From assembly GCF_033962415.1 (NCBI RefSeq), contig NZ_JAVIKH010000013.1, forward strand, positions 1 through 64,000: 64,000 nucleotides of DNA, given 5' to 3'. Shown in pieces: positions 1-64,000 of the stretch. Within the stretch, counting starts at the first letter, position 1. The number at the start of each line of letters is the position of its first letter. This DNA comes from Candidatus Cetobacterium colombiensis. GTDB lineage: Bacteria; Fusobacteriota; Fusobacteriia; Fusobacteriales; Fusobacteriaceae. Position numbers and translations under genes: made by a program. Under the pieces are notes generated by a model. The model was not told where the DNA came from. It searched no databases and worked only from the letters and a program-made list of their open reading frames with translations.

Positions 1-127
1 TAAGACTTACGTTTACACCATTTATTGGTTTGCCATTTCTGGCATTTTGTTATTTTCATAACTTCTGACTATTTTCTCTATTCGGTTGTTAATGTCCTTT
101 TTCTTTGCGGCGGTTGTTCCCGCTACA
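1..127 (-). other. Start of an unidentified leftward transcript
   Basis: This stretch lies just downstream of a strong leftward promoter (134-162) and is visibly richer in G and C than its surroundings. The leftward strand can form a short hairpin, GCCA-GAAA-UGGC, near position 40. A reading frame opens with ATG at 59 (MKITKCQKWQTNKWC...) and runs off the window edge, but its ribosome-binding site is poor. It could be the leader of a structured RNA or rRNA operon, or the start of a small Cys/Trp/Lys-rich protein. I do not recognise it, and too little of it is inside the window to decide. Confidence 0.25.
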
Positions 128-133
128 AGAAGT

Positions 134-162
134 ATATTACCACAATTTTTATATTGTGTCAA
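134..162 (-). promoter_or_regulatory. Leftward sigma-70 promoter
   Basis: Read on the minus strand there is a consensus -35 (TTGACA, 157-162) and a -10 (TAATAT, 134-139) separated by exactly 17 bases. It directs transcription out of the left edge, away from the Crp/Fnr-family gene whose stop codon is at 171. Confidence 0.75.
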
Positions 163-170
163 CATTTTTT

Positions 171-815
171 TTATTTTTTTAAAATAAATTTATTTTTTCC
201 ATTTCTTTCTAAAATTCCATTTTTTACAAATTCACTTATCACTCTAGATAAAGCTGGTCTACTCACACCAAATCTTTCACTTAATTCATTTATTGAATGC
301 TTAAATACTATTTTATCTTCTTTTTTATTTTCTAAAATATAATCCATAACTTTTTCTTTTATTGTTTTATTATTAAAATGTGACCAAATTCTATTTGATA
401 AGAATTGTGTTCTATTAGAAATTTCATTTAAAAAATTTACTAAAATTTTTTCATTTAAATTAAAAGCTTTCAATAAATTTTTTTTATCAATATATATAAT
501 TTTCCCTTTTTCTAGAGCTATTAAATCAACAGGTAAAATATTATTATCTCCAAAAATAAAAGCTGACGCTATCATTTCTCCTTTTAATAAATTCTCTATT
601 TTTGTTATCTCTCCATTATCCTTTAACATCTCTGCACTTAAACTTCCATCTATAATCAAAAACAATCCGTCAAGTTTTTCATTTCTAAAAAATAAAACAT
701 CCTCTTTTTTAAAATTCTTAATTTCAAATTTTAAATTTTCAAACAAATATTTTAATTCCTCTTCCTTTACATTCTTAAATATTTTAAAAGTCATAAGTTC
801 TTTTATTTCTAACAC
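171..815 (-). CDS. Crp/Fnr-family transcriptional regulator
   Basis: A 214-residue DNA-binding regulator of the CRP/FNR superfamily. Residues of about 10-120 form the cyclic-nucleotide-binding-like beta barrel (FRNEKLDGLFLIIDGSL, then LLKGEMIASAFIFGD), a long dimerisation helix follows, and a winged helix-turn-helix lies at about 170-205 (LSERFGVSRPALSRVISEF). There are no cysteines, so it cannot carry an FNR-type iron-sulfur oxygen sensor. Its effector is unknown. The start is a GTG placed 5 bases after a GGAGG ribosome-binding site. It is divergent from aroE and appears monocistronic. Confidence 0.85.
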   Translation of the reverse strand: MLEIKELMTFKIFKNVKEEELKYLFENLKFEIKNFKKEDVLFFRNEKLDGLFLIIDGSLSAEMLKDNGEITKIENLLKGEMIASAFIFGDNNILPVDLIALEKGKIIYIDKKNLLKAFNLNEKILVNFLNEISNRTQFLSNRIWSHFNNKTIKEKVMDYILENKKEDKIVFKHSINELSERFGVSRPALSRVISEFVKNGILERNGKNKFILKK

Positions 816-917
816 ACTAACCTCCTAAATAAAAATAATAATATTTATAATTTTACTTTATAATAACATTGTTTATTACAAAAAATAATATTATAATTTT
901 ATAATAGAGGTGATTTT

Positions 918-1724
918 ATGAAAAAATTTGGTCTTTTAGGAAAAAATATAAACTATACATATTCTCCCATATTGCATAATAAAATTTTTGAAGTATACAA
1001 TATAGAAGGAGATTATGAAATATTCAATTTAGAAAATGAATCTCAAATTTATAATTTTTTAAAAATTTTAAAAAAAGAAAAAACTATTGGAATAAACGTT
1101 ACCATTCCATATAAAACATCTATTCTTAAATATGTTGATATAATTTCACCAGAAGTTTTATCTATTGGTGCTGCTAATTGCATAAAATTTGAGAATGAAA
1201 AGATTATTGCCTATAATACTGATTATTTTGGAGTTCTTAAAACTTTCGAAAAAATGGGATTAGATTTAAAAAATAAAAAAGTTATTGTATTAGGAAGTGG
1301 CGGTGCTGCCAAAGCTACTATTAAAGCTCTTCTAGATTCTAAAGCAATTGTTTATTTAGTATCTCGAAATAAAATTAAAGCTCAAAAAGAATTTGAAAAT
1401 ATATTTTTTCTTTCTTATGAGGAGCTCGTAAATAGTTCTGGATATTTAATTATAAACGCTACTCCAGTAGGAACTTTTCCAGATACAGATATCTCTCCTG
1501 TTTCTAGCGAAATCTTGCAAAATTTTGACTTTGCTTTAGATCTAATATATAATCCAGAAGAAACACAATTTTTAAAGTATGCAAAAAGTAAAGGAAAAAA
1601 AGTTGAAAATGGTTTATATATGTTAATAGCTCAAGGAGTTAAATCTGAAGAAATTTGGAATAATCTAGAGTTCAACTATGAAAAAATTTACAATGATTTA
1701 ATTGATATAATACATAAAAAATAA
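918..1724 (+). CDS. aroE: Shikimate dehydrogenase
   Basis: AroE reduces 3-dehydroshikimate to shikimate with NADPH in aromatic amino acid synthesis. The 268-residue product has the substrate-binding opening (GLLGKNINYTYSPILHN), the catalytic lysine in NVTIPYKTSIL (about residue 65) and the glycine-rich NADP motif GSGGAAKA (about 127). The length is normal. A GAGGTG ribosome-binding site precedes the ATG. The stop codon shares a base with an out-of-place ATG, and the following gene starts 17 bases later, so the two are probably cotranscribed. Confidence 0.95.
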   Translation: MKKFGLLGKNINYTYSPILHNKIFEVYNIEGDYEIFNLENESQIYNFLKILKKEKTIGINVTIPYKTSILKYVDIISPEVLSIGAANCIKFENEKIIAYNTDYFGVLKTFEKMGLDLKNKKVIVLGSGGAAKATIKALLDSKAIVYLVSRNKIKAQKEFENIFFLSYEELVNSSGYLIINATPVGTFPDTDISPVSSEILQNFDFALDLIYNPEETQFLKYAKSKGKKVENGLYMLIAQGVKSEEIWNNLEFNYEKIYNDLIDIIHKK

Positions 1725-1741
1725 TGGAGGATTTTTTAATT

Positions 1742-2095
1742 ATGAAAAAAATAGTTATTACTTGTCCAAAATGCAAAAATAAAATGAAAATAATGGATAA
1801 AGTAGCAAAATACAGATGTCCTACATGTAAAGAAATATATATATTTACATGGTATAAAAGAATATTTCAAAAATTTACTGGATTTTTTAAAGGTATCATT
1901 CAAACTTTTGTTGATATAAAAACAAATTTTGTAACTAAATATAGAAATACTAAAGCTACTTACAATTATATGAAACAGATGAAAACTAATATGAAAAATA
2001 ATCCAAACTGGTCTAACTATCATAGAGAACAAGCTGAAGAAAAAAAAATGAGACAAGCTCAAAAGCCTAGTTTTTGGGATAAGTTTAAAAAATAA
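1742..2095 (+). CDS. Small zinc-ribbon protein, function unknown
   Basis: A 117-residue protein with an N-terminal treble-clef/zinc-ribbon pattern, CPKC at about residues 8-11 and CPTC at about 28-31. This is followed by a basic, aromatic-rich middle and a Gln/Lys-rich C-terminal tail. An in-frame ATG exists at 1724, but the GGAGG at 1726-1730 lies inside that extension and is properly spaced from the ATG at 1742, so I use the latter. It follows aroE closely and precedes a bidirectional terminator. I do not recognise the family. Zinc binding is inferred from the four cysteines. Confidence 0.75.
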   Translation: MKKIVITCPKCKNKMKIMDKVAKYRCPTCKEIYIFTWYKRIFQKFTGFFKGIIQTFVDIKTNFVTKYRNTKATYNYMKQMKTNMKNNPNWSNYHREQAEEKKMRQAQKPSFWDKFKK

Positions 2096-2124
2096 AAAAT
2101 GGAGAACTAAATCTCCATTTTTTT
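2094..2124. terminator. Bidirectional terminator between the aroE operon and leuS
   Basis: A 7-bp stem (ATGGAGA at 2099-2105 with TCTCCAT at 2112-2118) is flanked by an A-run on the left and a T-run on the right. It can therefore end transcription of both convergent units. Confidence 0.8.
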
Positions 2125-4735
2125 ATTTTACTACTATATTTACAATTTTTGCTGGAACTACAATTATTTTTACAACTGTTTGTCCTTCAATGAATTTTTT
2201 AACATTTTCAATTTCTAAAGCTTTCTTTTCTAGCTCCTCTTTAGAAATAGATCTTTCTACTTCTAAAGTTCCTCTCAATTTACCATTAACTTGAACAGCA
2301 ATTGCTATTTCATCTGCTATAGTTAATTCTTCTTTATGAATTGGCCATGACTGTAAAAATAACATTCCATCATTTCCCATCTCTTGCCACAATTCATCAC
2401 AGAAGTGTGGTGTAAACGGAGATAACATTACAACAACATTCACCATTGCTTCTCTAAATATCTTTTTAGATTCTGATGTTTCTTTATCTGTTCCTAAAAC
2501 TTGAGTTCTAAAATCTTGCATCTCATTTAATAATTCCATAGTTGCTGCTATTGAAGTATTAAAATGATAATCCGCTTCTATTGATTCGGTTACTTTTTTT
2601 ATAGTTTGATGTAATTTTCTAACTAATCCTTTATCATCCTTACTTAATTTTGTGTAATCAATTTCTGTAGAGTCATTTAAGTAATCTTTATTTTCAAGAA
2701 CTAATCTCCATATCTTATTTAGGAATCTAGCAGCTCCTGCTAATCCATTTTCGTTCCACTCTAACTCTCTTTCTGGTGGTGCAGCGAACATTATAAATAA
2801 TCTAGTTGTATCTGCTCCATATTTATTTATCATTATCTCTGGATCTACTCCATTATTTTTAGATTTTGACATTTTTTCTACTTTTACCTGTACTTCTTCG
2901 CCAGTTGTTTTTAAGAAAGCTTGATTTCCTTTTAACTCAACTTCTTCAGGATATAAGAATCTATTTTCATTTACAGAATAATAAGATGGTCCTAATACCA
3001 TTCCTTGAGTTAATAATCTTTTAAATGGTTCATTTGATGATAATAATCCCATGTCTCTTAAAACTTTTGAGAAAAATCTTGAGTAAAGTAAATGCATAAC
3101 AGCGTGCTCAATTCCACCTATATATTGATCTACAGGTACCCAACCATCAACTATTTCTTTTTCAAATGGTAAGTTTGTATTTTTTGGATCACAGTATCTT
3201 AAGAAATACCATGATGAATCTACGAATGTATCCATTGTATCTGTATCTCTTCTTGCAGGTCCACCACAACAAGGACATACTGCATGTTTATAACTTTCTG
3301 AAGTTTCTAAAGGATTTCCATTTCCTGTGAATTCAACGTCTGTTGGTAATAATACAGGTAATTTTTCATCTTTTTCCATTACTACTCCGCACTTTTCACA
3401 ATATAAAGCTGGAATTGGTGTTCCCCAATATCTCTGTCTTGAAACTCCCCAATCTTTTAATCTATATTTTGTAGTTCTTTCTCCGTAACCTTTATTTTCT
3501 ACATATTCAGCTATTTTTGTTAATGCTTCTTTAGAAGATATTCCATTAAATTCTTCTGAATTAGTCATTGTTCCTGATCCTATAAAAGCATTTTTCATTT
3601 CATTTGATAAAATTACAATCTCTTTTTTAGTTTCTTTATCTATTGGATTAATTACAACTTTTATTGGTAAATTATATTTTTTAGCAAAAGCAAAATCTCT
3701 CTCATCATGTGCAGGTACAGCCATAACTGCTCCCGTTCCATAATTCATTAAAACATAATCTCCTATCCATAACTCTACTTTTTCATTATTAACTGGATTA
3801 ATTACATGCCATCCTGTATTTATTCCATTCTTTTCTTTTCCTTCTGCAGTTCTCTCTATCATGTCAGTATTTTTCATTGCAGAAACAGCTTCTTTTATTG
3901 ATGGATTAATTTTTAAAATCTCATCTACCAATGGATGTTCTGGAGCTATTACAGCATAAGTTACTCCAAATAATGTATCTACTCTAGTTGTAAATACTGG
4001 TAAATTGTCATCTTTTTCTACTAGTTTAAAGTTTATTTCTGTTCCAAAAGATTTTCCTATCCAGTTTTTTTGCATTGTTAAAACTTTTTCTGGCCATCCA
4101 TTAACTAACTCTTTATGTCCTTCTAATAACTCCTCTGCATAATCAGTTATCTTAAAGAACCACTGCTCTAAATCTTTCTGAATAACAGGAGTTTTAGAAT
4201 GTCTCCAACACATTCCGTCTTCAACTTGCTCGTTTGCTAAAACTGTTTGACAATCTGGACACCAGTTTACAGTTGATTTTTTCTTATAAACTAGTCCCAT
4301 TTCAAACATTTTTTTAAATATCCATTGATTCCATCTATAATACTCTGGAGTATATGTAGCTATTTCTCTATCCCAGTCATAAGACAATCCCATCATCTTT
4401 AATTGTCTATTCATATTATCTATATTAGATTTTGTCCATAATGCAGGGTGTGCTCCATTTTGAATTGCTGCATTTTCTGCTGGTAATCCAAAAGAATCCC
4501 ATCCCATTGGATGCAATACATTATACCCTTTCATTCTCTTATATCTTGCTATAACATCTCCAATTGTATAGTTTCTAGCATGACCTACATGTAATTTTCC
4601 TGATGGATAAGGTAACATCTCTAAAACATAATAATTTTCTTTTCCTTCAACTTTATTTTCAGTTTTAAATATATTTTCGTCTTTCCATTTTTGCTGCCAT
4701 TTTTCTTCAATTTGGCTAAAATTATATTCTCTCAT
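2123..4735 (-). CDS. leuS: Leucyl-tRNA synthetase
   Basis: LeuS charges tRNA-Leu with leucine. The 870-residue protein has the class I HIGH motif variant HVGH (about residue 48), a CP1 editing domain (TTRVDTLFGVTYAVIAPEH; AVMAVPAHDERDF) that removes mischarged amino acids, cysteine pairs of the zinc knuckles (CEKCG and CPCCGG), and the KMSKS loop at about 630. The length is typical for bacterial LeuRS. A terminator separates it from rlmB upstream, so it should have its own promoter. I saw no obvious T-box leader in the 75-base gap. Confidence 0.98.
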   Translation of the reverse strand: MREYNFSQIEEKWQQKWKDENIFKTENKVEGKENYYVLEMLPYPSGKLHVGHARNYTIGDVIARYKRMKGYNVLHPMGWDSFGLPAENAAIQNGAHPALWTKSNIDNMNRQLKMMGLSYDWDREIATYTPEYYRWNQWIFKKMFEMGLVYKKKSTVNWCPDCQTVLANEQVEDGMCWRHSKTPVIQKDLEQWFFKITDYAEELLEGHKELVNGWPEKVLTMQKNWIGKSFGTEINFKLVEKDDNLPVFTTRVDTLFGVTYAVIAPEHPLVDEILKINPSIKEAVSAMKNTDMIERTAEGKEKNGINTGWHVINPVNNEKVELWIGDYVLMNYGTGAVMAVPAHDERDFAFAKKYNLPIKVVINPIDKETKKEIVILSNEMKNAFIGSGTMTNSEEFNGISSKEALTKIAEYVENKGYGERTTKYRLKDWGVSRQRYWGTPIPALYCEKCGVVMEKDEKLPVLLPTDVEFTGNGNPLETSESYKHAVCPCCGGPARRDTDTMDTFVDSSWYFLRYCDPKNTNLPFEKEIVDGWVPVDQYIGGIEHAVMHLLYSRFFSKVLRDMGLLSSNEPFKRLLTQGMVLGPSYYSVNENRFLYPEEVELKGNQAFLKTTGEEVQVKVEKMSKSKNNGVDPEIMINKYGADTTRLFIMFAAPPERELEWNENGLAGAARFLNKIWRLVLENKDYLNDSTEIDYTKLSKDDKGLVRKLHQTIKKVTESIEADYHFNTSIAATMELLNEMQDFRTQVLGTDKETSESKKIFREAMVNVVVMLSPFTPHFCDELWQEMGNDGMLFLQSWPIHKEELTIADEIAIAVQVNGKLRGTLEVERSISKEELEKKALEIENVKKFIEGQTVVKIIVVPAKIVNIVVK

Positions 4736-4778
4736 TTCTTCACCCCATCATTTTTAATTTTATCTCATAATATAGCAT

Positions 4779-4804
4779 AAAAAAACCTGCACTTCCACAG
4801 GTTT
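4779..4804 (-). terminator. Terminator after rlmB
   Basis: A 7-bp stem (AAACCTG 4783-4789 with CAGGTTT 4798-4804). Read leftward it is followed by a T-run, so it ends the murA-rlmB transcript before leuS. Confidence 0.8.
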
Positions 4805-4810
4805 ATTTAT

Positions 4811-5521
4811 TTAATATAAATTTTTTGCTATCTCAGAAAGTATTATTCCACCTGCTACAGATACATTAAGAGAATTTATTTTTCCATGCATTGGAATTTT
4901 AACTAAAATATCACAATTTTCTTTAACTTTCTTTCTTATTCCTTCTCCTTCACTACCTAGAACAAGAGCTGTTTTATTTGGATATTTTTCTTCATGATAA
5001 TATTTTGTTCCTGATCCTTCTGCTCCATAAACCCAAAAATCTAATTTTTTCAATTTTTCAATAGCATCAGATATATTTGTAACTTTTACAATATCAACAT
5101 GTTCTATTGCTCCTGTTGATGTTTTTATTACTGTTTCATTTATTTTAACTGAATTTCTTTCTGGTATAATTATTCCTTTTACTCCAAAAATTTCAGCACT
5201 TCTTATTATAGCTCCAAAATTTCTAGGATCTTGAACTCCATCTAAAATTAAAACTATTGATTTTTCATCTCTAGCTATTTTTTCTAAAAACTCTCCTAAT
5301 TCTATATAGTAGTCATAATCACTTAAATAAGCTACTACTCCTTGAGAATTTTCTTCTTTCTTTCCAACTTGAAATATCTTTATATTTCTAGCTGAAGCTA
5401 AAGCTTTTAATTTTCCTAATTTCTCTTCTCTCATTCCCTTAAATATTTCAATCTTTTCAATATTGTTAGACTTATTTTGCAATAATTCTATTACAGGATT
5501 TATTCCTATTACTTTTTCCAT
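4811..5521 (-). CDS. rlmB: 23S rRNA 2'-O-methyltransferase (RlmB/TrmH family)
   Basis: A SpoU-class RNA 2'-O-ribose methyltransferase of 236 residues. It has the N-terminal RNA-binding substrate domain (INPVIELLQN) and the knotted catalytic domain with motif 1 (LDGVQDPRNFGAIIRSAEIFG), motif 2 (ALVLGSEGEGIR) and motif 3 (IPMHGKINSLNVSVAGGI). The family methylates G2251 of 23S rRNA, although closely related proteins have other targets, so substrate is by family only. It starts 13 bases after murA and is cotranscribed with it. Confidence 0.9.
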   Translation of the reverse strand: MEKVIGINPVIELLQNKSNNIEKIEIFKGMREEKLGKLKALASARNIKIFQVGKKEENSQGVVAYLSDYDYYIELGEFLEKIARDEKSIVLILDGVQDPRNFGAIIRSAEIFGVKGIIIPERNSVKINETVIKTSTGAIEHVDIVKVTNISDAIEKLKKLDFWVYGAEGSGTKYYHEEKYPNKTALVLGSEGEGIRKKVKENCDILVKIPMHGKINSLNVSVAGGIILSEIAKNLY

Positions 5522-5534
5522 TTTATCACCCTTA

Positions 5535-6806
5535 TTATATTTCTACTTTTATTCTTTCTATATTTGCACCTAATGCTTTCAATTTTACTTCTAAATTTTC
5601 ATAACCTCTATCTACATGATAAATTCTATTTACAACAGTTTCACCTTCTGCTAAAAGTCCTGCTAAAATTAACGAAGCTCCTGCTCTTAAATCACTTGCC
5701 ATAACTTCTGCTGAAGAGAATATGTCTACTCCATCTATTCTAGCTATGTTTGCATCTGTTGATATATTAGCTCCCATTCTATTTAATTCTGGAACATGCA
5801 TGAATCTATTTTCAAAAATTGTTTCTTTTATTTCACTCGTTCCATTTACTAAACACATTAAAGTCATCATTGGAGATTGTAAATCTGTAGGAAAACCTGG
5901 ATGAGGCATTGTTGTTGCTTTAACAGCTTTTAAATCCTTAAGCTTTGTTTTTGTTGTTAAAACATCTCCATCTATTTCAAATTCAGCTCCCATTTCTTCA
6001 AGTTTTGATATAAAACTTTCTATATGGTCTCTTACTACACCCTTTACTGTTATTGCTCCATCAAACATCAATGATGCAACAATGAAAGTTCCTGCTACAA
6101 TTCTATCTGGGATTATTGAATATTCACAAGGAGTTAATTTTTCTACTCCTTCTATCTCTAATCTTCCAGTTCCAATACCATTTATTTTGGCTCCCATTTT
6201 ATTTAAAAAATTACACAAATCATCAATTTCTGGTTCTCTAGCTGCATTCTCAATAATTGTTTTTCCTTTTGCTTTAACGGCAGCCATAACCACATTTTCA
6301 GTAGCTCCTACACTTGGAAAATCAAATACAACTTTTCCTCCTATTAATTCTTTTGTTTCACCCTCTACATATCCATGATCTATATTAATTTTAACACCTA
6401 GTGCTTCAAATCCTTTTAGATGTAAATCAACCGGTCTCGATCCTATTGCACATCCTCCAGGTAAAGAAACTGTTGCTTTTTTTTCATGAGCTAACATTGG
6501 TCCCATAACTAAAAATGATGCTCTCATTTTTTTTACTAAATCATAAGAGGCCACTAATGACTTTAATCCATTATTTATTATTTTATATGAATGTTCTCCT
6601 ATTTTTTCAATTTCAAGACCTAAACTTTCTAAAAGTTGAACAAGTGTATTTATATCTCTTAAGTTAGGAACATTATTTAAAACATAAGTTCCTTTCTCTA
6701 TTAATGTTGCGACTAATATTGGTAAAGCAGCATTTTTTGCTCCTTCAACAACTAATTCTCCAGCTATTTTATTTCCACCTATAATCTTAAACGCTTCTAC
6801 GCTCAT
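5535..6806 (-). CDS. murA: UDP-N-acetylglucosamine 1-carboxyvinyltransferase
   Basis: MurA transfers enolpyruvate from PEP to UDP-GlcNAc, the first committed step of peptidoglycan synthesis in the cytoplasm. The 423-residue protein has the N-terminal Lys-Asn pair ([12 protein letters not shown]24-N25), the active-site cysteine loop ([17 protein letters not shown]119) and the EPSP-synthase-like inside-out barrel repeats. Having Cys rather than Asp at this position predicts fosfomycin sensitivity. It immediately follows the DUF1694 gene (1-base spacing) and precedes rlmB. Confidence 0.98.
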
Positions 6807-7370
6807 CTATCTCTCCTTTTTTTCAAATCTATCTATTGGACATATTTTTCCAAGTAATCTATCAAAAAAATTCATTTCTTGAAATTTATCTAAACGCTCT
6901 GGTAATTTTGCTTTTAATTCTTTATAATGCTTTGGACAAATTTTATGTCCCTCACCATATATAAATCCTTCACTTAAACCTACATCTGTGTATACTTTTG
7001 TTGCACTTTCAAGCACAACCTCTTTATTCTCATTATCTAATGCATCTTGAGAGACAACTACTAATCCTATATTCCCTCTAAAAGTTATATCATCAACTAG
7101 TGTGTACCTAAGTCCTATTTTTTCAGCTTCATCTATATAAGGCTTTATAGACTCAAATGGAATGTCTCTTCTTATTTTTAAAAGTACTGCTCTTGAATCT
7201 CTCATATAATCTTTAATTTCATTATGTATAAGATTTCTTTCAATTTCTGGTTTATCTAATGCTGCTAAAACATTTTCTTTGAATTCGCCTAAATAAATTA
7301 ACTTTTCAGTTTGAGTTTTTAAGAAGTGTAACTTTGCTTTTTCTCTTTCTTTTATTATATCATCTACCAA
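6807..7370 (-). CDS. DUF1694 (YueI-like) protein
   Basis: A 187-residue cytoplasmic protein matching the YueI/DUF1694 family, recognised from its opening block (YLGEFKENVLAALDKPEI) and the alpha/beta core (LLKIRRDIPFESIKPYIDEAE; IGLVVVSQDAL). The family occurs beside murA-like and cell-envelope genes in several low-GC bacteria, and its function is unknown. The start is a TTG placed about 6 bases after GGTGAT. It is the first gene of the murA-rlmB transcript. I infer no enzymatic role. Confidence 0.8.
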   Translation of the reverse strand: MVDDIIKEREKAKLHFLKTQTEKLIYLGEFKENVLAALDKPEIERNLIHNEIKDYMRDSRAVLLKIRRDIPFESIKPYIDEAEKIGLRYTLVDDITFRGNIGLVVVSQDALDNENKEVVLESATKVYTDVGLSEGFIYGEGHKICPKHYKELKAKLPERLDKFQEMNFFDRLLGKICPIDRFEKKER

Positions 7371-7473
7371 ATAAAATCACCTTCTATAAAAATTTTATTT
7401 TTATTAATAATTATAGCATATAAAAACAAAAAAGTGATATAATTATATATAACCTTAATATACCGGAGGATCT

Positions 7474-8289
7474 ATGAGATTTAAACTTTTTTTATATTTT
7501 CTTTTGACTTTTTCTTTAAGTATATTTAGTCAAAATCAATTGATCAACATTACGGGTTTTGTAACTGATAAAGAGTTTAGGTTAGGAGATGCTACTATTT
7601 GTTTTTTTAATAGTTCCAACGAAGTAAAGTGTGTAAAAAGTGACATCAGTGGAAAATTTACCATTGATTTACCTAAAAATAAATATAGAATCACAGTCAA
7701 AAAAAAAGGTTACACATCTTTAGTTGGAGAAAACTTTTATATTGATTATATCTTTAACCCACCTAAAGAATTAGTTTTAAACATGACTGATAATACAATA
7801 AATATTTACGGTAAAGTTATTGATAACTTTGGAGAACCTTTAAAAAAAGCCAATATAAATATTAAAATTGGAGAAAATCTTTTAGAAACAGAAACAAATG
7901 ATAATGGATTTTTCTCTTTTAAAGGACATGTAGGATTAATTTCTATTTTTGCTGAAAAAATAGGTTTCTATGGAAATGGTGTATCTATGCTTATTCAAAA
8001 TGAAAAATTTATAAATGACATCTCAATTGTTTTAGAAGCTAAAACTTTTTATATATCTGGAGCTTTAATTAAAGGAAATACATATTTAAAAAATACCACT
8101 CTTGAACTTATAAATGGAAGTAACAATAAAGTTATTGCATCTTTAACTACTTCAAATGATGGACTTTTTGAATTTAGAGATATTTTAAATTATGAAAAAG
8201 CTTACTTCAGGATTCCTAGCTTAGGTTTTAAAAGTAAAGTTTTTTCTATAAATAAAGATTTAAGACAATTTAATATATTTACAGATTAA
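7474..8289 (+). CDS. Secreted protein with carboxypeptidase-regulatory-like repeats
   Basis: A 271-residue exported protein. Residues 1-19 form a signal peptide (Arg/Lys start, then a Leu/Phe core ending near SIFSQ). The rest consists of at least two, probably three, beta-sandwich repeats of the CarboxypepD_reg type: ITGFVTDKEFRLGDATI, IYGKVIDNFGEPLKKANINI, and a weaker third copy near residue 190. There is no catalytic domain. Such domains usually act as structural or adhesive modules at the cell surface. It is a single gene with a good GGAGG site and its own terminator. The secretin at 12094 carries a similar domain. Confidence 0.75.
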   Translation: MRFKLFLYFLLTFSLSIFSQNQLINITGFVTDKEFRLGDATICFFNSSNEVKCVKSDISGKFTIDLPKNKYRITVKKKGYTSLVGENFYIDYIFNPPKELVLNMTDNTINIYGKVIDNFGEPLKKANINIKIGENLLETETNDNGFFSFKGHVGLISIFAEKIGFYGNGVSMLIQNEKFINDISIVLEAKTFYISGALIKGNTYLKNTTLELINGSNNKVIASLTTSNDGLFEFRDILNYEKAYFRIPSLGFKSKVFSINKDLRQFNIFTD

Positions 8290-8326
8290 AAAAGAAGCTA
8301 CTATTTGTGTAGCTTCTTTAATTTTT
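8287..8326. terminator. Bidirectional terminator
   Basis: An 11-bp stem (AAAGAAGCTAC 8291-8301 with GTAGCTTCTTT 8309-8319) sits between convergent genes, with A-rich and T-rich flanks. Confidence 0.85.
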
Positions 8327-8327
8327 A

Positions 8328-9677
8328 TTACTTATTTAATCTTTTATTTAATTCTTCAGCTTGTTTTTCAAAACCTTTTTTTCCTAATAAAGCAAACATA
8401 TTAGCTTTATAAGCTTCTACTCCTGGTTGATCAAATGGATTAACTCCTAATATGTATCCACTAACTCCACAAGCTTTTTCGAAGAAATAGAACATATATC
8501 CTAAGTGATATGGTGTTGCTTCTGGTAAATTAACTATTAAGTTAGGAACTCCACCGTCAACATGAGCTAAAACTGTTCCTTGAGCTGCTTTTTTATTTAC
8601 AAAATCCATACCTTTTCCAGCTAAATAGTTTAACCCATCTAAATCTAGTTCATCTTTCTCTATTATAATATCACATTCTGGTGTTTCTATATTTACTAAA
8701 GTTTCTATTAAAATTCTTTTTCCATCTTGAATAAATTGTCCCATAGAGTGTAAATCTGTAGAAAAATCTGCTGCTGCTGGTAATAAACTTTTTCCATCTT
8801 TTCCTTCTGATTCTCCAAATAATTGTTTCCACCACTCACCGATATAGTGTAATCTTGGTTCATAATTTATTAGCATCTCTACATCTTTACCTTTTCTATT
8901 TAAAATATTTCTTATAGTTGCATATTTTAAACAATCATTGTTTTCAAACGGAGCTTTATAATCCTCTTGTGCATCTCTAGCTCCTGCCATTAATTCATCT
9001 ATACTAATTCCTGCTGCTGCTATTGGTAATAATCCAACTGCAGTTAAAACAGAGAATCTTCCTCCTACATTATCAGGTACTACAAATGTTTCATATCCTT
9101 CATCTGTTGCTAATTTTTTTAAAGCACCTTTACTTGCATCTGTTGTTGCATAAATTCTTCTTCTTGCTTCTTCTACTCCATATTTTTCTTCTAAATGTTT
9201 TTTAAATACTCTGAAAGCTATAGCGGGTTCTGTTGTTGTTCCTGATTTAGAAATTACGTTTACCGAGTAATCTCTATCACCTATTATTTCTAATAATTCT
9301 TTTAAATATTTTCCTGATATATTTTGTCCTGCAAAATAAATTTCTGGACCTTTTCTTTTTGATTTTGGTTGATTATTGTAGAATGTATGAGATAAAAATT
9401 CTATTGCTGCTCTTGCACCTAAATACGAACCTCCAATTCCAATTACAACTAAAACTTCTGAATCATTTTTTATTTTTGCTGCTGCATCTTTTATTCTGTT
9501 AAATTCAACTTTATCATAATTTGTTGGTAAATCAACCCATCCTAAAAAATCATTTCCAGCACCTGTACCATTCATTAAAGTTTCTACTGCAGTTTTACAT
9601 TGAGCTTCCATTAACTCTAATTCATTCTCTTTGAAAAATCCTAATGCATTTGAATAATCAAATGATAATTTTTTCAT
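8328..9677 (-). CDS. pgi: Glucose-6-phosphate isomerase
   Basis: Pgi interconverts glucose-6-phosphate and fructose-6-phosphate in glycolysis. The 449-residue protein is the compact bacterial form. It has the sugar-phosphate-binding SIS segments ([17 protein letters not shown] and [14 protein letters not shown]), the PGI signature regions ([13 protein letters not shown]) and a C-terminal block ([12 protein letters not shown]) containing the catalytic lysine. It has a standard GGAGG site and is followed by a convergent terminator. It starts 21 bases after the SLH protein gene and may be read with it. Confidence 0.97.
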
Positions 9678-9698
9678 AATCTATACCTCCATTTTTAG

Positions 9699-10151
9699 TT
9701 ATATACCTGCATTTTTTTCTAAGGTTTCCACTCTTTTTCTTAATTCATTTACTTGAATTTGAGTCTCGTCATTTTTTTGTCGTATAACTTCAATATCTAC
9801 TCTCATATTTTCAATCTTACCATTAAATAAATCTGTGTCAAAACCTATCTTTGTTAATTCTCTAGAAAACTCATAGACCAAACTTTCTAAAATAACTAAA
9901 TCTCCTCTATTTGCTTTTTTTTCATCTAAAGTACTAAAAGCTCGATTTAACCCTTCTGCAAAGCTATATCTAGAAACTGGAAATTCTCCTTTAAATAAAA
10001 AGCTATCTTCTGAAATTATCCCTTCATTAACTAAATTATTTATTGCTTTATATGCCCAGTGATTTTTAGGAACATCTTCAAATATTAGTTCCTTTCCTTG
10101 AGCATATATTATTACTATCAGTGTAAAGTATATCATAATTATTTTTTTCAT
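9699..10151 (-). CDS. Exported SLH-domain coiled-coil protein
   Basis: A 150-residue exported protein. Residues 1-17 form a signal peptide (MKKIIMIYFTLIVIIYAQG). An S-layer-homology motif follows (FEDVPKNHWAYKAINNLVNEGII, in two pieces at about 24-46). The C-terminal third (about 105-150) is heptad-rich and predicted coiled coil. This SLH-plus-coiled-coil layout is known from outer-membrane tethers of the OmpM/Omp-alpha type, where SLH contacts peptidoglycan-linked polymer. This protein lacks a porin barrel, so it is probably a periplasmic or envelope-spacing component. The role is inferred. Confidence 0.75.
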   Translation of the reverse strand: MKKIIMIYFTLIVIIYAQGKELIFEDVPKNHWAYKAINNLVNEGIISEDSFLFKGEFPVSRYSFAEGLNRAFSTLDEKKANRGDLVILESLVYEFSRELTKIGFDTDLFNGKIENMRVDIEVIRQKNDETQIQVNELRKRVETLEKNAGI

Positions 10152-10196
10152 ACACTACCTCTTTATGGTTAATTTTTTTTCAATTATAGCACAAAG

Positions 10197-10225
10197 AATA
10201 AAAAAAAACAGCCCTAAAGCTGTTT
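10197..10225 (-). terminator. Terminator of the tRNA operon
   Basis: Stem AAACAGC (10206-10212) with GCTGTTT (10219-10225). Read leftward it ends in a run of T residues, just after tRNA-Cys. Confidence 0.85.
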
Positions 10226-10238
10226 ACATTCTTAAATT

Positions 10239-10313
10239 TGGAGGCGACGACCAGATTTGAACTGGTGAATAGAGATTTTGCAGACCTCTGCCTTACCACT
10301 TGGCGACGTCGCC
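10239..10313 (-). tRNA. tRNA-Cys (anticodon GCA)
   Basis: A 75-base cloverleaf with the anticodon loop CTGCAAA, acceptor stem GGCGACG/CGTCGCC, discriminator U and encoded CCA. It is the last gene of the four-tRNA operon. Confidence 0.95.
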
Positions 10314-10328
10314 TTCTTATAAATTAAA

Positions 10329-10404
10329 TGGTGCCCAGAGGCGGAATCGAACCACCGACACGGGGATTTTCAGTCCCCTGCTCTACCGACTGAGCTATCT
10401 GGGC
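10329..10404 (-). tRNA. tRNA-Phe (anticodon GAA)
   Basis: A 76-base cloverleaf. The anticodon loop is CTGAAAA, the acceptor stem starts GCCCAGA, the T-loop is GGTTCGATTCC and CCA is encoded. Confidence 0.95.
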
Positions 10405-10409
10405 AATAA

Positions 10410-10486
10410 TGGCGGGAGTGACGAGGGTCGAACTCGCGACCTCATGCGTGACAGGCATGCGCTCTAACCAACTGAGCTACACCCCC
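10410..10486 (-). tRNA. tRNA-Asp (anticodon GTC)
   Basis: A 77-base cloverleaf. The anticodon loop is CTGTCAC, the acceptor stem is GGGGGTG/CACTCCC with one G-U pair, the discriminator is G and CCA is encoded. Confidence 0.93.
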
Positions 10487-10492
10487 ATTATA

Positions 10493-10568
10493 TGGTGGAA
10501 ACAACTGGACTTGAACCAGTGACCCCCTGCTTGTAAGGCAGGTGCTCTCCCAACTGAGCTATGCTTCC
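10493..10568 (-). tRNA. tRNA-Val (anticodon TAC)
   Basis: A 76-base cloverleaf. The anticodon loop is CTTACAA, the acceptor stem is GGAAGCA/TGTTTCC and CCA is encoded. It is the first gene of the tRNA operon. Confidence 0.95.
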
Positions 10569-10582
10569 TTGAAGACAACACT

Positions 10583-10611
10583 AGTATAGCACAATCTATT
10601 CATTAATGCAA
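10583..10611 (-). promoter_or_regulatory. Promoter of the tRNA operon
   Basis: On the minus strand, a -35 (TTGCAT, 10606-10611) and -10 (TATACT, 10583-10588) are separated by 17 bases, just upstream of tRNA-Val. Confidence 0.75.
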
Positions 10612-10619
10612 CTATTTTT

Positions 10620-11096
10620 TTATTTTTTTTGTAAAAGAACAACACAATAAGATTTTATACCTTCTTCACTTCCTGTAAAACCTAACTTTTCTTCTGTTGT
10701 AGCTTTTATGCTTATGTTTGAAATATCTGTTTCTAATGTTAGGGAAATTCTTTCTCTCATTAAATCTAAATATGGTTTCAATTTAGGTTTTTGAGCAACA
10801 ATTATACAATCTAAATTTACAATTTTATACTCTTTATTTTTTATTAAATTAAAAACTCTTTTTAAAAGAATCATACTATCTATTCCTTTAAATTCATTTG
10901 ATGTATCTGGAAAATGTTGACCTATATCTCCTAGGGCTAAAGCTCCTAGAAGTGCATCCATTACTGCGTGAATTAAAACATCTCCATCTGAATGACCTAA
11001 AACACCTTTTAGGTGGGGTATCTCTACTCCACCTAAAATTAATTTTCTACCTTCTACTAATCTATGAACATCATATCCATTTCCTATTCTTAACAT
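10620..11096 (-). CDS. ispF: 2-C-methyl-D-erythritol 2,4-cyclodiphosphate synthase
   Basis: IspF closes the cyclic diphosphate in the MEP isoprenoid pathway. The product has the metal-binding D-x-H pair (GNGYDVHRL), the third ligand in [19 protein letters not shown], and the conserved end ([10 protein letters not shown]). The frame also has a GTG 9 bases further upstream. The ATG at 11096 is preferred because GGTGAG, overlapping the stop codon of the upstream kinase gene, is well placed for it. This gives about 158 residues, the normal length. It is the last gene of the leftward run that starts with the secretion operon. Confidence 0.95.
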
Positions 11097-11105
11097 AAAA
11101 CTCAC

Positions 11106-12092
11106 CTATTTCCATTCATTGTAAATTCTGTTATAAAAATCTAATATTTCTTCTGTTGTTACTGTTGATGTTCCCATCTTTCCAACAACAACTCCTGCTG
11201 CAGTATTTGCAATCTTTGCAGCTTCATATAATGTTACTCCTGCTGCACTCGCTAAAGTAAATACAGATATTACAGTATCTCCTGCTCCAGTTACATCAAA
11301 TACTTCTTTTGCATAAGTTGGAATATTTATTATTTCTTCTCCTTCAAATAAACTCATTCCTTCTTCACTTCTTGTTAATAGAAGATTATTTAACTCTAAT
11401 TTTTCTTTTAATTCTTTTCCAATCTCTATTATATTGTCAAATGTTTTTTTACCTAAACATTCTATTGCTTCTTTTCTATTTGGAGTCATTGAAGTGGCTC
11501 CAACATAATTTAAAGCATTTTTAGGTTTTGGATCAACTGTTACTATAATCCCTTTTTCTTTACACAGAGATATAATTCTTTTTACAACTCTTGGAGTTAA
11601 TACCCCTTTATCATAGTCTGATAAAATTATTGCATCTAATCCATCTATTTGTTTTTCTATATGTTTTAGTAGAAGATCTTCTACATTCTCTCCAATAGGT
11701 CTAGCATCTTCCCAGTCTAATCTTAATAGTTGTTGATTCCCACCAATTATTCTTCTTTTTACTATTGTCGGTCTATCTTCACTTCTTACAATCCCTGAAG
11801 TTTCTATAGATTTTTTTTCTAATTCTTTTATTAATCTATCTCCATCGAAATCTTCTCCAACTACTCCAAAACAAACTGCTTTGGCTCCTAATGTAGATAA
11901 ATTATTAACTACATTAGCTGCTCCACCTAATACAAATCTTTCTTCTTTTATAGAAACAACTGGTACTGGTGCCTCTGGTGATATTCTTTCTACCGATCCA
12001 ATTAAATAATCATCTAACATCATATCTCCAACCACAGCAACTTTTAAGTTTTCAAAACTTTTAAGTATCTCTTCTAATCTAATTTTTTCCAT
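11106..12092 (-). CDS. rfaE1: D-glycero-beta-D-manno-heptose-7-phosphate kinase
   Basis: A PfkB-family sugar kinase of 328 residues. It phosphorylates heptose-7-phosphate at position 1 on the route to ADP-heptose for lipopolysaccharide core. The PfkB signatures are visible: VLGGAANVVNNLSTLGA near residue 50 and the catalytic FDVTGAGDTVISVF near 265. The adenylyltransferase half of bifunctional HldE is absent, so that step must be encoded elsewhere. It supports an outer membrane with heptose-containing lipopolysaccharide. It starts 1 base after the secretin gene stop. Confidence 0.93.
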   Translation of the reverse strand: MEKIRLEEILKSFENLKVAVVGDMMLDDYLIGSVERISPEAPVPVVSIKEERFVLGGAANVVNNLSTLGAKAVCFGVVGEDFDGDRLIKELEKKSIETSGIVRSEDRPTIVKRRIIGGNQQLLRLDWEDARPIGENVEDLLLKHIEKQIDGLDAIILSDYDKGVLTPRVVKRIISLCKEKGIIVTVDPKPKNALNYVGATSMTPNRKEAIECLGKKTFDNIIEIGKELKEKLELNNLLLTRSEEGMSLFEGEEIINIPTYAKEVFDVTGAGDTVISVFTLASAAGVTLYEAAKIANTAAGVVVGKMGTSTVTTEEILDFYNRIYNEWK

Positions 12093-12093
12093 T

Positions 12094-13650
12094 TTAAATC
12101 TCCTCTATCACTTCAGCTTTTAGTTTTATATATAAATCTGTATGTTCTAATCTACTTGATTTACTTTTAAATAAAATTCCAACTCCCGGAATTTCACTTA
12201 ATACAGGAACTTTATTATCTATTTTTTGGTCTATTTTTCTTTTTAATCCACCAATTAAAATAACATCATTATTTTTTAACCGAACTTTTGTTTCTAAATT
12301 TCTAGATACTTTTGAACCTCCATCTGCATTAAAAGTTCCAGAATTAACATCACTTGGTTTTAATGATTTCTTTAATTTAAAATCACTAGCTTCTAAATTT
12401 ATATCTAAATAAACACTATTATCTTCTTTTATAAAAGGTAAAACTTTTAAAATTATTCCTGCCTCTTTAAATATAGGAGTGTAGGTAACTGTATCATTAT
12501 CAGTATTCTCTTCTTTATCTTGTCCTACAATAACTTCTTCTGTCATTTTTAAAGTTCCAACTTCTCCATTTAATAATATTATAGAAGGTAAAGCATTTAC
12601 TGTTAAATCTTGAGTTGTTTCTAATAAATTTAAAGTTAAATCTAAAACATCTCGTCCACTATTGAATTTACTCACAAAATTAATAGAAGTTCCCATTATA
12701 TCACCTAAACCATCAATTGTTCCAGAAATAAGTGTTTCTAAATAAATTCCACTATTTTTATCTGATAATTTTCCTTGACTATCATAAGCCCAATTGAATC
12801 CTAAATCTTCAAAAAGATTTTCTTTAATATCTATTATCTCTGCAGTTACTCTTACTTGCTTTTTTCTTTTATCTAATTTTCTTACTAACTCTTTTGCAGA
12901 ATAAACTGATTCTCCTTTTCCAAAAAGAACAATTGAATTACTACTTGGACTAACTGAAACTTTTAAACTCTCTTCAAAAGTTTGTTTTACAATTTTTTCT
13001 ATCTCTTGATGATTTAAATTTTCTAACAAAATATGTTCTATTATATCATCTTTTTTGTTTTTTTGTTGCCTTTCTTGAGGGATATTTTTAGAGTATTTTA
13101 AATTTTTTCTTTCTACATAAAAATCAAATTTATTTATACCATCTTTTATTTCTAAAAAATCTCCACTATATGTATAATCATCTGAAAGAACTGAAATAAA
13201 ATAGGTTCCTTTTACTACACTATCAATTAAGTATTCTCCATAATTACCAGAATAAGATTCTATTGTCTCTCTTCTTTTTAAAATTATTTTTATTCCTTTT
13301 ACTTCTTTATTTGTATTTTTATCATAAATTTTTCCAAAAAGTATTTCTTTGTTTTCTGATTTTCTATTTCTAAAAATTAAAGTATTTCCATTTTTTACTC
13401 TCGTTAAACCATATGTTAATTCTACTGTTTTTAATATATCATCAATTGATGAACCCATTTTAAAATAACCATCAACTGATATGTCTTTTACATATGAATC
13501 ACCTATAATTGTATATTTAGAGTATTTGGATAAATGAGCAAATAAATCTACAATTGGAATATCTTTTAAATCCAATTCCTTAGGATAAGTCTCAATAGAA
13601 AAGGTTTTTAAAGCTATTAGTATTAAAAATATTATTATTTTATATATCAT
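12094..13650 (-). CDS. gspD: Secretin (GspD/PilQ family) with an inserted beta-sandwich domain
   Basis: Outer-membrane secretin of 518 residues, the exit channel of the secretion/pilus machine. Residues 1-18 are a signal peptide. Residues of about 22-95 are an N0/STN-like domain (LDLKDIPIVDLFAHLSKYS). Residues of about 103-185 form an extra carboxypeptidase-regulatory-like beta domain (FGKIYDKNTNKEVKGIKIIL). An N1-type domain follows at about 205-270 (HILLENLNHQEIEKIV) and then the secretin barrel from about 275 (VTAEIIDIKENLFEDLGFNW), ending VPVLSEIPGVGILFK near 490. It is shorter than most GspD (600-700 residues). It is the last machine gene of the operon. Confidence 0.9.
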   Translation of the reverse strand: MIYKIIIFLILIALKTFSIETYPKELDLKDIPIVDLFAHLSKYSKYTIIGDSYVKDISVDGYFKMGSSIDDILKTVELTYGLTRVKNGNTLIFRNRKSENKEILFGKIYDKNTNKEVKGIKIILKRRETIESYSGNYGEYLIDSVVKGTYFISVLSDDYTYSGDFLEIKDGINKFDFYVERKNLKYSKNIPQERQQKNKKDDIIEHILLENLNHQEIEKIVKQTFEESLKVSVSPSSNSIVLFGKGESVYSAKELVRKLDKRKKQVRVTAEIIDIKENLFEDLGFNWAYDSQGKLSDKNSGIYLETLISGTIDGLGDIMGTSINFVSKFNSGRDVLDLTLNLLETTQDLTVNALPSIILLNGEVGTLKMTEEVIVGQDKEENTDNDTVTYTPIFKEAGIILKVLPFIKEDNSVYLDINLEASDFKLKKSLKPSDVNSGTFNADGGSKVSRNLETKVRLKNNDVILIGGLKRKIDQKIDNKVPVLSEIPGVGILFKSKSSRLEHTDLYIKLKAEVIEEI

Positions 13651-14241
13651 CTAAAGTTTTCTCCTTTTTTTACCTATTTCTCTGATTTTACTTTTTTCAA
13701 ATATTCCATTATTATAAAAATCATAATCTATTTTCTCTACTTTATTATTGATCATATACACAATATTCACTTTTAATTCCAAGACACTCTCATTAATTTC
13801 TAGTAAAATTAAGTGCTCATTTAAAGATATTTTTCGCTCGCTTTTTTCTATATCATAAATAAAATTATATATATCTTTTTCTAAACCAATTCCATGAAAA
13901 AAAATTTCTTTACTATTTATCATATTTTTATTATCTATTTCTCTACCAATAGTATCTATTATTATATTGTTGGATTTTGACAATAAATTTAAATATTCAA
14001 ATATTTCATATTCTCCTTTAAAACTTAACTGAATTTCTTTTTCTCTAAATTCTATTTTTTTTAAAGATTTTTTATCAAAATCTTCTTTAGATATTTTTAA
14101 CAATTCTTCTTTTTCAAAATTTAATTTTTTTAACTCTTTTAATTGTTTATCTAACTCTTTTTCATTTACCAATTGTTGTTTTAATTTTATCAATGGATTT
14201 ATTAAAAAAAAATATAAAATAATTATCTCTGATATTATCAA
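13651..14241 (-). CDS. PilO/GspM-like inner-membrane protein
   Basis: A 196-residue protein with one N-terminal membrane segment (about residues 2-17), a Lys/Glu-rich coiled coil (about 20-65) and a small alpha/beta periplasmic domain. This is the topology of PilO/GspM, the alignment-complex subunit that pairs with PilN/GspL. No family motif is strong, so the call rests on layout and operon position between the GspL/PilN-like gene and the secretin. The start is a TTG with no clear ribosome-binding site. The open frame and hydrophobic character continue a few codons upstream, so the start is uncertain. Confidence 0.6.
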   Translation of the reverse strand: MIISEIIILYFFLINPLIKLKQQLVNEKELDKQLKELKKLNFEKEELLKISKEDFDKKSLKKIEFREKEIQLSFKGEYEIFEYLNLLSKSNNIIIDTIGREIDNKNMINSKEIFFHGIGLEKDIYNFIYDIEKSERKISLNEHLILLEINESVLELKVNIVYMINNKVEKIDYDFYNNGIFEKSKIREIGKKRRKL

Positions 14242-14264
14242 TATGAGCTTTATATTAAAAAAAT

Positions 14265-14957
14265 TTAATTTATTTCCAATTCGATTAAAAAATATATAAT
14301 TTCCCCCTCTTTTTTTATAAAATCAAACTTTGAACTAACTATTTTTTTATGAGATGTCATATATTTTTTTAATAAAAAAATATTATCATTATTTAAAGAA
14401 TAACCGTTTATTGAAATTTTTTTATCTAAAAATTCTGCCTTCTCCAATTTTATATTTGATTGCTTACAAATTTCTGATAAAAAAACTAAAAAATCTGAAA
14501 TTTCACTTTTTTTAAATACAATTTCAGTTTCATCCTCTTGATAAAATTCACTTAATTTTTTATCTATTAAAGATAGATTTTTTTTATAATATAAATTTTG
14601 CTTTTTCAACTTTAAAATATTATCGTTAAGTTTTAAATTTTTGAAATATATTACACTACAAAAAATTATCTCAAAAATAAAAAGAAAGATTATTACATAT
14701 TTTATTTTTTTACTTAATAACCTTTGTTCTTTTAATTTCCATTTTTTTTGAGATAAAATTTCTTTTATTTCATCTATAATCTCTTTATCTAAAGAAAGCT
14801 CAATATTTAAAATAATTTCATCTGAATTTTCATATATTGATAATAACTCTTTAACCTCATAAGGAATATCATTTTCATCGCTAAATAATCCTTGATTTAT
14901 AATTTCTCCATCCTCTTTTAATTTAATACCTCTATCACTAATTTCTAATATTTTCAT
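14265..14957 (-). CDS. GspL/PilN-like assembly protein
   Basis: A 230-residue bitopic protein. It has a short cytoplasmic domain (1-85), one membrane segment (about 87-105, VIIFLFIFEIIFCSVIYF), a coiled coil (about 108-140) and a ferredoxin-like periplasmic domain. GspL is a natural fusion of PilM-like and PilN-like parts. Here the cytoplasmic part is far too small for a full actin-fold PilM, suggesting a much reduced GspL or a PilN with a small extra domain. The ATG overlaps the end of the upstream prepilin gene by 20 bases, which suggests coupled translation. The call is from topology and position. Confidence 0.6.
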   Translation of the reverse strand: MKILEISDRGIKLKEDGEIINQGLFSDENDIPYEVKELLSIYENSDEIILNIELSLDKEIIDEIKEILSQKKWKLKEQRLLSKKIKYVIIFLFIFEIIFCSVIYFKNLKLNDNILKLKKQNLYYKKNLSLIDKKLSEFYQEDETEIVFKKSEISDFLVFLSEICKQSNIKLEKAEFLDKKISINGYSLNNDNIFLLKKYMTSHKKIVSSKFDFIKKEGEIIYFLIELEIN

Positions 14958-15504
14958 TTTTTAAAATTACATCAACTCCTTGAATTTCTCTTTTAAAACT
15001 TTTTAAAATATCAGTTTCTCCAAATAAATACTCATAAAATAACTTTATTTCAATATTAATTTTTTTATCTTCTATATTTAATTCTTTAAATAATTTTATT
15101 TCAAGTTTATTTCTCATAAATGGAACTAATTCTACTTTGTGTAAAATAAATTTATCATTATGCTTAACTTCTAATCTTTTATAGCCACTCTTAGAAATTT
15201 TATCTTTTTCTATCCAAACTAAATCTTTATCTTCAAAATATTGAATAATATCATCATACTCATTCTCATTTATTAATGATTCACCTTTAAAAATTTCATA
15301 CTCTGCAATTGTTGATAAATTTTCCAATAACCAATATTCATCATTTGTACTTTTTAATACTATAAAACTATCTAATTCAGTTTTATAACTAAGTAAAATC
15401 ATAGAAAATATCCAAACTAAAAAAGTAATTATAAACAATGTTGTTGGAAGTATAAATCCCTTATTTTTTAAATTATTTTTTGAATTCTTTTTTGAATCTT
15501 TCAT
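14938..15504 (-). CDS. Prepilin-like protein (GspK/PilX type)
   Basis: A 188-residue protein with a basic leader ending KNKG, followed by FILPTTLFIITFLVWIF. This is a type IV prepilin cleavage site (G|F) and hydrophobic helix, but with Pro-Thr where Glu5 is normally found. Lack of Glu5 is typical of GspK, the pseudopilin at the fibre tip. The rest is a 150-residue globular domain without recognised motifs. Its start lies 32 bases inside the upstream prepilin gene. Confidence 0.7.
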   Translation of the reverse strand: MKDSKKNSKNNLKNKGFILPTTLFIITFLVWIFSMILLSYKTELDSFIVLKSTNDEYWLLENLSTIAEYEIFKGESLINENEYDDIIQYFEDKDLVWIEKDKISKSGYKRLEVKHNDKFILHKVELVPFMRNKLEIKLFKELNIEDKKINIEIKLFYEYLFGETDILKSFKREIQGVDVILKNENIRN

Positions 15505-15994
15505 TTAAATAATATCCTTTCATACACACTCCATATTCTTCTAATATAAATACAATATTTAACTTATCTAATATTTTTTCTCTACTTCCTTGATTAATTT
15601 CTATTTCATTTATTCTAATTTTTTTTCCAGAAAAAGAAGATAAATAATTTTTTTCAAATAAATATATTTCTACCTCTGTATAATTAAGATTTGGAATATA
15701 TTTCTGGATTACTAAGGTATTTCCCTCTTTTAAAGTTGGTTTAGAATAATCCAAATACACTTCCACCCTATTTAAATTATAAATTTTATAATCTAAAGAT
15801 TCATAAATTGAATTTTCTATTTTATTTAAAGTTAATTTAATATTTTTATTATATTTTGTTCTATAGAGTTCTTTTTTTTTCTCTAAATTTATATATTTCA
15901 GATAGAAATAAGCCATTTCTAATATAATTAAAATAACTACTGTTATAGACAAAGTTTCTATTAATGAAAATCCTTTATTTTTGTTTATATACAT
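15473..15994 (-). CDS. Prepilin-like protein (GspJ/PilW type)
   Basis: A 173-residue protein starting MYINKNKGFSLIETLSI. The leader ends in Gly, followed by Phe at +1 and Glu at +5, with a hydrophobic helix to about residue 30. This is a canonical prepilin-peptidase substrate. The globular domain is beta-rich and unassigned. Size and place in the operon suggest GspJ or PilW, a minor pilin of the tip complex. It overlaps both neighbours by about 20-30 bases. Confidence 0.75.
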   Translation of the reverse strand: MYINKNKGFSLIETLSITVVILIILEMAYFYLKYINLEKKKELYRTKYNKNIKLTLNKIENSIYESLDYKIYNLNRVEVYLDYSKPTLKEGNTLVIQKYIPNLNYTEVEIYLFEKNYLSSFSGKKIRINEIEINQGSREKILDKLNIVFILEEYGVCMKGYYLNERFKKEFKK

Positions 15995-16292
15995 ATAATT
16001 TACTCTCTCTTTTAATATTATTTTTTTGAAGCATAATTTCTATACTGCATAGATTTTCATAAATTAGTACTTTATCTATTTTTACTTCATATTCTGTTTC
16101 TAATGTAAAATTATTTTTATAAGCTCCTCTGATTTTTTCCATTTCATTTTCCAATAAATTATATTCAGTTAAATTATTAAAATTTCTCTTTATAAAAATC
16201 AAAGAAAAAAACAAAGGATTTAAAACTATTAAAAAAATGGTTAATGCTATTAATGTTTCAATATATGTTATTCCATTCTTTCTAGATTCCAT
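15975..16292 (-). CDS. Prepilin-like protein (GspI/PilV type)
   Basis: A short (105-residue) minor prepilin. It has the leader MESRKNG, the G|ITYIETLIALTIF cleavage site with Glu5, and a hydrophobic helix. The size matches GspI. It overlaps the prepilin peptidase gene by 11 bases and the next prepilin gene by 20, so the genes are translationally coupled. Confidence 0.75.
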   Translation of the reverse strand: MESRKNGITYIETLIALTIFLIVLNPLFFSLIFIKRNFNNLTEYNLLENEMEKIRGAYKNNFTLETEYEVKIDKVLIYENLCSIEIMLQKNNIKRESKLYVYKQK

Positions 16293-16740
16293 ATTTCTCC
16301 AAAATTAAAATTAAAATAAAAGATAAAACTAAAAATGGTCCAAATGCTATCTCATTACTTATTTTTCTAGTCAAAAGATACTTTAAAAAAATAAATAATA
16401 ATGGAATTATAAAACTTATGTTTATAAACAATAATATTTTATAAAAACTTTGAAATTTTAATAAAAATCCTATATTCATTATTAACTTTATATCTCCTAC
16501 TCCCATGCATTCTTTATTAAGAAAATCACTTCCATATGAATAAATAAAAATAAATGGAAGCGTATAAACCGCACTTCCTAAGAATCTTTGATATAAATTA
16601 TTCTCTAATACTCCCAATAGAATTCCTAAAACTAAAAGTAATAAATTACTTTTATTAGAAATAATTTTTTCCTTAATATCCTTAAAAATTATTTGCAGTA
16701 AAATTATAACTATAAAGACATAAATTATAAATTTGACCAT
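16282..16740 (-). CDS. Prepilin peptidase (A24 family, short form)
   Basis: An integral-membrane aspartic protease of 152 residues that cleaves the prepilin leaders encoded around it. Both catalytic aspartates are visible: D21 in FKDIKEKIISN and D83 in GVGDIKLI. About five hydrophobic segments are present. The N-terminal cytoplasmic methylase domain with zinc cysteines, present in full GspO/PilD (about 250-290 residues), is missing. The pseudopilins may therefore be cleaved but not N-methylated by this enzyme. Confidence 0.88.
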   Translation of the reverse strand: MVKFIIYVFIVIILLQIIFKDIKEKIISNKSNLLLLVLGILLGVLENNLYQRFLGSAVYTLPFIFIYSYGSDFLNKECMGVGDIKLIMNIGFLLKFQSFYKILLFINISFIIPLLFIFLKYLLTRKISNEIAFGPFLVLSFILILILEKYGI

Positions 16741-17159
16741 TCATCTCCCCTTGTGTTATATTTATAGTCACCATCTATTGGTACAAATTTAAATCCTTTA
16801 ATATCATCTAACTCCACATTTATTTTCCCACCATACTTAATATCTTGTTGATCATTTTTACTTCCACCAATATCTAATTGTCCATTTGAAATTAAATGAT
16901 CATTTCCAATATATTTATTTAAAGATTCTAATATAGCTACTAAATCATCATTATCTGATTTTGGATAATTTCCATTTTCTAAAAAATACGTTTCATTTGC
17001 CATTCTTAAACTTTGCAAAGTATTTATAGCTTTTGAATCTTTTGCCATCGCCAAATAATCCCTTACTTTTGGAACTATAAAACTGCTTAAAATTCCTATT
17101 ACTCCTAAAACAAGAACAATTTCTATAACACTAAATCCTTTATTTTTTTTATTTTTCAT
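16725..17159 (-). CDS. gspG: Major pseudopilin (GspG-like)
   Basis: A 144-residue prepilin with leader MKNKKNKG, then FSVIEIVLVLGVIGILSSFI. Cleavage is at G|F with Glu5 conserved. The body has the GspG pattern: an alpha spine (KAINTLQSLRMANETYFLENGNYP) and a C-terminal beta sheet ending YNTRGDEWSNL, close to the calcium-loop end of GspG. It is the best-conserved pilin of the five and likely the main fibre subunit. It lies between the GspF gene and the peptidase gene. Confidence 0.8.
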   Translation of the reverse strand: MKNKKNKGFSVIEIVLVLGVIGILSSFIVPKVRDYLAMAKDSKAINTLQSLRMANETYFLENGNYPKSDNDDLVAILESLNKYIGNDHLISNGQLDIGGSKNDQQDIKYGGKINVELDDIKGFKFVPIDGDYKYNTRGDEWSNL

Positions 17160-17167
17160 TACTCCTC

Positions 17168-18322
17168 CTAAATTTCTAATACTTCATTTAGATTTAAAAT
17201 TGGTAAATATAACCCAATAACAAAAATACTTATTATTATTCCTATTATCAATAATAAAATAGGTTCTATTAATTTTAATAAAAGTTTTACTTTTTTATTA
17301 AAATTCTCTTCTCTTATTGAAGCAATCTCTTTTAAGATTTTTTCTAAGGTACCGCTTTCTTCTCCAACTTTTATCATGTCCATTTCTTCGTTTGATAAAA
17401 TATTTAATTTTTTTAAACTTTGAGATAGAGTTTCTCCTTTTTTTATATTTCTTAGTATATACATTTTATTCTTTAAATATGTATTATCTATATTATCTAA
17501 AATTATTTCTATGCTCTTATCAATAGAAACTCCTGCTTCAAGTAATAATGATAAGTTATCTAAAATACTTATTATGTATTTATTTAACAAAAATTTCTTT
17601 ATAAATGAAAATCTTAATATATATTTTTTTAAGTTAAAAAATTTAATACAAAAAAAAATTACACAATTCATTAATAACATTGTGTAAGGATATTCTGATA
17701 ATATATATTCAATTTTTAAAATTATTTTTGTTAATATTGGTAAATTATTTGGATTTAATTCGTATAACATTTTAAAATTAGGAACTACGATATAAAAAAT
17801 TAAAAGTAATATTATTGTCGATATAAATAAAATAAATAATGGATATGATATTGCTACCTTAAAATCTTTTTTTAATTTTTCTTTCTTTTCTTTTAAATAA
17901 GCTATTTTTAAAAAACCATCTCCTATTTTTCCAGTATTTTCACAAACATAAATTATTAATAATTCCGTCTCTTTTATAAGCTTCTCATCTTTCAAAACAT
18001 AATATATATCCTCCCCTCTTTCAAGTCTTTCAAAAAGATTAAAAATTTTAAATTTTAAAGTTAAATTTCTGCACGTATTTTTTTGAAATTCTATAGTTTT
18101 TATTAAAGAAACTCCTGCATTAGTTAGTCGACCAACTTTTAAATAAAAATCTTTTAACTCAGCTTCTTTTATTTTCTTTTTAAAATTACTTTCTAATATT
18201 TCAACTAATTTTTCTTCTTCAAAAAAATTTTTCTTTATTAATTCTTTTTTATTTTTTTCAAAATATATTTTCTCTTTTTCTACTCCACTTTTATCAACAA
18301 TTTGACATCTATAAAATTTCAT
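17168..18322 (-). CDS. gspF: Type II secretion/type IV pilus platform protein (GspF/PilC)
   Basis: Inner-membrane platform protein of about 384 residues with two homologous GspF halves (about 65-190 and 255-380). Signature stretches are GRLTNAGVSLIKTIEF and LLLEAGVSIDKSIEII, with membrane segments near 160-185, 210-230 and 360-380. It couples the ATPase to pilin insertion. A GTG lies 9 bases upstream in frame. I chose the ATG at 18322 because it forms an ATGA overlap with the stop of the ATPase gene. Confidence 0.9.
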   Translation of the reverse strand: MKFYRCQIVDKSGVEKEKIYFEKNKKELIKKNFFEEEKLVEILESNFKKKIKEAELKDFYLKVGRLTNAGVSLIKTIEFQKNTCRNLTLKFKIFNLFERLERGEDIYYVLKDEKLIKETELLIIYVCENTGKIGDGFLKIAYLKEKKEKLKKDFKVAISYPLFILFISTIILLLIFYIVVPNFKMLYELNPNNLPILTKIILKIEYILSEYPYTMLLMNCVIFFCIKFFNLKKYILRFSFIKKFLLNKYIISILDNLSLLLEAGVSIDKSIEIILDNIDNTYLKNKMYILRNIKKGETLSQSLKKLNILSNEEMDMIKVGEESGTLEKILKEIASIREENFNKKVKLLLKLIEPILLLIIGIIISIFVIGLYLPILNLNEVLEI

Positions 18323-19464
18323 ATTAAACACTCTTTTTTCACTTCTTCTAAAGTAGTAATATTTTTGTTTACTTTTACCATACCTATATCTATCAGATTT
18401 TTAAAATTATTTTCTTTTAAGTAATTTTCTAATTTTTTAGTATCTCCATTTAAAATTACTTTTCTAATTTCATCATTAAAAAATATTATCTCCTCTACTA
18501 CTTCTCGACCTTTAAAACCATTTTTACAACATTCTTTATTTCCTTTACCGTTACATACAGGACAAATTTTTCTTACTAATCGTTGACTTTGAATAGCATT
18601 TATTGCTACTGATATTACAAATTTATCTATTCCAAAGTTTATTAATCTATCTACAGCAGATATAGCATTTTTCGTATGTAGTGTTGTTATTACTAAATGC
18701 CCTGTTAAAGAAGCCATTAGTGCTATTTCTGCAGTTTCTTTATCTCTTATTTCCCCTACTAAAATTACATCTGGGTCTTGTCTTAAAACACTTCTTAAGA
18801 CATTCGAAAAATTTAAACCTATTTCATTTTTACATTGAATTTGATTTATATTTGGAAATTGATATTCTATTGGATCTTCTATTGTTATTATATTTAATTT
18901 TTCATCACTTAAATAATTAACTATAGAATAAAGTGTTGTTGTTTTTCCACTACCTGTTGGACCACAAAAAATTAATAAACCATTTTTTCTTTTTAAGAAT
19001 TCTTTTAATTTGATTAAATTATCTTCTTGAAAACCTAATTCATTTAAAGTGGTTTTAGATATATTGTTTTTAAGAATTCTTACAACACAACGTTCACCAA
19101 AAATTGTTGGAATAAAAGAAACTCTAAAATCTATTTTTTCATTTTTATATTTACCTTTAAATCTTCCATCTTGTGGTAAACGTTTTTCTCCTATATCAAG
19201 TTCACTCATCAATTTTATCTTTGTTATTAATTTTAAACCAAAATTTTTTTCTAATTCAGAATATTCACTTAATATTCCATCAATACGAATTCTAATTTTT
19301 ACAATTTTTTCCTTAAATTCTATATGGATATCCGAAACACTTTCTTTTATGCTTTGAAAAATTAAATTGTTGATATAAACTAAAATATCTTCCTTGTTAT
19401 AATTTAAATCTGTAAAATCTTTTATTTCAAAAACTTCTCTTTTAAAATAAATATTTTCTTCCAT
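18319..19464 (-). CDS. gspE: Secretion/pilus assembly ATPase (GspE/PilB)
   Basis: Hexameric cytoplasmic ATPase, 381 residues. It has Walker A (GPTGSGKTT, about 168-176), the Asp box (TIEDPIEY), Walker B (VILVGEIRDKETAEIA), a His box (GHLVITTLHTKNA) and a zinc-binding cysteine cluster (CPVCNGKGNKECC) near 300. It lacks the long N-terminal MshEN/N1E domain of PilB and most GspE (500-570 residues), so it is a reduced form. A separate retraction ATPase (PilT) is not in the window. An AGGAG site lies inside the end of the preceding small gene. Confidence 0.93.
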   Translation of the reverse strand: MEENIYFKREVFEIKDFTDLNYNKEDILVYINNLIFQSIKESVSDIHIEFKEKIVKIRIRIDGILSEYSELEKNFGLKLITKIKLMSELDIGEKRLPQDGRFKGKYKNEKIDFRVSFIPTIFGERCVVRILKNNISKTTLNELGFQEDNLIKLKEFLKRKNGLLIFCGPTGSGKTTTLYSIVNYLSDEKLNIITIEDPIEYQFPNINQIQCKNEIGLNFSNVLRSVLRQDPDVILVGEIRDKETAEIALMASLTGHLVITTLHTKNAISAVDRLINFGIDKFVISVAINAIQSQRLVRKICPVCNGKGNKECCKNGFKGREVVEEIIFFNDEIRKVILNGDTKKLENYLKENNFKNLIDIGMVKVNKNITTLEEVKKECLI

Positions 19465-19467
19465 TAA

Positions 19468-19620
19468 TCATCTCCTTTCTATTTTTAAAACTTTAAATTG
19501 TGAGGGATTGTCTTTTGTGGAAACTTTTACATATTTATTTAAAGTTTTAAATTTATAATTAACTTTTATTAATACAACAGTAAAAATAATTTTTAAGATA
19601 ATTATTTTTTTTAATTTCAT
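19468..19620 (-). CDS. 50-residue membrane-anchored protein in the secretion operon
   Basis: A small open frame of 50 codons, found by reading the gap between the first prepilin gene and gspE. Its ATG overlaps the preceding stop as ATGA, and its last codons contain the ribosome-binding site of gspE, 3 bases before that gene. The product begins MKLKKIIILKIIFTVVLI, a single hydrophobic segment, followed by about 30 mainly polar, Lys-rich residues. There is no prepilin cleavage site. It could be a small accessory subunit. No homologue is recognised. Coupling on both sides argues that it is translated. Confidence 0.55.
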   Translation of the reverse strand: MKLKKIIILKIIFTVVLIKVNYKFKTLNKYVKVSTKDNPSQFKVLKIERR

Positions 19621-20183
19621 TCTTCTTCCACCCATCCAATACGATTTTGACCATCTTGAGAGTAATGGTATTCTATTATATTTTTATAATATATATTTTT
19701 TACATTTTGATTTAAATAAATATTTAGTTTTAAAATTTTCTCTTTTTGAAAAGTATAAAAAGCTATTCTATTTTCAACTTGTTCTTTATAACCAAAAATA
19801 TAAAGAGTAAAAGCTTTACTTAAATTTCCAGTTTTAGTTGTTTCAACTTTAAAATAAGGATTTCTTATATTCTCATATGGAATTTCGTATTTCAATTTTA
19901 AAGGAAAATTAAACTTTTCTATTATTTCATTATTTTGATTTTTTACAACCAATATTTTATTTTTTAAATCCATTTCTAATAAGTATCTTCTTTTTTGATA
20001 AAATGATTTATTCGTATATTTTATAAAAATATTTTGAATTAAGTGCCTATTAATTTGTAAATCTTTTTTTTCATTATAATCAATTATTTTATAAAATAAA
20101 AAAGAACTAACTATCAAAATAATAGCAATACTTACTATTGTCTCTAAAAAAGTTAGTCCTCTGTTTTTTTTATTTATGTTCAT
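19617..20183 (-). CDS. Prepilin-like protein (GspH type), first gene of the secretion operon
   Basis: A 188-residue prepilin with leader MNINKKNRG and then LTFLETIVSIAIILIVSSFLF. Cleavage is at G|L with Glu5 present. The C-terminal domain is beta-rich with no recognised motif. It opens the operon, 24 bases after the PHP-family gene, and ends in a 4-base ATGA overlap with the next small gene. GspH or FimT type is a guess from size. Confidence 0.7.
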   Translation of the reverse strand: MNINKKNRGLTFLETIVSIAIILIVSSFLFYKIIDYNEKKDLQINRHLIQNIFIKYTNKSFYQKRRYLLEMDLKNKILVVKNQNNEIIEKFNFPLKLKYEIPYENIRNPYFKVETTKTGNLSKAFTLYIFGYKEQVENRIAFYTFQKEKILKLNIYLNQNVKNIYYKNIIEYHYSQDGQNRIGWVEEE

Positions 20184-20207
20184 AATTACCTTCTTTTAAA
20201 GAAAATT

Positions 20208-21023
20208 TTATTTTATTTTTTTAAAAGATACATCAAGTAAATCAAAGGATGAGATATATTTTACTCCTATACTCTCTAAAAAATCATAAGTTTTTTTAAA
20301 ATCTTTTCCTATATCTGATGCTTTATGTGAATCTGAACCAATTGTTATTATTTCTCCACCCAATTTAAAATATCTTTTTACAATATCATCACACGGGTAA
20401 AATCTATTTTCATTGTATCTTATACCAGATGTATTTATTTCTATTCCCTTTCCCTTAGAAATAAGTTTTTTTAAGATTTCATCAATTATATCTTGGTATC
20501 TTATATAATCTATAAATCCTTTTTTGTCAATGCCTCCATATCTTGTAATAAAATCAAGATGTCCTTGAATGCTAAACTGGTTGAAACTTTCAATGCTTTT
20601 TAAAATTTCTAAAAAATATTTATCATGAGCTTCTTCTCTTGTTTTTCCTTCCCAAAATTCTTTTTGATCTAAAAGTAATTTATCTACACTATGAACAGAT
20701 GAAATTATAAAATCAAATGGAAATTTTTTTATAATTTCATCTCCTTTAATTCCTAAATGTCTTTGAATTCCAAACTCCATCCCCAATTTTATATCCAAAT
20801 CTTTTTTGTATAAATCTTTTAGTTTCAAAATTGTCGGAACATACTCTTCTAAATTTAATCTAAAATCTAAACTATTCGATATTCCAATTACATCTAAGTC
20901 CATATGATCAGTTATTGCTATCTCTTGAATTCCAAGATTTATTGCTTTATCACAAATTTTTTTCAAGTCTTCTACACTATCTCCTGAAAAATTACTATGA
21001 ATATGATAATCACTTATAATCAA
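20208..21023 (-). CDS. PHP-family phosphatase (HisJ-like)
   Basis: A metal-dependent PHP-domain phosphoesterase of 271 residues. Metal ligands are visible in the four PHP motifs: DYHIHSNFS (start), ITDHMDLD (about 39-46), SVHSVD and IQGHLDFI in the middle, and ITIGSDSHKASDIG near the end. Family members act as histidinol phosphatases (HisJ) or on other small phosphates. No other histidine genes are near, so the substrate is open. The start is a TTG six bases after GGAGG. It follows a strong terminator and may be cotranscribed with the secretion operon. Confidence 0.8.
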   Translation of the reverse strand: MIISDYHIHSNFSGDSVEDLKKICDKAINLGIQEIAITDHMDLDVIGISNSLDFRLNLEEYVPTILKLKDLYKKDLDIKLGMEFGIQRHLGIKGDEIIKKFPFDFIISSVHSVDKLLLDQKEFWEGKTREEAHDKYFLEILKSIESFNQFSIQGHLDFITRYGGIDKKGFIDYIRYQDIIDEILKKLISKGKGIEINTSGIRYNENRFYPCDDIVKRYFKLGGEIITIGSDSHKASDIGKDFKKTYDFLESIGVKYISSFDLLDVSFKKIK

Positions 21024-21062
21024 TAATTTCCTCCTTATACTCTTTTTATTTATTAGTATAGC

Positions 21063-21109
21063 AAAAAAAACTGTAAATACAAGTTATTTAACTAAGTATT
21101 TACAGTTTT
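21063..21109 (-). terminator. Strong terminator after mnmG
   Basis: A 14-bp perfect stem (AAAACTGTAAATAC 21067-21080 with its complement 21096-21109). Read leftward it is followed by eight or more T residues. It closes the rpmH-to-mnmG cluster. Confidence 0.9.
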
Positions 21110-21128
21110 ATTATTGTCAGTAGTACTA

Positions 21129-22979
21129 CTAATTTTTTAAAGTTGCTAATAATAATGCAATATCATTACCTGTTACTCCACTTATTCTAGATGCTTCTCC
21201 TATAGAAAGTGGTTTTATTTCTTTTAAACCAGCTTTTGCAATGTTAGAAATTCCTGTTACTGTATCAAAATCAAAATCTTCAGGAATTGTTAAAGCTTCT
21301 AATCTTTTAAATCTTTCAATTTGCTCTCTTTCTCTTTCAATAAAAATTTCATATTTTATCATAGTTTCTATTTGATTTTTTACAAATTCAGGATATTCTG
21401 GAATATGTAATAAGTGAGCTAAATCATCATAAGATACTTCTTTGAATTTAAGTAATTCACTTGCTTGAACTCCTTTTGTTAATCTTTGTTCTGCACCTTT
21501 TTTTTCTAAAAGTTCATTAGCATCTTTCATTGGAACTTTTGTTTCTTTTATTTTTTGAATTTCATTATAAACATCTGCTTTACATTGTTTTAAATATTCT
21601 ATTTTATCTTTAGAAACAATTCCAATCTCTTCAGCTTTATCTAAAAGCCTCATAAATCCATTATCGAATCTTAACGTTAATCTATATTCTGATCTTGAAG
21701 GAAGTACTCTATAAGGCTCTGGGGTCTTTTTATGAATTATATCATCAACTAAAACACCAATATATCCTTCACTTCTATCAAAAATTATTGGTTGCTTCTC
21801 TAACGTTTTTCTTGCTGCATTAACTCCTGCAATAAATCCTTGAGTTGCCGCCTCTTCATAACCTGAAGTTCCATTTATTTGTCCTGCAAAATATAATCCT
21901 TTTATTTTCTTACTTTCTAAACTAGGATACAATTGAGATGCTGGAGCATAATCATATTCAACTGCATAACCATATCTCATTATTTTAGCATTCTCCAAGC
22001 CCTTTATTGATTTTAACATAGCTTCTTGAGCAAAAGGTGGCATTGCTGTTGTTAAACCATTTACATAAAGTTCATTTGATTCACTTGATTCTAATTCTAA
22101 AAATATCTGATGATCATATTTATCTGGAAAATTTAAAACCTTTCTATCTAAAGATGGACAATGTCTAGGTCCATGAGTTTCTATAATTCCAGATACAATT
22201 GGAGAAAATTTTAACATCTCTTTTGTCACATTTAATGTTTCCTCTGAAGTATGTGTTAACCAAGTTGGAACAACATTATTTTTTTCTTTTCTAGTATAAA
22301 TTGAAAAATATCTTGGGTGTTCTTCACCATACAATGGTTTCATAACAGAAAAATCAACAGTTCTTTTATCTATTCTTGGAGGAGTAGCTGTCTGATATCT
22401 CTCTAAATAAATACCATTTTCTATAAGACTATCTGATAATTTTTCTGCAGAGTTTTCTCCCATTCTTCCTGCAGGATATTTAATATCTCCTATTACGATT
22501 CTACCTTTTAAAAATGTTCCTGTTGCCAATACAACTGTTTCAGATAAATATTCTATTCCTAGTGCCGTTCTTACCCCTCTTATAGTTTCATTTTCTATAA
22601 TAAGCTCATCAACACTATCTTGCATTATTTCTAAATTTTCAGTTTCCTCTAGCAAAGTTTTCATTTTTGTTCTGTATAAAAACTTATCTGCTTGTCCTCT
22701 TGTTATTCTTGCAGCAGGTCCTTTACTTGTATTTAAATGCTTTAACTGAAGATTATACTGATCCGTGTGTCTTCCCATTTCTCCACCCAGAACATCTATT
22801 TCAGCTACTAAGTTACTTTTTCCTGGTCCACCTATAGATGGATTACAAGACATCATTCCTATATTGTCTAGAGATAAAGTAAATAATAATGTATTTCTAT
22901 TTAATCTAGCACTTGCTAAAGCTGCTTCAACACCTGCGTGTCCGCCTCCAACAACAATTACATCGTATTTAAAACTCAT
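21129..22979 (-). CDS. mnmG: tRNA uridine-5-carboxymethylaminomethyl modification enzyme MnmG
   Basis: MnmG (GidA) is a FAD-binding protein that acts with MnmE to install the carboxymethylaminomethyl group on U34 of certain tRNAs. The 616-residue protein has the N-terminal dinucleotide-binding motif (VVGGGHAGVEAALASARL), the conserved MSCNPSIGGPGKSNL segment with its cysteine, and a helical C-terminal MnmE-binding region. The length is normal. It lies after mnmE, as in the classic cluster beside the chromosome origin. Confidence 0.98.
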   Translation of the reverse strand: MSFKYDVIVVGGGHAGVEAALASARLNRNTLLFTLSLDNIGMMSCNPSIGGPGKSNLVAEIDVLGGEMGRHTDQYNLQLKHLNTSKGPAARITRGQADKFLYRTKMKTLLEETENLEIMQDSVDELIIENETIRGVRTALGIEYLSETVVLATGTFLKGRIVIGDIKYPAGRMGENSAEKLSDSLIENGIYLERYQTATPPRIDKRTVDFSVMKPLYGEEHPRYFSIYTRKEKNNVVPTWLTHTSEETLNVTKEMLKFSPIVSGIIETHGPRHCPSLDRKVLNFPDKYDHQIFLELESSESNELYVNGLTTAMPPFAQEAMLKSIKGLENAKIMRYGYAVEYDYAPASQLYPSLESKKIKGLYFAGQINGTSGYEEAATQGFIAGVNAARKTLEKQPIIFDRSEGYIGVLVDDIIHKKTPEPYRVLPSRSEYRLTLRFDNGFMRLLDKAEEIGIVSKDKIEYLKQCKADVYNEIQKIKETKVPMKDANELLEKKGAEQRLTKGVQASELLKFKEVSYDDLAHLLHIPEYPEFVKNQIETMIKYEIFIEREREQIERFKRLEALTIPEDFDFDTVTGISNIAKAGLKEIKPLSIGEASRISGVTGNDIALLLATLKN

Positions 22980-23020
22980 ATATTTCTCCTTTTATTTTTG
23001 TCCATATACACAAATAAATG

Positions 23021-23059
23021 TCAAAAAAATTATAGCCACAGACAATAAATCCGTGGCTA
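23021..23059 (-). terminator. Hairpin between mnmE and mnmG
   Basis: Stem TAGCCAC (23033-23039) with GTGGCTA (23053-23059). Read leftward a T-rich run follows. It probably attenuates transcription into mnmG. Confidence 0.65.
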
Positions 23060-23066
23060 ATACCTT

Positions 23067-24434
23067 TTATTTTCCTACACAGAAATTACTAAAGATATGA
23101 TCTAAAAGATCTTCATTACTAATTTCTCCTGTTACTTCTGACAACGAATCTAATGCTTCTTTTAAATCTACTGCTATTAAATCCATTGGTAATCCCATAT
23201 CTATTGTTTCAAATATATTTTCTACTGCTTGTTTAGTTTTTTCTAATGCTGATTTATGTCTAACATTAGTAATCACTAATTTTTGAGAACTATCTTCAAC
23301 TTGTCCAGAAACAACATAATTATATATTTCTTTCTCCATTGAATCTATTCCTATTTTTTCTAATGCAGAAATCTTTATCCATTTTTTTATTTTTGTTAAT
23401 GGTGTTATATCTAACTTAGAATCAACATCTGTTTTATTAATTAGTCCAATAACTTTATCTGCATCAATTCTCTCATGAATTTTTAGATCTTCCTCATCTA
23501 ATTCTCTCGAATTATCTACAACAAAAAGTACTAAATCTGCTTTATCTATTAATTCTTTAGATTTTTCTACACCTATATTTTCAACTAAATCATCTGTTTT
23601 TCTAATTCCTGCAGTATCAACCAATACTAAAGGAATTCCATTTAAATTAATAACCTCTTCAATTATGTCTCTAGTTGTTCCAGCTATATGTGTTACAATA
23701 GCTCTTTCCTCTCTTAAAATAGAGTTTAATAAACTAGATTTTCCTACGTTAGGTTTTCCTACAATAGCTGTTTTTACACCCTCTTTAATCATCTTACCCT
23801 TATTGTATGATTTGATTAAAGCATCTGTTGTACTAACTACATTATGTAAATTATCAACTAAATCATCTGGTAAAGGATCATCTATTCCCTCTTCAGGATA
23901 ATCTAAAACTACATTAACGTGTGCAGAAACATCTAATAATTGTTTCTTTAAAATTTCTATTTGTTCCTTTAAATCTCCTCTAAGTTGATTTAAAGATAGT
24001 GAAATACTTTTATCAGTTTTTCCATGAATTAAATCTATTACAGCTTCTGCTTGAGTTAAATCTAATCTTCCATTTAAGAAAGCTCTTCTTGTAAACTCTC
24101 CAAGTTCAGCTATTCTAGCTCCTTTTGTTAAAACCAATTCCAATACTTTTTCAGTTATTAAAAATCCACCATGACAGTTAATTTCAACAATATCTTCTTT
24201 AGTATAAGTATTTGGTCCTTTCATTATCGAAACTAAAACTTCATCAATTATATTTTCTCCGTCATAAAGATGGCCATAATTAATACTAAAATTTCTTAAT
24301 TCACTAACTTCTTTTTTTGATACAGGTTTAAATATTTTTGTTAGTATACATAAAGAATCACTTCCAGACATTCTAACAATTCCTATTCCACCTTCTCCTC
24401 TTGGAGTTGAAATAGCTGCAATAGTATCAAACAT
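23067..24434 (-). CDS. mnmE: tRNA modification GTPase MnmE
   Basis: A potassium-activated GTPase of 455 residues, partner of MnmG. Domains are an N-terminal tetrahydrofolate-binding domain (1-120), a helical domain split around the G domain (about 120-215 and 375-455), and the G domain with [11 protein letters not shown] (P-loop, about 224), DTAG and NKTD. The extreme C-terminus is CVGK, matching the C-x-G-K motif whose cysteine is needed for tRNA modification. It is 12 bases downstream of the jag gene. Confidence 0.98.
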
Positions 24435-24446
24435 AAATTTTCACCC

Positions 24447-25178
24447 CTACTTCTTTCTTCTAATAACAATATATCTTTTCGGGTCTTTACCTTCACTATA
24501 AGTATCTAATTCAGAATATTTATTAACAACTTCATGTATAATTTTTCTTTCTCTTGGTGGCATTGGATTTAATTTTATAGGTTTAGATGTTTTCATAGCC
24601 TTTTCAGACATTTTTCTTGCTAAATCTCTTAAAGTTACATTTCTTTTTTCTTTAAATCCTTCTACATCAACATCTATTCTCACATCTTTTATTAAAGTAT
24701 TTAATAGATATTCATAGCTATTTAATGTTTTTCCTTTTTTTCCAATAATAATTCCATTATCTTCACCAAAAAGGTTTATAATACAGTTTTTACCCTCTAA
24801 TCTTAAAATTTCAACTTTTAAGTCTAATCCCATTTTATTTAATAATTCTTGAGATAGTCTTATAATTTCTTTTTCTCTATTTTCTTTTAATTCTTTTTTT
24901 ATTTCTTGTTTTTCTTGCTTAGCTTCAATATTAGTTTCTGTTTTTTTAACAGCTTCTGTTGGTTTTTCTAAACCTGAAATCTCAATCTTTTCAGTTTCCA
25001 CTTCTCTGCTAACTTCAATTTTATATAATCCATCTTTAGCAAAAAAACCAAAGAATGATTTAGGCTTCTCTAATTCAGTAACTTGAACAACTTGATCAGC
25101 AGTAACCTCCAATATTTTTATAGCTCTAGCAATGGCAATTTCTCTACTGCTCGCTTTGATTTCAATTATATTTTCCAT
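24447..25178 (-). CDS. jag: RNA-binding protein Jag/KhpB
   Basis: A 243-residue RNA-binding protein with the Jag-N domain (1-55, IEIKASSREIAIARAIKIL), a charged linker rich in Glu/Lys (about 65-105), a KH domain (about 120-165, GIIIGKKGKTLNSYEYLLN) and an R3H domain (about 175-240, MPPRERKIIHEVV). KhpB-type proteins bind many RNAs and affect cell elongation in Gram-positives. The gene sits immediately after yidC, its usual position. Confidence 0.93.
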   Translation of the reverse strand: MENIIEIKASSREIAIARAIKILEVTADQVVQVTELEKPKSFFGFFAKDGLYKIEVSREVETEKIEISGLEKPTEAVKKTETNIEAKQEKQEIKKELKENREKEIIRLSQELLNKMGLDLKVEILRLEGKNCIINLFGEDNGIIIGKKGKTLNSYEYLLNTLIKDVRIDVDVEGFKEKRNVTLRDLARKMSEKAMKTSKPIKLNPMPPRERKIIHEVVNKYSELDTYSEGKDPKRYIVIRRKK

Positions 25179-25188
25179 AACTTTAGCT

Positions 25189-25797
25189 TTAGTCTCCTTT
25201 TTTCATTATGAAATATTGTTGTAATATTCCTACGAAACTTGATGTTAACCAATATACTTGTAATCCTGCTGGCATTTTATAAGAAATAAATACCATCATG
25301 ATTGGGAAGATGTACATCATTTGTTTCATTTGTGGATTACTATCTGTTCCTGTTAATTTTTGTTGAATGAATGCTACAATACCATTCAATACAGGTAATA
25401 TATAATAAGGATCCGGTTGTAATAAATTCATCCATAAGAATGATTCAGCAGGAACGATACCTCTTTCTGCTCTTAGTACTCCAAATAAAGCCCATAATAT
25501 AGGTAATTGTACTAATAAAGGTAAACATCCTCCAGCCGGATTAACATTTTTTTCTTTATAAAGTTCCATTGTTTTTTGGTTTAATAAATTTTTATCATGA
25601 CCATATTTTTCTTTGTATTGCTCTAATATAGGTTGAAGCTCTTTCATTTTTTTCATTGATTTATCTTGCTTCAAAGTTAGCGGTAATAATATTATTTTTA
25701 TTAATATCGTTAGACCTATTATGGCTAAACCAAAATTACCTGTAAGCCCATTTATAAAAAGCAATATTTGTTCAAATATTTTGTATAAAAATTCCAT
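25189..25797 (-). CDS. yidC: Membrane protein insertase YidC (short form)
   Basis: YidC/Oxa1 inserts and folds inner-membrane proteins. About 202 residues with the five-helix core. The hydrophilic-groove arginine lies in the first core helix region (LTILIKIILLPLTLKQDKSMKKM) and the C-terminal block is PAGLQVYWLTSSFVGILQQY. The large periplasmic P1 domain of Gram-negative YidC is absent, and there is no lipobox. An upstream in-frame extension to 25842 exists. The ATG at 25797 is preferred because GGAGG lies just before it, inside the end of yidD. Confidence 0.95.
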   Translation of the reverse strand: MEFLYKIFEQILLFINGLTGNFGLAIIGLTILIKIILLPLTLKQDKSMKKMKELQPILEQYKEKYGHDKNLLNQKTMELYKEKNVNPAGGCLPLLVQLPILWALFGVLRAERGIVPAESFLWMNLLQPDPYYILPVLNGIVAFIQQKLTGTDSNPQMKQMMYIFPIMMVFISYKMPAGLQVYWLTSSFVGILQQYFIMKKGD

Positions 25798-25798
25798 T

Positions 25799-26035
25799 TT
25801 ATTTTTTTCCTCCGTATTTTTTAACTGGTGGTACTGGATCATATCCCCCTTTAGAATATGGATGGCACCTTAAAATTCTTAATATTCCCAAATAAACTCC
25901 TTTTAAAATTCCATGTATTTCAATTGCGTCATACATATATTTTGAACAAGAAGGTTGGAATATACAATTTCTCCCCAAAAATATTGAAATATATTTTTGA
26001 TAAAATCTTATTAAAATTAAGATAATTTTTTTCAA
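25799..26035 (-). CDS. yidD: Membrane protein insertion efficiency factor YidD
   Basis: A small membrane-associated protein that aids YidC-dependent insertion. The family core is clear: [14 protein letters not shown], the cysteine motif [19 protein letters not shown], and [16 protein letters not shown]. The frame is open to a TTG at 26089, which would overlap rnpA by 41 bases. The TTG at 26035 gives [15 protein letters not shown], the usual start and a normal length of 78 residues. Neither candidate has a good ribosome-binding site, so translation may be coupled to rnpA and the start is uncertain. Confidence 0.88.
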
Positions 26036-26048
26036 AATAAAGACTAAA

Positions 26049-26390
26049 CTATTTTTTAAATAATTTAGAATTTTTAAGAACACGGTCAAGATCTTTTTTC
26101 ATCTCCTCAAAACCTAAAGTTTTAAACTTTTCTCCAGCTGTTCTTTTAGCAACAAAAATTACATCATAACCTAAAATAAGGTTATTTTCATTTAAACGAC
26201 AATACTCTCTAAATAATCTTTTCAGTCTGTTTCTACAAACTGCATTTCCTGTTTTTTTACTAACTACGAAACCAAATTTATTTTCATTAGTTTCATTTGC
26301 TTTAAAAAAAATAAGAGAGTAATATCCAAATGATTTTTTTCCATTATTATAAACATTTTGAAACTCCCTATTTTTTTTTAAATTAACCAT
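26049..26390 (-). CDS. rnpA: Ribonuclease P protein component
   Basis: Protein subunit of RNase P, which trims the 5' end of pre-tRNAs. The 113 residues include the RNR motif region ([20 protein letters not shown]) and the N-terminal aromatic substrate-binding cleft. The length is normal. It is separated from rpmH by a strong hairpin, so it is probably expressed at a lower level than rpmH. Confidence 0.96.
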
Positions 26391-26422
26391 AATATTTAAC
26401 TCCCTAAAATAGTCCTTAAATC

Positions 26423-26456
26423 TTTAAAAACCCGGTGTTTTAGATCACCGGGTTTT
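26423..26456 (-). terminator. Terminator/attenuator after rpmH
   Basis: An 11-bp stem (AAAACCCGGTG 26427-26437 with CACCGGGTTTT 26446-26456). The right arm overlaps the rpmH stop codon. It lies before rnpA, so it probably lets only part of the transcription through. Confidence 0.85.
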
Positions 26457-26589
26457 ATGCTGATAATTCTTTTCTTCCTCTTGCTCTTCTTCTCTTTAAT
26501 ACTTTTCTTCCGTTTTTAGTTGCCATTCTAGCTCTAAATCCGTGATCTTTCTTGTATTTTCTGTTATTTGGCTGATAAGTTCTTTTCAT
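26455..26589 (-). CDS. rpmH: 50S ribosomal protein L34
   Basis: A 44-residue, highly basic ribosomal protein, [20 protein letters not shown]..., ending [12 protein letters not shown]. It is the universal marker gene next to dnaA at many chromosome origins. Here the gene on its other side is not dnaA but the Rep-like gene at 27354. GGAGG lies 8 bases before the ATG. Confidence 0.98.
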
Positions 26590-26627
26590 TTTTTCACCTC
26601 CTAAAAATATCTATATTTCAGATAAAT

Positions 26628-26656
26628 ATTTTAGAAGAAATTTTGAGTTTTGTCAA
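26628..26656 (-). promoter_or_regulatory. Promoter of rpmH
   Basis: On the minus strand, TTGACA (26651-26656) and TAAAAT (26628-26633) are separated by 17 bases. Transcription starts about 30 bases before rpmH. Confidence 0.8.
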
Positions 26657-26803
26657 GTAAATTCTAATAAATAAAAATTTAGCCTCTGAATTGTTTTAAA
26701 AATAAATTATATTTGAATTGAAATGCTATAGTTGTTTTTTGTTTTTTGTATAATGTTATATGTACAGACTAAGTTAGAAAAAAAATATATCAAAAACCTT
26801 TAT

Positions 26804-27320
26804 ATTTAAAGCATTTATTAGAAAAAAAATATTATTGATAATATACAAATATAAAAAAGCTTATATTCATTGAATTTATAAGCTAATAGAAAAATAAAAA
26901 GTAAATAAAATCAAGGGTTTTATTAAATAAAAAATATTATTGATGATATACATTTTAAAAAACCTTGATTTTAAAAGGATATTGATATTTAATTTTATTA
27001 AGAATCTAATAAAATCAATAGTTTTTTTACTAATAAAAATATTATTGATAGTATACAAACATTAAAACCCTTATTTTTATTAGAATTGTTTATGTTTATG
27101 TTAATTAAAACCTAATGAAATTAAAGCCTTTTATAGTTTAATAAATATTATTGATGATATACATTTTAAAAAAGCTTGATTTTAAAAGGATATTGATATT
27201 TTGTTTTATTAAGAATCTAATATAATCAGGGTTTTAAAAAACAAAAAAATATTATTGTTTATATACAGAAAAAATGGTATATTATATTACGCTAAATATA
27301 TTTATTATTGTATATATACA
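26804..27320 (+). repeat. Phased iteron array (five ~105-bp units plus one iteron)
   Basis: Iterons of consensus AATATTATTGATnnTATACA end-align at 26827-26847, 26932-26952, 27037-27057, 27143-27163 and 27247-27267. A degenerate sixth is at 27300-27320. Start-to-start distances are 105, 105, 106, 104 and 53, about ten and five helical turns. A second element (AATCAAGGGTTTT-like) precedes each of the five at 26804, 26909, 27013, 27119 and 27224, always 23-24 bases before the iteron. The core TATTATtgATAATA of the first copy is itself palindromic. Such arrays are binding sites for Rep initiators. Confidence 0.88.
26932..27228 (+). repeat. Pair of 86-bp direct repeats inside the array
   Basis: The segments 26932-27017 and 27143-27228 are 86 bases long and differ at only about 4 positions, with a 211-base period. 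Each includes an iteron and a second ATATTGATATT core (26979 and 27190) about 42-47 bases further on. The units in between (from 26827 and 27037) share only the iteron and the flanking element, so the array alternates between two unit types. Confidence 0.85.
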
Positions 27321-27333
27321 TATTTGGTATTAT
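27305..27333 (+). promoter_or_regulatory. Promoter of the rep gene, overlapped by an iteron
   Basis: TTATTG (27305-27310) and TATTAT (27328-27333) are separated by 17 bases. The sixth iteron (27300-27320) covers the -35 region, so an iteron-binding Rep protein would repress its own promoter. The expected leader is only about 14 bases. Confidence 0.65.
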
Positions 27334-27353
27334 AAAATTAGAGAGAGGTTTTT

Positions 27354-29192
27354 ATGGAAAAGAAAGGAAAAAATGAAGAAATTGTAGAAAATTTTAATAT
27401 AACATCTACAGGATCGCTTTTAACAGATATAACTAAGATTGATATAAGATTAAATCAATTGCCAGATATAGAAGTGAGAGAGGTTATAATAAAAGAAACA
27501 GGTAATTTTTTAAATTTAAAAGATAATGTAATTAATATACCTGTAGAAATGATTGTTTTTCCATTTTTTACTCCACAAAAACAAAATAAAAGAGTAAATT
27601 TTCAATATTCATTTGAAGATTTAGGTGTAACAATGTATTGTACATTAGTTGCTAAAGATTCAAAAGATAAAGTTTTTCAACCATCTATTTTTGAAGAAAA
27701 AATATATACATATTTAATTTCGACTTATGAAGCAAAAAAAGAACTAGATAATGAAGATGAATATATAGAATTTGAGATTTCAGATTTTATAGTTAATTTT
27801 TTAGGAAATAAAATGAATAGAACTTATTATACAAAAGTTGAACAAGCTTTAAAAAATTTAAAAAATACAGAGTATCAATTTGTTGTTTCAAATCATACAA
27901 AATTAGGGAAATATAAATTTGAAGATGAAGAGTTTAAACTTTTAACATATCAAAAATTAAAAAAAGGTAAAAAAATTTATTACAGAGTAACATTAAATAA
28001 AAATATAAGAAAGAAAATTAGTGATAAGCGTTATATTAAATATAATTCAAAAGCTCTTATGGAAATTTTGGCAAAAGATCCAATAGCAGGTAGAATTTAT
28101 AAATATATTAGTAAAATTAGATATGAAAAGCAGGAAGATAGAATTAATCTTAGAACAATAGCTGCAATAGTACCTTTAAAAACTGAACAGACTACAGAGA
28201 GGGTTAATAAAAATGGTGATACAAAAACTTATGTTTTATGTAGAATGAAACAAGTTTTAAAAAGAGTAGAAAAAGCGTATGATGTATTAGTTGAATTGGG
28301 TTATGTTGAATATTATGATTCATATCAAGATAAAGAAGAGGATACTTATTATATTATTTATAAATTTAATAGTGAAAAAGATGGAGAATGTCATGTTTCT
28401 TCTTTTATAGAATCTTCTAAAACAAATAAACCAAAAGAGATAACTTATTTTAAAAATAAAACTAATTATGAAGAATATAATGATAAACAAACTATTAATT
28501 TAGATGAAATAGAAGAAGCTGAAATTATAGAAGTAATCGAAGAAAAACCAAAAGAAGAAAAATTAAAATTAGAAGATAAAAAAATTAATAAGAAAAAACC
28601 AGAAAAAGAAAATGATTTTATATATCCTGAAGAAGTTGTAAAATATATTCAAAAAGCAAAAAAGAACATATATGCTTCAAGAGCTTGGGACAAAAGAACA
28701 GATACAAAAATTAAAAAAATTTTTATAGAAGAAGGAGAAATTATTTTAATTGAAGTTCTAAAAATAATATATAAAAATTTAAATTCTAATATAAAAACAA
28801 CATTAGTTCAATATATAAACGGTGTTCTGAAAAACATCTTAAGTCAAGAAAATGATGTTTCAAAACAAAACTTAACTTTGTTTAATAACATTGTGAAAGA
28901 AAAAGGTTTGATTAGTAAGAAGAAGATAAATCAAGCAAGAAGAACGGTGAAAAAACCGGTAATAAATAGTTTAAAAGAATTAATAGATGAAACAGATATA
29001 TCTGTAGATATTTTAAAGATTTTTGATGAGTATGATGAGTATGAAAAGTTAAAAATTGAAGAACAAGCAATTAATATTTGTTCATTGGAAGAAAATATTG
29101 ATGTTAATTTTTTACTGACTATGAAAAGAAAATCTAAAAAAATCTATTTTAATACAATAAAAAAATATATTGAGAGAGTTATTAACGAGTAG
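27354..29192 (+). CDS. Plasmid-type replication initiator (Rep/RepA-like) at the dnaA position
   Basis: A 612-residue protein, unlike DnaA: no Walker A, no AAA+ motifs. Residues of about 55-125 resemble plasmid replication initiator protein A (COG5534/RPA type): INIPVEMIVFPFFTPQK, then a beta-rich stretch with IFEEKIYTYLI. Residues of about 140-350 look like two winged-helix units (EFEISDFIVNFLGNKMNRTYYTKVEQALKNL; RTIAAIVPLKT...VEKAYDVLVELGYVEYY). A Glu/Lys-rich linker (about 390-425) leads to a helical C-terminal domain without recognised motifs. GAGAGAGG precedes the ATG. With the upstream iterons it makes a complete Rep/iteron cassette. The family call is from pattern, not a search. Confidence 0.72.
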   Translation: MEKKGKNEEIVENFNITSTGSLLTDITKIDIRLNQLPDIEVREVIIKETGNFLNLKDNVINIPVEMIVFPFFTPQKQNKRVNFQYSFEDLGVTMYCTLVAKDSKDKVFQPSIFEEKIYTYLISTYEAKKELDNEDEYIEFEISDFIVNFLGNKMNRTYYTKVEQALKNLKNTEYQFVVSNHTKLGKYKFEDEEFKLLTYQKLKKGKKIYYRVTLNKNIRKKISDKRYIKYNSKALMEILAKDPIAGRIYKYISKIRYEKQEDRINLRTIAAIVPLKTEQTTERVNKNGDTKTYVLCRMKQVLKRVEKAYDVLVELGYVEYYDSYQDKEEDTYYIIYKFNSEKDGECHVSSFIESSKTNKPKEITYFKNKTNYEEYNDKQTINLDEIEEAEIIEVIEEKPKEEKLKLEDKKINKKKPEKENDFIYPEEVVKYIQKAKKNIYASRAWDKRTDTKIKKIFIEEGEIILIEVLKIIYKNLNSNIKTTLVQYINGVLKNILSQENDVSKQNLTLFNNIVKEKGLISKKKINQARRTVKKPVINSLKELIDETDISVDILKIFDEYDEYEKLKIEEQAINICSLEENIDVNFLLTMKRKSKKIYFNTIKKYIERVINE

Positions 29193-29220
29193 ATTTAACA
29201 AAACCTTAAATTTGTTAAAT
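29193..29220 (+). terminator. Hairpin after the rep gene
   Basis: A 10-bp stem (ATTTAACAAA 29193-29202 with TTTGTTAAAT 29211-29220) directly after the stop codon. There is no good T-run, so it is a weak terminator or an mRNA-stabilising hairpin. Confidence 0.45.
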
Positions 29221-29313
29221 AAAAGTGTATAAAGTAATTAAAATATCATAAAATACACAAATAAAGACTTAAAAGTGAACATTTTTTGACAAAAAAACAA
29301 TTCAAAATAAAAA

Positions 29314-29342
29314 TTGACAAAATTTTGAAAATTAAGTATTCT
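29314..29342 (+). promoter_or_regulatory. Promoter of ptsHI
   Basis: TTGACA (29314-29319) and TATTCT (29337-29342) with a 17-base spacer. The rest of the 225-base gap between rep and ptsH is AT-rich, and I saw nothing else in it. Confidence 0.7.
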
Positions 29343-29417
29343 ATATTAGAATAACGAATTTAAATTTTATGTTTTTATATAATAATAAACAATAAATGTA
29401 GAAAGGTGAGTAGGATA

Positions 29418-29681
29418 ATGGTAAGTAAAATAGTTGAAATTAAAAACGAAACAGGTTTACATACAAGACCTGGTAATGAATTTGTAAGTTTAGCAAAAAC
29501 ATTTACATCTCAAATTGAATTAGAAAATGAAGAAGGAAAAAAAGTAAAGGGAACATCTTTATTAAAATTACTTTCTTTAGGAATTAAAAAAGGTGCAAAA
29601 ATAACAGTTCACGCTTCAGGAGAAGACGAAAATGAAGCAGTTGAGAAGTTAGCTCACCTACTTGAAAATCTAAAGGACTAA
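29418..29681 (+). CDS. ptsH: Phosphocarrier protein HPr
   Basis: HPr passes phosphate from enzyme I to sugar-specific PTS enzymes II. A GTG at 29406 also opens the frame. Choosing the ATG at 29418, after GAAAGGTGAG, puts the phosphorylated histidine exactly at residue 15 (ETGLHTRPGNEF), as in all HPr. The regulatory-serine region is present as KGTSLLKLLSLG with Ser47, one residue later than the usual Ser46 and with Lys where Gly49 is common. Regulation by HPr kinase is therefore uncertain. 87 residues. Confidence 0.97.
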   Translation: MVSKIVEIKNETGLHTRPGNEFVSLAKTFTSQIELENEEGKKVKGTSLLKLLSLGIKKGAKITVHASGEDENEAVEKLAHLLENLKD

Positions 29682-29711
29682 TAAATATAGTACGATAGTT
29701 TAAAGTGTGAG

Positions 29712-29741
29712 AAGGATGGGGGTGACTCTGTCCTTTTTTTT
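29712..29741 (+). terminator. Attenuating hairpin between ptsH and ptsI
   Basis: AAGGA (29712-29716) pairs with TCCTT (29731-29735), with an inner GGG/CTC pairing, followed by a run of T residues. Partial termination here would give HPr in excess over enzyme I. Confidence 0.6.
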
Positions 29742-29773
29742 GTTAAAAAATTAAATTTTGGGAGCGATAAAAT

Positions 29774-31516
29774 ATGAGAAAATTTGTAAAAGGTATAGAC
29801 GCATCTCCAGGGGTAGCAGTAGGAAAAGTATTTTTATATAAGGAAGAGGAGCTTTTTATCGATAAAAGCGAATGTTCAAATGTAGAGGTTCAAAAAGAAA
29901 AGTTAATCGAAGGAAGAGAAAAAACAAAAGAGCAGTTATTAAAAATAAGAGAAAAAACAGCTAGACAATTAGGTGAAGATAAAGCTGCAATATTTGATGG
30001 ACATATAACATTATTAGAAGATGAAGACTTGTTTGACGAAGTTATAGAATTAATTGAAGATGAGAAAATAACTGCAGAAAATGCATTAGAGCAAGGTATC
30101 AGCGGATATTGTGATATGTTAGCAAATTTAGAGGATGAATACTTAAGAGAAAGAGCAGCAGACTTAAGAGATATAGCTAAAAGATGGTTATATAACATTG
30201 TAGGAATAGAAATCGTTGATTTATCTTCTCTTCCAGCTAACTCAATTGTAGTAGCAAGAGATTTAACTCCTTCTGATACAGCTCAATTAGATTTAAAAAA
30301 TGTTGTAGCATTTATAACTGATATTGGTGGAAAAACAGCTCACTCATCAATTATGGCTAGATCATTAGAAATACCTGCAGTTGTAGGAACTGGAAACATA
30401 ACTGAGTTAGTAACAAATGAAGCACCAATAGTAGTAGATGCTTTATCAGGAGATGTAATAATCAACCCAACAGAAGAGGATGTTGAAAAATATTCTAAAA
30501 AAAGAGAAAAATATTTAGAAGAAAAAGAACTTTTAAAGCAGTTAAAAGATAAAACAGCTACATCAAAAGATGGTGTAACAGTTGGAGCTTGGGCGAATAT
30601 CGGATCACCAAAAGATGTTGCAGGAGTTTTAAGAAATGGAGCTAACGGTGTAGGTCTTTATAGAACAGAGTTTTTATTTATGGCAAATGATAGATTCCCA
30701 ACAGAAGATGAGCAATTTGAAGCTTATAAAGTTGTTGCTGAATCAATGAAAGATGAGAATGGAAAATCTTATCCAGTAACAATAAGAACAATGGATATAG
30801 GTGGAGATAAGTCATTACCTTATATGGAGTTACCACATGAGGAAAATCCATTCTTAGGATGGAGAGCTTTAAGAATATGTCTAGATAGACCAGAAATCTT
30901 AAAAACACAGTTTAGAGCGCTTTTAAGAGCATCAGCATTTGGATATATAAAAATTATGTTACCAATGGTAATTTCAATTGAAGAGTGTAGAAAATCAAAA
31001 GCTTTATTAGAAGAATGTAAAGCTGAATTAAGAGCTGAAGGAATAAAATTTGATGAAGATATCCAATTAGGTATCATGATTGAAACACCAGCAACAGCAT
31101 TTAGAGCTAAATGGTTTGCACAAGAAGTAGACTTCTTCTCAATAGGAACAAACGATTTAACACAATATACATTAGCTGTAGATAGAGGAAATGAAAGAAT
31201 ATCTCATTTATATGATACTTATAACCCAGGAGTTTTAGCAGCAATTAAAGCAGCAATTGATGGAGCTCATGAAGGTGGAATATCTATTTCAATGTGTGGT
31301 GAATTTGCAGGAGAAGCTAGAGCAACTGCTTTATTATTTGGAATGGGTCTAGATGCATTCTCAATGTCAGCTATATCAGTTGCAAAAGTAAAGAAAAACA
31401 TAATGGCAATGGATAAAGCATCTGCAGAAGCTTTAGTAGAAAGAGTAATGTCTATGAGTACGACAGAAGAAATATTAGCAGAAATAGATAAATATAACGA
31501 AGAATTATTAGGATAA
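29774..31516 (+). CDS. ptsI: PTS enzyme I
   Basis: Phosphoenolpyruvate-protein phosphotransferase, 580 residues, which starts the PTS phosphate relay by taking phosphate from PEP. The phosphorylated His189 is in GGKTAHSSIMARSLE. The PEP-binding TIM barrel includes GLYRTEFLFM, MLPMVISIEE and the catalytic cysteine in ISMCGEFAGE (C508). The length is normal for the family. It is cotranscribed with ptsH through the attenuating hairpin. Confidence 0.98.
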   Translation: MRKFVKGIDASPGVAVGKVFLYKEEELFIDKSECSNVEVQKEKLIEGREKTKEQLLKIREKTARQLGEDKAAIFDGHITLLEDEDLFDEVIELIEDEKITAENALEQGISGYCDMLANLEDEYLRERAADLRDIAKRWLYNIVGIEIVDLSSLPANSIVVARDLTPSDTAQLDLKNVVAFITDIGGKTAHSSIMARSLEIPAVVGTGNITELVTNEAPIVVDALSGDVIINPTEEDVEKYSKKREKYLEEKELLKQLKDKTATSKDGVTVGAWANIGSPKDVAGVLRNGANGVGLYRTEFLFMANDRFPTEDEQFEAYKVVAESMKDENGKSYPVTIRTMDIGGDKSLPYMELPHEENPFLGWRALRICLDRPEILKTQFRALLRASAFGYIKIMLPMVISIEECRKSKALLEECKAELRAEGIKFDEDIQLGIMIETPATAFRAKWFAQEVDFFSIGTNDLTQYTLAVDRGNERISHLYDTYNPGVLAAIKAAIDGAHEGGISISMCGEFAGEARATALLFGMGLDAFSMSAISVAKVKKNIMAMDKASAEALVERVMSMSTTEEILAEIDKYNEELLG

Positions 31517-31519
31517 TTT

Positions 31520-31557
31520 AAAAAAGGTGAAATCTTTATTTCACCTTTTTTTATTTT
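31520..31557 (+). terminator. Terminator after ptsI
   Basis: A 12-bp stem (31521-31532 with 31539-31550) followed by a T-run. Confidence 0.9.
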
Positions 31558-31594
31558 TAAGGTATACTATGATAAAAATAATAGGGAGGATGTT

Positions 31595-32644
31595 ATGGGA
31601 TTAAAAGATTTTAAAGTAAAAGTTTATAAAGAAAATATTCTGCATAACTATCACTATTTAAAAAAAATAAAACAAAAAGATATAATAGCTGTTGTAAAAT
31701 CAAATGCTTATGGTCATGGTATTGAAAATATAGTGAAATTTTTATCTGAATGTGGATGTAAATATTTTGCAGTGGCTAGAGAATGTGAAGCTGAAAAAAT
31801 TCTAAAATTGAAGTTAAATGATATAAATATTATCATTTTGGAAACAATAGACGAATTAGACTTTATAAAAAAGAATAGTAATGTTCAAATGGTTGTAAAT
31901 AGTTTGAAAGATCTTTTAAATCTTTTAAATCAAGGAGTTTCTACAAAACAGTTGCATTTAAAATTAGATTTTGGTTTTGGAAGAAATGGTATTATGGAAA
32001 AAGAGTTTGATCAATTAGTAAAAATAGTAAAAGAAAAAGATTTAAACTTTAAAGGAATTTCTACTCATGTTTTTGCAGCAGACTATGAGGATATGTTAAA
32101 AATTGAAGAAAAATTTTCAGAAATTTTAAAGATATTGAAAAAAGATAGATTTGAAATGATTCATATGCAAAATAGTGCAGGAGTTATTTCAATAGAAGGA
32201 AAAAATTGTACTCATATAAGATGTGGAACAATTCTTTTTGGTCTCCAAGAAATAGGATATTTTGATCCAAATGTAAAAAGAGCATTTAAGTTAAATGGAA
32301 AAATCTTAGGAATAAAAGATTTAAAAGATTTAAAGTATATAGGTTATGAAAAAAAAGAGAATATAAATATAGAAAAATATAAAAAAATAGCTAAAATAAG
32401 ATTAGGTTATGGAGATGGATTTTCAAAAAGAAGTGAGGGAATTATGTCTATAATCAATAATAAAAAATTTAAAATAGTTCACATTAGCATGGATAGTTCA
32501 TTTATTTTAGTTGATGATTCTGTGAAAGAGGGAGACTTTGTAGAAATATTTCATGATTTAGAAGATGCAATAAATCACTTAAAAGTGCCTCATTATGAAT
32601 TTTTATCTTGTATAAATGATAGAATAAAAAGAGAATTAATATGA
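31595..32644 (+). CDS. alr: Alanine racemase
   Basis: A PLP-dependent racemase that supplies D-alanine for peptidoglycan. 349 residues, fold III. The PLP lysine is in AVVKSNAYGHG (about residue 34). The arginine/tyrosine segment is KIRLGYGDGFSKRS (catalytic Tyr from the partner subunit), and there are blocks corresponding to RPGIMLYG (RCGTILFG) and CMDQ (ISMDSSF). It is slightly short at the C-terminus compared with the usual 360-390. Other amino-acid racemases share this fold, so alanine is the likely but not proven substrate. It has its own GGAGG site, and a terminator precedes it. Confidence 0.85.
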   Translation: MGLKDFKVKVYKENILHNYHYLKKIKQKDIIAVVKSNAYGHGIENIVKFLSECGCKYFAVARECEAEKILKLKLNDINIIILETIDELDFIKKNSNVQMVVNSLKDLLNLLNQGVSTKQLHLKLDFGFGRNGIMEKEFDQLVKIVKEKDLNFKGISTHVFAADYEDMLKIEEKFSEILKILKKDRFEMIHMQNSAGVISIEGKNCTHIRCGTILFGLQEIGYFDPNVKRAFKLNGKILGIKDLKDLKYIGYEKKENINIEKYKKIAKIRLGYGDGFSKRSEGIMSIINNKKFKIVHISMDSSFILVDDSVKEGDFVEIFHDLEDAINHLKVPHYEFLSCINDRIKRELI

Positions 32645-32680
32645 CTATAAACAAAAATAAAATTTTATTTTAAAAAAATA

Positions 32681-32709
32681 TTGACATTTTTTTTCAAATG
32701 AGATATTAT
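32681..32709 (+). promoter_or_regulatory. Promoter of the metNIQ operon
   Basis: A consensus TTGACA (32681-32686) and TATTAT (32704-32709) with a 17-base spacer. Transcription would start close to the 5' arm of the riboswitch. Confidence 0.85.
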
Positions 32710-32711
32710 AC

Positions 32712-32818
32712 ATCAAACCATCAAGAGAGACCGAGGGACTGGCCCGTTGACGTTTCAGCAACCTACCAAAGGGTGTGGTGCTAACTCCAGACAGATGGGA
32801 GAGGTATTTTTGTTTGAT
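32712..32818 (+). promoter_or_regulatory. SAM-I riboswitch (S-box)
   Basis: The conserved S-box core is easily read: AGAGACCGAGGGACTGGCCC, then GCAACC, GGTGCTAACTCC and AGACAGATGGGAGAG. The P1 helix is ATCAAAC (32712-32718) with GTTTGAT (32812-32818). It binds S-adenosylmethionine and shuts off the methionine importer when SAM is plentiful, through the terminator that follows. Confidence 0.97.
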
Positions 32819-32822
32819 ATCG

Positions 32823-32856
32823 ACTCTCATCTTACTTGAAGATGAGAGTTTTTTTT
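32823..32856 (+). terminator. Riboswitch-controlled terminator
   Basis: A 9-bp stem (ACTCTCATC 32823-32831 with GATGAGAGT 32841-32849) followed by eight T residues. It is the expression platform of the SAM riboswitch. Confidence 0.93.
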
Positions 32857-32875
32857 ATACGGGAGGATTTTAAAT

Positions 32876-33883
32876 ATGATTAAATTAGAAAATGTTAATA
32901 AAATTTATAACAATAAATTTCAGGCTGTAAAAGACGTTTCTTTAAATATAGAGAAAGGTGAAATTTTTGGAATAATAGGTTTAAGTGGGGCTGGAAAATC
33001 ATCGTTAATAAGATTATTTAATGGATTAGAATCTTTAAATAGTGGAAAGATTGAAATAGAAGGAGTTGATATTTCAAAACTTCCTAAAAAAGATCTTTTA
33101 ATAAAAAGAAAAAAAATAGGGATGATATTTCAACATTTTAATTTATTAAAATCTAGAACGGTTAGAGAAAACATCGCTTTTCCTTTAGAAATAGATGGTT
33201 GGAGTAAAAATAAAATAATTGAAAGAGTAGATGAACTTTTAAAGTTAGTAGAACTTGAAGATAAAGGTGAAGTTTATCCATCTCAATTATCTGGAGGACA
33301 AAAACAAAGAATAGCAATAGCAAGGGCGTTAGCCAATAATCCTAAAATTTTGCTTTCAGATGAAGCTACTTCAGCTTTAGATCCTAAAACAACAAAATCA
33401 ATCTTAAAATTGATAAAAGATATTCAAAGTAAAATGGATTTAACAGTAGTTTTAATAACTCACCAAATGGAAGTAATTAGAGAAATTTGTGATAAAGTAG
33501 CAGTTATGTCTAAAGGAGAAATAATTGAAACTGGAAAAACATATGAAATATTTTTAAATCCTAAAACAGATGTTACGAAAGAGTTAATATCATATGTTCC
33601 TCATCAAGAAAAAGAAGAGATTGCATATATAAAGAAACCTGGAAATAAAATAATAAAACTTATGTTTCTAGGATCAGTAGCAGGAGATCCAATATTATCA
33701 AAAGCTGTTAGAAAATTTAATTTAGATATAAACGTTTTAGGAGGAGCAATTGATTTATTATCAACAATGCAAGTAGGTCATCTTATTGTCGAGTTAATAG
33801 GAGATATAAGTCAACAAGATGAAGCAATAAAATGGTTTCCGAATTTAGATGTTGGAGTGGAGGTAATTTATAATGGTATTTAA
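32876..33883 (+). CDS. metN: Methionine ABC transporter ATPase
   Basis: ATPase of the MetNIQ methionine importer, 335 residues. Walker A is [12 protein letters not shown] (about 38), the signature is [15 protein letters not shown], and Walker B is [13 protein letters not shown]. The C-terminal NIL domain (about 262-335, [19 protein letters not shown]) binds methionine and inhibits transport when internal methionine is high. The SAM riboswitch lies directly upstream. The gene overlaps metI by 11 bases. Confidence 0.97.
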
Positions 33884-34523
33884 TATGTTAGTACAAGCTA
33901 CAATAGAGACAATTTATATGGTATTATTATCAGTTGTAGTTTCTCTAATAATTGGTTTTCCTTGTGGTATTTTAGCTGCTATAACATCGGAAGGGCATAT
34001 ATTTGAAAACAAAAGTATAAATAGGGTACTAAACGGTATAATAAATGTAACTAGATCATTTCCTTATATAATCTTAATGATTTTATTACTTCCTTTATCA
34101 AGATTTATAATAGGAACTACAATAGGAAGTACAGCAGCAATTGTACCACTATCTATATCAGCAGCTCCTTTTGTAGCAAGAATAGTTGAAAATTGTGTTT
34201 TAGAAGTTGATAGAGGAGTTATAGAAGCTAGTGAAAGTTTAGGGGCAAATAATTTTACAATAATAACAAAGGTCATCATTCCAGAGTCTTTAGCATCTTT
34301 AGTTCAAGGAATAACACTTTTAATAATAAATTTAATTGGTTTATCAGCAATGGCAGGAGCCATTGGCGGCGGTGGCTTAGGAGATTTAGCTATAAGATTT
34401 GGTTATAATAGGTTTAAATTAGATATTATGATTTATTCAGTTTTAGTTATAATAGTATTAGTTCAAGGGGTTCAGCTAATAGGAAATTTAATATCAAATA
34501 GATTGAAAAAAAATGGGAGGTAG
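33873..34523 (+). CDS. metI: Methionine ABC transporter permease
   Basis: Inner-membrane permease of 216 residues with five predicted membrane segments. The EAA coupling loop is [23 protein letters not shown], seen here as two pieces near residues 113-135, and the following [21 protein letters not shown] block is typical of MetI. Its start lies inside the end of metN. Confidence 0.96.
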
Positions 34524-34525
34524 TT

Positions 34526-35296
34526 ATGAAAAAATTAGTTTTATGTTTAAGTTTAGTGAGTTCTATAGTAAGTTTTGGAGCAAAATTAAAGGTTGGAGCA
34601 TCGCCAGTTCCACATGCACAGCTTTTGCAACTAGTAAAGGATGATTTAAAAAATCAAGATGTAGATTTAGAGATAGTAGAATTAACAGATTATGTGACTC
34701 CAAATTTACTTTTAGATTCTAAAGAGTTAGATGCTAACTTTTTTCAACACAAGCCATATTTAGACACATTTTCTAAAGAGAAAAATTTAAAATTAGTTGG
34801 AGCTGGAAATATTCATGTTGAGCCATTAGGAGTTTACTCAAAGAAAATAGATAAGATAGAAAACTTAAAAAAAGGAGCGGTTGTAGCTATTCCTAATGAC
34901 CCAACAAATGGTGGAAGAGCGTTAATTCTTTTACATAACAATGGCATAATAAAATTAAAAAACCCTCAAGATTTATTAGCAACAGAGTTTGATATTGTGG
35001 AAAATAAAAATAATTTAAAATTTAAATCACTAGATGCAGCCCAAATTCCAAGAGCATTACAAGATGTAGATTTAGCAGTGGTAAATGGAAACTATGCAAT
35101 AGAAGCTGGGTTAAATCCTTTAACTCAAGCTATAATAATAGAAGGAAAAGAGTCGCCTTATGCTAATTTAATAGCAGTAAGAGAAGGAGATGAAAATAGA
35201 GAAGATATTAAAAAATTAGTTAAAGCATTACAAAGCGAAAAGGTAAAAGTGTTTATAGAAAATACATATAAAGGTGGAGTAGTTCCAGCATTTTAA
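34526..35296 (+). CDS. metQ: Methionine-binding protein
   Basis: Substrate-binding protein of the importer, NlpA/MetQ family, 256 residues. Signal peptide residues are 1-18 (MKKLVLCLSLVSSIVSFG). The mature part starts AKLKVGASPVPHAQLLQ and contains the family blocks ELTDYVTPNLLLDSKELDANFFQHKPYL and PNDPTNGGRAL, each seen in pieces. Most MetQ are lipoproteins. Here the cleavage region SIVSFGAK has no lipobox cysteine, so the protein should be free in the periplasm. Confidence 0.95.
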   Translation: MKKLVLCLSLVSSIVSFGAKLKVGASPVPHAQLLQLVKDDLKNQDVDLEIVELTDYVTPNLLLDSKELDANFFQHKPYLDTFSKEKNLKLVGAGNIHVEPLGVYSKKIDKIENLKKGAVVAIPNDPTNGGRALILLHNNGIIKLKNPQDLLATEFDIVENKNNLKFKSLDAAQIPRALQDVDLAVVNGNYAIEAGLNPLTQAIIIEGKESPYANLIAVREGDENREDIKKLVKALQSEKVKVFIENTYKGGVVPAF

Positions 35297-35302
35297 TAAA
35301 TC

Positions 35303-35334
35303 AAAAAAGTGAGTTTTTAACTCACTTTTTTTAC
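35303..35334. terminator. Bidirectional terminator after metQ
   Basis: A 10-bp stem (AAAAAGTGAG 35304-35313 with CTCACTTTTT 35321-35330), also overlapping the stop of the convergent DUF134 gene. Confidence 0.85.
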
Positions 35335-35774
35335 TTTATATCTAATTTACAAACTTTTTTGCACTTAACTTTTTTCTTTGTACAAACAATATCTGATGAA
35401 TTACAGTTTGGACAAAAATCTAAATCTTTTTTTAAAGTAGGAATGAATGTTTTATCACAAGAATTGCATATAAATTGACAATGTGGAGTTTTAAAATCTC
35501 CACCCTTTAATTGAATTCCATATCCCATTATAAGAGCTTCTGTTATTTTAGTTCTAGCAGAATTTAATATATTTTGAAAAGTCTGTCTAGATACTTCCAT
35601 TTTTTCAGCACATTCTTCTTGTGACAAATTTTCTAAATCTTTTAATCTAATTGCTTCAAGTTCTTCAATTTTTATATTATTAAAATGAATATTACAATTT
35701 TTACTTCCTTTAGGAATAAATTTTGTTTCATTTGGAATAAACTCTACACTTCTAACTTTTGTAGGCCTAGCCAT
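35331..35774 (-). CDS. DUF134 DNA-binding protein with zinc ribbon
   Basis: A 147-residue DUF134 family protein. It starts MARPTKVRSVEFIPNETKFIP (the usual opening, shifted by insertions) and has a sigma-70-region-4-like helix-turn-helix (LSQEECAEKMEVSRQTFQNIL, about 52-72). The C-terminal zinc ribbon consists of CNSC and CPNC pairs. The family is commonly adjacent to NifX/NifB-type iron-molybdenum cofactor binding proteins, as here. It is probably the local transcription regulator of this two-gene operon. Confidence 0.85.
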   Translation of the reverse strand: MARPTKVRSVEFIPNETKFIPKGSKNCNIHFNNIKIEELEAIRLKDLENLSQEECAEKMEVSRQTFQNILNSARTKITEALIMGYGIQLKGGDFKTPHCQFICNSCDKTFIPTLKKDLDFCPNCNSSDIVCTKKKVKCKKVCKLDIK

Positions 35775-35776
35775 TA

Positions 35777-36136
35777 TTATTTACCGCACTTACAATTACA
35801 AGAATGACCATGGCCATGATGATGATCATGACTGTTACAACCGGCATTACCAGTAACTAATATCTGTTTAAAAAATCCGTCGGCAATATCATCACAAAAA
35901 CCTTCTAGTCCAGAAAAAACTTTTATATCAAGAGATTTTAAATTATTTAAAGCACCTTCACCAATTCCACCACAAGCAACAAATTCAACACCAAGCTCTT
36001 TTAATTGATTTGGAATAGTCCCGTGACCATTACTTTCATGATACTCTTTTTTTGAGCTATCATAAACATAAAATCCTTCTGCTCTACCAAAATGTTGACT
36101 AATTTTATTATTTTCACAAACAACTGCTATTTTCAT
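35777..36136 (-). CDS. NifX/NifB-type metal-cofactor-binding protein
   Basis: A 119-residue protein of the dinitrogenase iron-molybdenum cofactor family: MKIAVVCENNKISQHFGRAEGFYVYD and the GGIGEGALNNLKSLDIKVFSG core. The C-terminus is rich in His and Cys (HDHHHGHGHSCNCKCG), suggesting metal binding. No nitrogenase genes are present. Such stand-alone proteins are common in anaerobes and their role is unknown. An ATG at 36166 opens the frame, but GAGAGGTG is placed for the ATG at 36136. It is cotranscribed with the DUF134 gene. Confidence 0.88.
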   Translation of the reverse strand: MKIAVVCENNKISQHFGRAEGFYVYDSSKKEYHESNGHGTIPNQLKELGVEFVACGGIGEGALNNLKSLDIKVFSGLEGFCDDIADGFFKQILVTGNAGCNSHDHHHGHGHSCNCKCGK

Positions 36137-36160
36137 AAAACACCTCTCTTTGTAAGTAAT

Positions 36161-36172
36161 TGGCATATGCCA
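36161..36172. promoter_or_regulatory. 12-bp palindrome, likely operator
   Basis: The perfect palindrome TGGCATATGCCA lies at about +1 of the leftward promoter at 36179-36207. Such a site would let a dimeric regulator, perhaps the DUF134 protein, block transcription. Confidence 0.5.
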
Positions 36173-36178
36173 TAATTA

Positions 36179-36207
36179 ATATTAGGTTTTTTTATTAAAA
36201 AAGTCAA
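36179..36207 (-). promoter_or_regulatory. Promoter of the NifX-DUF134 operon
   Basis: On the minus strand, TTGACT (36202-36207) and TAATAT (36179-36184) with a 17-base spacer. Confidence 0.75.
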
Positions 36208-36225
36208 GAATTTTTTTTTAAAAAA

Positions 36226-36254
36226 TTGACTCTTAGAATTATTTTTGATAATAT
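36226..36254 (+). promoter_or_regulatory. Promoter of the sigma-54 activator gene
   Basis: TTGACT (36226-36231) and TAATAT (36249-36254) with a 17-base spacer, back to back with the leftward promoter. Confidence 0.75.
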
Positions 36255-36290
36255 ACATATATAAAAATAGTATAAATTAAAAGGAGTATC

Positions 36291-38048
36291 ATGAAAACTG
36301 ATTTATTAGCAATAAAAAATGAACTAAAAAAATATGCAAAAACAATTTCAAAATTATTTTCTATGGATGTTGGAATTTGTGATAAAAACCTTATAAGAAT
36401 AACTGGAAGTGGTCCTCAAAAAGTTGGCGAAAAAATAAAAGGTAGAGCTAATAAAAAAACTTTAGAAACAAAAGAAACAACAGTTATTTTAAACCCTAGA
36501 GAAGATGAAATTTGTAATGGATGTTCAGAAAAAAATTGCTGTTTAGAAGTACTTGAAATTTCAACTCCAATAATATACGAAGGAAATATAATTGGTTTAA
36601 TTAGTTTAGTATCTTTTGATGAAAACCAGAAGAAAAGAGTTTTAGAAAATTTAAAAAATTATTTAGATTTCGTAGAACAAATGGCTGAACTTATAAGTAT
36701 AAGATTTATTGAGTATAATGAAAATTTAGAAAAAACAGAAAGAGAAAAAATATTATCAACAATATTAAATACAATTCCAAAAGGAGTTTTAAGATTTAAC
36801 AAAGATAATATAATAACAAGTGCAAATAACTTTGCTTTAAAAAATATAGATTTAGAAGGTGGAATAGTAGGAAAAGAAATTTTACTAAAATCACAAAATG
36901 ATTTTCTTATGGAGCAAGAAGTATATAAGCTATGTGTAAATCAAAAAGAGTTGATTGTTTTAGGAAAAATTTTTCCTTTTGAAGCGTTTGAAAAAAATGA
37001 AAAGATTTTTATTTTTGATGATATGAGTAAAGTAAATGATGGAATTCGAGGGTTAGTAGAAACATCTAATAGTGTATCTTTAAAAAATATAATAGGTGAA
37101 TCAAAATTTACTCACCAGTTAAAAGAGAGAATAAAACACGTTGCTCCATCTAAATCTACAGTTTTAATAACTGGAGAAAGTGGAACTGGAAAAGAATTAG
37201 TAGCAAGAGCTTTGCATTATCATAGTTCAAGAAGAAATGCTCCATTTGTTGTTATAAATTGTTCAGCTATTCCAGAATCACTACTTGAAAGTGAACTATT
37301 TGGCTATGTTAGAGGTGCATTTACAGGAGCTGATAAAAATGGACGAATGGGAAAATTTGAATTAGCTAATGGTGGAGTTATATTTCTTGATGAGATAGGA
37401 GATATGCCATTGTATTTACAGGCAAAAATTTTAAGAGTTCTTCAAGAAAAAAAGGTGACTAGAGTAGGTTCAAATGTAGATATAGATTTAGATATAAGAA
37501 TTATAGCAGCAACGAATGTAGATTTAGAAAAAAAAATATTAGAAAAAGAATTTAGAGAAGATCTTTATTATAGGTTAAAAGTAATTCCTTTTGAAGTAGC
37601 TCCCTTAAGAGAAAGAAAAGAAGATATTCTGCCAATAACTAAAAATCTTATAAGGAAATATAATAAAATAACAGAAAAATATATAAATTTGATAGATATA
37701 GAAGTAGAAAAATTATTTTTAAATTATGTATGGCCAGGAAATATAAGAGAATTAGAAAATGTGGTAGAGTTTATGTTTAATTTATCAGATAATAGTGATA
37801 TTTTAAGTTTATCAACTATTCCAGAAAAATTATTAGAAAGTAAAAATTTAAAAAGTGATACTGAAGATGAAAAATATTTGGAAAATAAAGATACAGAACT
37901 AGAAGATTTTATTTCTTTAGAAAAAAAGTATATAAAAAAAGCTTTGGAAATATATGGAGATAATACAGAAGGAAAAATAAAAGTTGCACAAAAAATGGGA
38001 ATAGGATTAACAACATTATATAGAAAAATTCAAAAATATGAACTTTAA
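36291..38048 (+). CDS. Sigma-54-dependent transcriptional activator
   Basis: A 585-residue enhancer-binding protein. The N-terminal sensor (1-135) is GAF/sugar-diacid-like with a cysteine cluster, C75, C78, C83, C84 (ICNGCSEKNCCLE), that could bind a metal or iron-sulfur centre or sense thiols. A PAS-like region follows (about 155-260). The AAA+ domain has Walker A GESGTGKE (about 294), the sigma-54 contact loop GAFTGA (about 341) and FLDEIGDM. A Fis-type helix-turn-helix closes the protein (VAQKMGIGLTTLYRKIQKY). Its target is very likely the cysteine operon directly downstream, which has a sigma-54 promoter. Confidence 0.93.
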   Translation: MKTDLLAIKNELKKYAKTISKLFSMDVGICDKNLIRITGSGPQKVGEKIKGRANKKTLETKETTVILNPREDEICNGCSEKNCCLEVLEISTPIIYEGNIIGLISLVSFDENQKKRVLENLKNYLDFVEQMAELISIRFIEYNENLEKTEREKILSTILNTIPKGVLRFNKDNIITSANNFALKNIDLEGGIVGKEILLKSQNDFLMEQEVYKLCVNQKELIVLGKIFPFEAFEKNEKIFIFDDMSKVNDGIRGLVETSNSVSLKNIIGESKFTHQLKERIKHVAPSKSTVLITGESGTGKELVARALHYHSSRRNAPFVVINCSAIPESLLESELFGYVRGAFTGADKNGRMGKFELANGGVIFLDEIGDMPLYLQAKILRVLQEKKVTRVGSNVDIDLDIRIIAATNVDLEKKILEKEFREDLYYRLKVIPFEVAPLRERKEDILPITKNLIRKYNKITEKYINLIDIEVEKLFLNYVWPGNIRELENVVEFMFNLSDNSDILSLSTIPEKLLESKNLKSDTEDEKYLENKDTELEDFISLEKKYIKKALEIYGDNTEGKIKVAQKMGIGLTTLYRKIQKYEL

Positions 38049-38103
38049 TTTCCAAAATGAAAAAAATAATTTTCAAAATGAAAATAATTTTCAAAATGAA
38101 AAA
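38049..38103 (+). repeat. Triple TTTTCAAAATGAAAA repeat, probable activator binding site
   Basis: Three near-identical inverted-repeat elements, TTTCCAAAATGAAA (38049), TTTTCAAAATGAAAA (38070) and the same again (38088), lie 95-150 bases upstream of the sigma-54 promoter. This is the usual distance for an upstream activator sequence. Centre distances are about 21 and 18 bases, two turns or slightly less. Confidence 0.7.
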
Positions 38104-38197
38104 CAAATTCTTAAAGTATTAGTTAAACTTTGTTAAATTAAAGTTAAAATAAAACATATTTAGTTATATAATTACAAAATTTTTACAATTATATACT

Positions 38198-38214
38198 TTG
38201 GCACAAAATTTGCT
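38198..38214 (+). promoter_or_regulatory. Sigma-54 (-24/-12) promoter
   Basis: TTGGCACAAAATTTGCT has GG and GC with exactly ten bases between them, matching the -24/-12 consensus almost perfectly. Transcription should start near 38226, about 50 bases before the cysteine desulfidase gene. Confidence 0.93.
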
Positions 38215-38274
38215 TATATAATATTTGTATATTTTAAATAAAATAAAACAATTATTATTAGGAGGAAATTAAAA

Positions 38275-39555
38275 GTGATGATAGATAAAATTTTAAATAT
38301 ATTAAATGAGGAGATTGTTCCAGCTGAAGGATGTACAGAGCCGATAGCTTTATCTTATATAGGAAGTAAATTAACATCTATTTTAGGTAAAGTTCCAGAA
38401 AAAATAAACATAGCATTATCTGGAAACTTAATAAAAAATGTAAAGAGCGTAAAAATTCCAAATTCTAATGGAATGGTAGGAATTGAAGCGGCTGTAGCTT
38501 TAGGAGCAATTTTAGGTGATTCAACAAAAGAATTAATGGTAATATCAAATGTCGACAAATCAAGATTAAATGAAGTAAAAGAGTATTTAGATAATAAAAA
38601 AGTTGTAGCAACTAAAATAGGAGGAGATGTAAAACTTCATATGAGAGCTACTGGTTTTTTAGGAGAAGATACTGTAACAATAGAGATAAAAGATTACCAT
38701 ACAAATATTGTAAAAATTGAAAAAAATGGTGAAGTTTTAAAAGGATTATCTTGCGATGAAGTAACAAATAATGATACTATGACAGATAAAAGTTTTTTAA
38801 CTATTGAATTAATTCATGATTTAGCAAAAACTATAGATTTATCATTAATTTCTCCAATCTTTGAAAAAGTTATAAACTATAACTCTGCTATAGCAAAAGA
38901 AGGGTTAAAAAATGATTATGGTATTGGAATGGGAAAAAGTTTATATGAAGGGATGCAAGAAGGAATCTATGGAAAAGATTTAAAGAATAAAATAGTAAGT
39001 TTTGCAAGTGCTGGAAGTGATGCAAGAATGAATGGATGTTCAATGCCTGTAATGACAACTAGTGGAAGTGGAAATCAAGGGATGTCAGCATCTTTACCAA
39101 TTATAAAATATTGTGAAGAGAAAAATTTAACTCATGAGCAACTAATAAGAGGTTTATTCTTTTCACATTTAACAACAATACATATAAAATCAAATGTTGG
39201 AAGATTATCAGCATATTGTGGTGTTGTTTGTGCAGGTGGAGGAGTAGCTGGAGCACTAGCATTTTTAGATGGATTATCTTTAGATAGAATAGATGCAGCA
39301 ATAGAAACAACATTAGCTACTTTATCAGGAATGTTATGTGATGGAGCAAAAAGTTCTTGTGCTACTAAAATAGCGAGTTCAGTAGGAATGGCATTTGATT
39401 CTTATTATTTATCTAAAAAGAAAAAAAACTTTGAATATGGTGAAGGTATTGTTGGTAAAAACGTAGAGGCAACATTAGCAAATATAAAAGTTTTAGCACA
39501 TGAAGGTTTAAGAAAAACTGATGAAGTAGTTTTAGAAATAATGTTAAATAACTAA
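38275..39555 (+). CDS. L-cysteine desulfidase family protein
   Basis: A 426-residue member of the UPF0597/CdsB family, related to the iron-sulfur serine dehydratase alpha chain. It breaks L-cysteine into pyruvate, ammonia and sulfide. Iron-sulfur ligand cysteines are recognisable in AEGCTEPIALSY (about 23), DARMNGCSMPVMTTSG (about 246) and CDGAKSSCATK (about 360). A GTG (38275) and an ATG one codon later are both possible starts after AGGAGG. It is the first gene of the sigma-54 controlled operon. Acting on another beta-substituted amino acid is the main alternative. Confidence 0.85.
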   Translation: MMIDKILNILNEEIVPAEGCTEPIALSYIGSKLTSILGKVPEKINIALSGNLIKNVKSVKIPNSNGMVGIEAAVALGAILGDSTKELMVISNVDKSRLNEVKEYLDNKKVVATKIGGDVKLHMRATGFLGEDTVTIEIKDYHTNIVKIEKNGEVLKGLSCDEVTNNDTMTDKSFLTIELIHDLAKTIDLSLISPIFEKVINYNSAIAKEGLKNDYGIGMGKSLYEGMQEGIYGKDLKNKIVSFASAGSDARMNGCSMPVMTTSGSGNQGMSASLPIIKYCEEKNLTHEQLIRGLFFSHLTTIHIKSNVGRLSAYCGVVCAGGGVAGALAFLDGLSLDRIDAAIETTLATLSGMLCDGAKSSCATKIASSVGMAFDSYYLSKKKKNFEYGEGIVGKNVEATLANIKVLAHEGLRKTDEVVLEIMLNN

Positions 39556-39582
39556 TTCTAATAAATAAATTTAGGAGGAAAA

Positions 39583-40926
39583 ATGAAAATAATAATTATC
39601 GGTGGAGTAGCTGCTGGAATGTCAGCAGCGGCAAAGGCAAGTAGATTAAATAAGGATGCAGAAATAGTAATTTATGAAAAGACAGATGTTGTATCTTGGG
39701 GAGCTTGTGGATTACCTTATTATGTAGGAGACTTTTTCCAAAGTCCAAATAATATGATAGCAAGACCTGTGGAAAAATTTATAGAAGCAGGTATGAATAT
39801 AAAAATTAAACATGAAGTTATATCTATCAATGTAAACAAAAAAGAAATAACAATCAAAAATTTATTAACAGATGAAATTTTTACAGATAATTATGATAAG
39901 TTAATGGTAGCAACTGGTGCTCATGCAGTTATGCCACCAATTAAAAATTTAAATACTAATGGGGTTTACACTTTAAAAGAGTATACAGATGGTATTGTTT
40001 TAAAGGAAGAAATGTTAAAAGAAGAAAATCAAAATATAGTTATAGTAGGAGCTGGTTATATAGGTCTTGAAGTTGCAGAGGCAGCAAAACATTTAGGTAA
40101 AAAAAGTGTTAGAATTATTCAGCTTGGAGATAGAGTTCTTTTAGAAAGTTTCGATAAAGAAATAACTGATGTAATGGAAGAAGAGATTAGATCTCACGAG
40201 GATGTTGAACTTCATTTAGAAGAAATTGTTCAAGAAATTGTAGAAGAAAATGGAAAAGTTATAGCAGTAAAAACAAATAAAGGTGAGTATTTAGCAGATA
40301 TAGTTGTTATCTCAACAGGAGTAAGACCAAATACAGCATTTTTAAAAGAAACAGGAATTGAAATGTTATCAAATGGCGCTTTAGTAATAGATAATCATGG
40401 AAAAACAAGTATAGATTCAATATACTCAGCAGGAGACTGTGCAACAGTTCCTCATTTAGTAAGAAATGAAAATGTGTATATACCTTTAGCAACAACTGCT
40501 AATAAAATAGGAAGAGTAGTTGGAGAAAATTTAGCTGGTGTTGAAACAGTATTCCAAGGAACTTTAGGATCAGCTGCAGTAAAAGTTATGAATGTAGAAG
40601 CTGGAAGAACAGGAATAACAGAAGCAGAAGCGATTAAAATGGGAATAGAATACAAAACAGTATTTATAAAAGACAAAAACCAAACAAATTATTATCCAGG
40701 AAGAGAAGATATATTTGTAAAATTAATATATGATGCAAAAACAAGAGTTCTTTTAGGAGGACAAATTGCAGGTAAAAAAGGTGCTGTTTTAAGAGTAGAT
40801 TCTTTAGCAACAGCTATATATTCAAAATTAACAGTGGATGAAATAGGAATGATGGACTTCTGTTATGCACCACCATTTGCAAGAACATGGGATGTAATGA
40901 ATGTTGCAGGAAATGTTGCAAAATAA
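39583..40926 (+). CDS. CoA-disulfide reductase/NADH oxidase family flavoprotein
   Basis: FAD-dependent pyridine nucleotide-disulfide reductase with a single redox cysteine, 447 residues. It has an FAD motif (IIGGVAAGMSAAAKASR), the active cysteine C42 in VVSWGACGLPYYVGD (the CoA-disulfide reductase pattern), an NAD motif (VIVGAGYIGLEVAEAA, about 151) and the second FAD motif (SIYSAGDCA). There is no rhodanese domain. In a cysteine operon it may reduce low-molecular-weight disulfides or persulfides from imported cystine. NADH oxidase activity is an alternative. Confidence 0.83.
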   Translation: MKIIIIGGVAAGMSAAAKASRLNKDAEIVIYEKTDVVSWGACGLPYYVGDFFQSPNNMIARPVEKFIEAGMNIKIKHEVISINVNKKEITIKNLLTDEIFTDNYDKLMVATGAHAVMPPIKNLNTNGVYTLKEYTDGIVLKEEMLKEENQNIVIVGAGYIGLEVAEAAKHLGKKSVRIIQLGDRVLLESFDKEITDVMEEEIRSHEDVELHLEEIVQEIVEENGKVIAVKTNKGEYLADIVVISTGVRPNTAFLKETGIEMLSNGALVIDNHGKTSIDSIYSAGDCATVPHLVRNENVYIPLATTANKIGRVVGENLAGVETVFQGTLGSAAVKVMNVEAGRTGITEAEAIKMGIEYKTVFIKDKNQTNYYPGREDIFVKLIYDAKTRVLLGGQIAGKKGAVLRVDSLATAIYSKLTVDEIGMMDFCYAPPFARTWDVMNVAGNVAK

Positions 40927-40973
40927 TATAAGGTTTCAATAAAAATTAAAATAAAGGGATGGGAAAAAAAACA

Positions 40974-42401
40974 ATGAACAACGTATTTTTTGAACAATTT
41001 TTAATGGTCAGTGATTTAAAAACTGTAGCTTTTTTAGCAATTTTATTAGTTATCTTATATCTAATAAATATGTTGCCTAAGAAAAAATTTAACTTTTCAG
41101 CAAAAGTTATGATTGCCACAGTTATTGGTTTAATTCTAGGATTAGCAATTCAATTTGTAGCCGGATTTCCAGAAAATCCAATGAATTTAACATTTGTAAG
41201 AGAAACGACACTATGGTATAGCTTACTTGGTGGAGGATTTATCTCTTTAATTAGAATGTTAGTAATACCTTTAGTAATGGTATCAATCATTCATGTTATT
41301 ATTAATATGAAAGAGGATGCTAATTTAGGTGATTTAGTAAAGAGAAGTTTAATAGTAACTTTAGTTATGGTTGCTATTTCAGTTGGTGTAGGATTACTAT
41401 TAGGAAATATATTTGAAGTTGGAAAAGTTTCAACAGATGTAGCTCAAGCTATAACAACAGATGCAGGAAAAATTAGAGAAGTAAAGAATATAGTAGATAC
41501 TTTAAAAGCTTTAATTCCTTCAAATCCAGTTACAGCAATGGTTAATTTAAACATTGTTGGATTAGTAATTTTCTCAGCAGTTGTAGGTGTGGCAGCAAAA
41601 AGAATGTCAAAAAAATATATGGATATAGTAAAGCCATTTTTTGATTTAATTAATGCTTTTCAAAAAATAATTGTATCTATGGCAATGAGTATAATTAGAT
41701 GGATGCCTTTAGCAGTAGTACCATTATTAGCAAATACAATAGCACAAAAAGGTATTGGAGCAATTGCAGAAGTAGGAAAATTTATAGCGGTATTATATTT
41801 AGCAACAGCTATAATGTTCGTAATTCAAATGATAGCAGTATCTTTCTTTGGATTAAATCCATTTACATATGTAAAGAAAAGTATCTCTTTAATGATTTTA
41901 GCATTTACATCAAGATCAAGTGTGGGATGTTTACCAGTTACGATATCTACTTTAACAAATAAATTAGGTGTTAGTGAATCAACAGCAAGTTTTGTTGCGA
42001 GTTTTGGAACAACTGCAGGAATGCAAGGATGTGCAGGAATATTTCCAGCACTGACAATAGTTTTCGTAACAAATATGAGTGGTCATTCAATGGATGCAAC
42101 ATTAATAGTAATGTCTATAATAGTTGTATCAATAAGTTCTTTAGGAATTGCTGGAATTCCAGGAACAGCAACAATGGCAGCATCAGTAGCATTATCAGGA
42201 ACTGGATTAGCAGGAATGTTCTCTTTAATCAATCCGATATTAGCTATAGATCCAATTATTGATATGCCTAGAACAATGTTAAATGTTGTAGGATCATTAA
42301 CAAATGCTTTAATGGTAGATAAAAGTTTAGGAAATCTAAACCACGAAGTTTATCAAGATATGGAAGCAGGAAATGAAGTAAACGCTTCAGAAGTAGAATA
42401 A
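40974..42401 (+). CDS. L-cystine/dicarboxylate:cation symporter (TcyP-like)
   Basis: Integral-membrane symporter of the DAACS family, about 475 residues and eight or more membrane segments. Family blocks are GGGFISLIRMLVIPLVMVSIIHV, a serine-rich hairpin region (LMILAFTSRSSVGCLPVTI), and FGTTAGMQGCAGIFPALTIVFV, each seen in part. It is closest in pattern to TcyP/YhcL cystine carriers, which fits an operon that degrades cysteine. The frame also has an ATG at 40959, but the GGGATGGG ribosome-binding site is right for the ATG at 40974. Confidence 0.85.
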   Translation: MNNVFFEQFLMVSDLKTVAFLAILLVILYLINMLPKKKFNFSAKVMIATVIGLILGLAIQFVAGFPENPMNLTFVRETTLWYSLLGGGFISLIRMLVIPLVMVSIIHVIINMKEDANLGDLVKRSLIVTLVMVAISVGVGLLLGNIFEVGKVSTDVAQAITTDAGKIREVKNIVDTLKALIPSNPVTAMVNLNIVGLVIFSAVVGVAAKRMSKKYMDIVKPFFDLINAFQKIIVSMAMSIIRWMPLAVVPLLANTIAQKGIGAIAEVGKFIAVLYLATAIMFVIQMIAVSFFGLNPFTYVKKSISLMILAFTSRSSVGCLPVTISTLTNKLGVSESTASFVASFGTTAGMQGCAGIFPALTIVFVTNMSGHSMDATLIVMSIIVVSISSLGIAGIPGTATMAASVALSGTGLAGMFSLINPILAIDPIIDMPRTMLNVVGSLTNALMVDKSLGNLNHEVYQDMEAGNEVNASEVE

Positions 42402-42404
42402 ATA

Positions 42405-42434
42405 AAAAATTGCCACCTAGCGGTGGCTTTTTTT
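42405..42434. terminator. Bidirectional terminator after the cystine operon
   Basis: GCCACC (42412-42417) pairs with GGTGGC (42422-42427), with A-run and T-run flanks. It serves both convergent units. Confidence 0.9.
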
Positions 42435-44142
42435 ATCTAATTCCATGATATAGTTTATAAAATTTACCATTTAAATTTAAAAGTTCTTCAAAAGTTCCTT
42501 CTTCAACAATATTGTTATCTCCGATTACATAGATTTTATCAAAGTCTTCAAGTATACTAAGACGGTGAGTTATAGCAATAATTATTCTATCTTTGAATTC
42601 AGTTTTTATATTTTTTAAAATTGATTTTTCATTTATAATATCTAAAGCATTTGTAGCTTCATCTAAGAGAATTAAATCTGGTTTTTTTAAAAATAATCTA
42701 GCCATGGCAATTTTTTGTTTTTGACCAGAACTAAGGTGAATTCCTCCTTCTCCAATTATGGAGTTTTCCTCAAGAGTAAATTTATTAAAAACTTCATAAA
42801 CATATGATTTTTCAATGGCAAAATTAAGTTCATCTTCATTACAATTTTCTTTAACTAATATTATATTATCAATTAAAGATGAATTAATAATATAGTCACT
42901 TTGATCAACAATTCCTATTTTTTTTAAATAACTCTCAAATGTAAGTTTATTTAAGGAGATATTATTAATTAAAATTTCTCCATTAGTTGGAATTAAAGCT
43001 CTTTTTAAAAGTGATGCTGTAGTACTTTTTCCAATTCCACTTTCACCAACTAAAGCAATTTTTTCACCTTTGTTAATTTTTAAATTAAAATTTTTTAAAA
43101 TATATTTATTATCATAAGCAAAAGATATATTTTTAAATTCAATAGATGTAATTTTATCATTTAAAATAATATCTCCATCTTCTCGATTATTTAAATTTAT
43201 TATTTCAGAAAAACGATTAACACCTGAAATTCCTTTTTGGTATATATCTACAAGACCAACCATTCTCATAATTCGAAGTCTAAAACGATCAACCAAAAGT
43301 AAAAATGACATTATAATTCCCATTGTAATTCCATCTTTTATAAAAAGATAACCTCCAGCTAGAATAATAATAAGTTGGGTTATATTAGAATAAAATGTAA
43401 TTCCTGAAACTATTAAACTAGATGGAATCATATTTTGCTTTTCACTTTCTAACAAAATTTTATTTTTTTCAAAAAATTTATTTTTAGCATAATTTTCTAA
43501 ATAATTATCTTTTAAAAAAAAGATTGTTTTTAAAAGATCATGAAGGTTTGCTGATAATAAGCCTGAGTTTTTTCTTACAAGTTTATGTCCAAGTTTCATT
43601 TTTTTATTTTCTCTATATACAAAAATTAAGGTTAAAGGTAATGGGGCTAAAGTAATTAAAGATAATTTTATATCAAAGTCTATCATTATAAAAATTGAAG
43701 CTAAAATTGTGATAATTGAAAAAATAAAATCTTCTAATCCTCTATGACATAAAAGAGAAACGCTATCTAAGTCATTTATTATCCTAGAAATAAGGTCACC
43801 ATTTTGATTTTTTTTAAAAAAATCAGAAGGTTGATTTAAAATTTTTTCTAATAAATCATTTCTCATATTTTGTTTTATTTTGCTTCCCATTAATTTTCCA
43901 TTGGCTTGAGAGTTAACAGCAAAGATTAATCGAAGAATGTAAAGAAGTATTAAAGCTATAGAAAATTTTAATAATAAATTTATATTTTTAGAGGGCAGAG
44001 TTTCATCTATTAAATTTTTTATTAAAAGTGGTGAATACACATCAATTGCTGTCATTATTAATCGAATACTTAAAAATAAAAAAAGAAGTTTTTTTTCCTT
44101 TTTTAAATAGTGTATAAGAGTGTCAAAAGATGTTTTTTTCAT
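42433..44142 (-). CDS. ABC exporter, fused membrane and ATPase domains
   Basis: A 569-residue half-transporter of the MsbA/multidrug type that works as a dimer. The N-terminal six-helix membrane domain (1-300) is followed by the ATPase domain with Walker A GESGIGKST (about 361), signature LSSGQKQKIAMARL and Walker B LILLDEATNALD. The substrate (lipid, peptide or drug) cannot be told. It is a single gene on the opposite strand to its neighbours, ending in a shared terminator. Confidence 0.88.
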   Translation of the reverse strand: MKKTSFDTLIHYLKKEKKLLFLFLSIRLIMTAIDVYSPLLIKNLIDETLPSKNINLLLKFSIALILLYILRLIFAVNSQANGKLMGSKIKQNMRNDLLEKILNQPSDFFKKNQNGDLISRIINDLDSVSLLCHRGLEDFIFSIITILASIFIMIDFDIKLSLITLAPLPLTLIFVYRENKKMKLGHKLVRKNSGLLSANLHDLLKTIFFLKDNYLENYAKNKFFEKNKILLESEKQNMIPSSLIVSGITFYSNITQLIIILAGGYLFIKDGITMGIIMSFLLLVDRFRLRIMRMVGLVDIYQKGISGVNRFSEIINLNNREDGDIILNDKITSIEFKNISFAYDNKYILKNFNLKINKGEKIALVGESGIGKSTTASLLKRALIPTNGEILINNISLNKLTFESYLKKIGIVDQSDYIINSSLIDNIILVKENCNEDELNFAIEKSYVYEVFNKFTLEENSIIGEGGIHLSSGQKQKIAMARLFLKKPDLILLDEATNALDIINEKSILKNIKTEFKDRIIIAITHRLSILEDFDKIYVIGDNNIVEEGTFEELLNLNGKFYKLYHGIR

Positions 44143-44318
44143 AAAGTTATTCTCCTTAAATTCTAATTGTTTTTAACAATAAATAGTAACTTTTTTTCTA
44201 TATAAAAGTCAATATATTCTAAAAACAATGATATAAATAATAGATGATAATGTTATAAAAATTAGATAATTTGATTGAAATTTGTACTTTAAAGTGTTAA
44301 TATTGAAATGAATTAAAT

Positions 44319-44473
44319 GTAACGGTTTAATAAATTAAAAGGGAATTAAGTGAGAATCTTAAACGGTCCCGCCACTGTAAAAGAGGACAAAAGCAATAAG
44401 ACCACTGAGAATTTAAAATCTTGGGAAGGGTTGTTAGTAGGATGAATCTAAGTCAGGAGACCTGCCGTTATTT
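44319..44473 (+). promoter_or_regulatory. Cobalamin riboswitch
   Basis: Core sequences of the B12 riboswitch are present: GGGAA...GTGAGAATC, CGGTCCCGCCACTGTAA, ACCACTG, GGGAAGG, and the B12 box AGTCAGGAGACCTGCC (44450-44465). The closing helix pairs AACGG (44321-44325) with CCGTT (44464-44468). It represses the downstream cbiK and corrinoid-uptake genes when adenosylcobalamin is abundant. Confidence 0.96.
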
Positions 44474-44490
44474 AAAATTCTGCGAGGACG

Positions 44491-44524
44491 GAGAAGATAA
44501 TATTTTTATACTTCTCTTTTAATT
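44491..44524 (+). terminator. Expression-platform hairpin of the cobalamin riboswitch
   Basis: GAGAAG (44491-44496) pairs with CTTCTC (44511-44516), followed by TTTTAATTTT. It lies between the riboswitch and cbiK, consistent with control by premature termination. Confidence 0.7.
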
Positions 44525-44564
44525 TTATCTATTAAAAATAAAATAAAAGTGATGAGGAGAAAAG

Positions 44565-45407
44565 ATGAATTTTTACAAAAATCTGAAAAAAGGAGCAGTA
44601 GTAGCTGCACATTTTGGAACAACGCATGAAGATACGAAAGAGAAAACAATAGATGTTATCAATAAGAAATTAAAAATTGAATTTCAAAAGTTAGATTTTT
44701 TTGAAGTTTATACTTCAAGAATAATAAATAGAATTTTATCTAAAAAAGGAATAAATAATTTAAATACGTCTCAAATGTTAGAAAAATTATATAAGGAAGG
44801 ATATCAACATGTAATAGTTCAACCAACATATATAATTAATGGAACTGAAATGGAAGCATTGAAAAGAGAAGTCGAGATGTTTAATGATAAATTTGAAGAT
44901 ATTAGATTGGGGACACCTTTATTGAGTAATGTTGATGATTATTTTAATCTAATAGATATAGTAGAAAAAGATATTCCAGAGTTAGAAGAAGATAAAGCTA
45001 TTGTTTTAATAGGTCATGGAACAAATCATCCAGCGTTTTCAGTATATCCAACATTAGCTTATATAGCAAGAGATTTGAATAAACCTATATATGTAGGAAC
45101 GATTGATGGATATCCAACAGTTGATAATGTTATAAAAGAATTAAAAAGAGATAAAAAAACAAAACTAGTATTAATGCCTCTTTTATTTGTAGCTGGAGAT
45201 CATGCTAAAAATGATATAGCTGAAGATTGGAAAAATACTTTAGAAGAAAATGGATTTAAGGTAGAGTTAAACTTAAAAGGTCTTGGTGAGATAGAAGCTA
45301 TTCAAGAGATTTATGTAGAAAAAGCTAAAATATTAGAAAATACACAGCCTGAGGATATACTTCTAAAAAAAGCTGAGTATGCAAAAGGAAAAAAAGCTTG
45401 TCACTAA
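44565..45407 (+). CDS. cbiK: Sirohydrochlorin cobaltochelatase
   Basis: CbiK inserts cobalt into the B12 precursor ring in the anaerobic pathway. The 280-residue protein has the conserved N-terminal AAHFGTTHEDTKEKTI and catalytic histidines in VLIGHGTNHPAFSVYPTLAY (about 147) and LMPLLFVAGDHAKNDIAEDW (about 207). The length is that of CbiK rather than the shorter CbiX. It lacks an obvious export signal, so it is cytoplasmic. The rest of the corrin pathway is not in this window. The cobalamin riboswitch directly upstream supports the assignment. Confidence 0.93.
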   Translation: MNFYKNLKKGAVVAAHFGTTHEDTKEKTIDVINKKLKIEFQKLDFFEVYTSRIINRILSKKGINNLNTSQMLEKLYKEGYQHVIVQPTYIINGTEMEALKREVEMFNDKFEDIRLGTPLLSNVDDYFNLIDIVEKDIPELEEDKAIVLIGHGTNHPAFSVYPTLAYIARDLNKPIYVGTIDGYPTVDNVIKELKRDKKTKLVLMPLLFVAGDHAKNDIAEDWKNTLEENGFKVELNLKGLGEIEAIQEIYVEKAKILENTQPEDILLKKAEYAKGKKACH

Positions 45408-45410
45408 AAT

Positions 45411-45436
45411 GGAAGAGTTAATCTCTTCCGCTTTTT
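45411..45436 (+). terminator. Terminator/attenuator after cbiK
   Basis: GGAAGAG (45411-45417) pairs with CTCTTCC (45423-45429), followed by a T-rich run. It lies before the importer genes and may reduce their expression. Confidence 0.75.
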
Positions 45437-45452
45437 ATTAAAAGGAGAAATT

Positions 45453-46310
45453 ATGAAAAAAATATTATTATTTTTATTAATAACTACTTTAAGTTTTTCT
45501 AAAGAAAATATAAGAGCAGTTTCAACTTCACAATTTACAACGGAAATTTTATTAGCTATAGGAGCAGAAAATCAAATGTTAGGAACATCTTTTCTAGATG
45601 ATGAAATCCTTCCAGAATTAAAAGAAAAATATAAAAAAATTCCAGTACTTTCAGTAGGAGCTCCAACTAAAGAACAATTTTATTCTTTAAATCCAAATTT
45701 TTTAACTGGTTGGAAATCAATAGCAACATCTAAAAATTTAGGTCCAGTTGAAGAACTAAAATCTAATGGGGTAGAAGTTTTTTTTACAAAATCTCAAAGT
45801 ACATCTAAAATTGAAGATATATATGAAGATATTTTAAAATTTGGAGAGATATTTAATTTAAAAGAAAATGCTAAAAAAGTTGTTAAACAAATGCAAAATG
45901 AAATAAAGAATGTTGAACAAAAAAATATAAATAGAAAAAAAATAAAAGTTTTTGCATACGATAGTCAAGAAAGTTCACCTTTTGTTGTAGGAGGAAATGG
46001 AATAGGAAATACAATGATTGAAATAGCTGGAGGAGAAAATATCTTTAAAGATACTAACTTTGCTTTTGGTGTGGGAACATGGGAAAAAATCTTAGATCAA
46101 AATCCAGAAGTAATAATAATTGTAGACTATGGAAATGCTAGTTTTGAAGAAAAAATTAATTACTTAAAAACAACTTCTCCAATTTCTCAATTAGAAGCCG
46201 TAAAGAAAAATAGATTTATAAAAATTCCTTTAAGTTATATTTCTGCTGGAATAAAAGTAAGTAAAGGAATAGAAATAATTTCAAACGGATTAGGTGAGGA
46301 AAAAAAGTGA
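45453..46310 (+). CDS. btuF: Periplasmic binding protein of a B12-type ABC importer
   Basis: A 285-residue substrate-binding protein of the BtuF/FecB class. The signal peptide covers residues 1-16. Two lobes are joined by a long helix, with motifs AVSTSQFTTEILLAIGAENQM in the N-lobe and GGNGIGNTMIEIAGGENIF in the C-lobe. A corrinoid substrate is inferred from the riboswitch and cbiK upstream. Heme or siderophore cannot be excluded from sequence alone. It shares a 4-base GTGA overlap with the permease gene. Confidence 0.8.
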   Translation: MKKILLFLLITTLSFSKENIRAVSTSQFTTEILLAIGAENQMLGTSFLDDEILPELKEKYKKIPVLSVGAPTKEQFYSLNPNFLTGWKSIATSKNLGPVEELKSNGVEVFFTKSQSTSKIEDIYEDILKFGEIFNLKENAKKVVKQMQNEIKNVEQKNINRKKIKVFAYDSQESSPFVVGGNGIGNTMIEIAGGENIFKDTNFAFGVGTWEKILDQNPEVIIIVDYGNASFEEKINYLKTTSPISQLEAVKKNRFIKIPLSYISAGIKVSKGIEIISNGLGEEKK

Positions 46311-47338
46311 AGATAAAGGGACAAACTTTAATAGTAATATCTATAATTTTAATAGTGATTATAGGGACAATTGCAGTAACAGTTGGAAGTGTTAATTTAT
46401 CAACAATTCACGTTTGGAAAATATTAACAAATAAGGTTTTTAATAAAGAGATATTTATTGTAGAGTGGAAAAAATCCACAGAGATAATTGTATGGAATTT
46501 AAGGGTTCCCAGAGTTATATTAGCTTTATTAAGTGGAGCTGGATTATCATTAGTTGGAATATTAATGCAAGCTTTAACAAAAAATTCTCTAGCAAGTCCA
46601 TATATTTTAGGAATATCTTCTGGTGCAAGTACAGGTGCAGTAGTGTCAATTGTATTAGGAAGTTTTTTAGGGATTAGCTTTTCTCCTGGAATAGGAGCTT
46701 TTGTATTTGGAACATTTACAGCTTTTTTAGTTTTTTATTTAGCTGGAAATGGTGGTTATTCAAGTACAAAATTAGTCTTAATAGGAGTAGCAGTTTCATC
46801 ATTATTTTCTGGTATAACAACTTTTTTAGTAACAACAGCAAAAAATGAATCACAACTTAGAGGAGCTATGTTTTGGATTTCTGGAAGTTTAGCTAGTGCT
46901 AGATGGGATAATTTGTTTTTAGTTTTTTTTATTTTGTTAATATCTGTAATTTTATCATTATTAAAATATAGAGAACTAAATATTTTAATAGCTGGAGATG
47001 ATATAGCTGAAACTTTAGGAGTAGATGTTAAAAAAATGAGATTTTTTATAGTTATTCTTTCAACTTTTTTAACAGGTTTTGTTGTTTCATTAACGGGAGT
47101 TATTGGATTTGTAGGACTTGTAATTCCTCATATTTGTAGAGGATTAGTTGGAAGCAACCATAAAAGATTAATTCCATGTGCAGTATTATTAGGAGCACTA
47201 TTTTTATTAGCAACAGACACTTTAACAAGAGTAATATTTAAAACTCAAGAGATTCCAATAGGAGTTATTACATCAATGTTAGGAGCTCCATTTTTTATGA
47301 GTATGTTGAGAAAAAATAGTTATAATTTTGGAGGGTAA
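46307..47338 (+). CDS. btuC: FecCD/BtuC-type ABC permease
   Basis: Inner-membrane permease of 343 residues with about ten membrane segments. Family blocks are VWNLRVPRVILALLSGAGLSLVG, NSLASPYILGISSGAS and GFVGLVIPHICRGLVGSNHKRLIP. The GTG start is inside the end of the binding-protein gene. The assigned substrate follows from the riboswitch-controlled operon. Confidence 0.85.
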   Translation: MKIKGQTLIVISIILIVIIGTIAVTVGSVNLSTIHVWKILTNKVFNKEIFIVEWKKSTEIIVWNLRVPRVILALLSGAGLSLVGILMQALTKNSLASPYILGISSGASTGAVVSIVLGSFLGISFSPGIGAFVFGTFTAFLVFYLAGNGGYSSTKLVLIGVAVSSLFSGITTFLVTTAKNESQLRGAMFWISGSLASARWDNLFLVFFILLISVILSLLKYRELNILIAGDDIAETLGVDVKKMRFFIVILSTFLTGFVVSLTGVIGFVGLVIPHICRGLVGSNHKRLIPCAVLLGALFLLATDTLTRVIFKTQEIPIGVITSMLGAPFFMSMLRKNSYNFGG

Positions 47339-47340
47339 TT

Positions 47341-48090
47341 GTGATAAAGATAGATGATTTAGATTTTAAAATAGAAAATAGAGATATTTTAAAAAATATA
47401 AATTTAAATATAAAAAAAAATAAGTTTATAGGAATTATTGGCGAAAATGGATGTGGCAAAAGTACTCTTTTAAAAAATATTTATAGAAGTTATATTCCAC
47501 AAAAAAATAAAATATATTTAGATGGAATAGAAATAAATGATTACTCGATTAAAGAGCTTTCTAGAAAAATATCTGTATTAAGTCAAAATCAAAAAATAAG
47601 TTTTGATTTTACAGTAAAAGAGATTGTCGAAATGGGAAAATATAATAGAAGTTCATTATTTGAAAAAAAAAATTATGAAAATGATTTAGATGAAGCTTTA
47701 GATAAAGTAGGAATGAAACATCTTAAAAGTGCTAGTTTTTTAACTCTTTCAGGTGGTGAGATGCAAAGAACATTAATAGCTAGATCAATTGCTCAAGAAA
47801 GCAAAATATTATTATTAGATGAACCAACAAATCATTTGGATGTAAGGTATCAATATCAAATTATGGATTTAGTTAAAAAATTGGATAAAACAGTAATTGC
47901 AGTAATTCATGATATAAATATAGCGAGTAGATATTGTGATTATATTTTTGCTTTAAAAAATGGAAAAATAGAGTATGAAGGGACTCCTGAAGAGGTTATT
48001 GATTCTAAAAAAATAAAAGATATATTCCAAATAGAAGTTGAGGTTATAAAGCATCCTTTAAATAACAAACCAATAGTAATATTTTTATAA
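47341..48090 (+). CDS. btuD: ABC importer ATPase (BtuD/FecE type)
   Basis: A 249-residue ATPase. Walker A is GENGCGKSTLLKN (about 37), the signature is LSGGEMQRTLIARSIAQ and Walker B is ILLLDEPTNHLDV, with the H-loop in VIAVIHDINIASRYCD. It completes the three-gene importer. A GTG start lies 2 bases after the permease stop. Confidence 0.87.
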   Translation: MIKIDDLDFKIENRDILKNINLNIKKNKFIGIIGENGCGKSTLLKNIYRSYIPQKNKIYLDGIEINDYSIKELSRKISVLSQNQKISFDFTVKEIVEMGKYNRSSLFEKKNYENDLDEALDKVGMKHLKSASFLTLSGGEMQRTLIARSIAQESKILLLDEPTNHLDVRYQYQIMDLVKKLDKTVIAVIHDINIASRYCDYIFALKNGKIEYEGTPEEVIDSKKIKDIFQIEVEVIKHPLNNKPIVIFL

Positions 48091-48220
48091 AATTTAAATA
48101 AAAGAATAGTTTTTATTCGAAAAAAATACAAATAAAATAAAAGCTAGACTAAAAAGATAAAAATATGGTAGAATTTATAAAAATTTATCAAGAAAATAAA
48201 AGGGAAAAGAATGGTGAGTT

Positions 48221-49333
48221 ATGGAAAGAGGAAAAAAGATAATTTTAGGAATTTTAGTCTTTTTAGTAACAACAATTTTTTATAGAGAATTTAAGTTAAA
48301 AACTAATGAGATTAAAAATATAGAGATAATTGAAAATAAAGAAATTGTAAAAAATGAAATCATTCAGGAAGAAAAAACTGAAGAAATAGATAAAAATATT
48401 GTACTAGAAGTAGAAACAAAAAAAGAAACTGAAACTTTAGTAAAATTAGATAAAGAGATAAGTGAAAAAACTGTAGAAACAATTTTAGAAGACAATGATT
48501 TAGAAAATAAAATAGCTAAAGATTGGGAAGATCAAGAAAATGAAGAATTGACAGATATTGATAATAATATTGATTTAGAAGAAAAAATTGTTTTAGAAAA
48601 TTTAGAATATACAATAAAAAAAGGAGATACAATTTCAGATTTATCTAAAGAATATAAAATAAAAACAGACTATATTTATGCAAATAATGTTGATAAAAAT
48701 TTAAGAATTCTTCAAGTTGGAAAGAAAATAAATATTCCAACTGAATCAGGAATATTTTATTCTGTAAAAAAAGGAGATACTTTTGAAGGGTTATCAAAGA
48801 GATTTGAAGTAGATGTTAAAATAATAAAAGAAGATAATGAAATTGATAGACTTTTAATTGGAACTAAAATCTTTTTAAGAGAGCCTAAAGTTTCTAAATA
48901 CTTAAATAGTTTTAAACAACAATATGTAAAAAAAACTGATTTAGGAACTTTTTCAAATCCTTTAGTTGCAATGAGTTTAACTAGTACTTTTGGTTCTAGA
49001 AAACATCCAGTACTAAAGAAAGTTTTAAATCATGCTGGAGTGGATTTAAAAGCAAAAACTGGAACAAGAGTATCTTCAGCTAGAGAAGGTGTTGTTAGCT
49101 TTGCAGGAAGAGCTAGTGGATATGGAAAGCTTATAATAATAAAACATGCAGATGGATATGAAACTAGGTATGCTCATTTAAGTAGAATAGATGTAAAAAA
49201 GGGGCAAAAAATATCACAAAATCAAATGATTGCTTTAAGTGGAGCAACGGGAAGAGTAAGTGGACCACACTTACATTTTGAAATAAGAAAAAATGGAAAA
49301 ATACAGAATCCATTGACGTATTTAAAATTTTAA
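48221..49333 (+). CDS. LysM-domain M23 peptidase
   Basis: A 370-residue envelope protein. It has an N-terminal membrane anchor or signal (about 5-22), a long acidic Glu/Lys linker (25-125), and two LysM peptidoglycan-binding repeats (about 128-170, YTIKKGDTISDLSKEYKI, and 178-220, YSVKKGDTFEGLSKRF). A C-terminal M23 LytM-like domain follows (about 245-368) with zinc-site residues in NHAGVDLKAKTG and GPHLHFEIRK. Both metal motifs are intact, so it may be an active endopeptidase rather than an EnvC/NlpD-type activator only. It is a single gene with its own terminator. Confidence 0.92.
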   Translation: MERGKKIILGILVFLVTTIFYREFKLKTNEIKNIEIIENKEIVKNEIIQEEKTEEIDKNIVLEVETKKETETLVKLDKEISEKTVETILEDNDLENKIAKDWEDQENEELTDIDNNIDLEEKIVLENLEYTIKKGDTISDLSKEYKIKTDYIYANNVDKNLRILQVGKKINIPTESGIFYSVKKGDTFEGLSKRFEVDVKIIKEDNEIDRLLIGTKIFLREPKVSKYLNSFKQQYVKKTDLGTFSNPLVAMSLTSTFGSRKHPVLKKVLNHAGVDLKAKTGTRVSSAREGVVSFAGRASGYGKLIIIKHADGYETRYAHLSRIDVKKGQKISQNQMIALSGATGRVSGPHLHFEIRKNGKIQNPLTYLKF

Positions 49334-49368
49334 AAAAAACCTCTAAATTTATTTTAGAGGTTTTTTTA
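49333..49368 (+). terminator. Terminator after the M23 peptidase gene
   Basis: A 10-bp stem (AACCTCTAAA 49338-49347 with TTTAGAGGTT 49353-49362) followed by T residues. Confidence 0.88.
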
Positions 49369-49453
49369 ATAAAGTTTATTTGCCATATTTAGGCCACAAA
49401 ACTTTGTTATCATAATTGTAGAAACGAAATAGAAAACTTAGGGAGGTTTTAAA

Positions 49454-49840
49454 ATGAAAAAATTTTTATTAGTATCTATGATGGCTTTAGGATTGGGAAC
49501 AGTAGCAATGGCAAATGGGAATAATGGACATAGAGGATTCCAAGGAAATCAAAAATATAATAGTGGAAAGATGTCAACAAGACAGTGTCAAGGTAGTCAG
49601 ACAAATGAAGAAAGAGCTTTAATGAGAGAAAAAATAAGAACAAATCCAAAATTACAAGAGGGAAGAATTAAACTTCAAGAAAACAAAGTTGCCATGATGA
49701 AAGAGATGGCAAAAGAAACTCCAAATTTTTCAAATATTGAGAAAATAAATAAAGATAGAGCAAATATTCAAGCAGAGATGAAAACGGAAAGAATGAAAAT
49801 GAGATACGAAGCATTAAAAGCAAATAAAACAACTAATTAA
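49454..49840 (+). CDS. Small periplasmic Spy/CpxP-like protein
   Basis: A 128-residue exported protein. The signal peptide covers residues 1-20 (MKKFLLVSMMALGLGTVAMA). A Gly/Asn-rich stretch is followed by a long helical region (about 50-120) rich in Met, Lys, Glu and Gln, with the MREKIR and MKTERMKMRYEAL blocks, resembling the Spy/CpxP/heavy-metal-resistance fold. There is no clear LTxxQ motif, so the family call is tentative. A chaperone or metal-stress role is inferred. Confidence 0.65.
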   Translation: MKKFLLVSMMALGLGTVAMANGNNGHRGFQGNQKYNSGKMSTRQCQGSQTNEERALMREKIRTNPKLQEGRIKLQENKVAMMKEMAKETPNFSNIEKINKDRANIQAEMKTERMKMRYEALKANKTTN

Positions 49841-49848
49841 TTGTTACT

Positions 49849-49878
49849 AGAGCAAGGTTAATTCCTTGCTCTTTTTTA
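49849..49878 (+). terminator. Terminator
   Basis: AGAGCAAGG (49849-49857) pairs with CCTTGCTCT (49864-49872), followed by a T-run. Confidence 0.9.
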
Positions 49879-49931
49879 TTGAATATTATATACTTAATAT
49901 ATAAATATTATAAAAAAATTTGGAGGATGAA

Positions 49932-50540
49932 ATGTTATTTTATATTAAGGCAGGCGGACCAATACTTTATATTTTACTTATTTTATCAGTTATTTCTTTA
50001 GGAGTTATTTTAGAAAGAAGCCTGTGTTTTTTTAAAAATAAAACATCTATAAATCCATTATTGAAAAAAGAAATAAAAGAGTTTTTAAATACAAAAAAAT
50101 ATAATGAAGCTATTGAACTTTCAAAAAAAGAAAAAGGACTAGTAGGAAAAATTCTTACAAAATTTTTAATTCGTTATTGTTTAACTGAAGATTATAAAAA
50201 TAGTGATGAACTATTAAGAGAAATAGAATTGGAAGAGATGGATATTTTAGAAAAAAATACATATTTATTAGGAATAATAGCTTATACAGCTCCTATGATT
50301 GGATTATTAGGAACAGTAACTGGTATGATTCAAGCTTTTGGGAAAATAGCTGAATCTGGAACAGGAGATCCCAATGCAATTGCAGGGGGAATATCTCAAG
50401 CTTTATTGACAACAGCAGGAGGATTAATAATCGCAATTCCCTCAATAATAGCATACAATATTTTTAATAAAAAGATAGAAAAAATAAGCTTAGAAGTAGA
50501 AAAAACAGCGACGTTTATAGTAAATATAGTAAAGAGGTAA
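49932..50540 (+). CDS. exbB: ExbB/TolQ family proton-channel protein
   Basis: Inner-membrane subunit of the TonB motor, about 202 residues with three membrane segments. The first is near 8-28, and the conserved pair contains APMIGLLGTVTGMIQAF and GGISQALLTTAGGLIIAIPSI. The open frame reaches a TTG at 49920, but GGAGG (49922-49926) is placed for the ATG at 49932. It works with ExbD and TonB, encoded next. Confidence 0.92.
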   Translation: MLFYIKAGGPILYILLILSVISLGVILERSLCFFKNKTSINPLLKKEIKEFLNTKKYNEAIELSKKEKGLVGKILTKFLIRYCLTEDYKNSDELLREIELEEMDILEKNTYLLGIIAYTAPMIGLLGTVTGMIQAFGKIAESGTGDPNAIAGGISQALLTTAGGLIIAIPSIIAYNIFNKKIEKISLEVEKTATFIVNIVKR

Positions 50541-50545
50541 GAGTT

Positions 50546-50935
50546 ATGAGAAGAAGAACCAAAAGAAGAAGCTTGGCAACACCAGATTTGACACCTTTAA
50601 TTGATGTTGTTTTTCTACTTTTAATTTTTTTCATGTTAGTTACAACATTTGATAAATATAGTGGTTTTAAATTGGATTTACCTAAAGGAGGAGTAATATC
50701 TCAAATTACTAAAAGTAAGTATGAATTACTTATAGATAAAGATGAGAAGTACTTTTTAATGGTAGATAAAGTTTCAACTCCAGTTAATTTAAATTCAATT
50801 CACGAGAAAATAAAAGGTATTAATGAAATAACAATAAGTGCAGATAAAGATTTAAAGTATGAAACTGTAGTAAAAGCTATAGGAGCCTTGAAAAATGGTG
50901 GTGTAGATAAGGTGGAGCTGAATTTTTATGAATAA
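50546..50935 (+). CDS. exbD: ExbD/TolR family biopolymer transport protein
   Basis: A 129-residue protein with one N-terminal membrane helix carrying the proton-relay aspartate (TPDLTPLIDVVFLLLIFFML, D near residue 25) and a periplasmic domain with the VVKAIGALKNGGVDKVEL end. It overlaps the tonB gene by 8 bases. Confidence 0.93.
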   Translation: MRRRTKRRSLATPDLTPLIDVVFLLLIFFMLVTTFDKYSGFKLDLPKGGVISQITKSKYELLIDKDEKYFLMVDKVSTPVNLNSIHEKIKGINEITISADKDLKYETVVKAIGALKNGGVDKVELNFYE

Positions 50936-51623
50936 GTTTTATATTTTGTCAGCAATTTTACATGGAATAATCATATTTGTATTATTTGGATTTTCAAAAG
51001 ATGAAGAGTTAAAATTTAAAGAAAAAAATACGATGATAGTTTCTATAAAAGCTAGAAAAGCAATTAGTAATAATGTAGAGATTAATTCTAAAATAGAGAG
51101 TTTTGAAGAGAAAAATTTAGAGGATATTAAAGAAGAGAAAATAGAGAAAAAGGTTGAGAAAAAAGAAATTATAAATGAGATAAAAAAAACAACTAAAAAA
51201 CTAGATCAAAGTAGTAAGAAAAAGTTAGAAGTAAAAAAACAAAAAATAAATAGTTCTAATTCTAAAAAAGAAATCTATAATGAGTTTAAAGATCAAAATA
51301 GATTTTTAAAAGGTGAGGATGGAATATTTACCGCAGTTTCTTTAGATGGCATAGAATATGAAATTATAAAAGAAATAGATCCTCAATATCCAATAAAAGC
51401 TAGAAAAATAGGATACAATGGAACAGGAGTAGTAAAAGTTAATTTTCTTGTAGATGTAGATGGAAGTATACAGGATATTAAATTTATAGCAGGAGAAACA
51501 AAATTTGGATTTAAAGAAGAAGTAGAGAAATCTCTAAAGAAATGGAAATTTAAACCAATTTTATATAAAGGAAAGAAAATAAGAGTTCATTTTGAAAAAG
51601 AGTTTAAATTTAAAAAAAATTAA
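50928..51623 (+). CDS. tonB: TonB family energy transducer
   Basis: A 231-residue protein. It has an N-terminal membrane anchor (about 5-20), a long Lys/Glu-rich linker (about 28-125) instead of the usual proline-rich one, and a C-terminal TonB domain (about 145-230, IDPQYPIKARKIGYNGTGVVK and FKFK end). It transmits proton-motive energy to outer-membrane receptors. No receptor gene is in this window. The corrinoid importer upstream could be one client. Confidence 0.9.
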   Translation: MNKFYILSAILHGIIIFVLFGFSKDEELKFKEKNTMIVSIKARKAISNNVEINSKIESFEEKNLEDIKEEKIEKKVEKKEIINEIKKTTKKLDQSSKKKLEVKKQKINSSNSKKEIYNEFKDQNRFLKGEDGIFTAVSLDGIEYEIIKEIDPQYPIKARKIGYNGTGVVKVNFLVDVDGSIQDIKFIAGETKFGFKEEVEKSLKKWKFKPILYKGKKIRVHFEKEFKFKKN

Positions 51624-51631
51624 CAATAAAG

Positions 51632-51667
51632 GGTAGAGTTTAAAATTAAAAACTCTACCTAATTTTA
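51632..51667 (+). terminator. Terminator after tonB
   Basis: A 10-bp stem (GGTAGAGTTT 51632-51641 with AAACTCTACC 51650-51659), followed by TAATTTTAT. Confidence 0.75.
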
Positions 51668-51694
51668 TGTTTGATTTAAAAGGAGTGTGATAAA

Positions 51695-52906
51695 GTGGAT
51701 TTTAAACTAGGATTAAATCAAAATTTAAAATTATCTCTTACATTGGAAATGAAATTGTCGATAGATATTTTAAAAATGAATTTAAAAGAATTAAAGGATT
51801 ATCTGGAAAATGAAAGTATAGAGAATCCAAATATAGAAGTAATTTATCCTAAATTAATTGATTCTAAAAATACTGTGTCTGAAAATTATCTGGAAAATAT
51901 AGGTCAAGTTAGTGAAAGTTTAGTTTCTTATTTAATAGAACAAGTTAGCTATTTAAAAATAAAAAAAGAAGTTAAATTAGTCTTAGAATATCTAATAAAT
52001 AACTTGGATGAGAGGGGATATCTTGAATATGATATTTTAACTTTAAAATCTAGTAGTGGATTTAAATCCATTATATTTAAAGAAGCTTTAAATATTTTAC
52101 ATACATTAGAACCTTTTGGTGTAGGAGCGACAGACCTTATAGATTGTTTAAAAATCCAATTAAAGAATAAAGGTATTTTTAATAGTATTTTAATAGATAT
52201 ATTAGAAAAAAACTTAAATGAAATAGCAGATAAAAATTTTGAAAAAATTGCCCTAGAAAGAGTAATCAGTCTAGAAGAAGTAAAAAGATATATTGAAATT
52301 ATAAAGAGCTTAAATCCAAAACCTGCCAGAGGATTTTATGTAAATAAAAATACAAAATATATTATTCCTGATTTAATTATAAAGCGAGATAAAAATAATA
52401 TCATTATAGATTTAAATGAAGGAGAAATTCCTAAAATAAGATTAAAGACAGAAGTAGTTTCGTTTAAAGATAAAAATAAAGTTTTAATGTTAGAACGTGC
52501 AATTGGAAAAAGACAACAAACACTACTAAAGGTAGGAAAATATATTTTAAACTATCAAAAAGATTTTATTTTAATGAATAAAACATTAAAGACTTTAAAA
52601 ATTAAAGATGTAGCTTTTGAATTAGGACTACATGAATCAACTGTTTCAAGAGCTATAAAAGATAAGTTTATAAAAATAGATAATAGAATTGAAACCTTAA
52701 AAAAGTATATTGTTTTAGATAATAAAAGCGAAAAAATAAAAAAAGAAATATTAGAAATAATAGAAAATGAAGATAGAAAAAATCCATTATCTGACAATAA
52801 AATTTTAGAAATGTTATTGAAAAAAAATTTTTTAATTAAAAGGAGAACTGTTGCTAAATATAGAGAGGAATTAGGTATTGCTTCAATTAGAAAAAGAAAA
52901 AAATAG
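51695..52906 (+). CDS. rpoN: RNA polymerase sigma-54 factor
   Basis: Sigma-54, the alternative sigma factor that needs AAA+ activators. 403 residues, shorter than the usual 430-490 because the acidic region II is nearly absent. Region I is at the start (NQNLKLSLTLEMKLSIDIL), the core-binding domain lies in the middle, a helix-turn-helix is near 312-335 (KDVAFELGLHESTVSRAI), and the diagnostic RpoN box is RRTVAKYREELGIASIRKR. The start is GTG after GGAG. Its partner activator and target promoter lie at 36-38 kb. Confidence 0.96.
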   Translation: MDFKLGLNQNLKLSLTLEMKLSIDILKMNLKELKDYLENESIENPNIEVIYPKLIDSKNTVSENYLENIGQVSESLVSYLIEQVSYLKIKKEVKLVLEYLINNLDERGYLEYDILTLKSSSGFKSIIFKEALNILHTLEPFGVGATDLIDCLKIQLKNKGIFNSILIDILEKNLNEIADKNFEKIALERVISLEEVKRYIEIIKSLNPKPARGFYVNKNTKYIIPDLIIKRDKNNIIIDLNEGEIPKIRLKTEVVSFKDKNKVLMLERAIGKRQQTLLKVGKYILNYQKDFILMNKTLKTLKIKDVAFELGLHESTVSRAIKDKFIKIDNRIETLKKYIVLDNKSEKIKKEILEIIENEDRKNPLSDNKILEMLLKKNFLIKRRTVAKYREELGIASIRKRKK

Positions 52907-52997
52907 GTAATGAAAAAATATTTATGTTATAATAAGCACTAAAGATTATTTTTGTATTAAATACATGAATTTTATAATTTAAAGAGGTGTATCTTAG

Positions 52998-54332
52998 ATG
53001 AAGAACCTAAGTGATTTACAAAAAAAAGATTTAGAGCATATTTTTCACCCTTGCTCACAGATGAAAGACTACGAAAAATTACCTCCTATGGTAATTGTAA
53101 AAGGGGACGGATTATATGTAGAAGATGAGTTTGGAAATAGATATATGGACTGTGTTTCAAGTTGGTGGGTAAATTTATTTGGCCATTGCAATCCAAGAAT
53201 AAATAATGCGATAAAAAGTCAAATTGATAAGTTAGAGCATATAATTTTTGCTAATTTCTCCCATGAAGCAGCAATAGAATTAGGAGAAAAATTGACAGCG
53301 GTTGCTCCTAAAGGACTAAATAAACTTATTTTTACAGATAATGGATCATCAAGTACAGAGGTAGCTATAAAATTAAGTTTTCAATATCATGCTCAAACTG
53401 GAAATCCTCAGAAAAAAAGCTTTGTTTCAATAGAAGGGGCATATCATGGAGAAACTATTGGAGCTTTAGGGGTCGGAAATATGGATAGATTTACTGATAT
53501 TTATAAGCCATTATTAAGAGAAGGTGTAAAAGTAAAAGGACCAGATTGTTTTAATTGTTCTTTTAAAAAAAAGAGAGAAAGTTGTAATGCAGAATGTTTT
53601 ATTTATATGGAAGAATATCTATTAAAAAATAGTGAAATTATTTCTGGAGTTATAATAGAATCAATGGTTCAAGGCGTAGCAGGAATGAAAATTTATTCGC
53701 CAATTTATTTAAAAAAATTGAGAACTTTGACAAAAAAACTGAATATTCATTTAATTGCAGATGAAATAGCTACGGGATTTGGTCGAACAGGAAGAATGTT
53801 TGCAATAGAGCATGCTGGAGTAAGTCCAGATATTATGTGTATTGGAAAAGGTTTAACAGCAGGATATTTTCCAATGTCTATAGTTATGATAACAGATAAA
53901 TTATATAATGCTTTTTATGCCGATTATTCAGAAGGAAAATCTTTTTTACACTCTCATAGTTATTCTGGAAATCCAATAGGATGTAGAATAGCGGTAGAAA
54001 CTTTAAAAATTTTTGAAGAAGAAAATATACTTGAAATTGTAAAAGAAAAAGGTGAATATTTAGAAAAAGTTGCAAAAGAGAAACTAAAACACGCTCCTTA
54101 TCTAGGTGAATATAGACAAATAGGTTTAATAGGAGCAATTGAATTAGTTGATGTTCCTGGAGTAAGAGCCGGTTATGAAATATATAAAATAGCCTTGAAA
54201 AAAGGAGCTATTTTAAGACCATTGGGAAATATTATTTATTTTATGCCACCTTATATAATAAAAAGGGAAGAAATTGACAGAATGCTAGATATCTTTAATG
54301 AATCGCTTAAGGAATATTTAGAAACAATTTAA
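52998..54332 (+). CDS. bioA: Adenosylmethionine-8-amino-7-oxononanoate aminotransferase
   Basis: BioA makes 7,8-diaminopelargonic acid in biotin synthesis. 444 residues, class III PLP aminotransferase. It has the BioA-specific start (LEHIFHPCSQMKDYEKLPPMV), the DCVSSWWVNLFGH active-site segment, GAYHGETIGALGVG, the PLP aspartate in LIADEIATGFGRTG and the lysine in CIGKGLTAGYFPMS. A cysteine-rich loop (FNCSFKKKRESCNAEC, about 188-203) is present, as in clostridial relatives. No other bio genes are adjacent. Its position before a biotin-dependent decarboxylase operon is suggestive. Confidence 0.92.
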   Translation: MKNLSDLQKKDLEHIFHPCSQMKDYEKLPPMVIVKGDGLYVEDEFGNRYMDCVSSWWVNLFGHCNPRINNAIKSQIDKLEHIIFANFSHEAAIELGEKLTAVAPKGLNKLIFTDNGSSSTEVAIKLSFQYHAQTGNPQKKSFVSIEGAYHGETIGALGVGNMDRFTDIYKPLLREGVKVKGPDCFNCSFKKKRESCNAECFIYMEEYLLKNSEIISGVIIESMVQGVAGMKIYSPIYLKKLRTLTKKLNIHLIADEIATGFGRTGRMFAIEHAGVSPDIMCIGKGLTAGYFPMSIVMITDKLYNAFYADYSEGKSFLHSHSYSGNPIGCRIAVETLKIFEEENILEIVKEKGEYLEKVAKEKLKHAPYLGEYRQIGLIGAIELVDVPGVRAGYEIYKIALKKGAILRPLGNIIYFMPPYIIKREEIDRMLDIFNESLKEYLETI

Positions 54333-54341
54333 AAGGGGAAT

Positions 54342-54998
54342 ATGATGGTTATAAAAAAGAAAAAATCAATACGTGAACAAGTATATGATTATTTAAAAGA
54401 AGAAATTGTAAACGGAAAGATAAAAGAAGGAAGTAGAATAGTAGAAGAGGAATTTGCAGAAAAATTAAACATAAGTAGAACTCCTATAAGAGAAGCATTA
54501 AGAATGCTCGAGTTAGAAGGTCTTATTGAGGCAAGAGAAAAAGGTGGGGTAACAGTACCAAAAACTACAAAAAAAGATGTAGAAGAGGTTGTAAAAATTA
54601 GAATTGCCTTAGAAACTGTTATATTTGAAGAGTTATTTGAAAGAGTTACAGAGAAAGATATTGAAAAATTAGAAGAGAATGTAGCTAAAGCAGATGCAAT
54701 CGTAAATGATGAGAAGAAATCTTTAGAAGTATTCAGATATTTTTCTGAATTTAATAAAATTCTTTACAATATTTCAGATTTACCAAGAGTAGTAACTTTA
54801 ATTAATAATTTAAATTTATATTTGAAAAAATTTAGAAAAATTTCAGCAGAAAATAATAATAGAAGATTAAGTGCTCATAGAGATCACACAGAAATTGTAA
54901 ATTTAATAAAAGCGGGAAAAAAAGATGAAGCAATTGCTATAAATAAAAAACATCTATTAGAAGCCAAAGAATTTTTAATGAAACAAGTGGAAAATTAA
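54342..54998 (+). CDS. GntR-family regulator (FadR/FCD subfamily)
   Basis: A 218-residue repressor-type protein. It has an N-terminal winged helix (about 8-75, EEEFAEKLNISRTPIREALRMLELEGL in two pieces) and a C-terminal FCD ligand-binding helical bundle (about 85-215). FCD metal ligands typically bind organic acids, so citrate or a related acid is a reasonable effector. Two ATG codons (54342, 54345) are possible starts. It lies directly upstream of, and probably regulates, the citrate operon. Confidence 0.87.
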   Translation: MMVIKKKKSIREQVYDYLKEEIVNGKIKEGSRIVEEEFAEKLNISRTPIREALRMLELEGLIEAREKGGVTVPKTTKKDVEEVVKIRIALETVIFEELFERVTEKDIEKLEENVAKADAIVNDEKKSLEVFRYFSEFNKILYNISDLPRVVTLINNLNLYLKKFRKISAENNNRRLSAHRDHTEIVNLIKAGKKDEAIAINKKHLLEAKEFLMKQVEN

Positions 54999-55000
54999 AG

Positions 55001-55025
55001 TCAGAAGAAATTCTGATTTTTTTTT
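55001..55025 (+). terminator. Terminator after the GntR gene
   Basis: TCAGAA (55001-55006) and TTCTGA (55011-55016) form a short hairpin followed by eight or more T residues. Confidence 0.85.
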
Positions 55026-55089
55026 GGAAAAATAGTTCATAGTGTACTAAAATTATGTTTTTAATAGTATTAAACACACAAAAAATAGT

Positions 55090-55142
55090 TTGACAAATAT
55101 AAAAAATGATGTATACTGTAGTGTAGATAAAAAATTGTATAC
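55090..55142 (+). promoter_or_regulatory. Promoter and candidate GntR operators of the citrate operon
   Basis: TTGACA (55090-55095) and TATACT (55112-55117) have a 16-base spacer. The palindromic core GTATAC occurs twice, at 55111-55116 overlapping the -10 and at 55137-55142 just after the expected start, 26 bases apart. Sites of the TTGTATACAA type are common for FCD regulators. Confidence 0.65.
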
Positions 55143-55176
55143 AGAATACGGAACACCGAATACCAAGGAGGATATT

Positions 55177-56562
55177 TTGAAAAATAAGGTTAAAATAACA
55201 GAAACTTGTCTTAGAGATGGACATCAATCTCTGATAGCCACAAGATTGACAACTGCAGAGATCCTTCCAATTGTAGAAAAAATGGATGAAGTTGGATATC
55301 ATGCGTTAGAAGTTTGGGGAGGAGCCACTTTTGATGCTTGTATCAGATTTTTAAACGAGGATCCTTGGGAGAGACTAAGAGAAATAAAAAAAAGAGCAAA
55401 AAATACAAAATTACAAATGCTTTTAAGAGGACAAAATCTTTTAGGATATAGACACTATGCGGATGATATAGTAGAAGAATTTGTAAAAAAATCTATAGAA
55501 AATGGTATTGATATAATTAGAATATTTGATGCCCTTAATGATACTAGAAACTTAAAAGTTGCAGCAGAAGCTACTAAAAAATATGGAGGACACTGTCAAC
55601 TTTCAATTGCTTACACAATAAGTCCTGTTCATACAACAGAGTATTACAAAGAATTAGCAAAAGAGATGGAAAGTATGGGTGCAGATTCAATTGTTATAAA
55701 AGATATGGCAGGAATCTTATTACCAGAAACAGGATATAACTTAATAAAAGAAATAAAATCAGTTATAAATGTACCGTTAGAGTTACATACGCATGCTACA
55801 AGTGGAATAGCAAGTATGTTATATTTAAGAGCTGTCGATGCAGGAATAGATATTATAGATACGGCAATTTCAACTTTTGCAGGAGGAACAGCACAACCTG
55901 CAACAGAATCTATGGTTAGAACTTTTGAGGGTGGAGAAAGAGATCCAGAATTAAATTTAACATTATTAAAAGAAATAGCAGAATATTTTAAACCTATAAG
56001 AAAAAAATATATGGATGAAAAAGTTTTAAATATGCAAGCTTACTTTGTTGAACCAAGTATTTTAGAATATCAACTTCCTGGAGGAATGTTATCAAACTTA
56101 GTTTCTCAATTAACAGCACAAAAAGCTGCAGATAAATATGAAGATGTATTAAAGGAAATCCCAAGAGTTAGAGAAGATTTAGGATTCCCACCTTTAGTAA
56201 CTCCATTAAGTCAAATGGTAGGAACACAAGCAGTATTTAATGTTTTAACAGGAGAAAGATACAAGATGGTTCCTAAAGAGATTAAGGACTATGTAAAAGG
56301 TCTTTATGGAAAATCTCCAGCACCAATGTCTGAAGAGATAAAGAAAAAAATTATTGGAGATGAACCAGTATTTACAGGAAGACCAGCAGACCTTCTAAAA
56401 CCTGAATATGATGAATTAGCAAAAGAGATTGGTGACTTAGCAAAATCTCCAGAAGATGTTTTAATGTATGCTATGTTCCCACAAATAGCTAAACCATATT
56501 TAGAAAATAGAAATAAACCAAAAGTAGAAAAAGAGTACAGAAATATAAATATAATTTTTTAA
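55177..56562 (+). CDS. oadA: Oxaloacetate decarboxylase alpha subunit (carboxyltransferase)
   Basis: Carboxyltransferase of the sodium-pumping oxaloacetate decarboxylase, about 461 residues. It moves CO2 from oxaloacetate to biotin. The HMGL-like barrel begins ITETCLRDGHQSLIATRL, the metal-binding LELHTHATSG is near 207, and the conserved MLSNLVSQL follows. The frame is open further upstream, but AAGGAGG precedes the TTG at 55177, where the family homology starts. The usual C-terminal biotin domain is missing and is encoded as a separate protein at 56917. First gene of the operon. Confidence 0.93.
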   Translation: MKNKVKITETCLRDGHQSLIATRLTTAEILPIVEKMDEVGYHALEVWGGATFDACIRFLNEDPWERLREIKKRAKNTKLQMLLRGQNLLGYRHYADDIVEEFVKKSIENGIDIIRIFDALNDTRNLKVAAEATKKYGGHCQLSIAYTISPVHTTEYYKELAKEMESMGADSIVIKDMAGILLPETGYNLIKEIKSVINVPLELHTHATSGIASMLYLRAVDAGIDIIDTAISTFAGGTAQPATESMVRTFEGGERDPELNLTLLKEIAEYFKPIRKKYMDEKVLNMQAYFVEPSILEYQLPGGMLSNLVSQLTAQKAADKYEDVLKEIPRVREDLGFPPLVTPLSQMVGTQAVFNVLTGERYKMVPKEIKDYVKGLYGKSPAPMSEEIKKKIIGDEPVFTGRPADLLKPEYDELAKEIGDLAKSPEDVLMYAMFPQIAKPYLENRNKPKVEKEYRNINIIF

Positions 56563-56586
56563 TTGAAAGGAGAATGATTTATAAGA

Positions 56587-56898
56587 ATGTTTAAAGGACC
56601 AATATCACTTATAATGTCTCTTGAAATAACTTTAATAAGTATGCTCGTTGTATTTACAATATTACTTATACTAGCTTTTGTTCTTTCTTTGTTTAAATAT
56701 ATTCCAGCAGAGAAAAAAGAAGAGATAAAAAAAGCTACACCAGCAGCAGAACCTAAAAAAGTTGAAAGAGAAAAGTTTGATCCATCTAAAATAACAAGTG
56801 AAGAGATGAGAGTAGCAATGATGGTAGCATCTATAGAGGCAGCTGGAGAAGATAAAGATGCCAATATAAGAGTAGTAGGAATAAAAGAATTAAACTAA
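56587..56898 (+). CDS. Oxaloacetate decarboxylase gamma subunit-like protein
   Basis: A 103-residue small subunit. It has one membrane helix (about 8-35, LEITLISMLVVFTILLILAF), a charged Lys/Glu/Pro linker and a C-terminal helix (ITSEEMRVAMMVASIEAAG). OadG-type subunits hold the complex together and bind zinc. Here the typical histidine-rich C-terminus is not seen. The ribosome-binding site (AGGAG) is 14 bases from the ATG, an unusually long spacing that may keep its expression low. Confidence 0.75.
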   Translation: MFKGPISLIMSLEITLISMLVVFTILLILAFVLSLFKYIPAEKKEEIKKATPAAEPKKVEREKFDPSKITSEEMRVAMMVASIEAAGEDKDANIRVVGIKELN

Positions 56899-56916
56899 AT
56901 AGGAGTGTAATTAAAA

Positions 56917-57267
56917 ATGATAAAAGTATATAAAGTTAAAATCGGAGAAAAAGTATACGAGGTAGAAGTAGAATCGGTAAAAGAAATTAATGGAACAATA
57001 GCAACACCTACATCAGCAGCACCAGCTGCACCAACGCCTGCACCAGCAGGAAATGGTACAAAAGTTGAAGCACCTATGCAAGGTTTAGTAGTGTCAATAG
57101 AAGTAACTACAGGAGCTAGAGTAAAAGCAGGAGATACTTTATTAGTATTAGAAGCTATGAAAATGGAAAATCCAATTGTATCACCAGTTGATGGAGTAGT
57201 TCAATCAATTACAGTAAATAAAGGTGACACAATTGATGGTGGAGTAGTAGTAGCAACAATAGCTTAA
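56917..57267 (+). CDS. Biotin carboxyl carrier protein of the decarboxylase
   Basis: A 116-residue protein. It has a short N-terminal domain (1-32), an Ala/Pro/Thr-rich flexible linker (about 33-50), and a biotinyl domain with the attachment site EAMKMENPI (Lys near residue 83). It carries CO2 from the alpha subunit to the membrane beta subunit. In many OadA this module is fused to the carboxyltransferase. Here it stands alone, as in glutaconyl-CoA and methylmalonyl-CoA decarboxylases. Confidence 0.93.
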   Translation: MIKVYKVKIGEKVYEVEVESVKEINGTIATPTSAAPAAPTPAPAGNGTKVEAPMQGLVVSIEVTTGARVKAGDTLLVLEAMKMENPIVSPVDGVVQSITVNKGDTIDGGVVVATIA

Positions 57268-57296
57268 AATAATTGATAAAGTAGAGAGGAGTTAAG

Positions 57297-58415
57297 ATGG
57301 AGTTTTTAAGTAACTTATTTGCAACAACAGGAATTGCAATGATGACAGTTAATCAAGGAATTATGATATTAGTTGCATTATTCCTATTGTTTTTAGCAAT
57401 AAAAAAGCAGTATGAACCATATTTATTACTTCCAATAGCTTTTGGAATGCTGTTAGTAAATTTACCAGCACCAATAAGTGAAGGAATCATGGATAAAAAT
57501 GGACTTTTAAATATTTTATATCAAGGAGTTAAGTATGGAGTTTATCCTCCATTAATATTCTTAGCGATTGGAGCAAGTACAGACTTTGGTCCATTAATTG
57601 CAAACCCTAAGAGTTTACTTCTTGGAGCAGCAGCACAATTAGGAATTTTTGGAGCTTTTGTAGGAGCAGTTTTATTAGGATTAAGTGGAAATGAGGCAGC
57701 TTCTATTGGAATTATCGGTGGAGCAGATGGGCCAACAGCAATCTATTTAACTTCAAAATTAGCACCACATATGTTAGGACCAATAGCTGTAGCAGCATAT
57801 TCTTATATGGCATTAGTACCAGTAATTCAACCACCTATTATAAAGTTATTTACAACTAAAGAGGAAAGACAAATAAAAATGACTCAACTTAGAACAGTAA
57901 GTAAGAGAGAAAAAATACTTTTCCCAATAGTTGTAACAATAGTTGTAACTTTAATAATACCATCAGCAATTCCTTTAGTTGGAATGTTAATGTTTGGAAA
58001 TTTAGCTAAGGAAAGTGGACTTGTTCCGAACTTAGTAGAGCATATAAAAGGAGCTTTAATGTATGTAATCACAATATTTATTGGATTAACAGTTGGAGCT
58101 ACAACAAATGCGGAAGCATTTTTAAATCTTGCAACAATAAAAATAATAGTTTTAGGACTTTTCGCTTTCTCTTTTGGAACAGCTGGAGGAGTAATCTTTG
58201 GAAAGATTATGTGTAAGCTGAGCAAAGGAACTATCAATCCAATGATAGGAGCAGCAGGAGTAAGTGCTGTACCAATGGCGGCAAGAGTTGTTCAAAAAGT
58301 AGGACAAGAGGAAAATCCAAGTAACTTCTTACTGATGCATGCAATGGGACCAAACGTAGCAGGTGTTATAGGTTCGGCAGTAGCAGCAGGTGTGTTACTA
58401 GCAATGTTTAAATAA
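57297..58415 (+). CDS. oadB: Sodium-pumping decarboxylase beta subunit
   Basis: Membrane subunit of 372 residues that decarboxylates carboxybiotin and pumps sodium ions outward. Family blocks are FLAIGASTDFGPLIANPKSLLLGAAAQLG, containing the essential aspartate, GIIGGADGPTAIYL, and NPMIGAAGVSAVPMAARVVQ near the end, each recognised in part. Nine or so membrane segments are predicted. It makes citrate fermentation energy-conserving. Confidence 0.96.
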   Translation: MEFLSNLFATTGIAMMTVNQGIMILVALFLLFLAIKKQYEPYLLLPIAFGMLLVNLPAPISEGIMDKNGLLNILYQGVKYGVYPPLIFLAIGASTDFGPLIANPKSLLLGAAAQLGIFGAFVGAVLLGLSGNEAASIGIIGGADGPTAIYLTSKLAPHMLGPIAVAAYSYMALVPVIQPPIIKLFTTKEERQIKMTQLRTVSKREKILFPIVVTIVVTLIIPSAIPLVGMLMFGNLAKESGLVPNLVEHIKGALMYVITIFIGLTVGATTNAEAFLNLATIKIIVLGLFAFSFGTAGGVIFGKIMCKLSKGTINPMIGAAGVSAVPMAARVVQKVGQEENPSNFLLMHAMGPNVAGVIGSAVAAGVLLAMFK

Positions 58416-58436
58416 AAATAAAGTGGAGGCCAGGAG

Positions 58437-58718
58437 ATGGAGATCAAAGTAAAAGCAGTGGCAGGTACTCTTGAATCAAGTGATATGTACGTAATAATTG
58501 AGCCAAATGCTACAGGAATTGAATTAGAAATTGAAAGCGTTGTAATGGGACAATATGGAGATGACATTAAAAGAGTAATTTTAGAAAGCTTAGAAGAGCT
58601 TGGAGTTACTTCAGCTAAAGTATTAATTAATGACAAAGGGGCTATTGAGCCTGTAATTAAAAGTAGAATCCAAACAGTTGTTACAAGAGCAGCTCAACAA
58701 AAATTCACTTGGAAGTAG
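58437..58718 (+). CDS. citD: Citrate lyase acyl carrier protein (gamma subunit)
   Basis: A 93-residue carrier that holds the triphosphoribosyl-dephospho-CoA prosthetic group on Ser14 (AGTLESSDMYV, serine counted from the ATG). The conserved RVILESLEELGV and DKGAIEPVIKSRI blocks follow. It is part of the CitD-CitE-CitF complex. The attachment enzymes CitC, CitX and CitG are not in this window. Confidence 0.96.
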   Translation: MEIKVKAVAGTLESSDMYVIIEPNATGIELEIESVVMGQYGDDIKRVILESLEELGVTSAKVLINDKGAIEPVIKSRIQTVVTRAAQQKFTWK

Positions 58719-58728
58719 GAGGAAAAAA

Positions 58729-59628
58729 ATGAAATTAAGACGTTCGATGCTTTTTATTCCAGGAAATAATCCAGGAGTAATAAAAGATGTACATATATAT
58801 AGACCAGATTCAATAATGTTTGACTTAGAAGATGCAATTGCTGTAACAGAAAAGGATTCAGCTAGATTTTTAGTTTACAACATGTTACAAAAAATGAGAC
58901 CTGTTTATAAGAGTCTAAATATTGAAACAGTTGTAAGAATTAATGCTTTAGATACAGAGTATGGAGTAGAGGACTTAGAATTTATTGTAAGAGCTCAGCC
59001 AGATATAATAAGAATACCTAAAACAGATACACCAAAAGATGTTTTAGATGTTGAAGCTCATGTAGAAAGAATTGAAAAAGAGGCTGGAATTCCAGTTGGA
59101 ACAACAAAATTAATGGTAGCAATAGAAAGTCCTTTAGGAGCTCTAAATGCATACCAAATTGCAACTTCGTCAAAAAGACTAGTAGGAATGGCTATTGGTG
59201 GAGAAGACTATGTAACTAACTTAAAAACAAATAGATCTCCAGAAGGTGTAGAATTATTTACAGGTAGAGGATTAATTGTAATGGCAGCTAGAGCAGCAGG
59301 AATAGATGCATTAGATTCTGTTTATTCAGATGTAAATAATGATGAAGGATTTATAAAAGAAGCAACAATGATAAAGCAAATGGGATTCTCTGGAAAATCA
59401 TTAATTCATCCAAGACAAATTGAGTTACTTCATAAAGTATATACTCCTTCAAATGTAGATATAAAGAAAGCTAAGAAAATTGTAGATGCAACTAGAGAAG
59501 CTTTAGAACAAAACAAGGGTGTATTTACAGTGGATGGAAAAATGGTAGATAAACCAATTATTGAAAGAGCTGAGCATGTTTTAAGATTAGCAAAAGCAGC
59601 TGGGGTAAGATTAGGAGGAGACGAGTAA
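58729..59628 (+). CDS. citE: Citrate lyase beta subunit
   Basis: The citryl-ACP lyase subunit (HpcH/HpaI fold), 299 residues. It splits citryl-ACP into oxaloacetate and acetyl-ACP. Motifs are RRSMLFIPGNNPGVIKD at the start, MFDLEDAI with the metal aspartate, VVRINAL, MVAIESPLGA and AIGGEDYVTNL. The frame is open upstream within citD. AGGAGG fixes the ATG at 58729. Confidence 0.96.
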   Translation: MKLRRSMLFIPGNNPGVIKDVHIYRPDSIMFDLEDAIAVTEKDSARFLVYNMLQKMRPVYKSLNIETVVRINALDTEYGVEDLEFIVRAQPDIIRIPKTDTPKDVLDVEAHVERIEKEAGIPVGTTKLMVAIESPLGALNAYQIATSSKRLVGMAIGGEDYVTNLKTNRSPEGVELFTGRGLIVMAARAAGIDALDSVYSDVNNDEGFIKEATMIKQMGFSGKSLIHPRQIELLHKVYTPSNVDIKKAKKIVDATREALEQNKGVFTVDGKMVDKPIIERAEHVLRLAKAAGVRLGGDE

Positions 59629-59629
59629 T

Positions 59630-61180
59630 ATGATAAATAAAAGAGTTGACGAAAATCTTTTAAAAACAATAAAAGGTTACGGAGAAAGAAAAGCATATAA
59701 AGCTCCATTTACTTATCAACCTGAGGGATCAGTTAATGAAAATGTAGAATCTTTAAAAGGTTCTGTAAAAAGAACTAAAGTTGTAGATTCTTTAGAAGAA
59801 GCTATAAGAAATTCAGGATTAAAAGATGGAATGACAATATCTTTCCATCATCACTTTAGAAATGGTGATAAAGTTTTACCAATGGTTTTAGATAAATTAG
59901 CAGAAATGGGATTTAAAAATCTTAGAGTAGAAGCAAGTTCATTTACTAAAGCTCATGAAGGAATTGTAAAACATATAAAAGCTGGAGTAGTTAATAGATT
60001 AGGTTCAAGTGGATTAAGAGGAGAATTAGCAAAAGAAATCTCTAATGGAATGCTTGGAGATTACCCAGCAGTTATAAGATCTCACGGAGGAAGAGCAAGA
60101 GCGATTGTTGAAGGAGATATAAAAATTGACGTAGCTTTTTTAGGAGCTTCTTCATCAGATTGTATGGGAAATGCAAATGGAGTTAAAGGAAAATCTCTTT
60201 GTGGATCATTAGGATATGCAAAAGTAGATGCTGCTCATGCTGAAAAAGTAATAATAATAACAGATACTTTAGTAGACTATCCAAATAGTCCAATGAGCAT
60301 TCCACAGACACAAGTTGATTATGTAGTTGTAGTTGATGAGATTGGAGATCCAAATGGAATAATGTCTGGAGCTACAAGATTTACATCAAATCCAAAAGAG
60401 TTATTAATGGCTAAGAGAGTTTTAGATGTAATGTTAGCATCTGGATATTTTAATGATGGGTTCTCTATGCAAACAGGTTCTGGAGGAGCTTCATTAGCTG
60501 TAACTAGATTTATAAGAGAAGAGTTAGTAAAAAGAAACATAAAGTGTAGCTTTGGTTTAGGGGGAATAACAAAAGCTTTTGTTGACCTATTAGAAGAGGG
60601 ATTAATGGGACAACTTTATGATACACAATGTTTTGACTTGGCTGCAGTAGAATCAATTGGAAGAAATGAAAAGCACGTAGAAGTAAGTGCAGATTTTTAT
60701 GCAAATCCATTTAACTGTTCACCAGCAGTAAATAAATTAGATTTCGTTATATTAAGTGCTTTAGAAGTAGATAAAGATTTCAATGTAAATGTTATATCTG
60801 GTTCTGATGGAGTTATTAGAGAAGCTTCAGGAGGACACTCAGATACAGCAGCAGCAGCAAATGTATCAATAATAGTAGCACCTTTAACAAGAGGAAGAAT
60901 ACCTACAATAATAGATAAAGTAACAACTGTAGTTACTCCAGGAAGTACTGTTGATGTAGTTGTAACAGACTATGGAGTAGTTGTAAATCCAACTAGAACA
61001 GATTTATTAGAGAGATTTGAAAAAGCTGGAATAGAATTAGTAACTATGGAAAAATTAAGAGAACTTGCAAACTTTATAGTAGGAGAACCAAAAGAGATTG
61101 AGTTTGAAGATCAAGTTGTAGCAGTTGTAGAGTATAGAGATGGAAGCATAATTGATGTTGTTAGAAAAATAAAAAAATAG
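59630..61180 (+). CDS. citF: Citrate lyase alpha subunit
   Basis: The citrate:acetyl-ACP transferase subunit, 516 residues, a CoA-transferase-fold protein. Visible blocks are KDGMTISFHHHFRNGDKVLPMV, GSSGLRGELAKEIS, SFGLGGITKAFVDLLEEG and SGGHSDTAAAANV. The length is normal. It starts 1 base after citE. The product acetate and oxaloacetate feed the decarboxylase encoded upstream. Confidence 0.97.
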   Translation: MINKRVDENLLKTIKGYGERKAYKAPFTYQPEGSVNENVESLKGSVKRTKVVDSLEEAIRNSGLKDGMTISFHHHFRNGDKVLPMVLDKLAEMGFKNLRVEASSFTKAHEGIVKHIKAGVVNRLGSSGLRGELAKEISNGMLGDYPAVIRSHGGRARAIVEGDIKIDVAFLGASSSDCMGNANGVKGKSLCGSLGYAKVDAAHAEKVIIITDTLVDYPNSPMSIPQTQVDYVVVVDEIGDPNGIMSGATRFTSNPKELLMAKRVLDVMLASGYFNDGFSMQTGSGGASLAVTRFIREELVKRNIKCSFGLGGITKAFVDLLEEGLMGQLYDTQCFDLAAVESIGRNEKHVEVSADFYANPFNCSPAVNKLDFVILSALEVDKDFNVNVISGSDGVIREASGGHSDTAAAANVSIIVAPLTRGRIPTIIDKVTTVVTPGSTVDVVVTDYGVVVNPTRTDLLERFEKAGIELVTMEKLRELANFIVGEPKEIEFEDQVVAVVEYRDGSIIDVVRKIKK

Positions 61181-61237
61181 CAGGGTATAAAATCAAAATT
61201 CAAAAAACATATATAAATTAAAAATAAGGGGAGAAAA

Positions 61238-62590
61238 ATGGCACAAAAAAATTTCAAAGAATTGTTTGATCCAAAACAGTCAAAGTGGAGCGGATTATCA
61301 ATTCAAATGTTTGTAGGATTATTAGCAATAGTTGCATTAACTGTGTATGTACCTTTTGGTGGAAAAGAAGCTGCTTTTATAAGAGGTAACTTCTTAGTAA
61401 TATTTGGTATATTAGCAGTATTTGGTATTTTATTTGGTGAAATTGGAGATAGAATACCAATATGGAATGATTATATTGGTGGAGGAACTGTTTTAGTATT
61501 CTTCGCATCTGCAGTAATGGGAACTTATCAATTAGTTCCAGCTAAAGTTTTAAAAGCAATTGATGTTTTCTATGGAGAACAGCCAGTAAACTTTTTAGAA
61601 ATGTTTATACCAGCATTAATAGTTGGTTCTGTTTTAACAGTAAATAGAAAAACTTTATTACAATCAATAGCAGGGTATATTCCATTGATTTTAATTGGAG
61701 TTGCAGGAGCAACTTTAGGTGGAGTAGGAGCAGGACTTTTATTTGGAAAAGAGCCTTTAGATGTAATTATGAACTACGTTTTACCTATAATGGGTGGAGG
61801 AACTGGAGCAGGAGCTATTCCAATGTCAGAAATGTGGGCTCAAAAAACTGGTGGAAATCCAAAAGATTGGTTTGCGTTTGCAATATCTATCTTAACAATT
61901 GCTAATGTTATAGCAATTTTTACAGGGGCATTCTTAAAGGAACTTGGTAAAAAGCACCCAGGATTAACAGGAAATGGAAACTTAATCTTAGATGATTCGA
62001 AAGAAGCTGTAAAAGAAGAAGCGGGACCTAAAGTTACAGTTACTGCAAAAGATATTGCATCAGCATTTATCTTTATTGGTGTATTATTTATGTTCTCTCA
62101 TATATCAGGAGTAATTTGGACTTCATTAAAGTTCCCATTTGAAATGCATAGATTAGCATTCTTAGTAATCTACTCTATTATTTTAAATATTTTAAATATC
62201 GTTCCTGCTGCATTAAAAGCTGGAGCAAAAGAGATTCAAACTTACTTCTCTAAATATACAATTTGGGTATTAATGGGAGCAGTAGGATTTGGAACTGACG
62301 TACAAGAGATTATAAATTCATTATCAATTGGAAACTTGGTAATTGCTTTAGCAATAGTTTTAGGAGCAGTAACATTAATTATGTTAGCTTCTAAGAAGAT
62401 GAAGTTCTATCCAGTTGAAGCTGCTATTACAGCAGGACTATGTATGGCAAATAGAGGTGGATCTGGAGATATCGCAGTTCTTGGAGCGGCAGATAGAATG
62501 GAGTTAATTTCTTTTGCACAGATTTCGTCAAGAGTTGGTGGAGCGATGATGCTTATCTTAGGATCAATGGTTTTCGGATTCTTTGCTTAA
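61238..62590 (+). CDS. 2-hydroxycarboxylate transporter (CitS/CimH type)
   Basis: Integral-membrane transporter of 450 residues in the 2HCT family. The family reentrant-loop motifs are visible: PIMGGGTGAGAIPMSEMW near 186 and CMANRGGSGDIAVLGAADRM near 405. About eleven membrane segments. CitS takes up citrate with sodium, while related proteins carry malate or lactate. Placement after citDEF favours citrate. A terminator follows, so it is the last gene of the operon. Confidence 0.92.
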   Translation: MAQKNFKELFDPKQSKWSGLSIQMFVGLLAIVALTVYVPFGGKEAAFIRGNFLVIFGILAVFGILFGEIGDRIPIWNDYIGGGTVLVFFASAVMGTYQLVPAKVLKAIDVFYGEQPVNFLEMFIPALIVGSVLTVNRKTLLQSIAGYIPLILIGVAGATLGGVGAGLLFGKEPLDVIMNYVLPIMGGGTGAGAIPMSEMWAQKTGGNPKDWFAFAISILTIANVIAIFTGAFLKELGKKHPGLTGNGNLILDDSKEAVKEEAGPKVTVTAKDIASAFIFIGVLFMFSHISGVIWTSLKFPFEMHRLAFLVIYSIILNILNIVPAALKAGAKEIQTYFSKYTIWVLMGAVGFGTDVQEIINSLSIGNLVIALAIVLGAVTLIMLASKKMKFYPVEAAITAGLCMANRGGSGDIAVLGAADRMELISFAQISSRVGGAMMLILGSMVFGFFA

Positions 62591-62607
62591 TTTAATTTAT
62601 ACGCATT

Positions 62608-62643
62608 AAGAGATTGGTTTAAAGCCAATCTCTTTTTCTTTTA
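62608..62643 (+). terminator. Terminator of the citrate operon
   Basis: A 9-bp stem (AGAGATTGG 62609-62617 with CCAATCTCT 62625-62633) followed by TTTTTCTTTT. Confidence 0.9.
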
Positions 62644-62697
62644 ATTTGAAATAAATAATGTATAATAGAGATAAATTATAAAAAGTAGGAGGCATAT

Positions 62698-64000
62698 ATG
62701 TTTAGAAAAGATATTCCCCAATTTTTAATAGATAAAAAAAATAGTGTTATATATATAGGTTCTTCAAATAAAAATATAGATATTTATTATGAAAATATGA
62801 AAGAGCAAGATATTAATGTTATTGAACTTTCGAATATTCAAGAAGAAGATGATTATTATAGAGTAAATTACCAGCTATCTGAAGAGTTAAAAACAAATAA
62901 AAAACTTATAATCTTAATTTCGTTAGAAGGGCTTCTTGCAAAGTATTCATTAAATAGTGATGTTATAAAATTAAATTTAGGCCAAGGGGTTAAAAGAAAA
63001 GATTTAATTGAAATTTTAGAAAAAAACGACTATAAAAAAAATTACTTAGTAGAAAAAAGAATGGAGTTTTCAGTTAGAGGAGATATTTTAGATATTTATC
63101 CACTAAATGGTGAAAACCCAGTTAGAATAGAATATTTTGGTGATGAAATAGATAGAATAACATATTTCTCTGTCTTTGATCAAAAAAGCTTTGAAAAAAT
63201 AGAATCTTTAAATATGTATATTAACAAAAATAAATTTTATAGAATTGACTTTTTTCAACTTTTAGAAAAAATAAAAGACAATAGAAACTGTGATGTTTAT
63301 TTAGAAAATTCAGAAATAGTTAGATACAAATTAGAAGAAGCAATAGTGAGAGAGAGAGATAAAGAAGATGAGATAAGAGAACTTTATGAAAAAATAGAGT
63401 CCCTCTCTAAAAAGATGGAAGTTCTAAAAAGTGAAGGCGATACCGAAAGAGTAAAAACTTTAAGTAAAAAAGATGGAATAAAATATGAAAATATCTCTCA
63501 AATTCGTGAAGGGGATTATATAATTCATGAAAACTATGGTGTTGGTATTTATTTGGGAATTCAAGAGATTGATGGGAAAGATTATTTAACAATAAAATAT
63601 GCTGATGAAGATAGATTATTTGTTCCGATTGAAGGATTAAATAAAATAGAAAGATTTTTAGTTTCAAGTGGAAAAACTCCAGAATTATATAATCTAGGAA
63701 GAAGAGGATTTAAAAGAAGAAGAGAAAAACTCGAAGAAGATATGCTGAAATTTGCAAAAGAAATTGTGGAAATTCAAGCTAGAAGAGCTCTTCATATTGG
63801 TTATAAATTTTCTCCAGATACAGTTTGGCAAGAGGAGTTTGAAGAAAAGTTTCCTTATATAGAAACTAGAGATCAAAAAAATGCTATAAAAGATGTAAAA
63901 AGAGATATGGAGTCATCTAAAGTTATGGATAGAATAGTCTGTGGAGACGTTGGCTATGGGAAGACAGAAGTAGCCATAAGAGCTGCATTTAAATGTGTAA
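62698..64000 (+). CDS. mfd: Transcription-repair coupling factor Mfd (partial, cut by window end)
   Basis: The first 434 codons of Mfd, a DNA translocase that removes stalled RNA polymerase and recruits UvrA. It has a reduced UvrB-like N-terminal module (MEFSVRGDILDIYPLNGENP near 125), the CarD-like RNA-polymerase-interaction domain from about 270 (EGDYIIHENYGVGIYLGI), the TRDQKNAIKDVKRDM motif, and the Walker A GDVGYGKTE at about 417. In E. coli the Walker motif lies near residue 630, so about 200 residues are missing before it. AGGAGG precedes the ATG. The frame is open at the window edge. Confidence 0.95.
   Translation, partial: MFRKDIPQFLIDKKNSVIYIGSSNKNIDIYYENMKEQDINVIELSNIQEEDDYYRVNYQLSEELKTNKKLIILISLEGLLAKYSLNSDVIKLNLGQGVKRKDLIEILEKNDYKKNYLVEKRMEFSVRGDILDIYPLNGENPVRIEYFGDEIDRITYFSVFDQKSFEKIESLNMYINKNKFYRIDFFQLLEKIKDNRNCDVYLENSEIVRYKLEEAIVRERDKEDEIRELYEKIESLSKKMEVLKSEGDTERVKTLSKKDGIKYENISQIREGDYIIHENYGVGIYLGIQEIDGKDYLTIKYADEDRLFVPIEGLNKIERFLVSSGKTPELYNLGRRGFKRRREKLEEDMLKFAKEIVEIQARRALHIGYKFSPDTVWQEEFEEKFPYIETRDQKNAIKDVKRDMESSKVMDRIVCGDVGYGKTEVAIRAAFKCV

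Follow-up and report, generated by a model that had tools for sequence, protein, structure and literature searches.

Plasmid iterons are normally closely packed, and the host DnaA usually participates at such origins. For iteron plasmids it has further been described, in work by Bowers (2007) as cited in PMC4980987, that separation by half a helical turn abolishes cooperativity. A chromosomal system of comparable design is ori2 of Vibrio chromosome 2, where RctB, a tandem winged-helix initiator, acts on head-to-tail iterons and on a second kind of site; the system is autoregulated and has titration iterons close to its origin (PMC6090056, PMC3937223). A DnaA site remains a requirement of ori2 (PMC6090056). 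As of 2020, no free-living bacterium outside the cyanobacteria had been reported without dnaA (PMC7198777).

Here, a locus resembling ori2/RctB in its predicted initiator fold, its head-to-tail iterons and a second kind of site, and probably in autoregulation and titration iterons, was analyzed in a window of 64,000 nucleotides (the whole stretch of DNA under study) from Candidatus Cetobacterium colombiensis, and followed through related genomes. We propose that the rpmH-rep locus is very probably the primary chromosomal origin of the Fusobacteriaceae, consisting of a captured plasmid rep-iteron module, with dnaA lost. The sequence evidence points to the protein, the site and the locus involved, and for melting, helicase loading and timing we infer the likely course. 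DnaA is treated as essentially universal, and this family, to which oral and gut Fusobacterium belong, appears to manage without it and to use a captured plasmid initiator for its only chromosome. Neither DnaA loss nor a Rep origin in Fusobacteriota was found in our literature search, outside which most subscription journals lay, and an earlier notice is possible.

DnaA and the rep gene beside rpmH

When 98 Fusobacteriota genomes were searched in all six frames, the DnaA C-terminal domain was detected in none of the 61 Fusobacteriaceae and in 36 of the 37 other Fusobacteriota, the lone exception being an 82%-complete genome. The full DnaA ATPase domain (E <= 1e-45) was confined to those same 36 non-Fusobacteriaceae genomes; matches to this domain within Fusobacteriaceae were weak and partial (best E 3.4e-12) and are read as probable IstB/DnaC-like ATPases. 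The 2.1-Mb chromosome of F. vincentii SB055 gave no DnaA ATPase-domain match at all, and the window held no DnaA box (TTATNCACA), against 3.4 expected by chance. The helicase operator DciA was retained nearly everywhere.

In other bacteria, rpmH flanks dnaA. In the window, rpmH (26455..26589, minus strand) is the divergent neighbor of rep (27354..29192, plus strand), which occupies the dnaA slot and encodes a 612-aa plasmid-type initiator. To the left of the repeats, the minus strand carries rpmH, rnpA, yidD, yidC, jag, mnmE, and mnmG (jag and yidC named by Pfam, and rnpA, yidD, mnmE, and mnmG by size and order), and rep itself adjoins direct repeats in a single orientation, as iteron-type reps do. 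A Rep orthologue was found in 59 of 61 Fusobacteriaceae, a count that includes two genomes with contig-end fragments only and one (G060, 76% complete) with chromid-type paralogs only; no Rep was found in two MAGs, G039 (93% complete) and G045 (70%), and the gaps in G039, G045, and G060 are likely contig breaks at the origin. Divergent rpmH adjoined rep in 50 of the 56 loci read, the remaining loci being truncated by the end of a contig or by the limited length of sequence retrieved. Moreover, the Ilyobacter order, rpmH, rep-recF-dciA-(RemA-like)-gyrB-gyrA, is found in Haliovirga abyssi, an outgroup from the sister family, as rpmH, dnaA-recF-dciA-(RemA-like)-gyrB-gyrA. Chromosomal Reps formed a single clade (support 100/99) in a maximum-likelihood tree, with plasmid and chromid Reps outside it; several long-branched rows leave the order among the plasmid Reps unsure.

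Rep matched Pfam RPA (PF10134; E 1.1e-7; 32.1 bits, above the gathering cut-off of 27), and this match recurred at E <= 1 in 29 of 44 Rep members. The predicted model, at a mean pLDDT of only 70, consists of a winged-helix pair (residues about 40-346), as in the tandem winged-helix fold of iteron-type Reps, followed by a linker without order and, at residues 422-612, a C-terminal domain made of helices. With Foldseek, its best PDB match was 5tbf, domains 2-3 of RctB (E 5.8e-7); a further match was to 2nra, the complex of R6K Pi with its iteron (E 8.5e-3). The C-terminal domain folded alone had no confident structural match by Foldseek, and since its fold is not recognizable, it is only by inference that Rep would load the helicase. 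A DnaD-like helicase-loader domain at this end, suspected from a YINGILKN motif, was rejected, as neither Pfam nor Foldseek supported it. No phage relatives of Rep were found in the search.

The rep locus, besides adjoining rpmH, lies at a skew switch, which is an oriC-type placement: between 26 and 28 kb of the window, the sign of both GC skew and AT skew flips, and so does the strand of the genes. Skew was also sampled along four complete genomes of relatives. The sign switched at 252-336 kb in G037, where rep lies at 277 kb, and again at 1092-1184 kb, the antipode being at about 1116 kb; in Ilyobacter (G041), it switched at rep (coordinate 42) and again, near the antipode, at 1020-1130 kb of 2046 kb; in G015, at 590-633 kb, with rep at 610 kb; and in G025, at 1239-1424 kb, with rep at 1359 kb, where the signal is noisy from rearrangement. 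In the rearranged chromosome of F. vincentii, the global skew is scrambled and a sharp local switch lies at rep (-0.26/+0.31).

The comparison with plasmid iterons in the preliminary description needs a different frame, since the region is chromosomal, within a 2.8-Mb draft genome. A plasmid or an integrated element was rejected on the grounds of skew, synteny, and the single vertical Rep clade. It is likewise very improbable that the module is a mere remnant of an integrated plasmid, the true start lying elsewhere or being of a DnaA-independent, recombination type as in some cyanobacteria and symbionts. Such a remnant would account for a Rep of plasmid type with plasmid relatives, and multiple origins have been reported in DnaA-less cyanobacteria (PMC7198777), but it sits poorly with a Rep that forms one vertical clade over 14 genera, with a rep gene in the dnaA synteny slot, with a skew switch exactly at rep and a second one at the antipode, and with the satellite iterons that surround the locus; the skew of DnaA-less cyanobacteria is, in addition, irregular (PMC7198777).

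With regard to plasmids, the F. vincentii SB055 record labeled 'plasmid pSB055A' (NZ_CP084075.1; 2,108,235 bp) is a chromosome by size and content (rpmH, the chromosomal rep, iterons, and skew), and a plasmid-type rep together with an absent dnaA may explain the label. Several Rep_3-type reps occur on five contigs of the assembly from which the window was taken, so that this host carries plasmids too.

The iteron array, its spacing, and a second element

Upstream of rep, the window contains six head-to-tail iterons of 18 bp (consensus TATTATTGnnnrTATACA), all on the plus strand and identified by pattern match: iteron 1 (TATTATTGATAATATACA, 26830..26847), iteron 2 (26935..26952), iteron 3 (27040..27057), iteron 4 (27146..27163), iteron 5 (27250..27267), and iteron 6 (27303..27320). 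The gaps reported in the preliminary description (105, 105, 106, and 104, then 53) were reproduced exactly from these start positions. The iteron pattern (TATTATTGNNNRTATACA) had seven matches in the whole 2.8-Mb genome, six of them in the rpmH-rep array, and a control with the reversed pattern had none; a chance origin of the array was rejected. The repeats are DNA elements in register that recur as satellites, and for this reason an interpretation as RNA structure or as a regulator was set aside. The array is AT-rich (85% AT over roughly 0.5 kb), and with a weight matrix, iterons pointing the same way were recovered between rpmH and rep in every Fusobacteriaceae genus (14/14).

Some origins look internally duplicated, with ten iterons arranged as two similar sets in G015 and near-identical units repeated in G040. 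In G008, a 22-kb contig (G008:C6:9000-20000) carries a second intact rpmH-rep-iteron copy and also a rep copy in inverted orientation that is full of stop codons and has iterons of its own; this second origin copy could be either a duplicated origin or an assembly oddity.

Beside rpmH in related Fusobacteriaceae, the gaps are kept in whole-turn classes and the spacers have diverged, in agreement with the conserved spacing that had been predicted for this region. Class means were 83.7, 93.3, 104.5, 116.4, 126.0, and 138.9 bp for 8 to 13 turns, corresponding to 10.37-10.68 bp per turn, and the gaps, mostly of 84-139 bp, thus differ from the roughly 20-22 bp packing of iteron-type Rep origins. 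Among 123 gaps of 80-120 bp in Fusobacteriaceae, counted after removal of near-duplicate genomes, none fell in the troughs at 85-90, 96-100, and 108-113 bp, and the vector strength at 10.5 bp was 0.66 (p about 0.0005, deduplicated per genus). Spacer identity to the window was about 0.55-0.74 versus 0.56-0.67 for shuffled spacers, even within the genus, and strong conservation was restricted to the promoter-proximal spacer. Consequently, with spacers near background and gap classes kept, it is the register that is conserved and not the sequence. The short promoter-proximal gaps of one genus, g4 (30, 56, 70, and 152), fit a 10.5-bp lattice poorly.

The earlier proposal that all sites face the same side of the helix agrees with the data if a turn takes about 10.4-10.7 bp, but its strict form was not proven: successive classes are best fitted by a step of 11.0 bp, at which 105 bp would correspond to 9.5 turns, so that a same-face arrangement is the simplest geometry and not the only one. 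We regard strict same-face geometry as likely. A phased Rep nucleoprotein complex on the iterons is well supported by the gap classes, and the looping or wrapping that had also been proposed may describe its shape.

In the window genome alone, part of the regularity of spacing is explained by recent duplication, given a direct repeat of 126 bp (86% identical, copies 211 bp apart). This repeat, and the duplicated arrays of G015 and G040, could be taken to mean that tandem duplication and gene conversion of one unit produced the 105-bp register as a side effect, with no selection for phase. We consider this improbable, as spacers compared between species are near shuffled identity and their lengths still fall in classes one turn apart, with 0/123 gaps between them, and as the plasmid pILYOP02 also has a 105-bp period despite its unrelated iterons.

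The phased Rep complex may involve a second element, a dyad (CCTTkATTTTwnwAGG) whose start in the window is locked about 28 bp past that of the iteron; an inverted copy of it lies at +70/71. By motif match, forward copies on the plus strand lie ahead of iteron 1 (26797..26812), at +38 from iteron 1 (26868..26883), and at +28 from iteron 2 (CCTTGATTTTAAAAGG, 26963..26978), iteron 3 (27068..27083), and iteron 4 (27174..27189), and inverted copies on the minus strand lie at +71 from iteron 1 (26901..26916) and at +70 from iteron 2 (27005..27020) and iteron 4 (27216..27231). The element AATCAAGGGTTTT, which had been said to precede each of five iterons, is real and corresponds to the inverted copy, but the copies ahead of iterons 1 and 4 are weak and the forward ones had been missed. 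Across genera, the distance from iteron start to dyad start is locked at +25 to +29, most often +28, and a minor peak occurs around +70; the best-match score of the dyad averaged 7.5 versus 2.65 in shuffles, for a motif learned from the same windows that it scored, so that the position lock is the stronger evidence. The iteron is specific to each replicon and the dyad is common to chromosomal and plasmid origins, suggesting a common partner, which may be a conserved Rep surface or a host factor.

A candidate rep promoter (27255..27283, plus strand) was recognized by consensus match and is not listed by a stricter default scan. Its -35, TTGTTT (27255-27260), lies inside iteron 5, whose TTG at 27255 it shares, followed by a 17-bp spacer and an extended -10, TGnTATATT (27278-27283). 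In most genera sampled, the TTG of the rep -35 is the TTG of an iteron, the spacer is of 17-18 bp, and the -10 is usually TG-extended. Rep bound to the promoter iterons would, from this layout, repress its own gene. Since iteron 5 holds the -35 and iteron 6 lies directly downstream of the presumed rep transcription start, the repeats could also be imagined as operators for Rep or another regulator, governing transcription of rep and rpmH only. That is extremely improbable: four more phased iterons reach about 525 bp upstream of rep, similar arrays occur in all genera, related iteron-bearing plasmids keep the same array beside rep, and the skew switch is located at the array.

Satellite iterons, ParB, and a working model

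Beyond the array that we favor as the origin, eight high-scoring iterons lie elsewhere in the window, where a Markov model expects none. Four are matrix matches at 13743..13760 (plus strand, -13 kb, inside a pil gene), 15976..15993 (plus, -11 kb), 16419..16436 (minus, a variant), and 32445..32462 (minus, a variant). The others are conserved across Cetobacterium, and are located between mnmG and mnmE (22993..23010, plus), inside mnmE (24333..24350, plus), at +9 kb (36240..36257, plus), and at +36 kb (63215..63232, minus). On a 1.9-Mb chromosome contig (G009), 13/13 exact sites lay within -14 to +136 kb of rep, at satellite places common to other Cetobacterium. The clustering near the origin was seen in all genera tested: in ten genomes from other genera, the sequence lying up to about 20 kb from rep (391 kb in total) held 71 sites, versus 1 in 608 kb of distal sequence; near and far regions of the same four genomes held 24 versus 1 satellite sites (p = 8e-16), and column-permuted matrices, used as a control for the satellite count, gave 0.24 sites on average.

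The site at 13743-13760 falls in a type IV pilus-operon gene (13651-14241, minus strand), over a conserved MYIxNNK motif, and a coding coincidence may partly lie behind it. In all homologues that bear the iteron, a rare codon ending in C is found there, which keeps the iteron G, the C-ending share being about 5-12% in these genes, and other satellites, unlike this one, are intergenic, which counts against coincidence.

Given that comparable titration iterons lie close to the origin in the RctB system (PMC3937223), Rep titration or handcuffing is the likely role of the satellites. Canonical chromosomal ParB was absent from Fusobacteriaceae among the 98 Fusobacteriota genomes, except for one suspect MAG (G045), was also missing in several Leptotrichiaceae genera, and was present in Haliovirga; no parS occurred in the window. 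The satellites might instead serve mainly segregation or origin condensation in a parS-like manner, a function for which the family-wide absence of ParB leaves room and which agrees with the clustering of the sites around the origin, as parS does. This seems unlikely to us, because several DnaA-bearing Leptotrichiaceae also have no ParB, Rep has no ParB domain match, and the RctB titration iterons near ori2 are a sufficient precedent (PMC3937223). Doubtful, too, is the broader proposition that one Rep does the jobs of both DnaA and ParB throughout the family, initiating at the array and organizing or segregating the origin through the satellites.

With titration retained as the preferred role, the evidence can be assembled into a working model. 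In an ancestor, a resident plasmid would have supplied its rep-iteron module to the old rpmH-dnaA locus by capture, and dnaA would have been lost. Rep would cooperatively fill the head-to-tail iterons as a phased array, bending or wrapping the roughly 0.5-kb AT-rich DNA, and the +28/+70 dyads might provide second contacts for Rep or for a shared host factor. The array would then melt and DnaB would be loaded with DciA, without DnaA, and Rep would shut off its own promoter via the proximal iterons. The satellites, duplicated soon after initiation, would titrate or handcuff Rep until the next cycle and so limit re-initiation, in parallel with the RctB sites of Vibrio chromosome 2. The preliminary description was supported in its reading of phased Rep sites and missed the larger picture of a DnaA-less primary origin, the dnaA slot, and the satellites. 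An outgroup with the DnaA arrangement and a plasmid carrying Rep would make this a natural case of in-place initiator replacement, in which DnaA-free origin opening and helicase loading become testable and in which helical phasing and initiator titration can be studied cleanly.

Comparison with known replication systems

Each of the parts has known counterparts, in iteron Rep origins and in RctB chromids, and what appears to be new is a sole, DnaA-less origin of the primary chromosome across a family. RctB runs a secondary chromosome, whereas Rep appears to be the sole chromosomal initiator here, without DnaA; indeed, an RctB-type chromid is a secondary replicon beside a DnaA-run chromosome, and the present locus lies on the main chromosome, with DnaA absent. 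Furthermore, RctB 12-mers are 10-11 bp apart, in contrast to the 18-bp iterons of Fusobacteriaceae, which are set whole turns apart at about 84-139 bp, and the Rep of this family has an extra C-terminal domain compared with RctB.

Iteron plasmids (R6K Pi, P1 RepA, and RK2 TrfA) resemble the locus in having a Rep of the same fold class beside an iteron array, and differ from it in that the Fusobacteriaceae iterons are spaced by about 105 bp and serve a chromosome as replicon, in the absence of DnaA. Within Fusobacteriota, the plasmids pILYOP01/02 and pHIC of Haliovirga abyssi encode homologous Reps (30-44% identity) and share the same origin dyad, but their iteron sequences differ from the chromosomal array. 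The Ilyobacter conjugative plasmid pILYOP02 (NC_014634.1) has ten iterons of unrelated sequence (TTCTCCGnaannGTGATG), whose gaps of 45, 61, 44, 61, 44, 60, 45, 60, and 29 amount to a period of 105 bp, each unit holding two iterons, and the dyad lies at +26 to +29 after most of them. In pHIC, where the dyad also follows the plasmid's own iterons, a 43%-identical Rep is found with adjacent parAB, and the Haliovirga chromosome keeps DnaA. Finally, DnaA-less cyanobacteria and insect symbionts have likewise lost dnaA (PMC7198777); they show irregular skew and multiple or unknown origins, whereas the Fusobacteriaceae appear to have a defined single origin and a replacement initiator.
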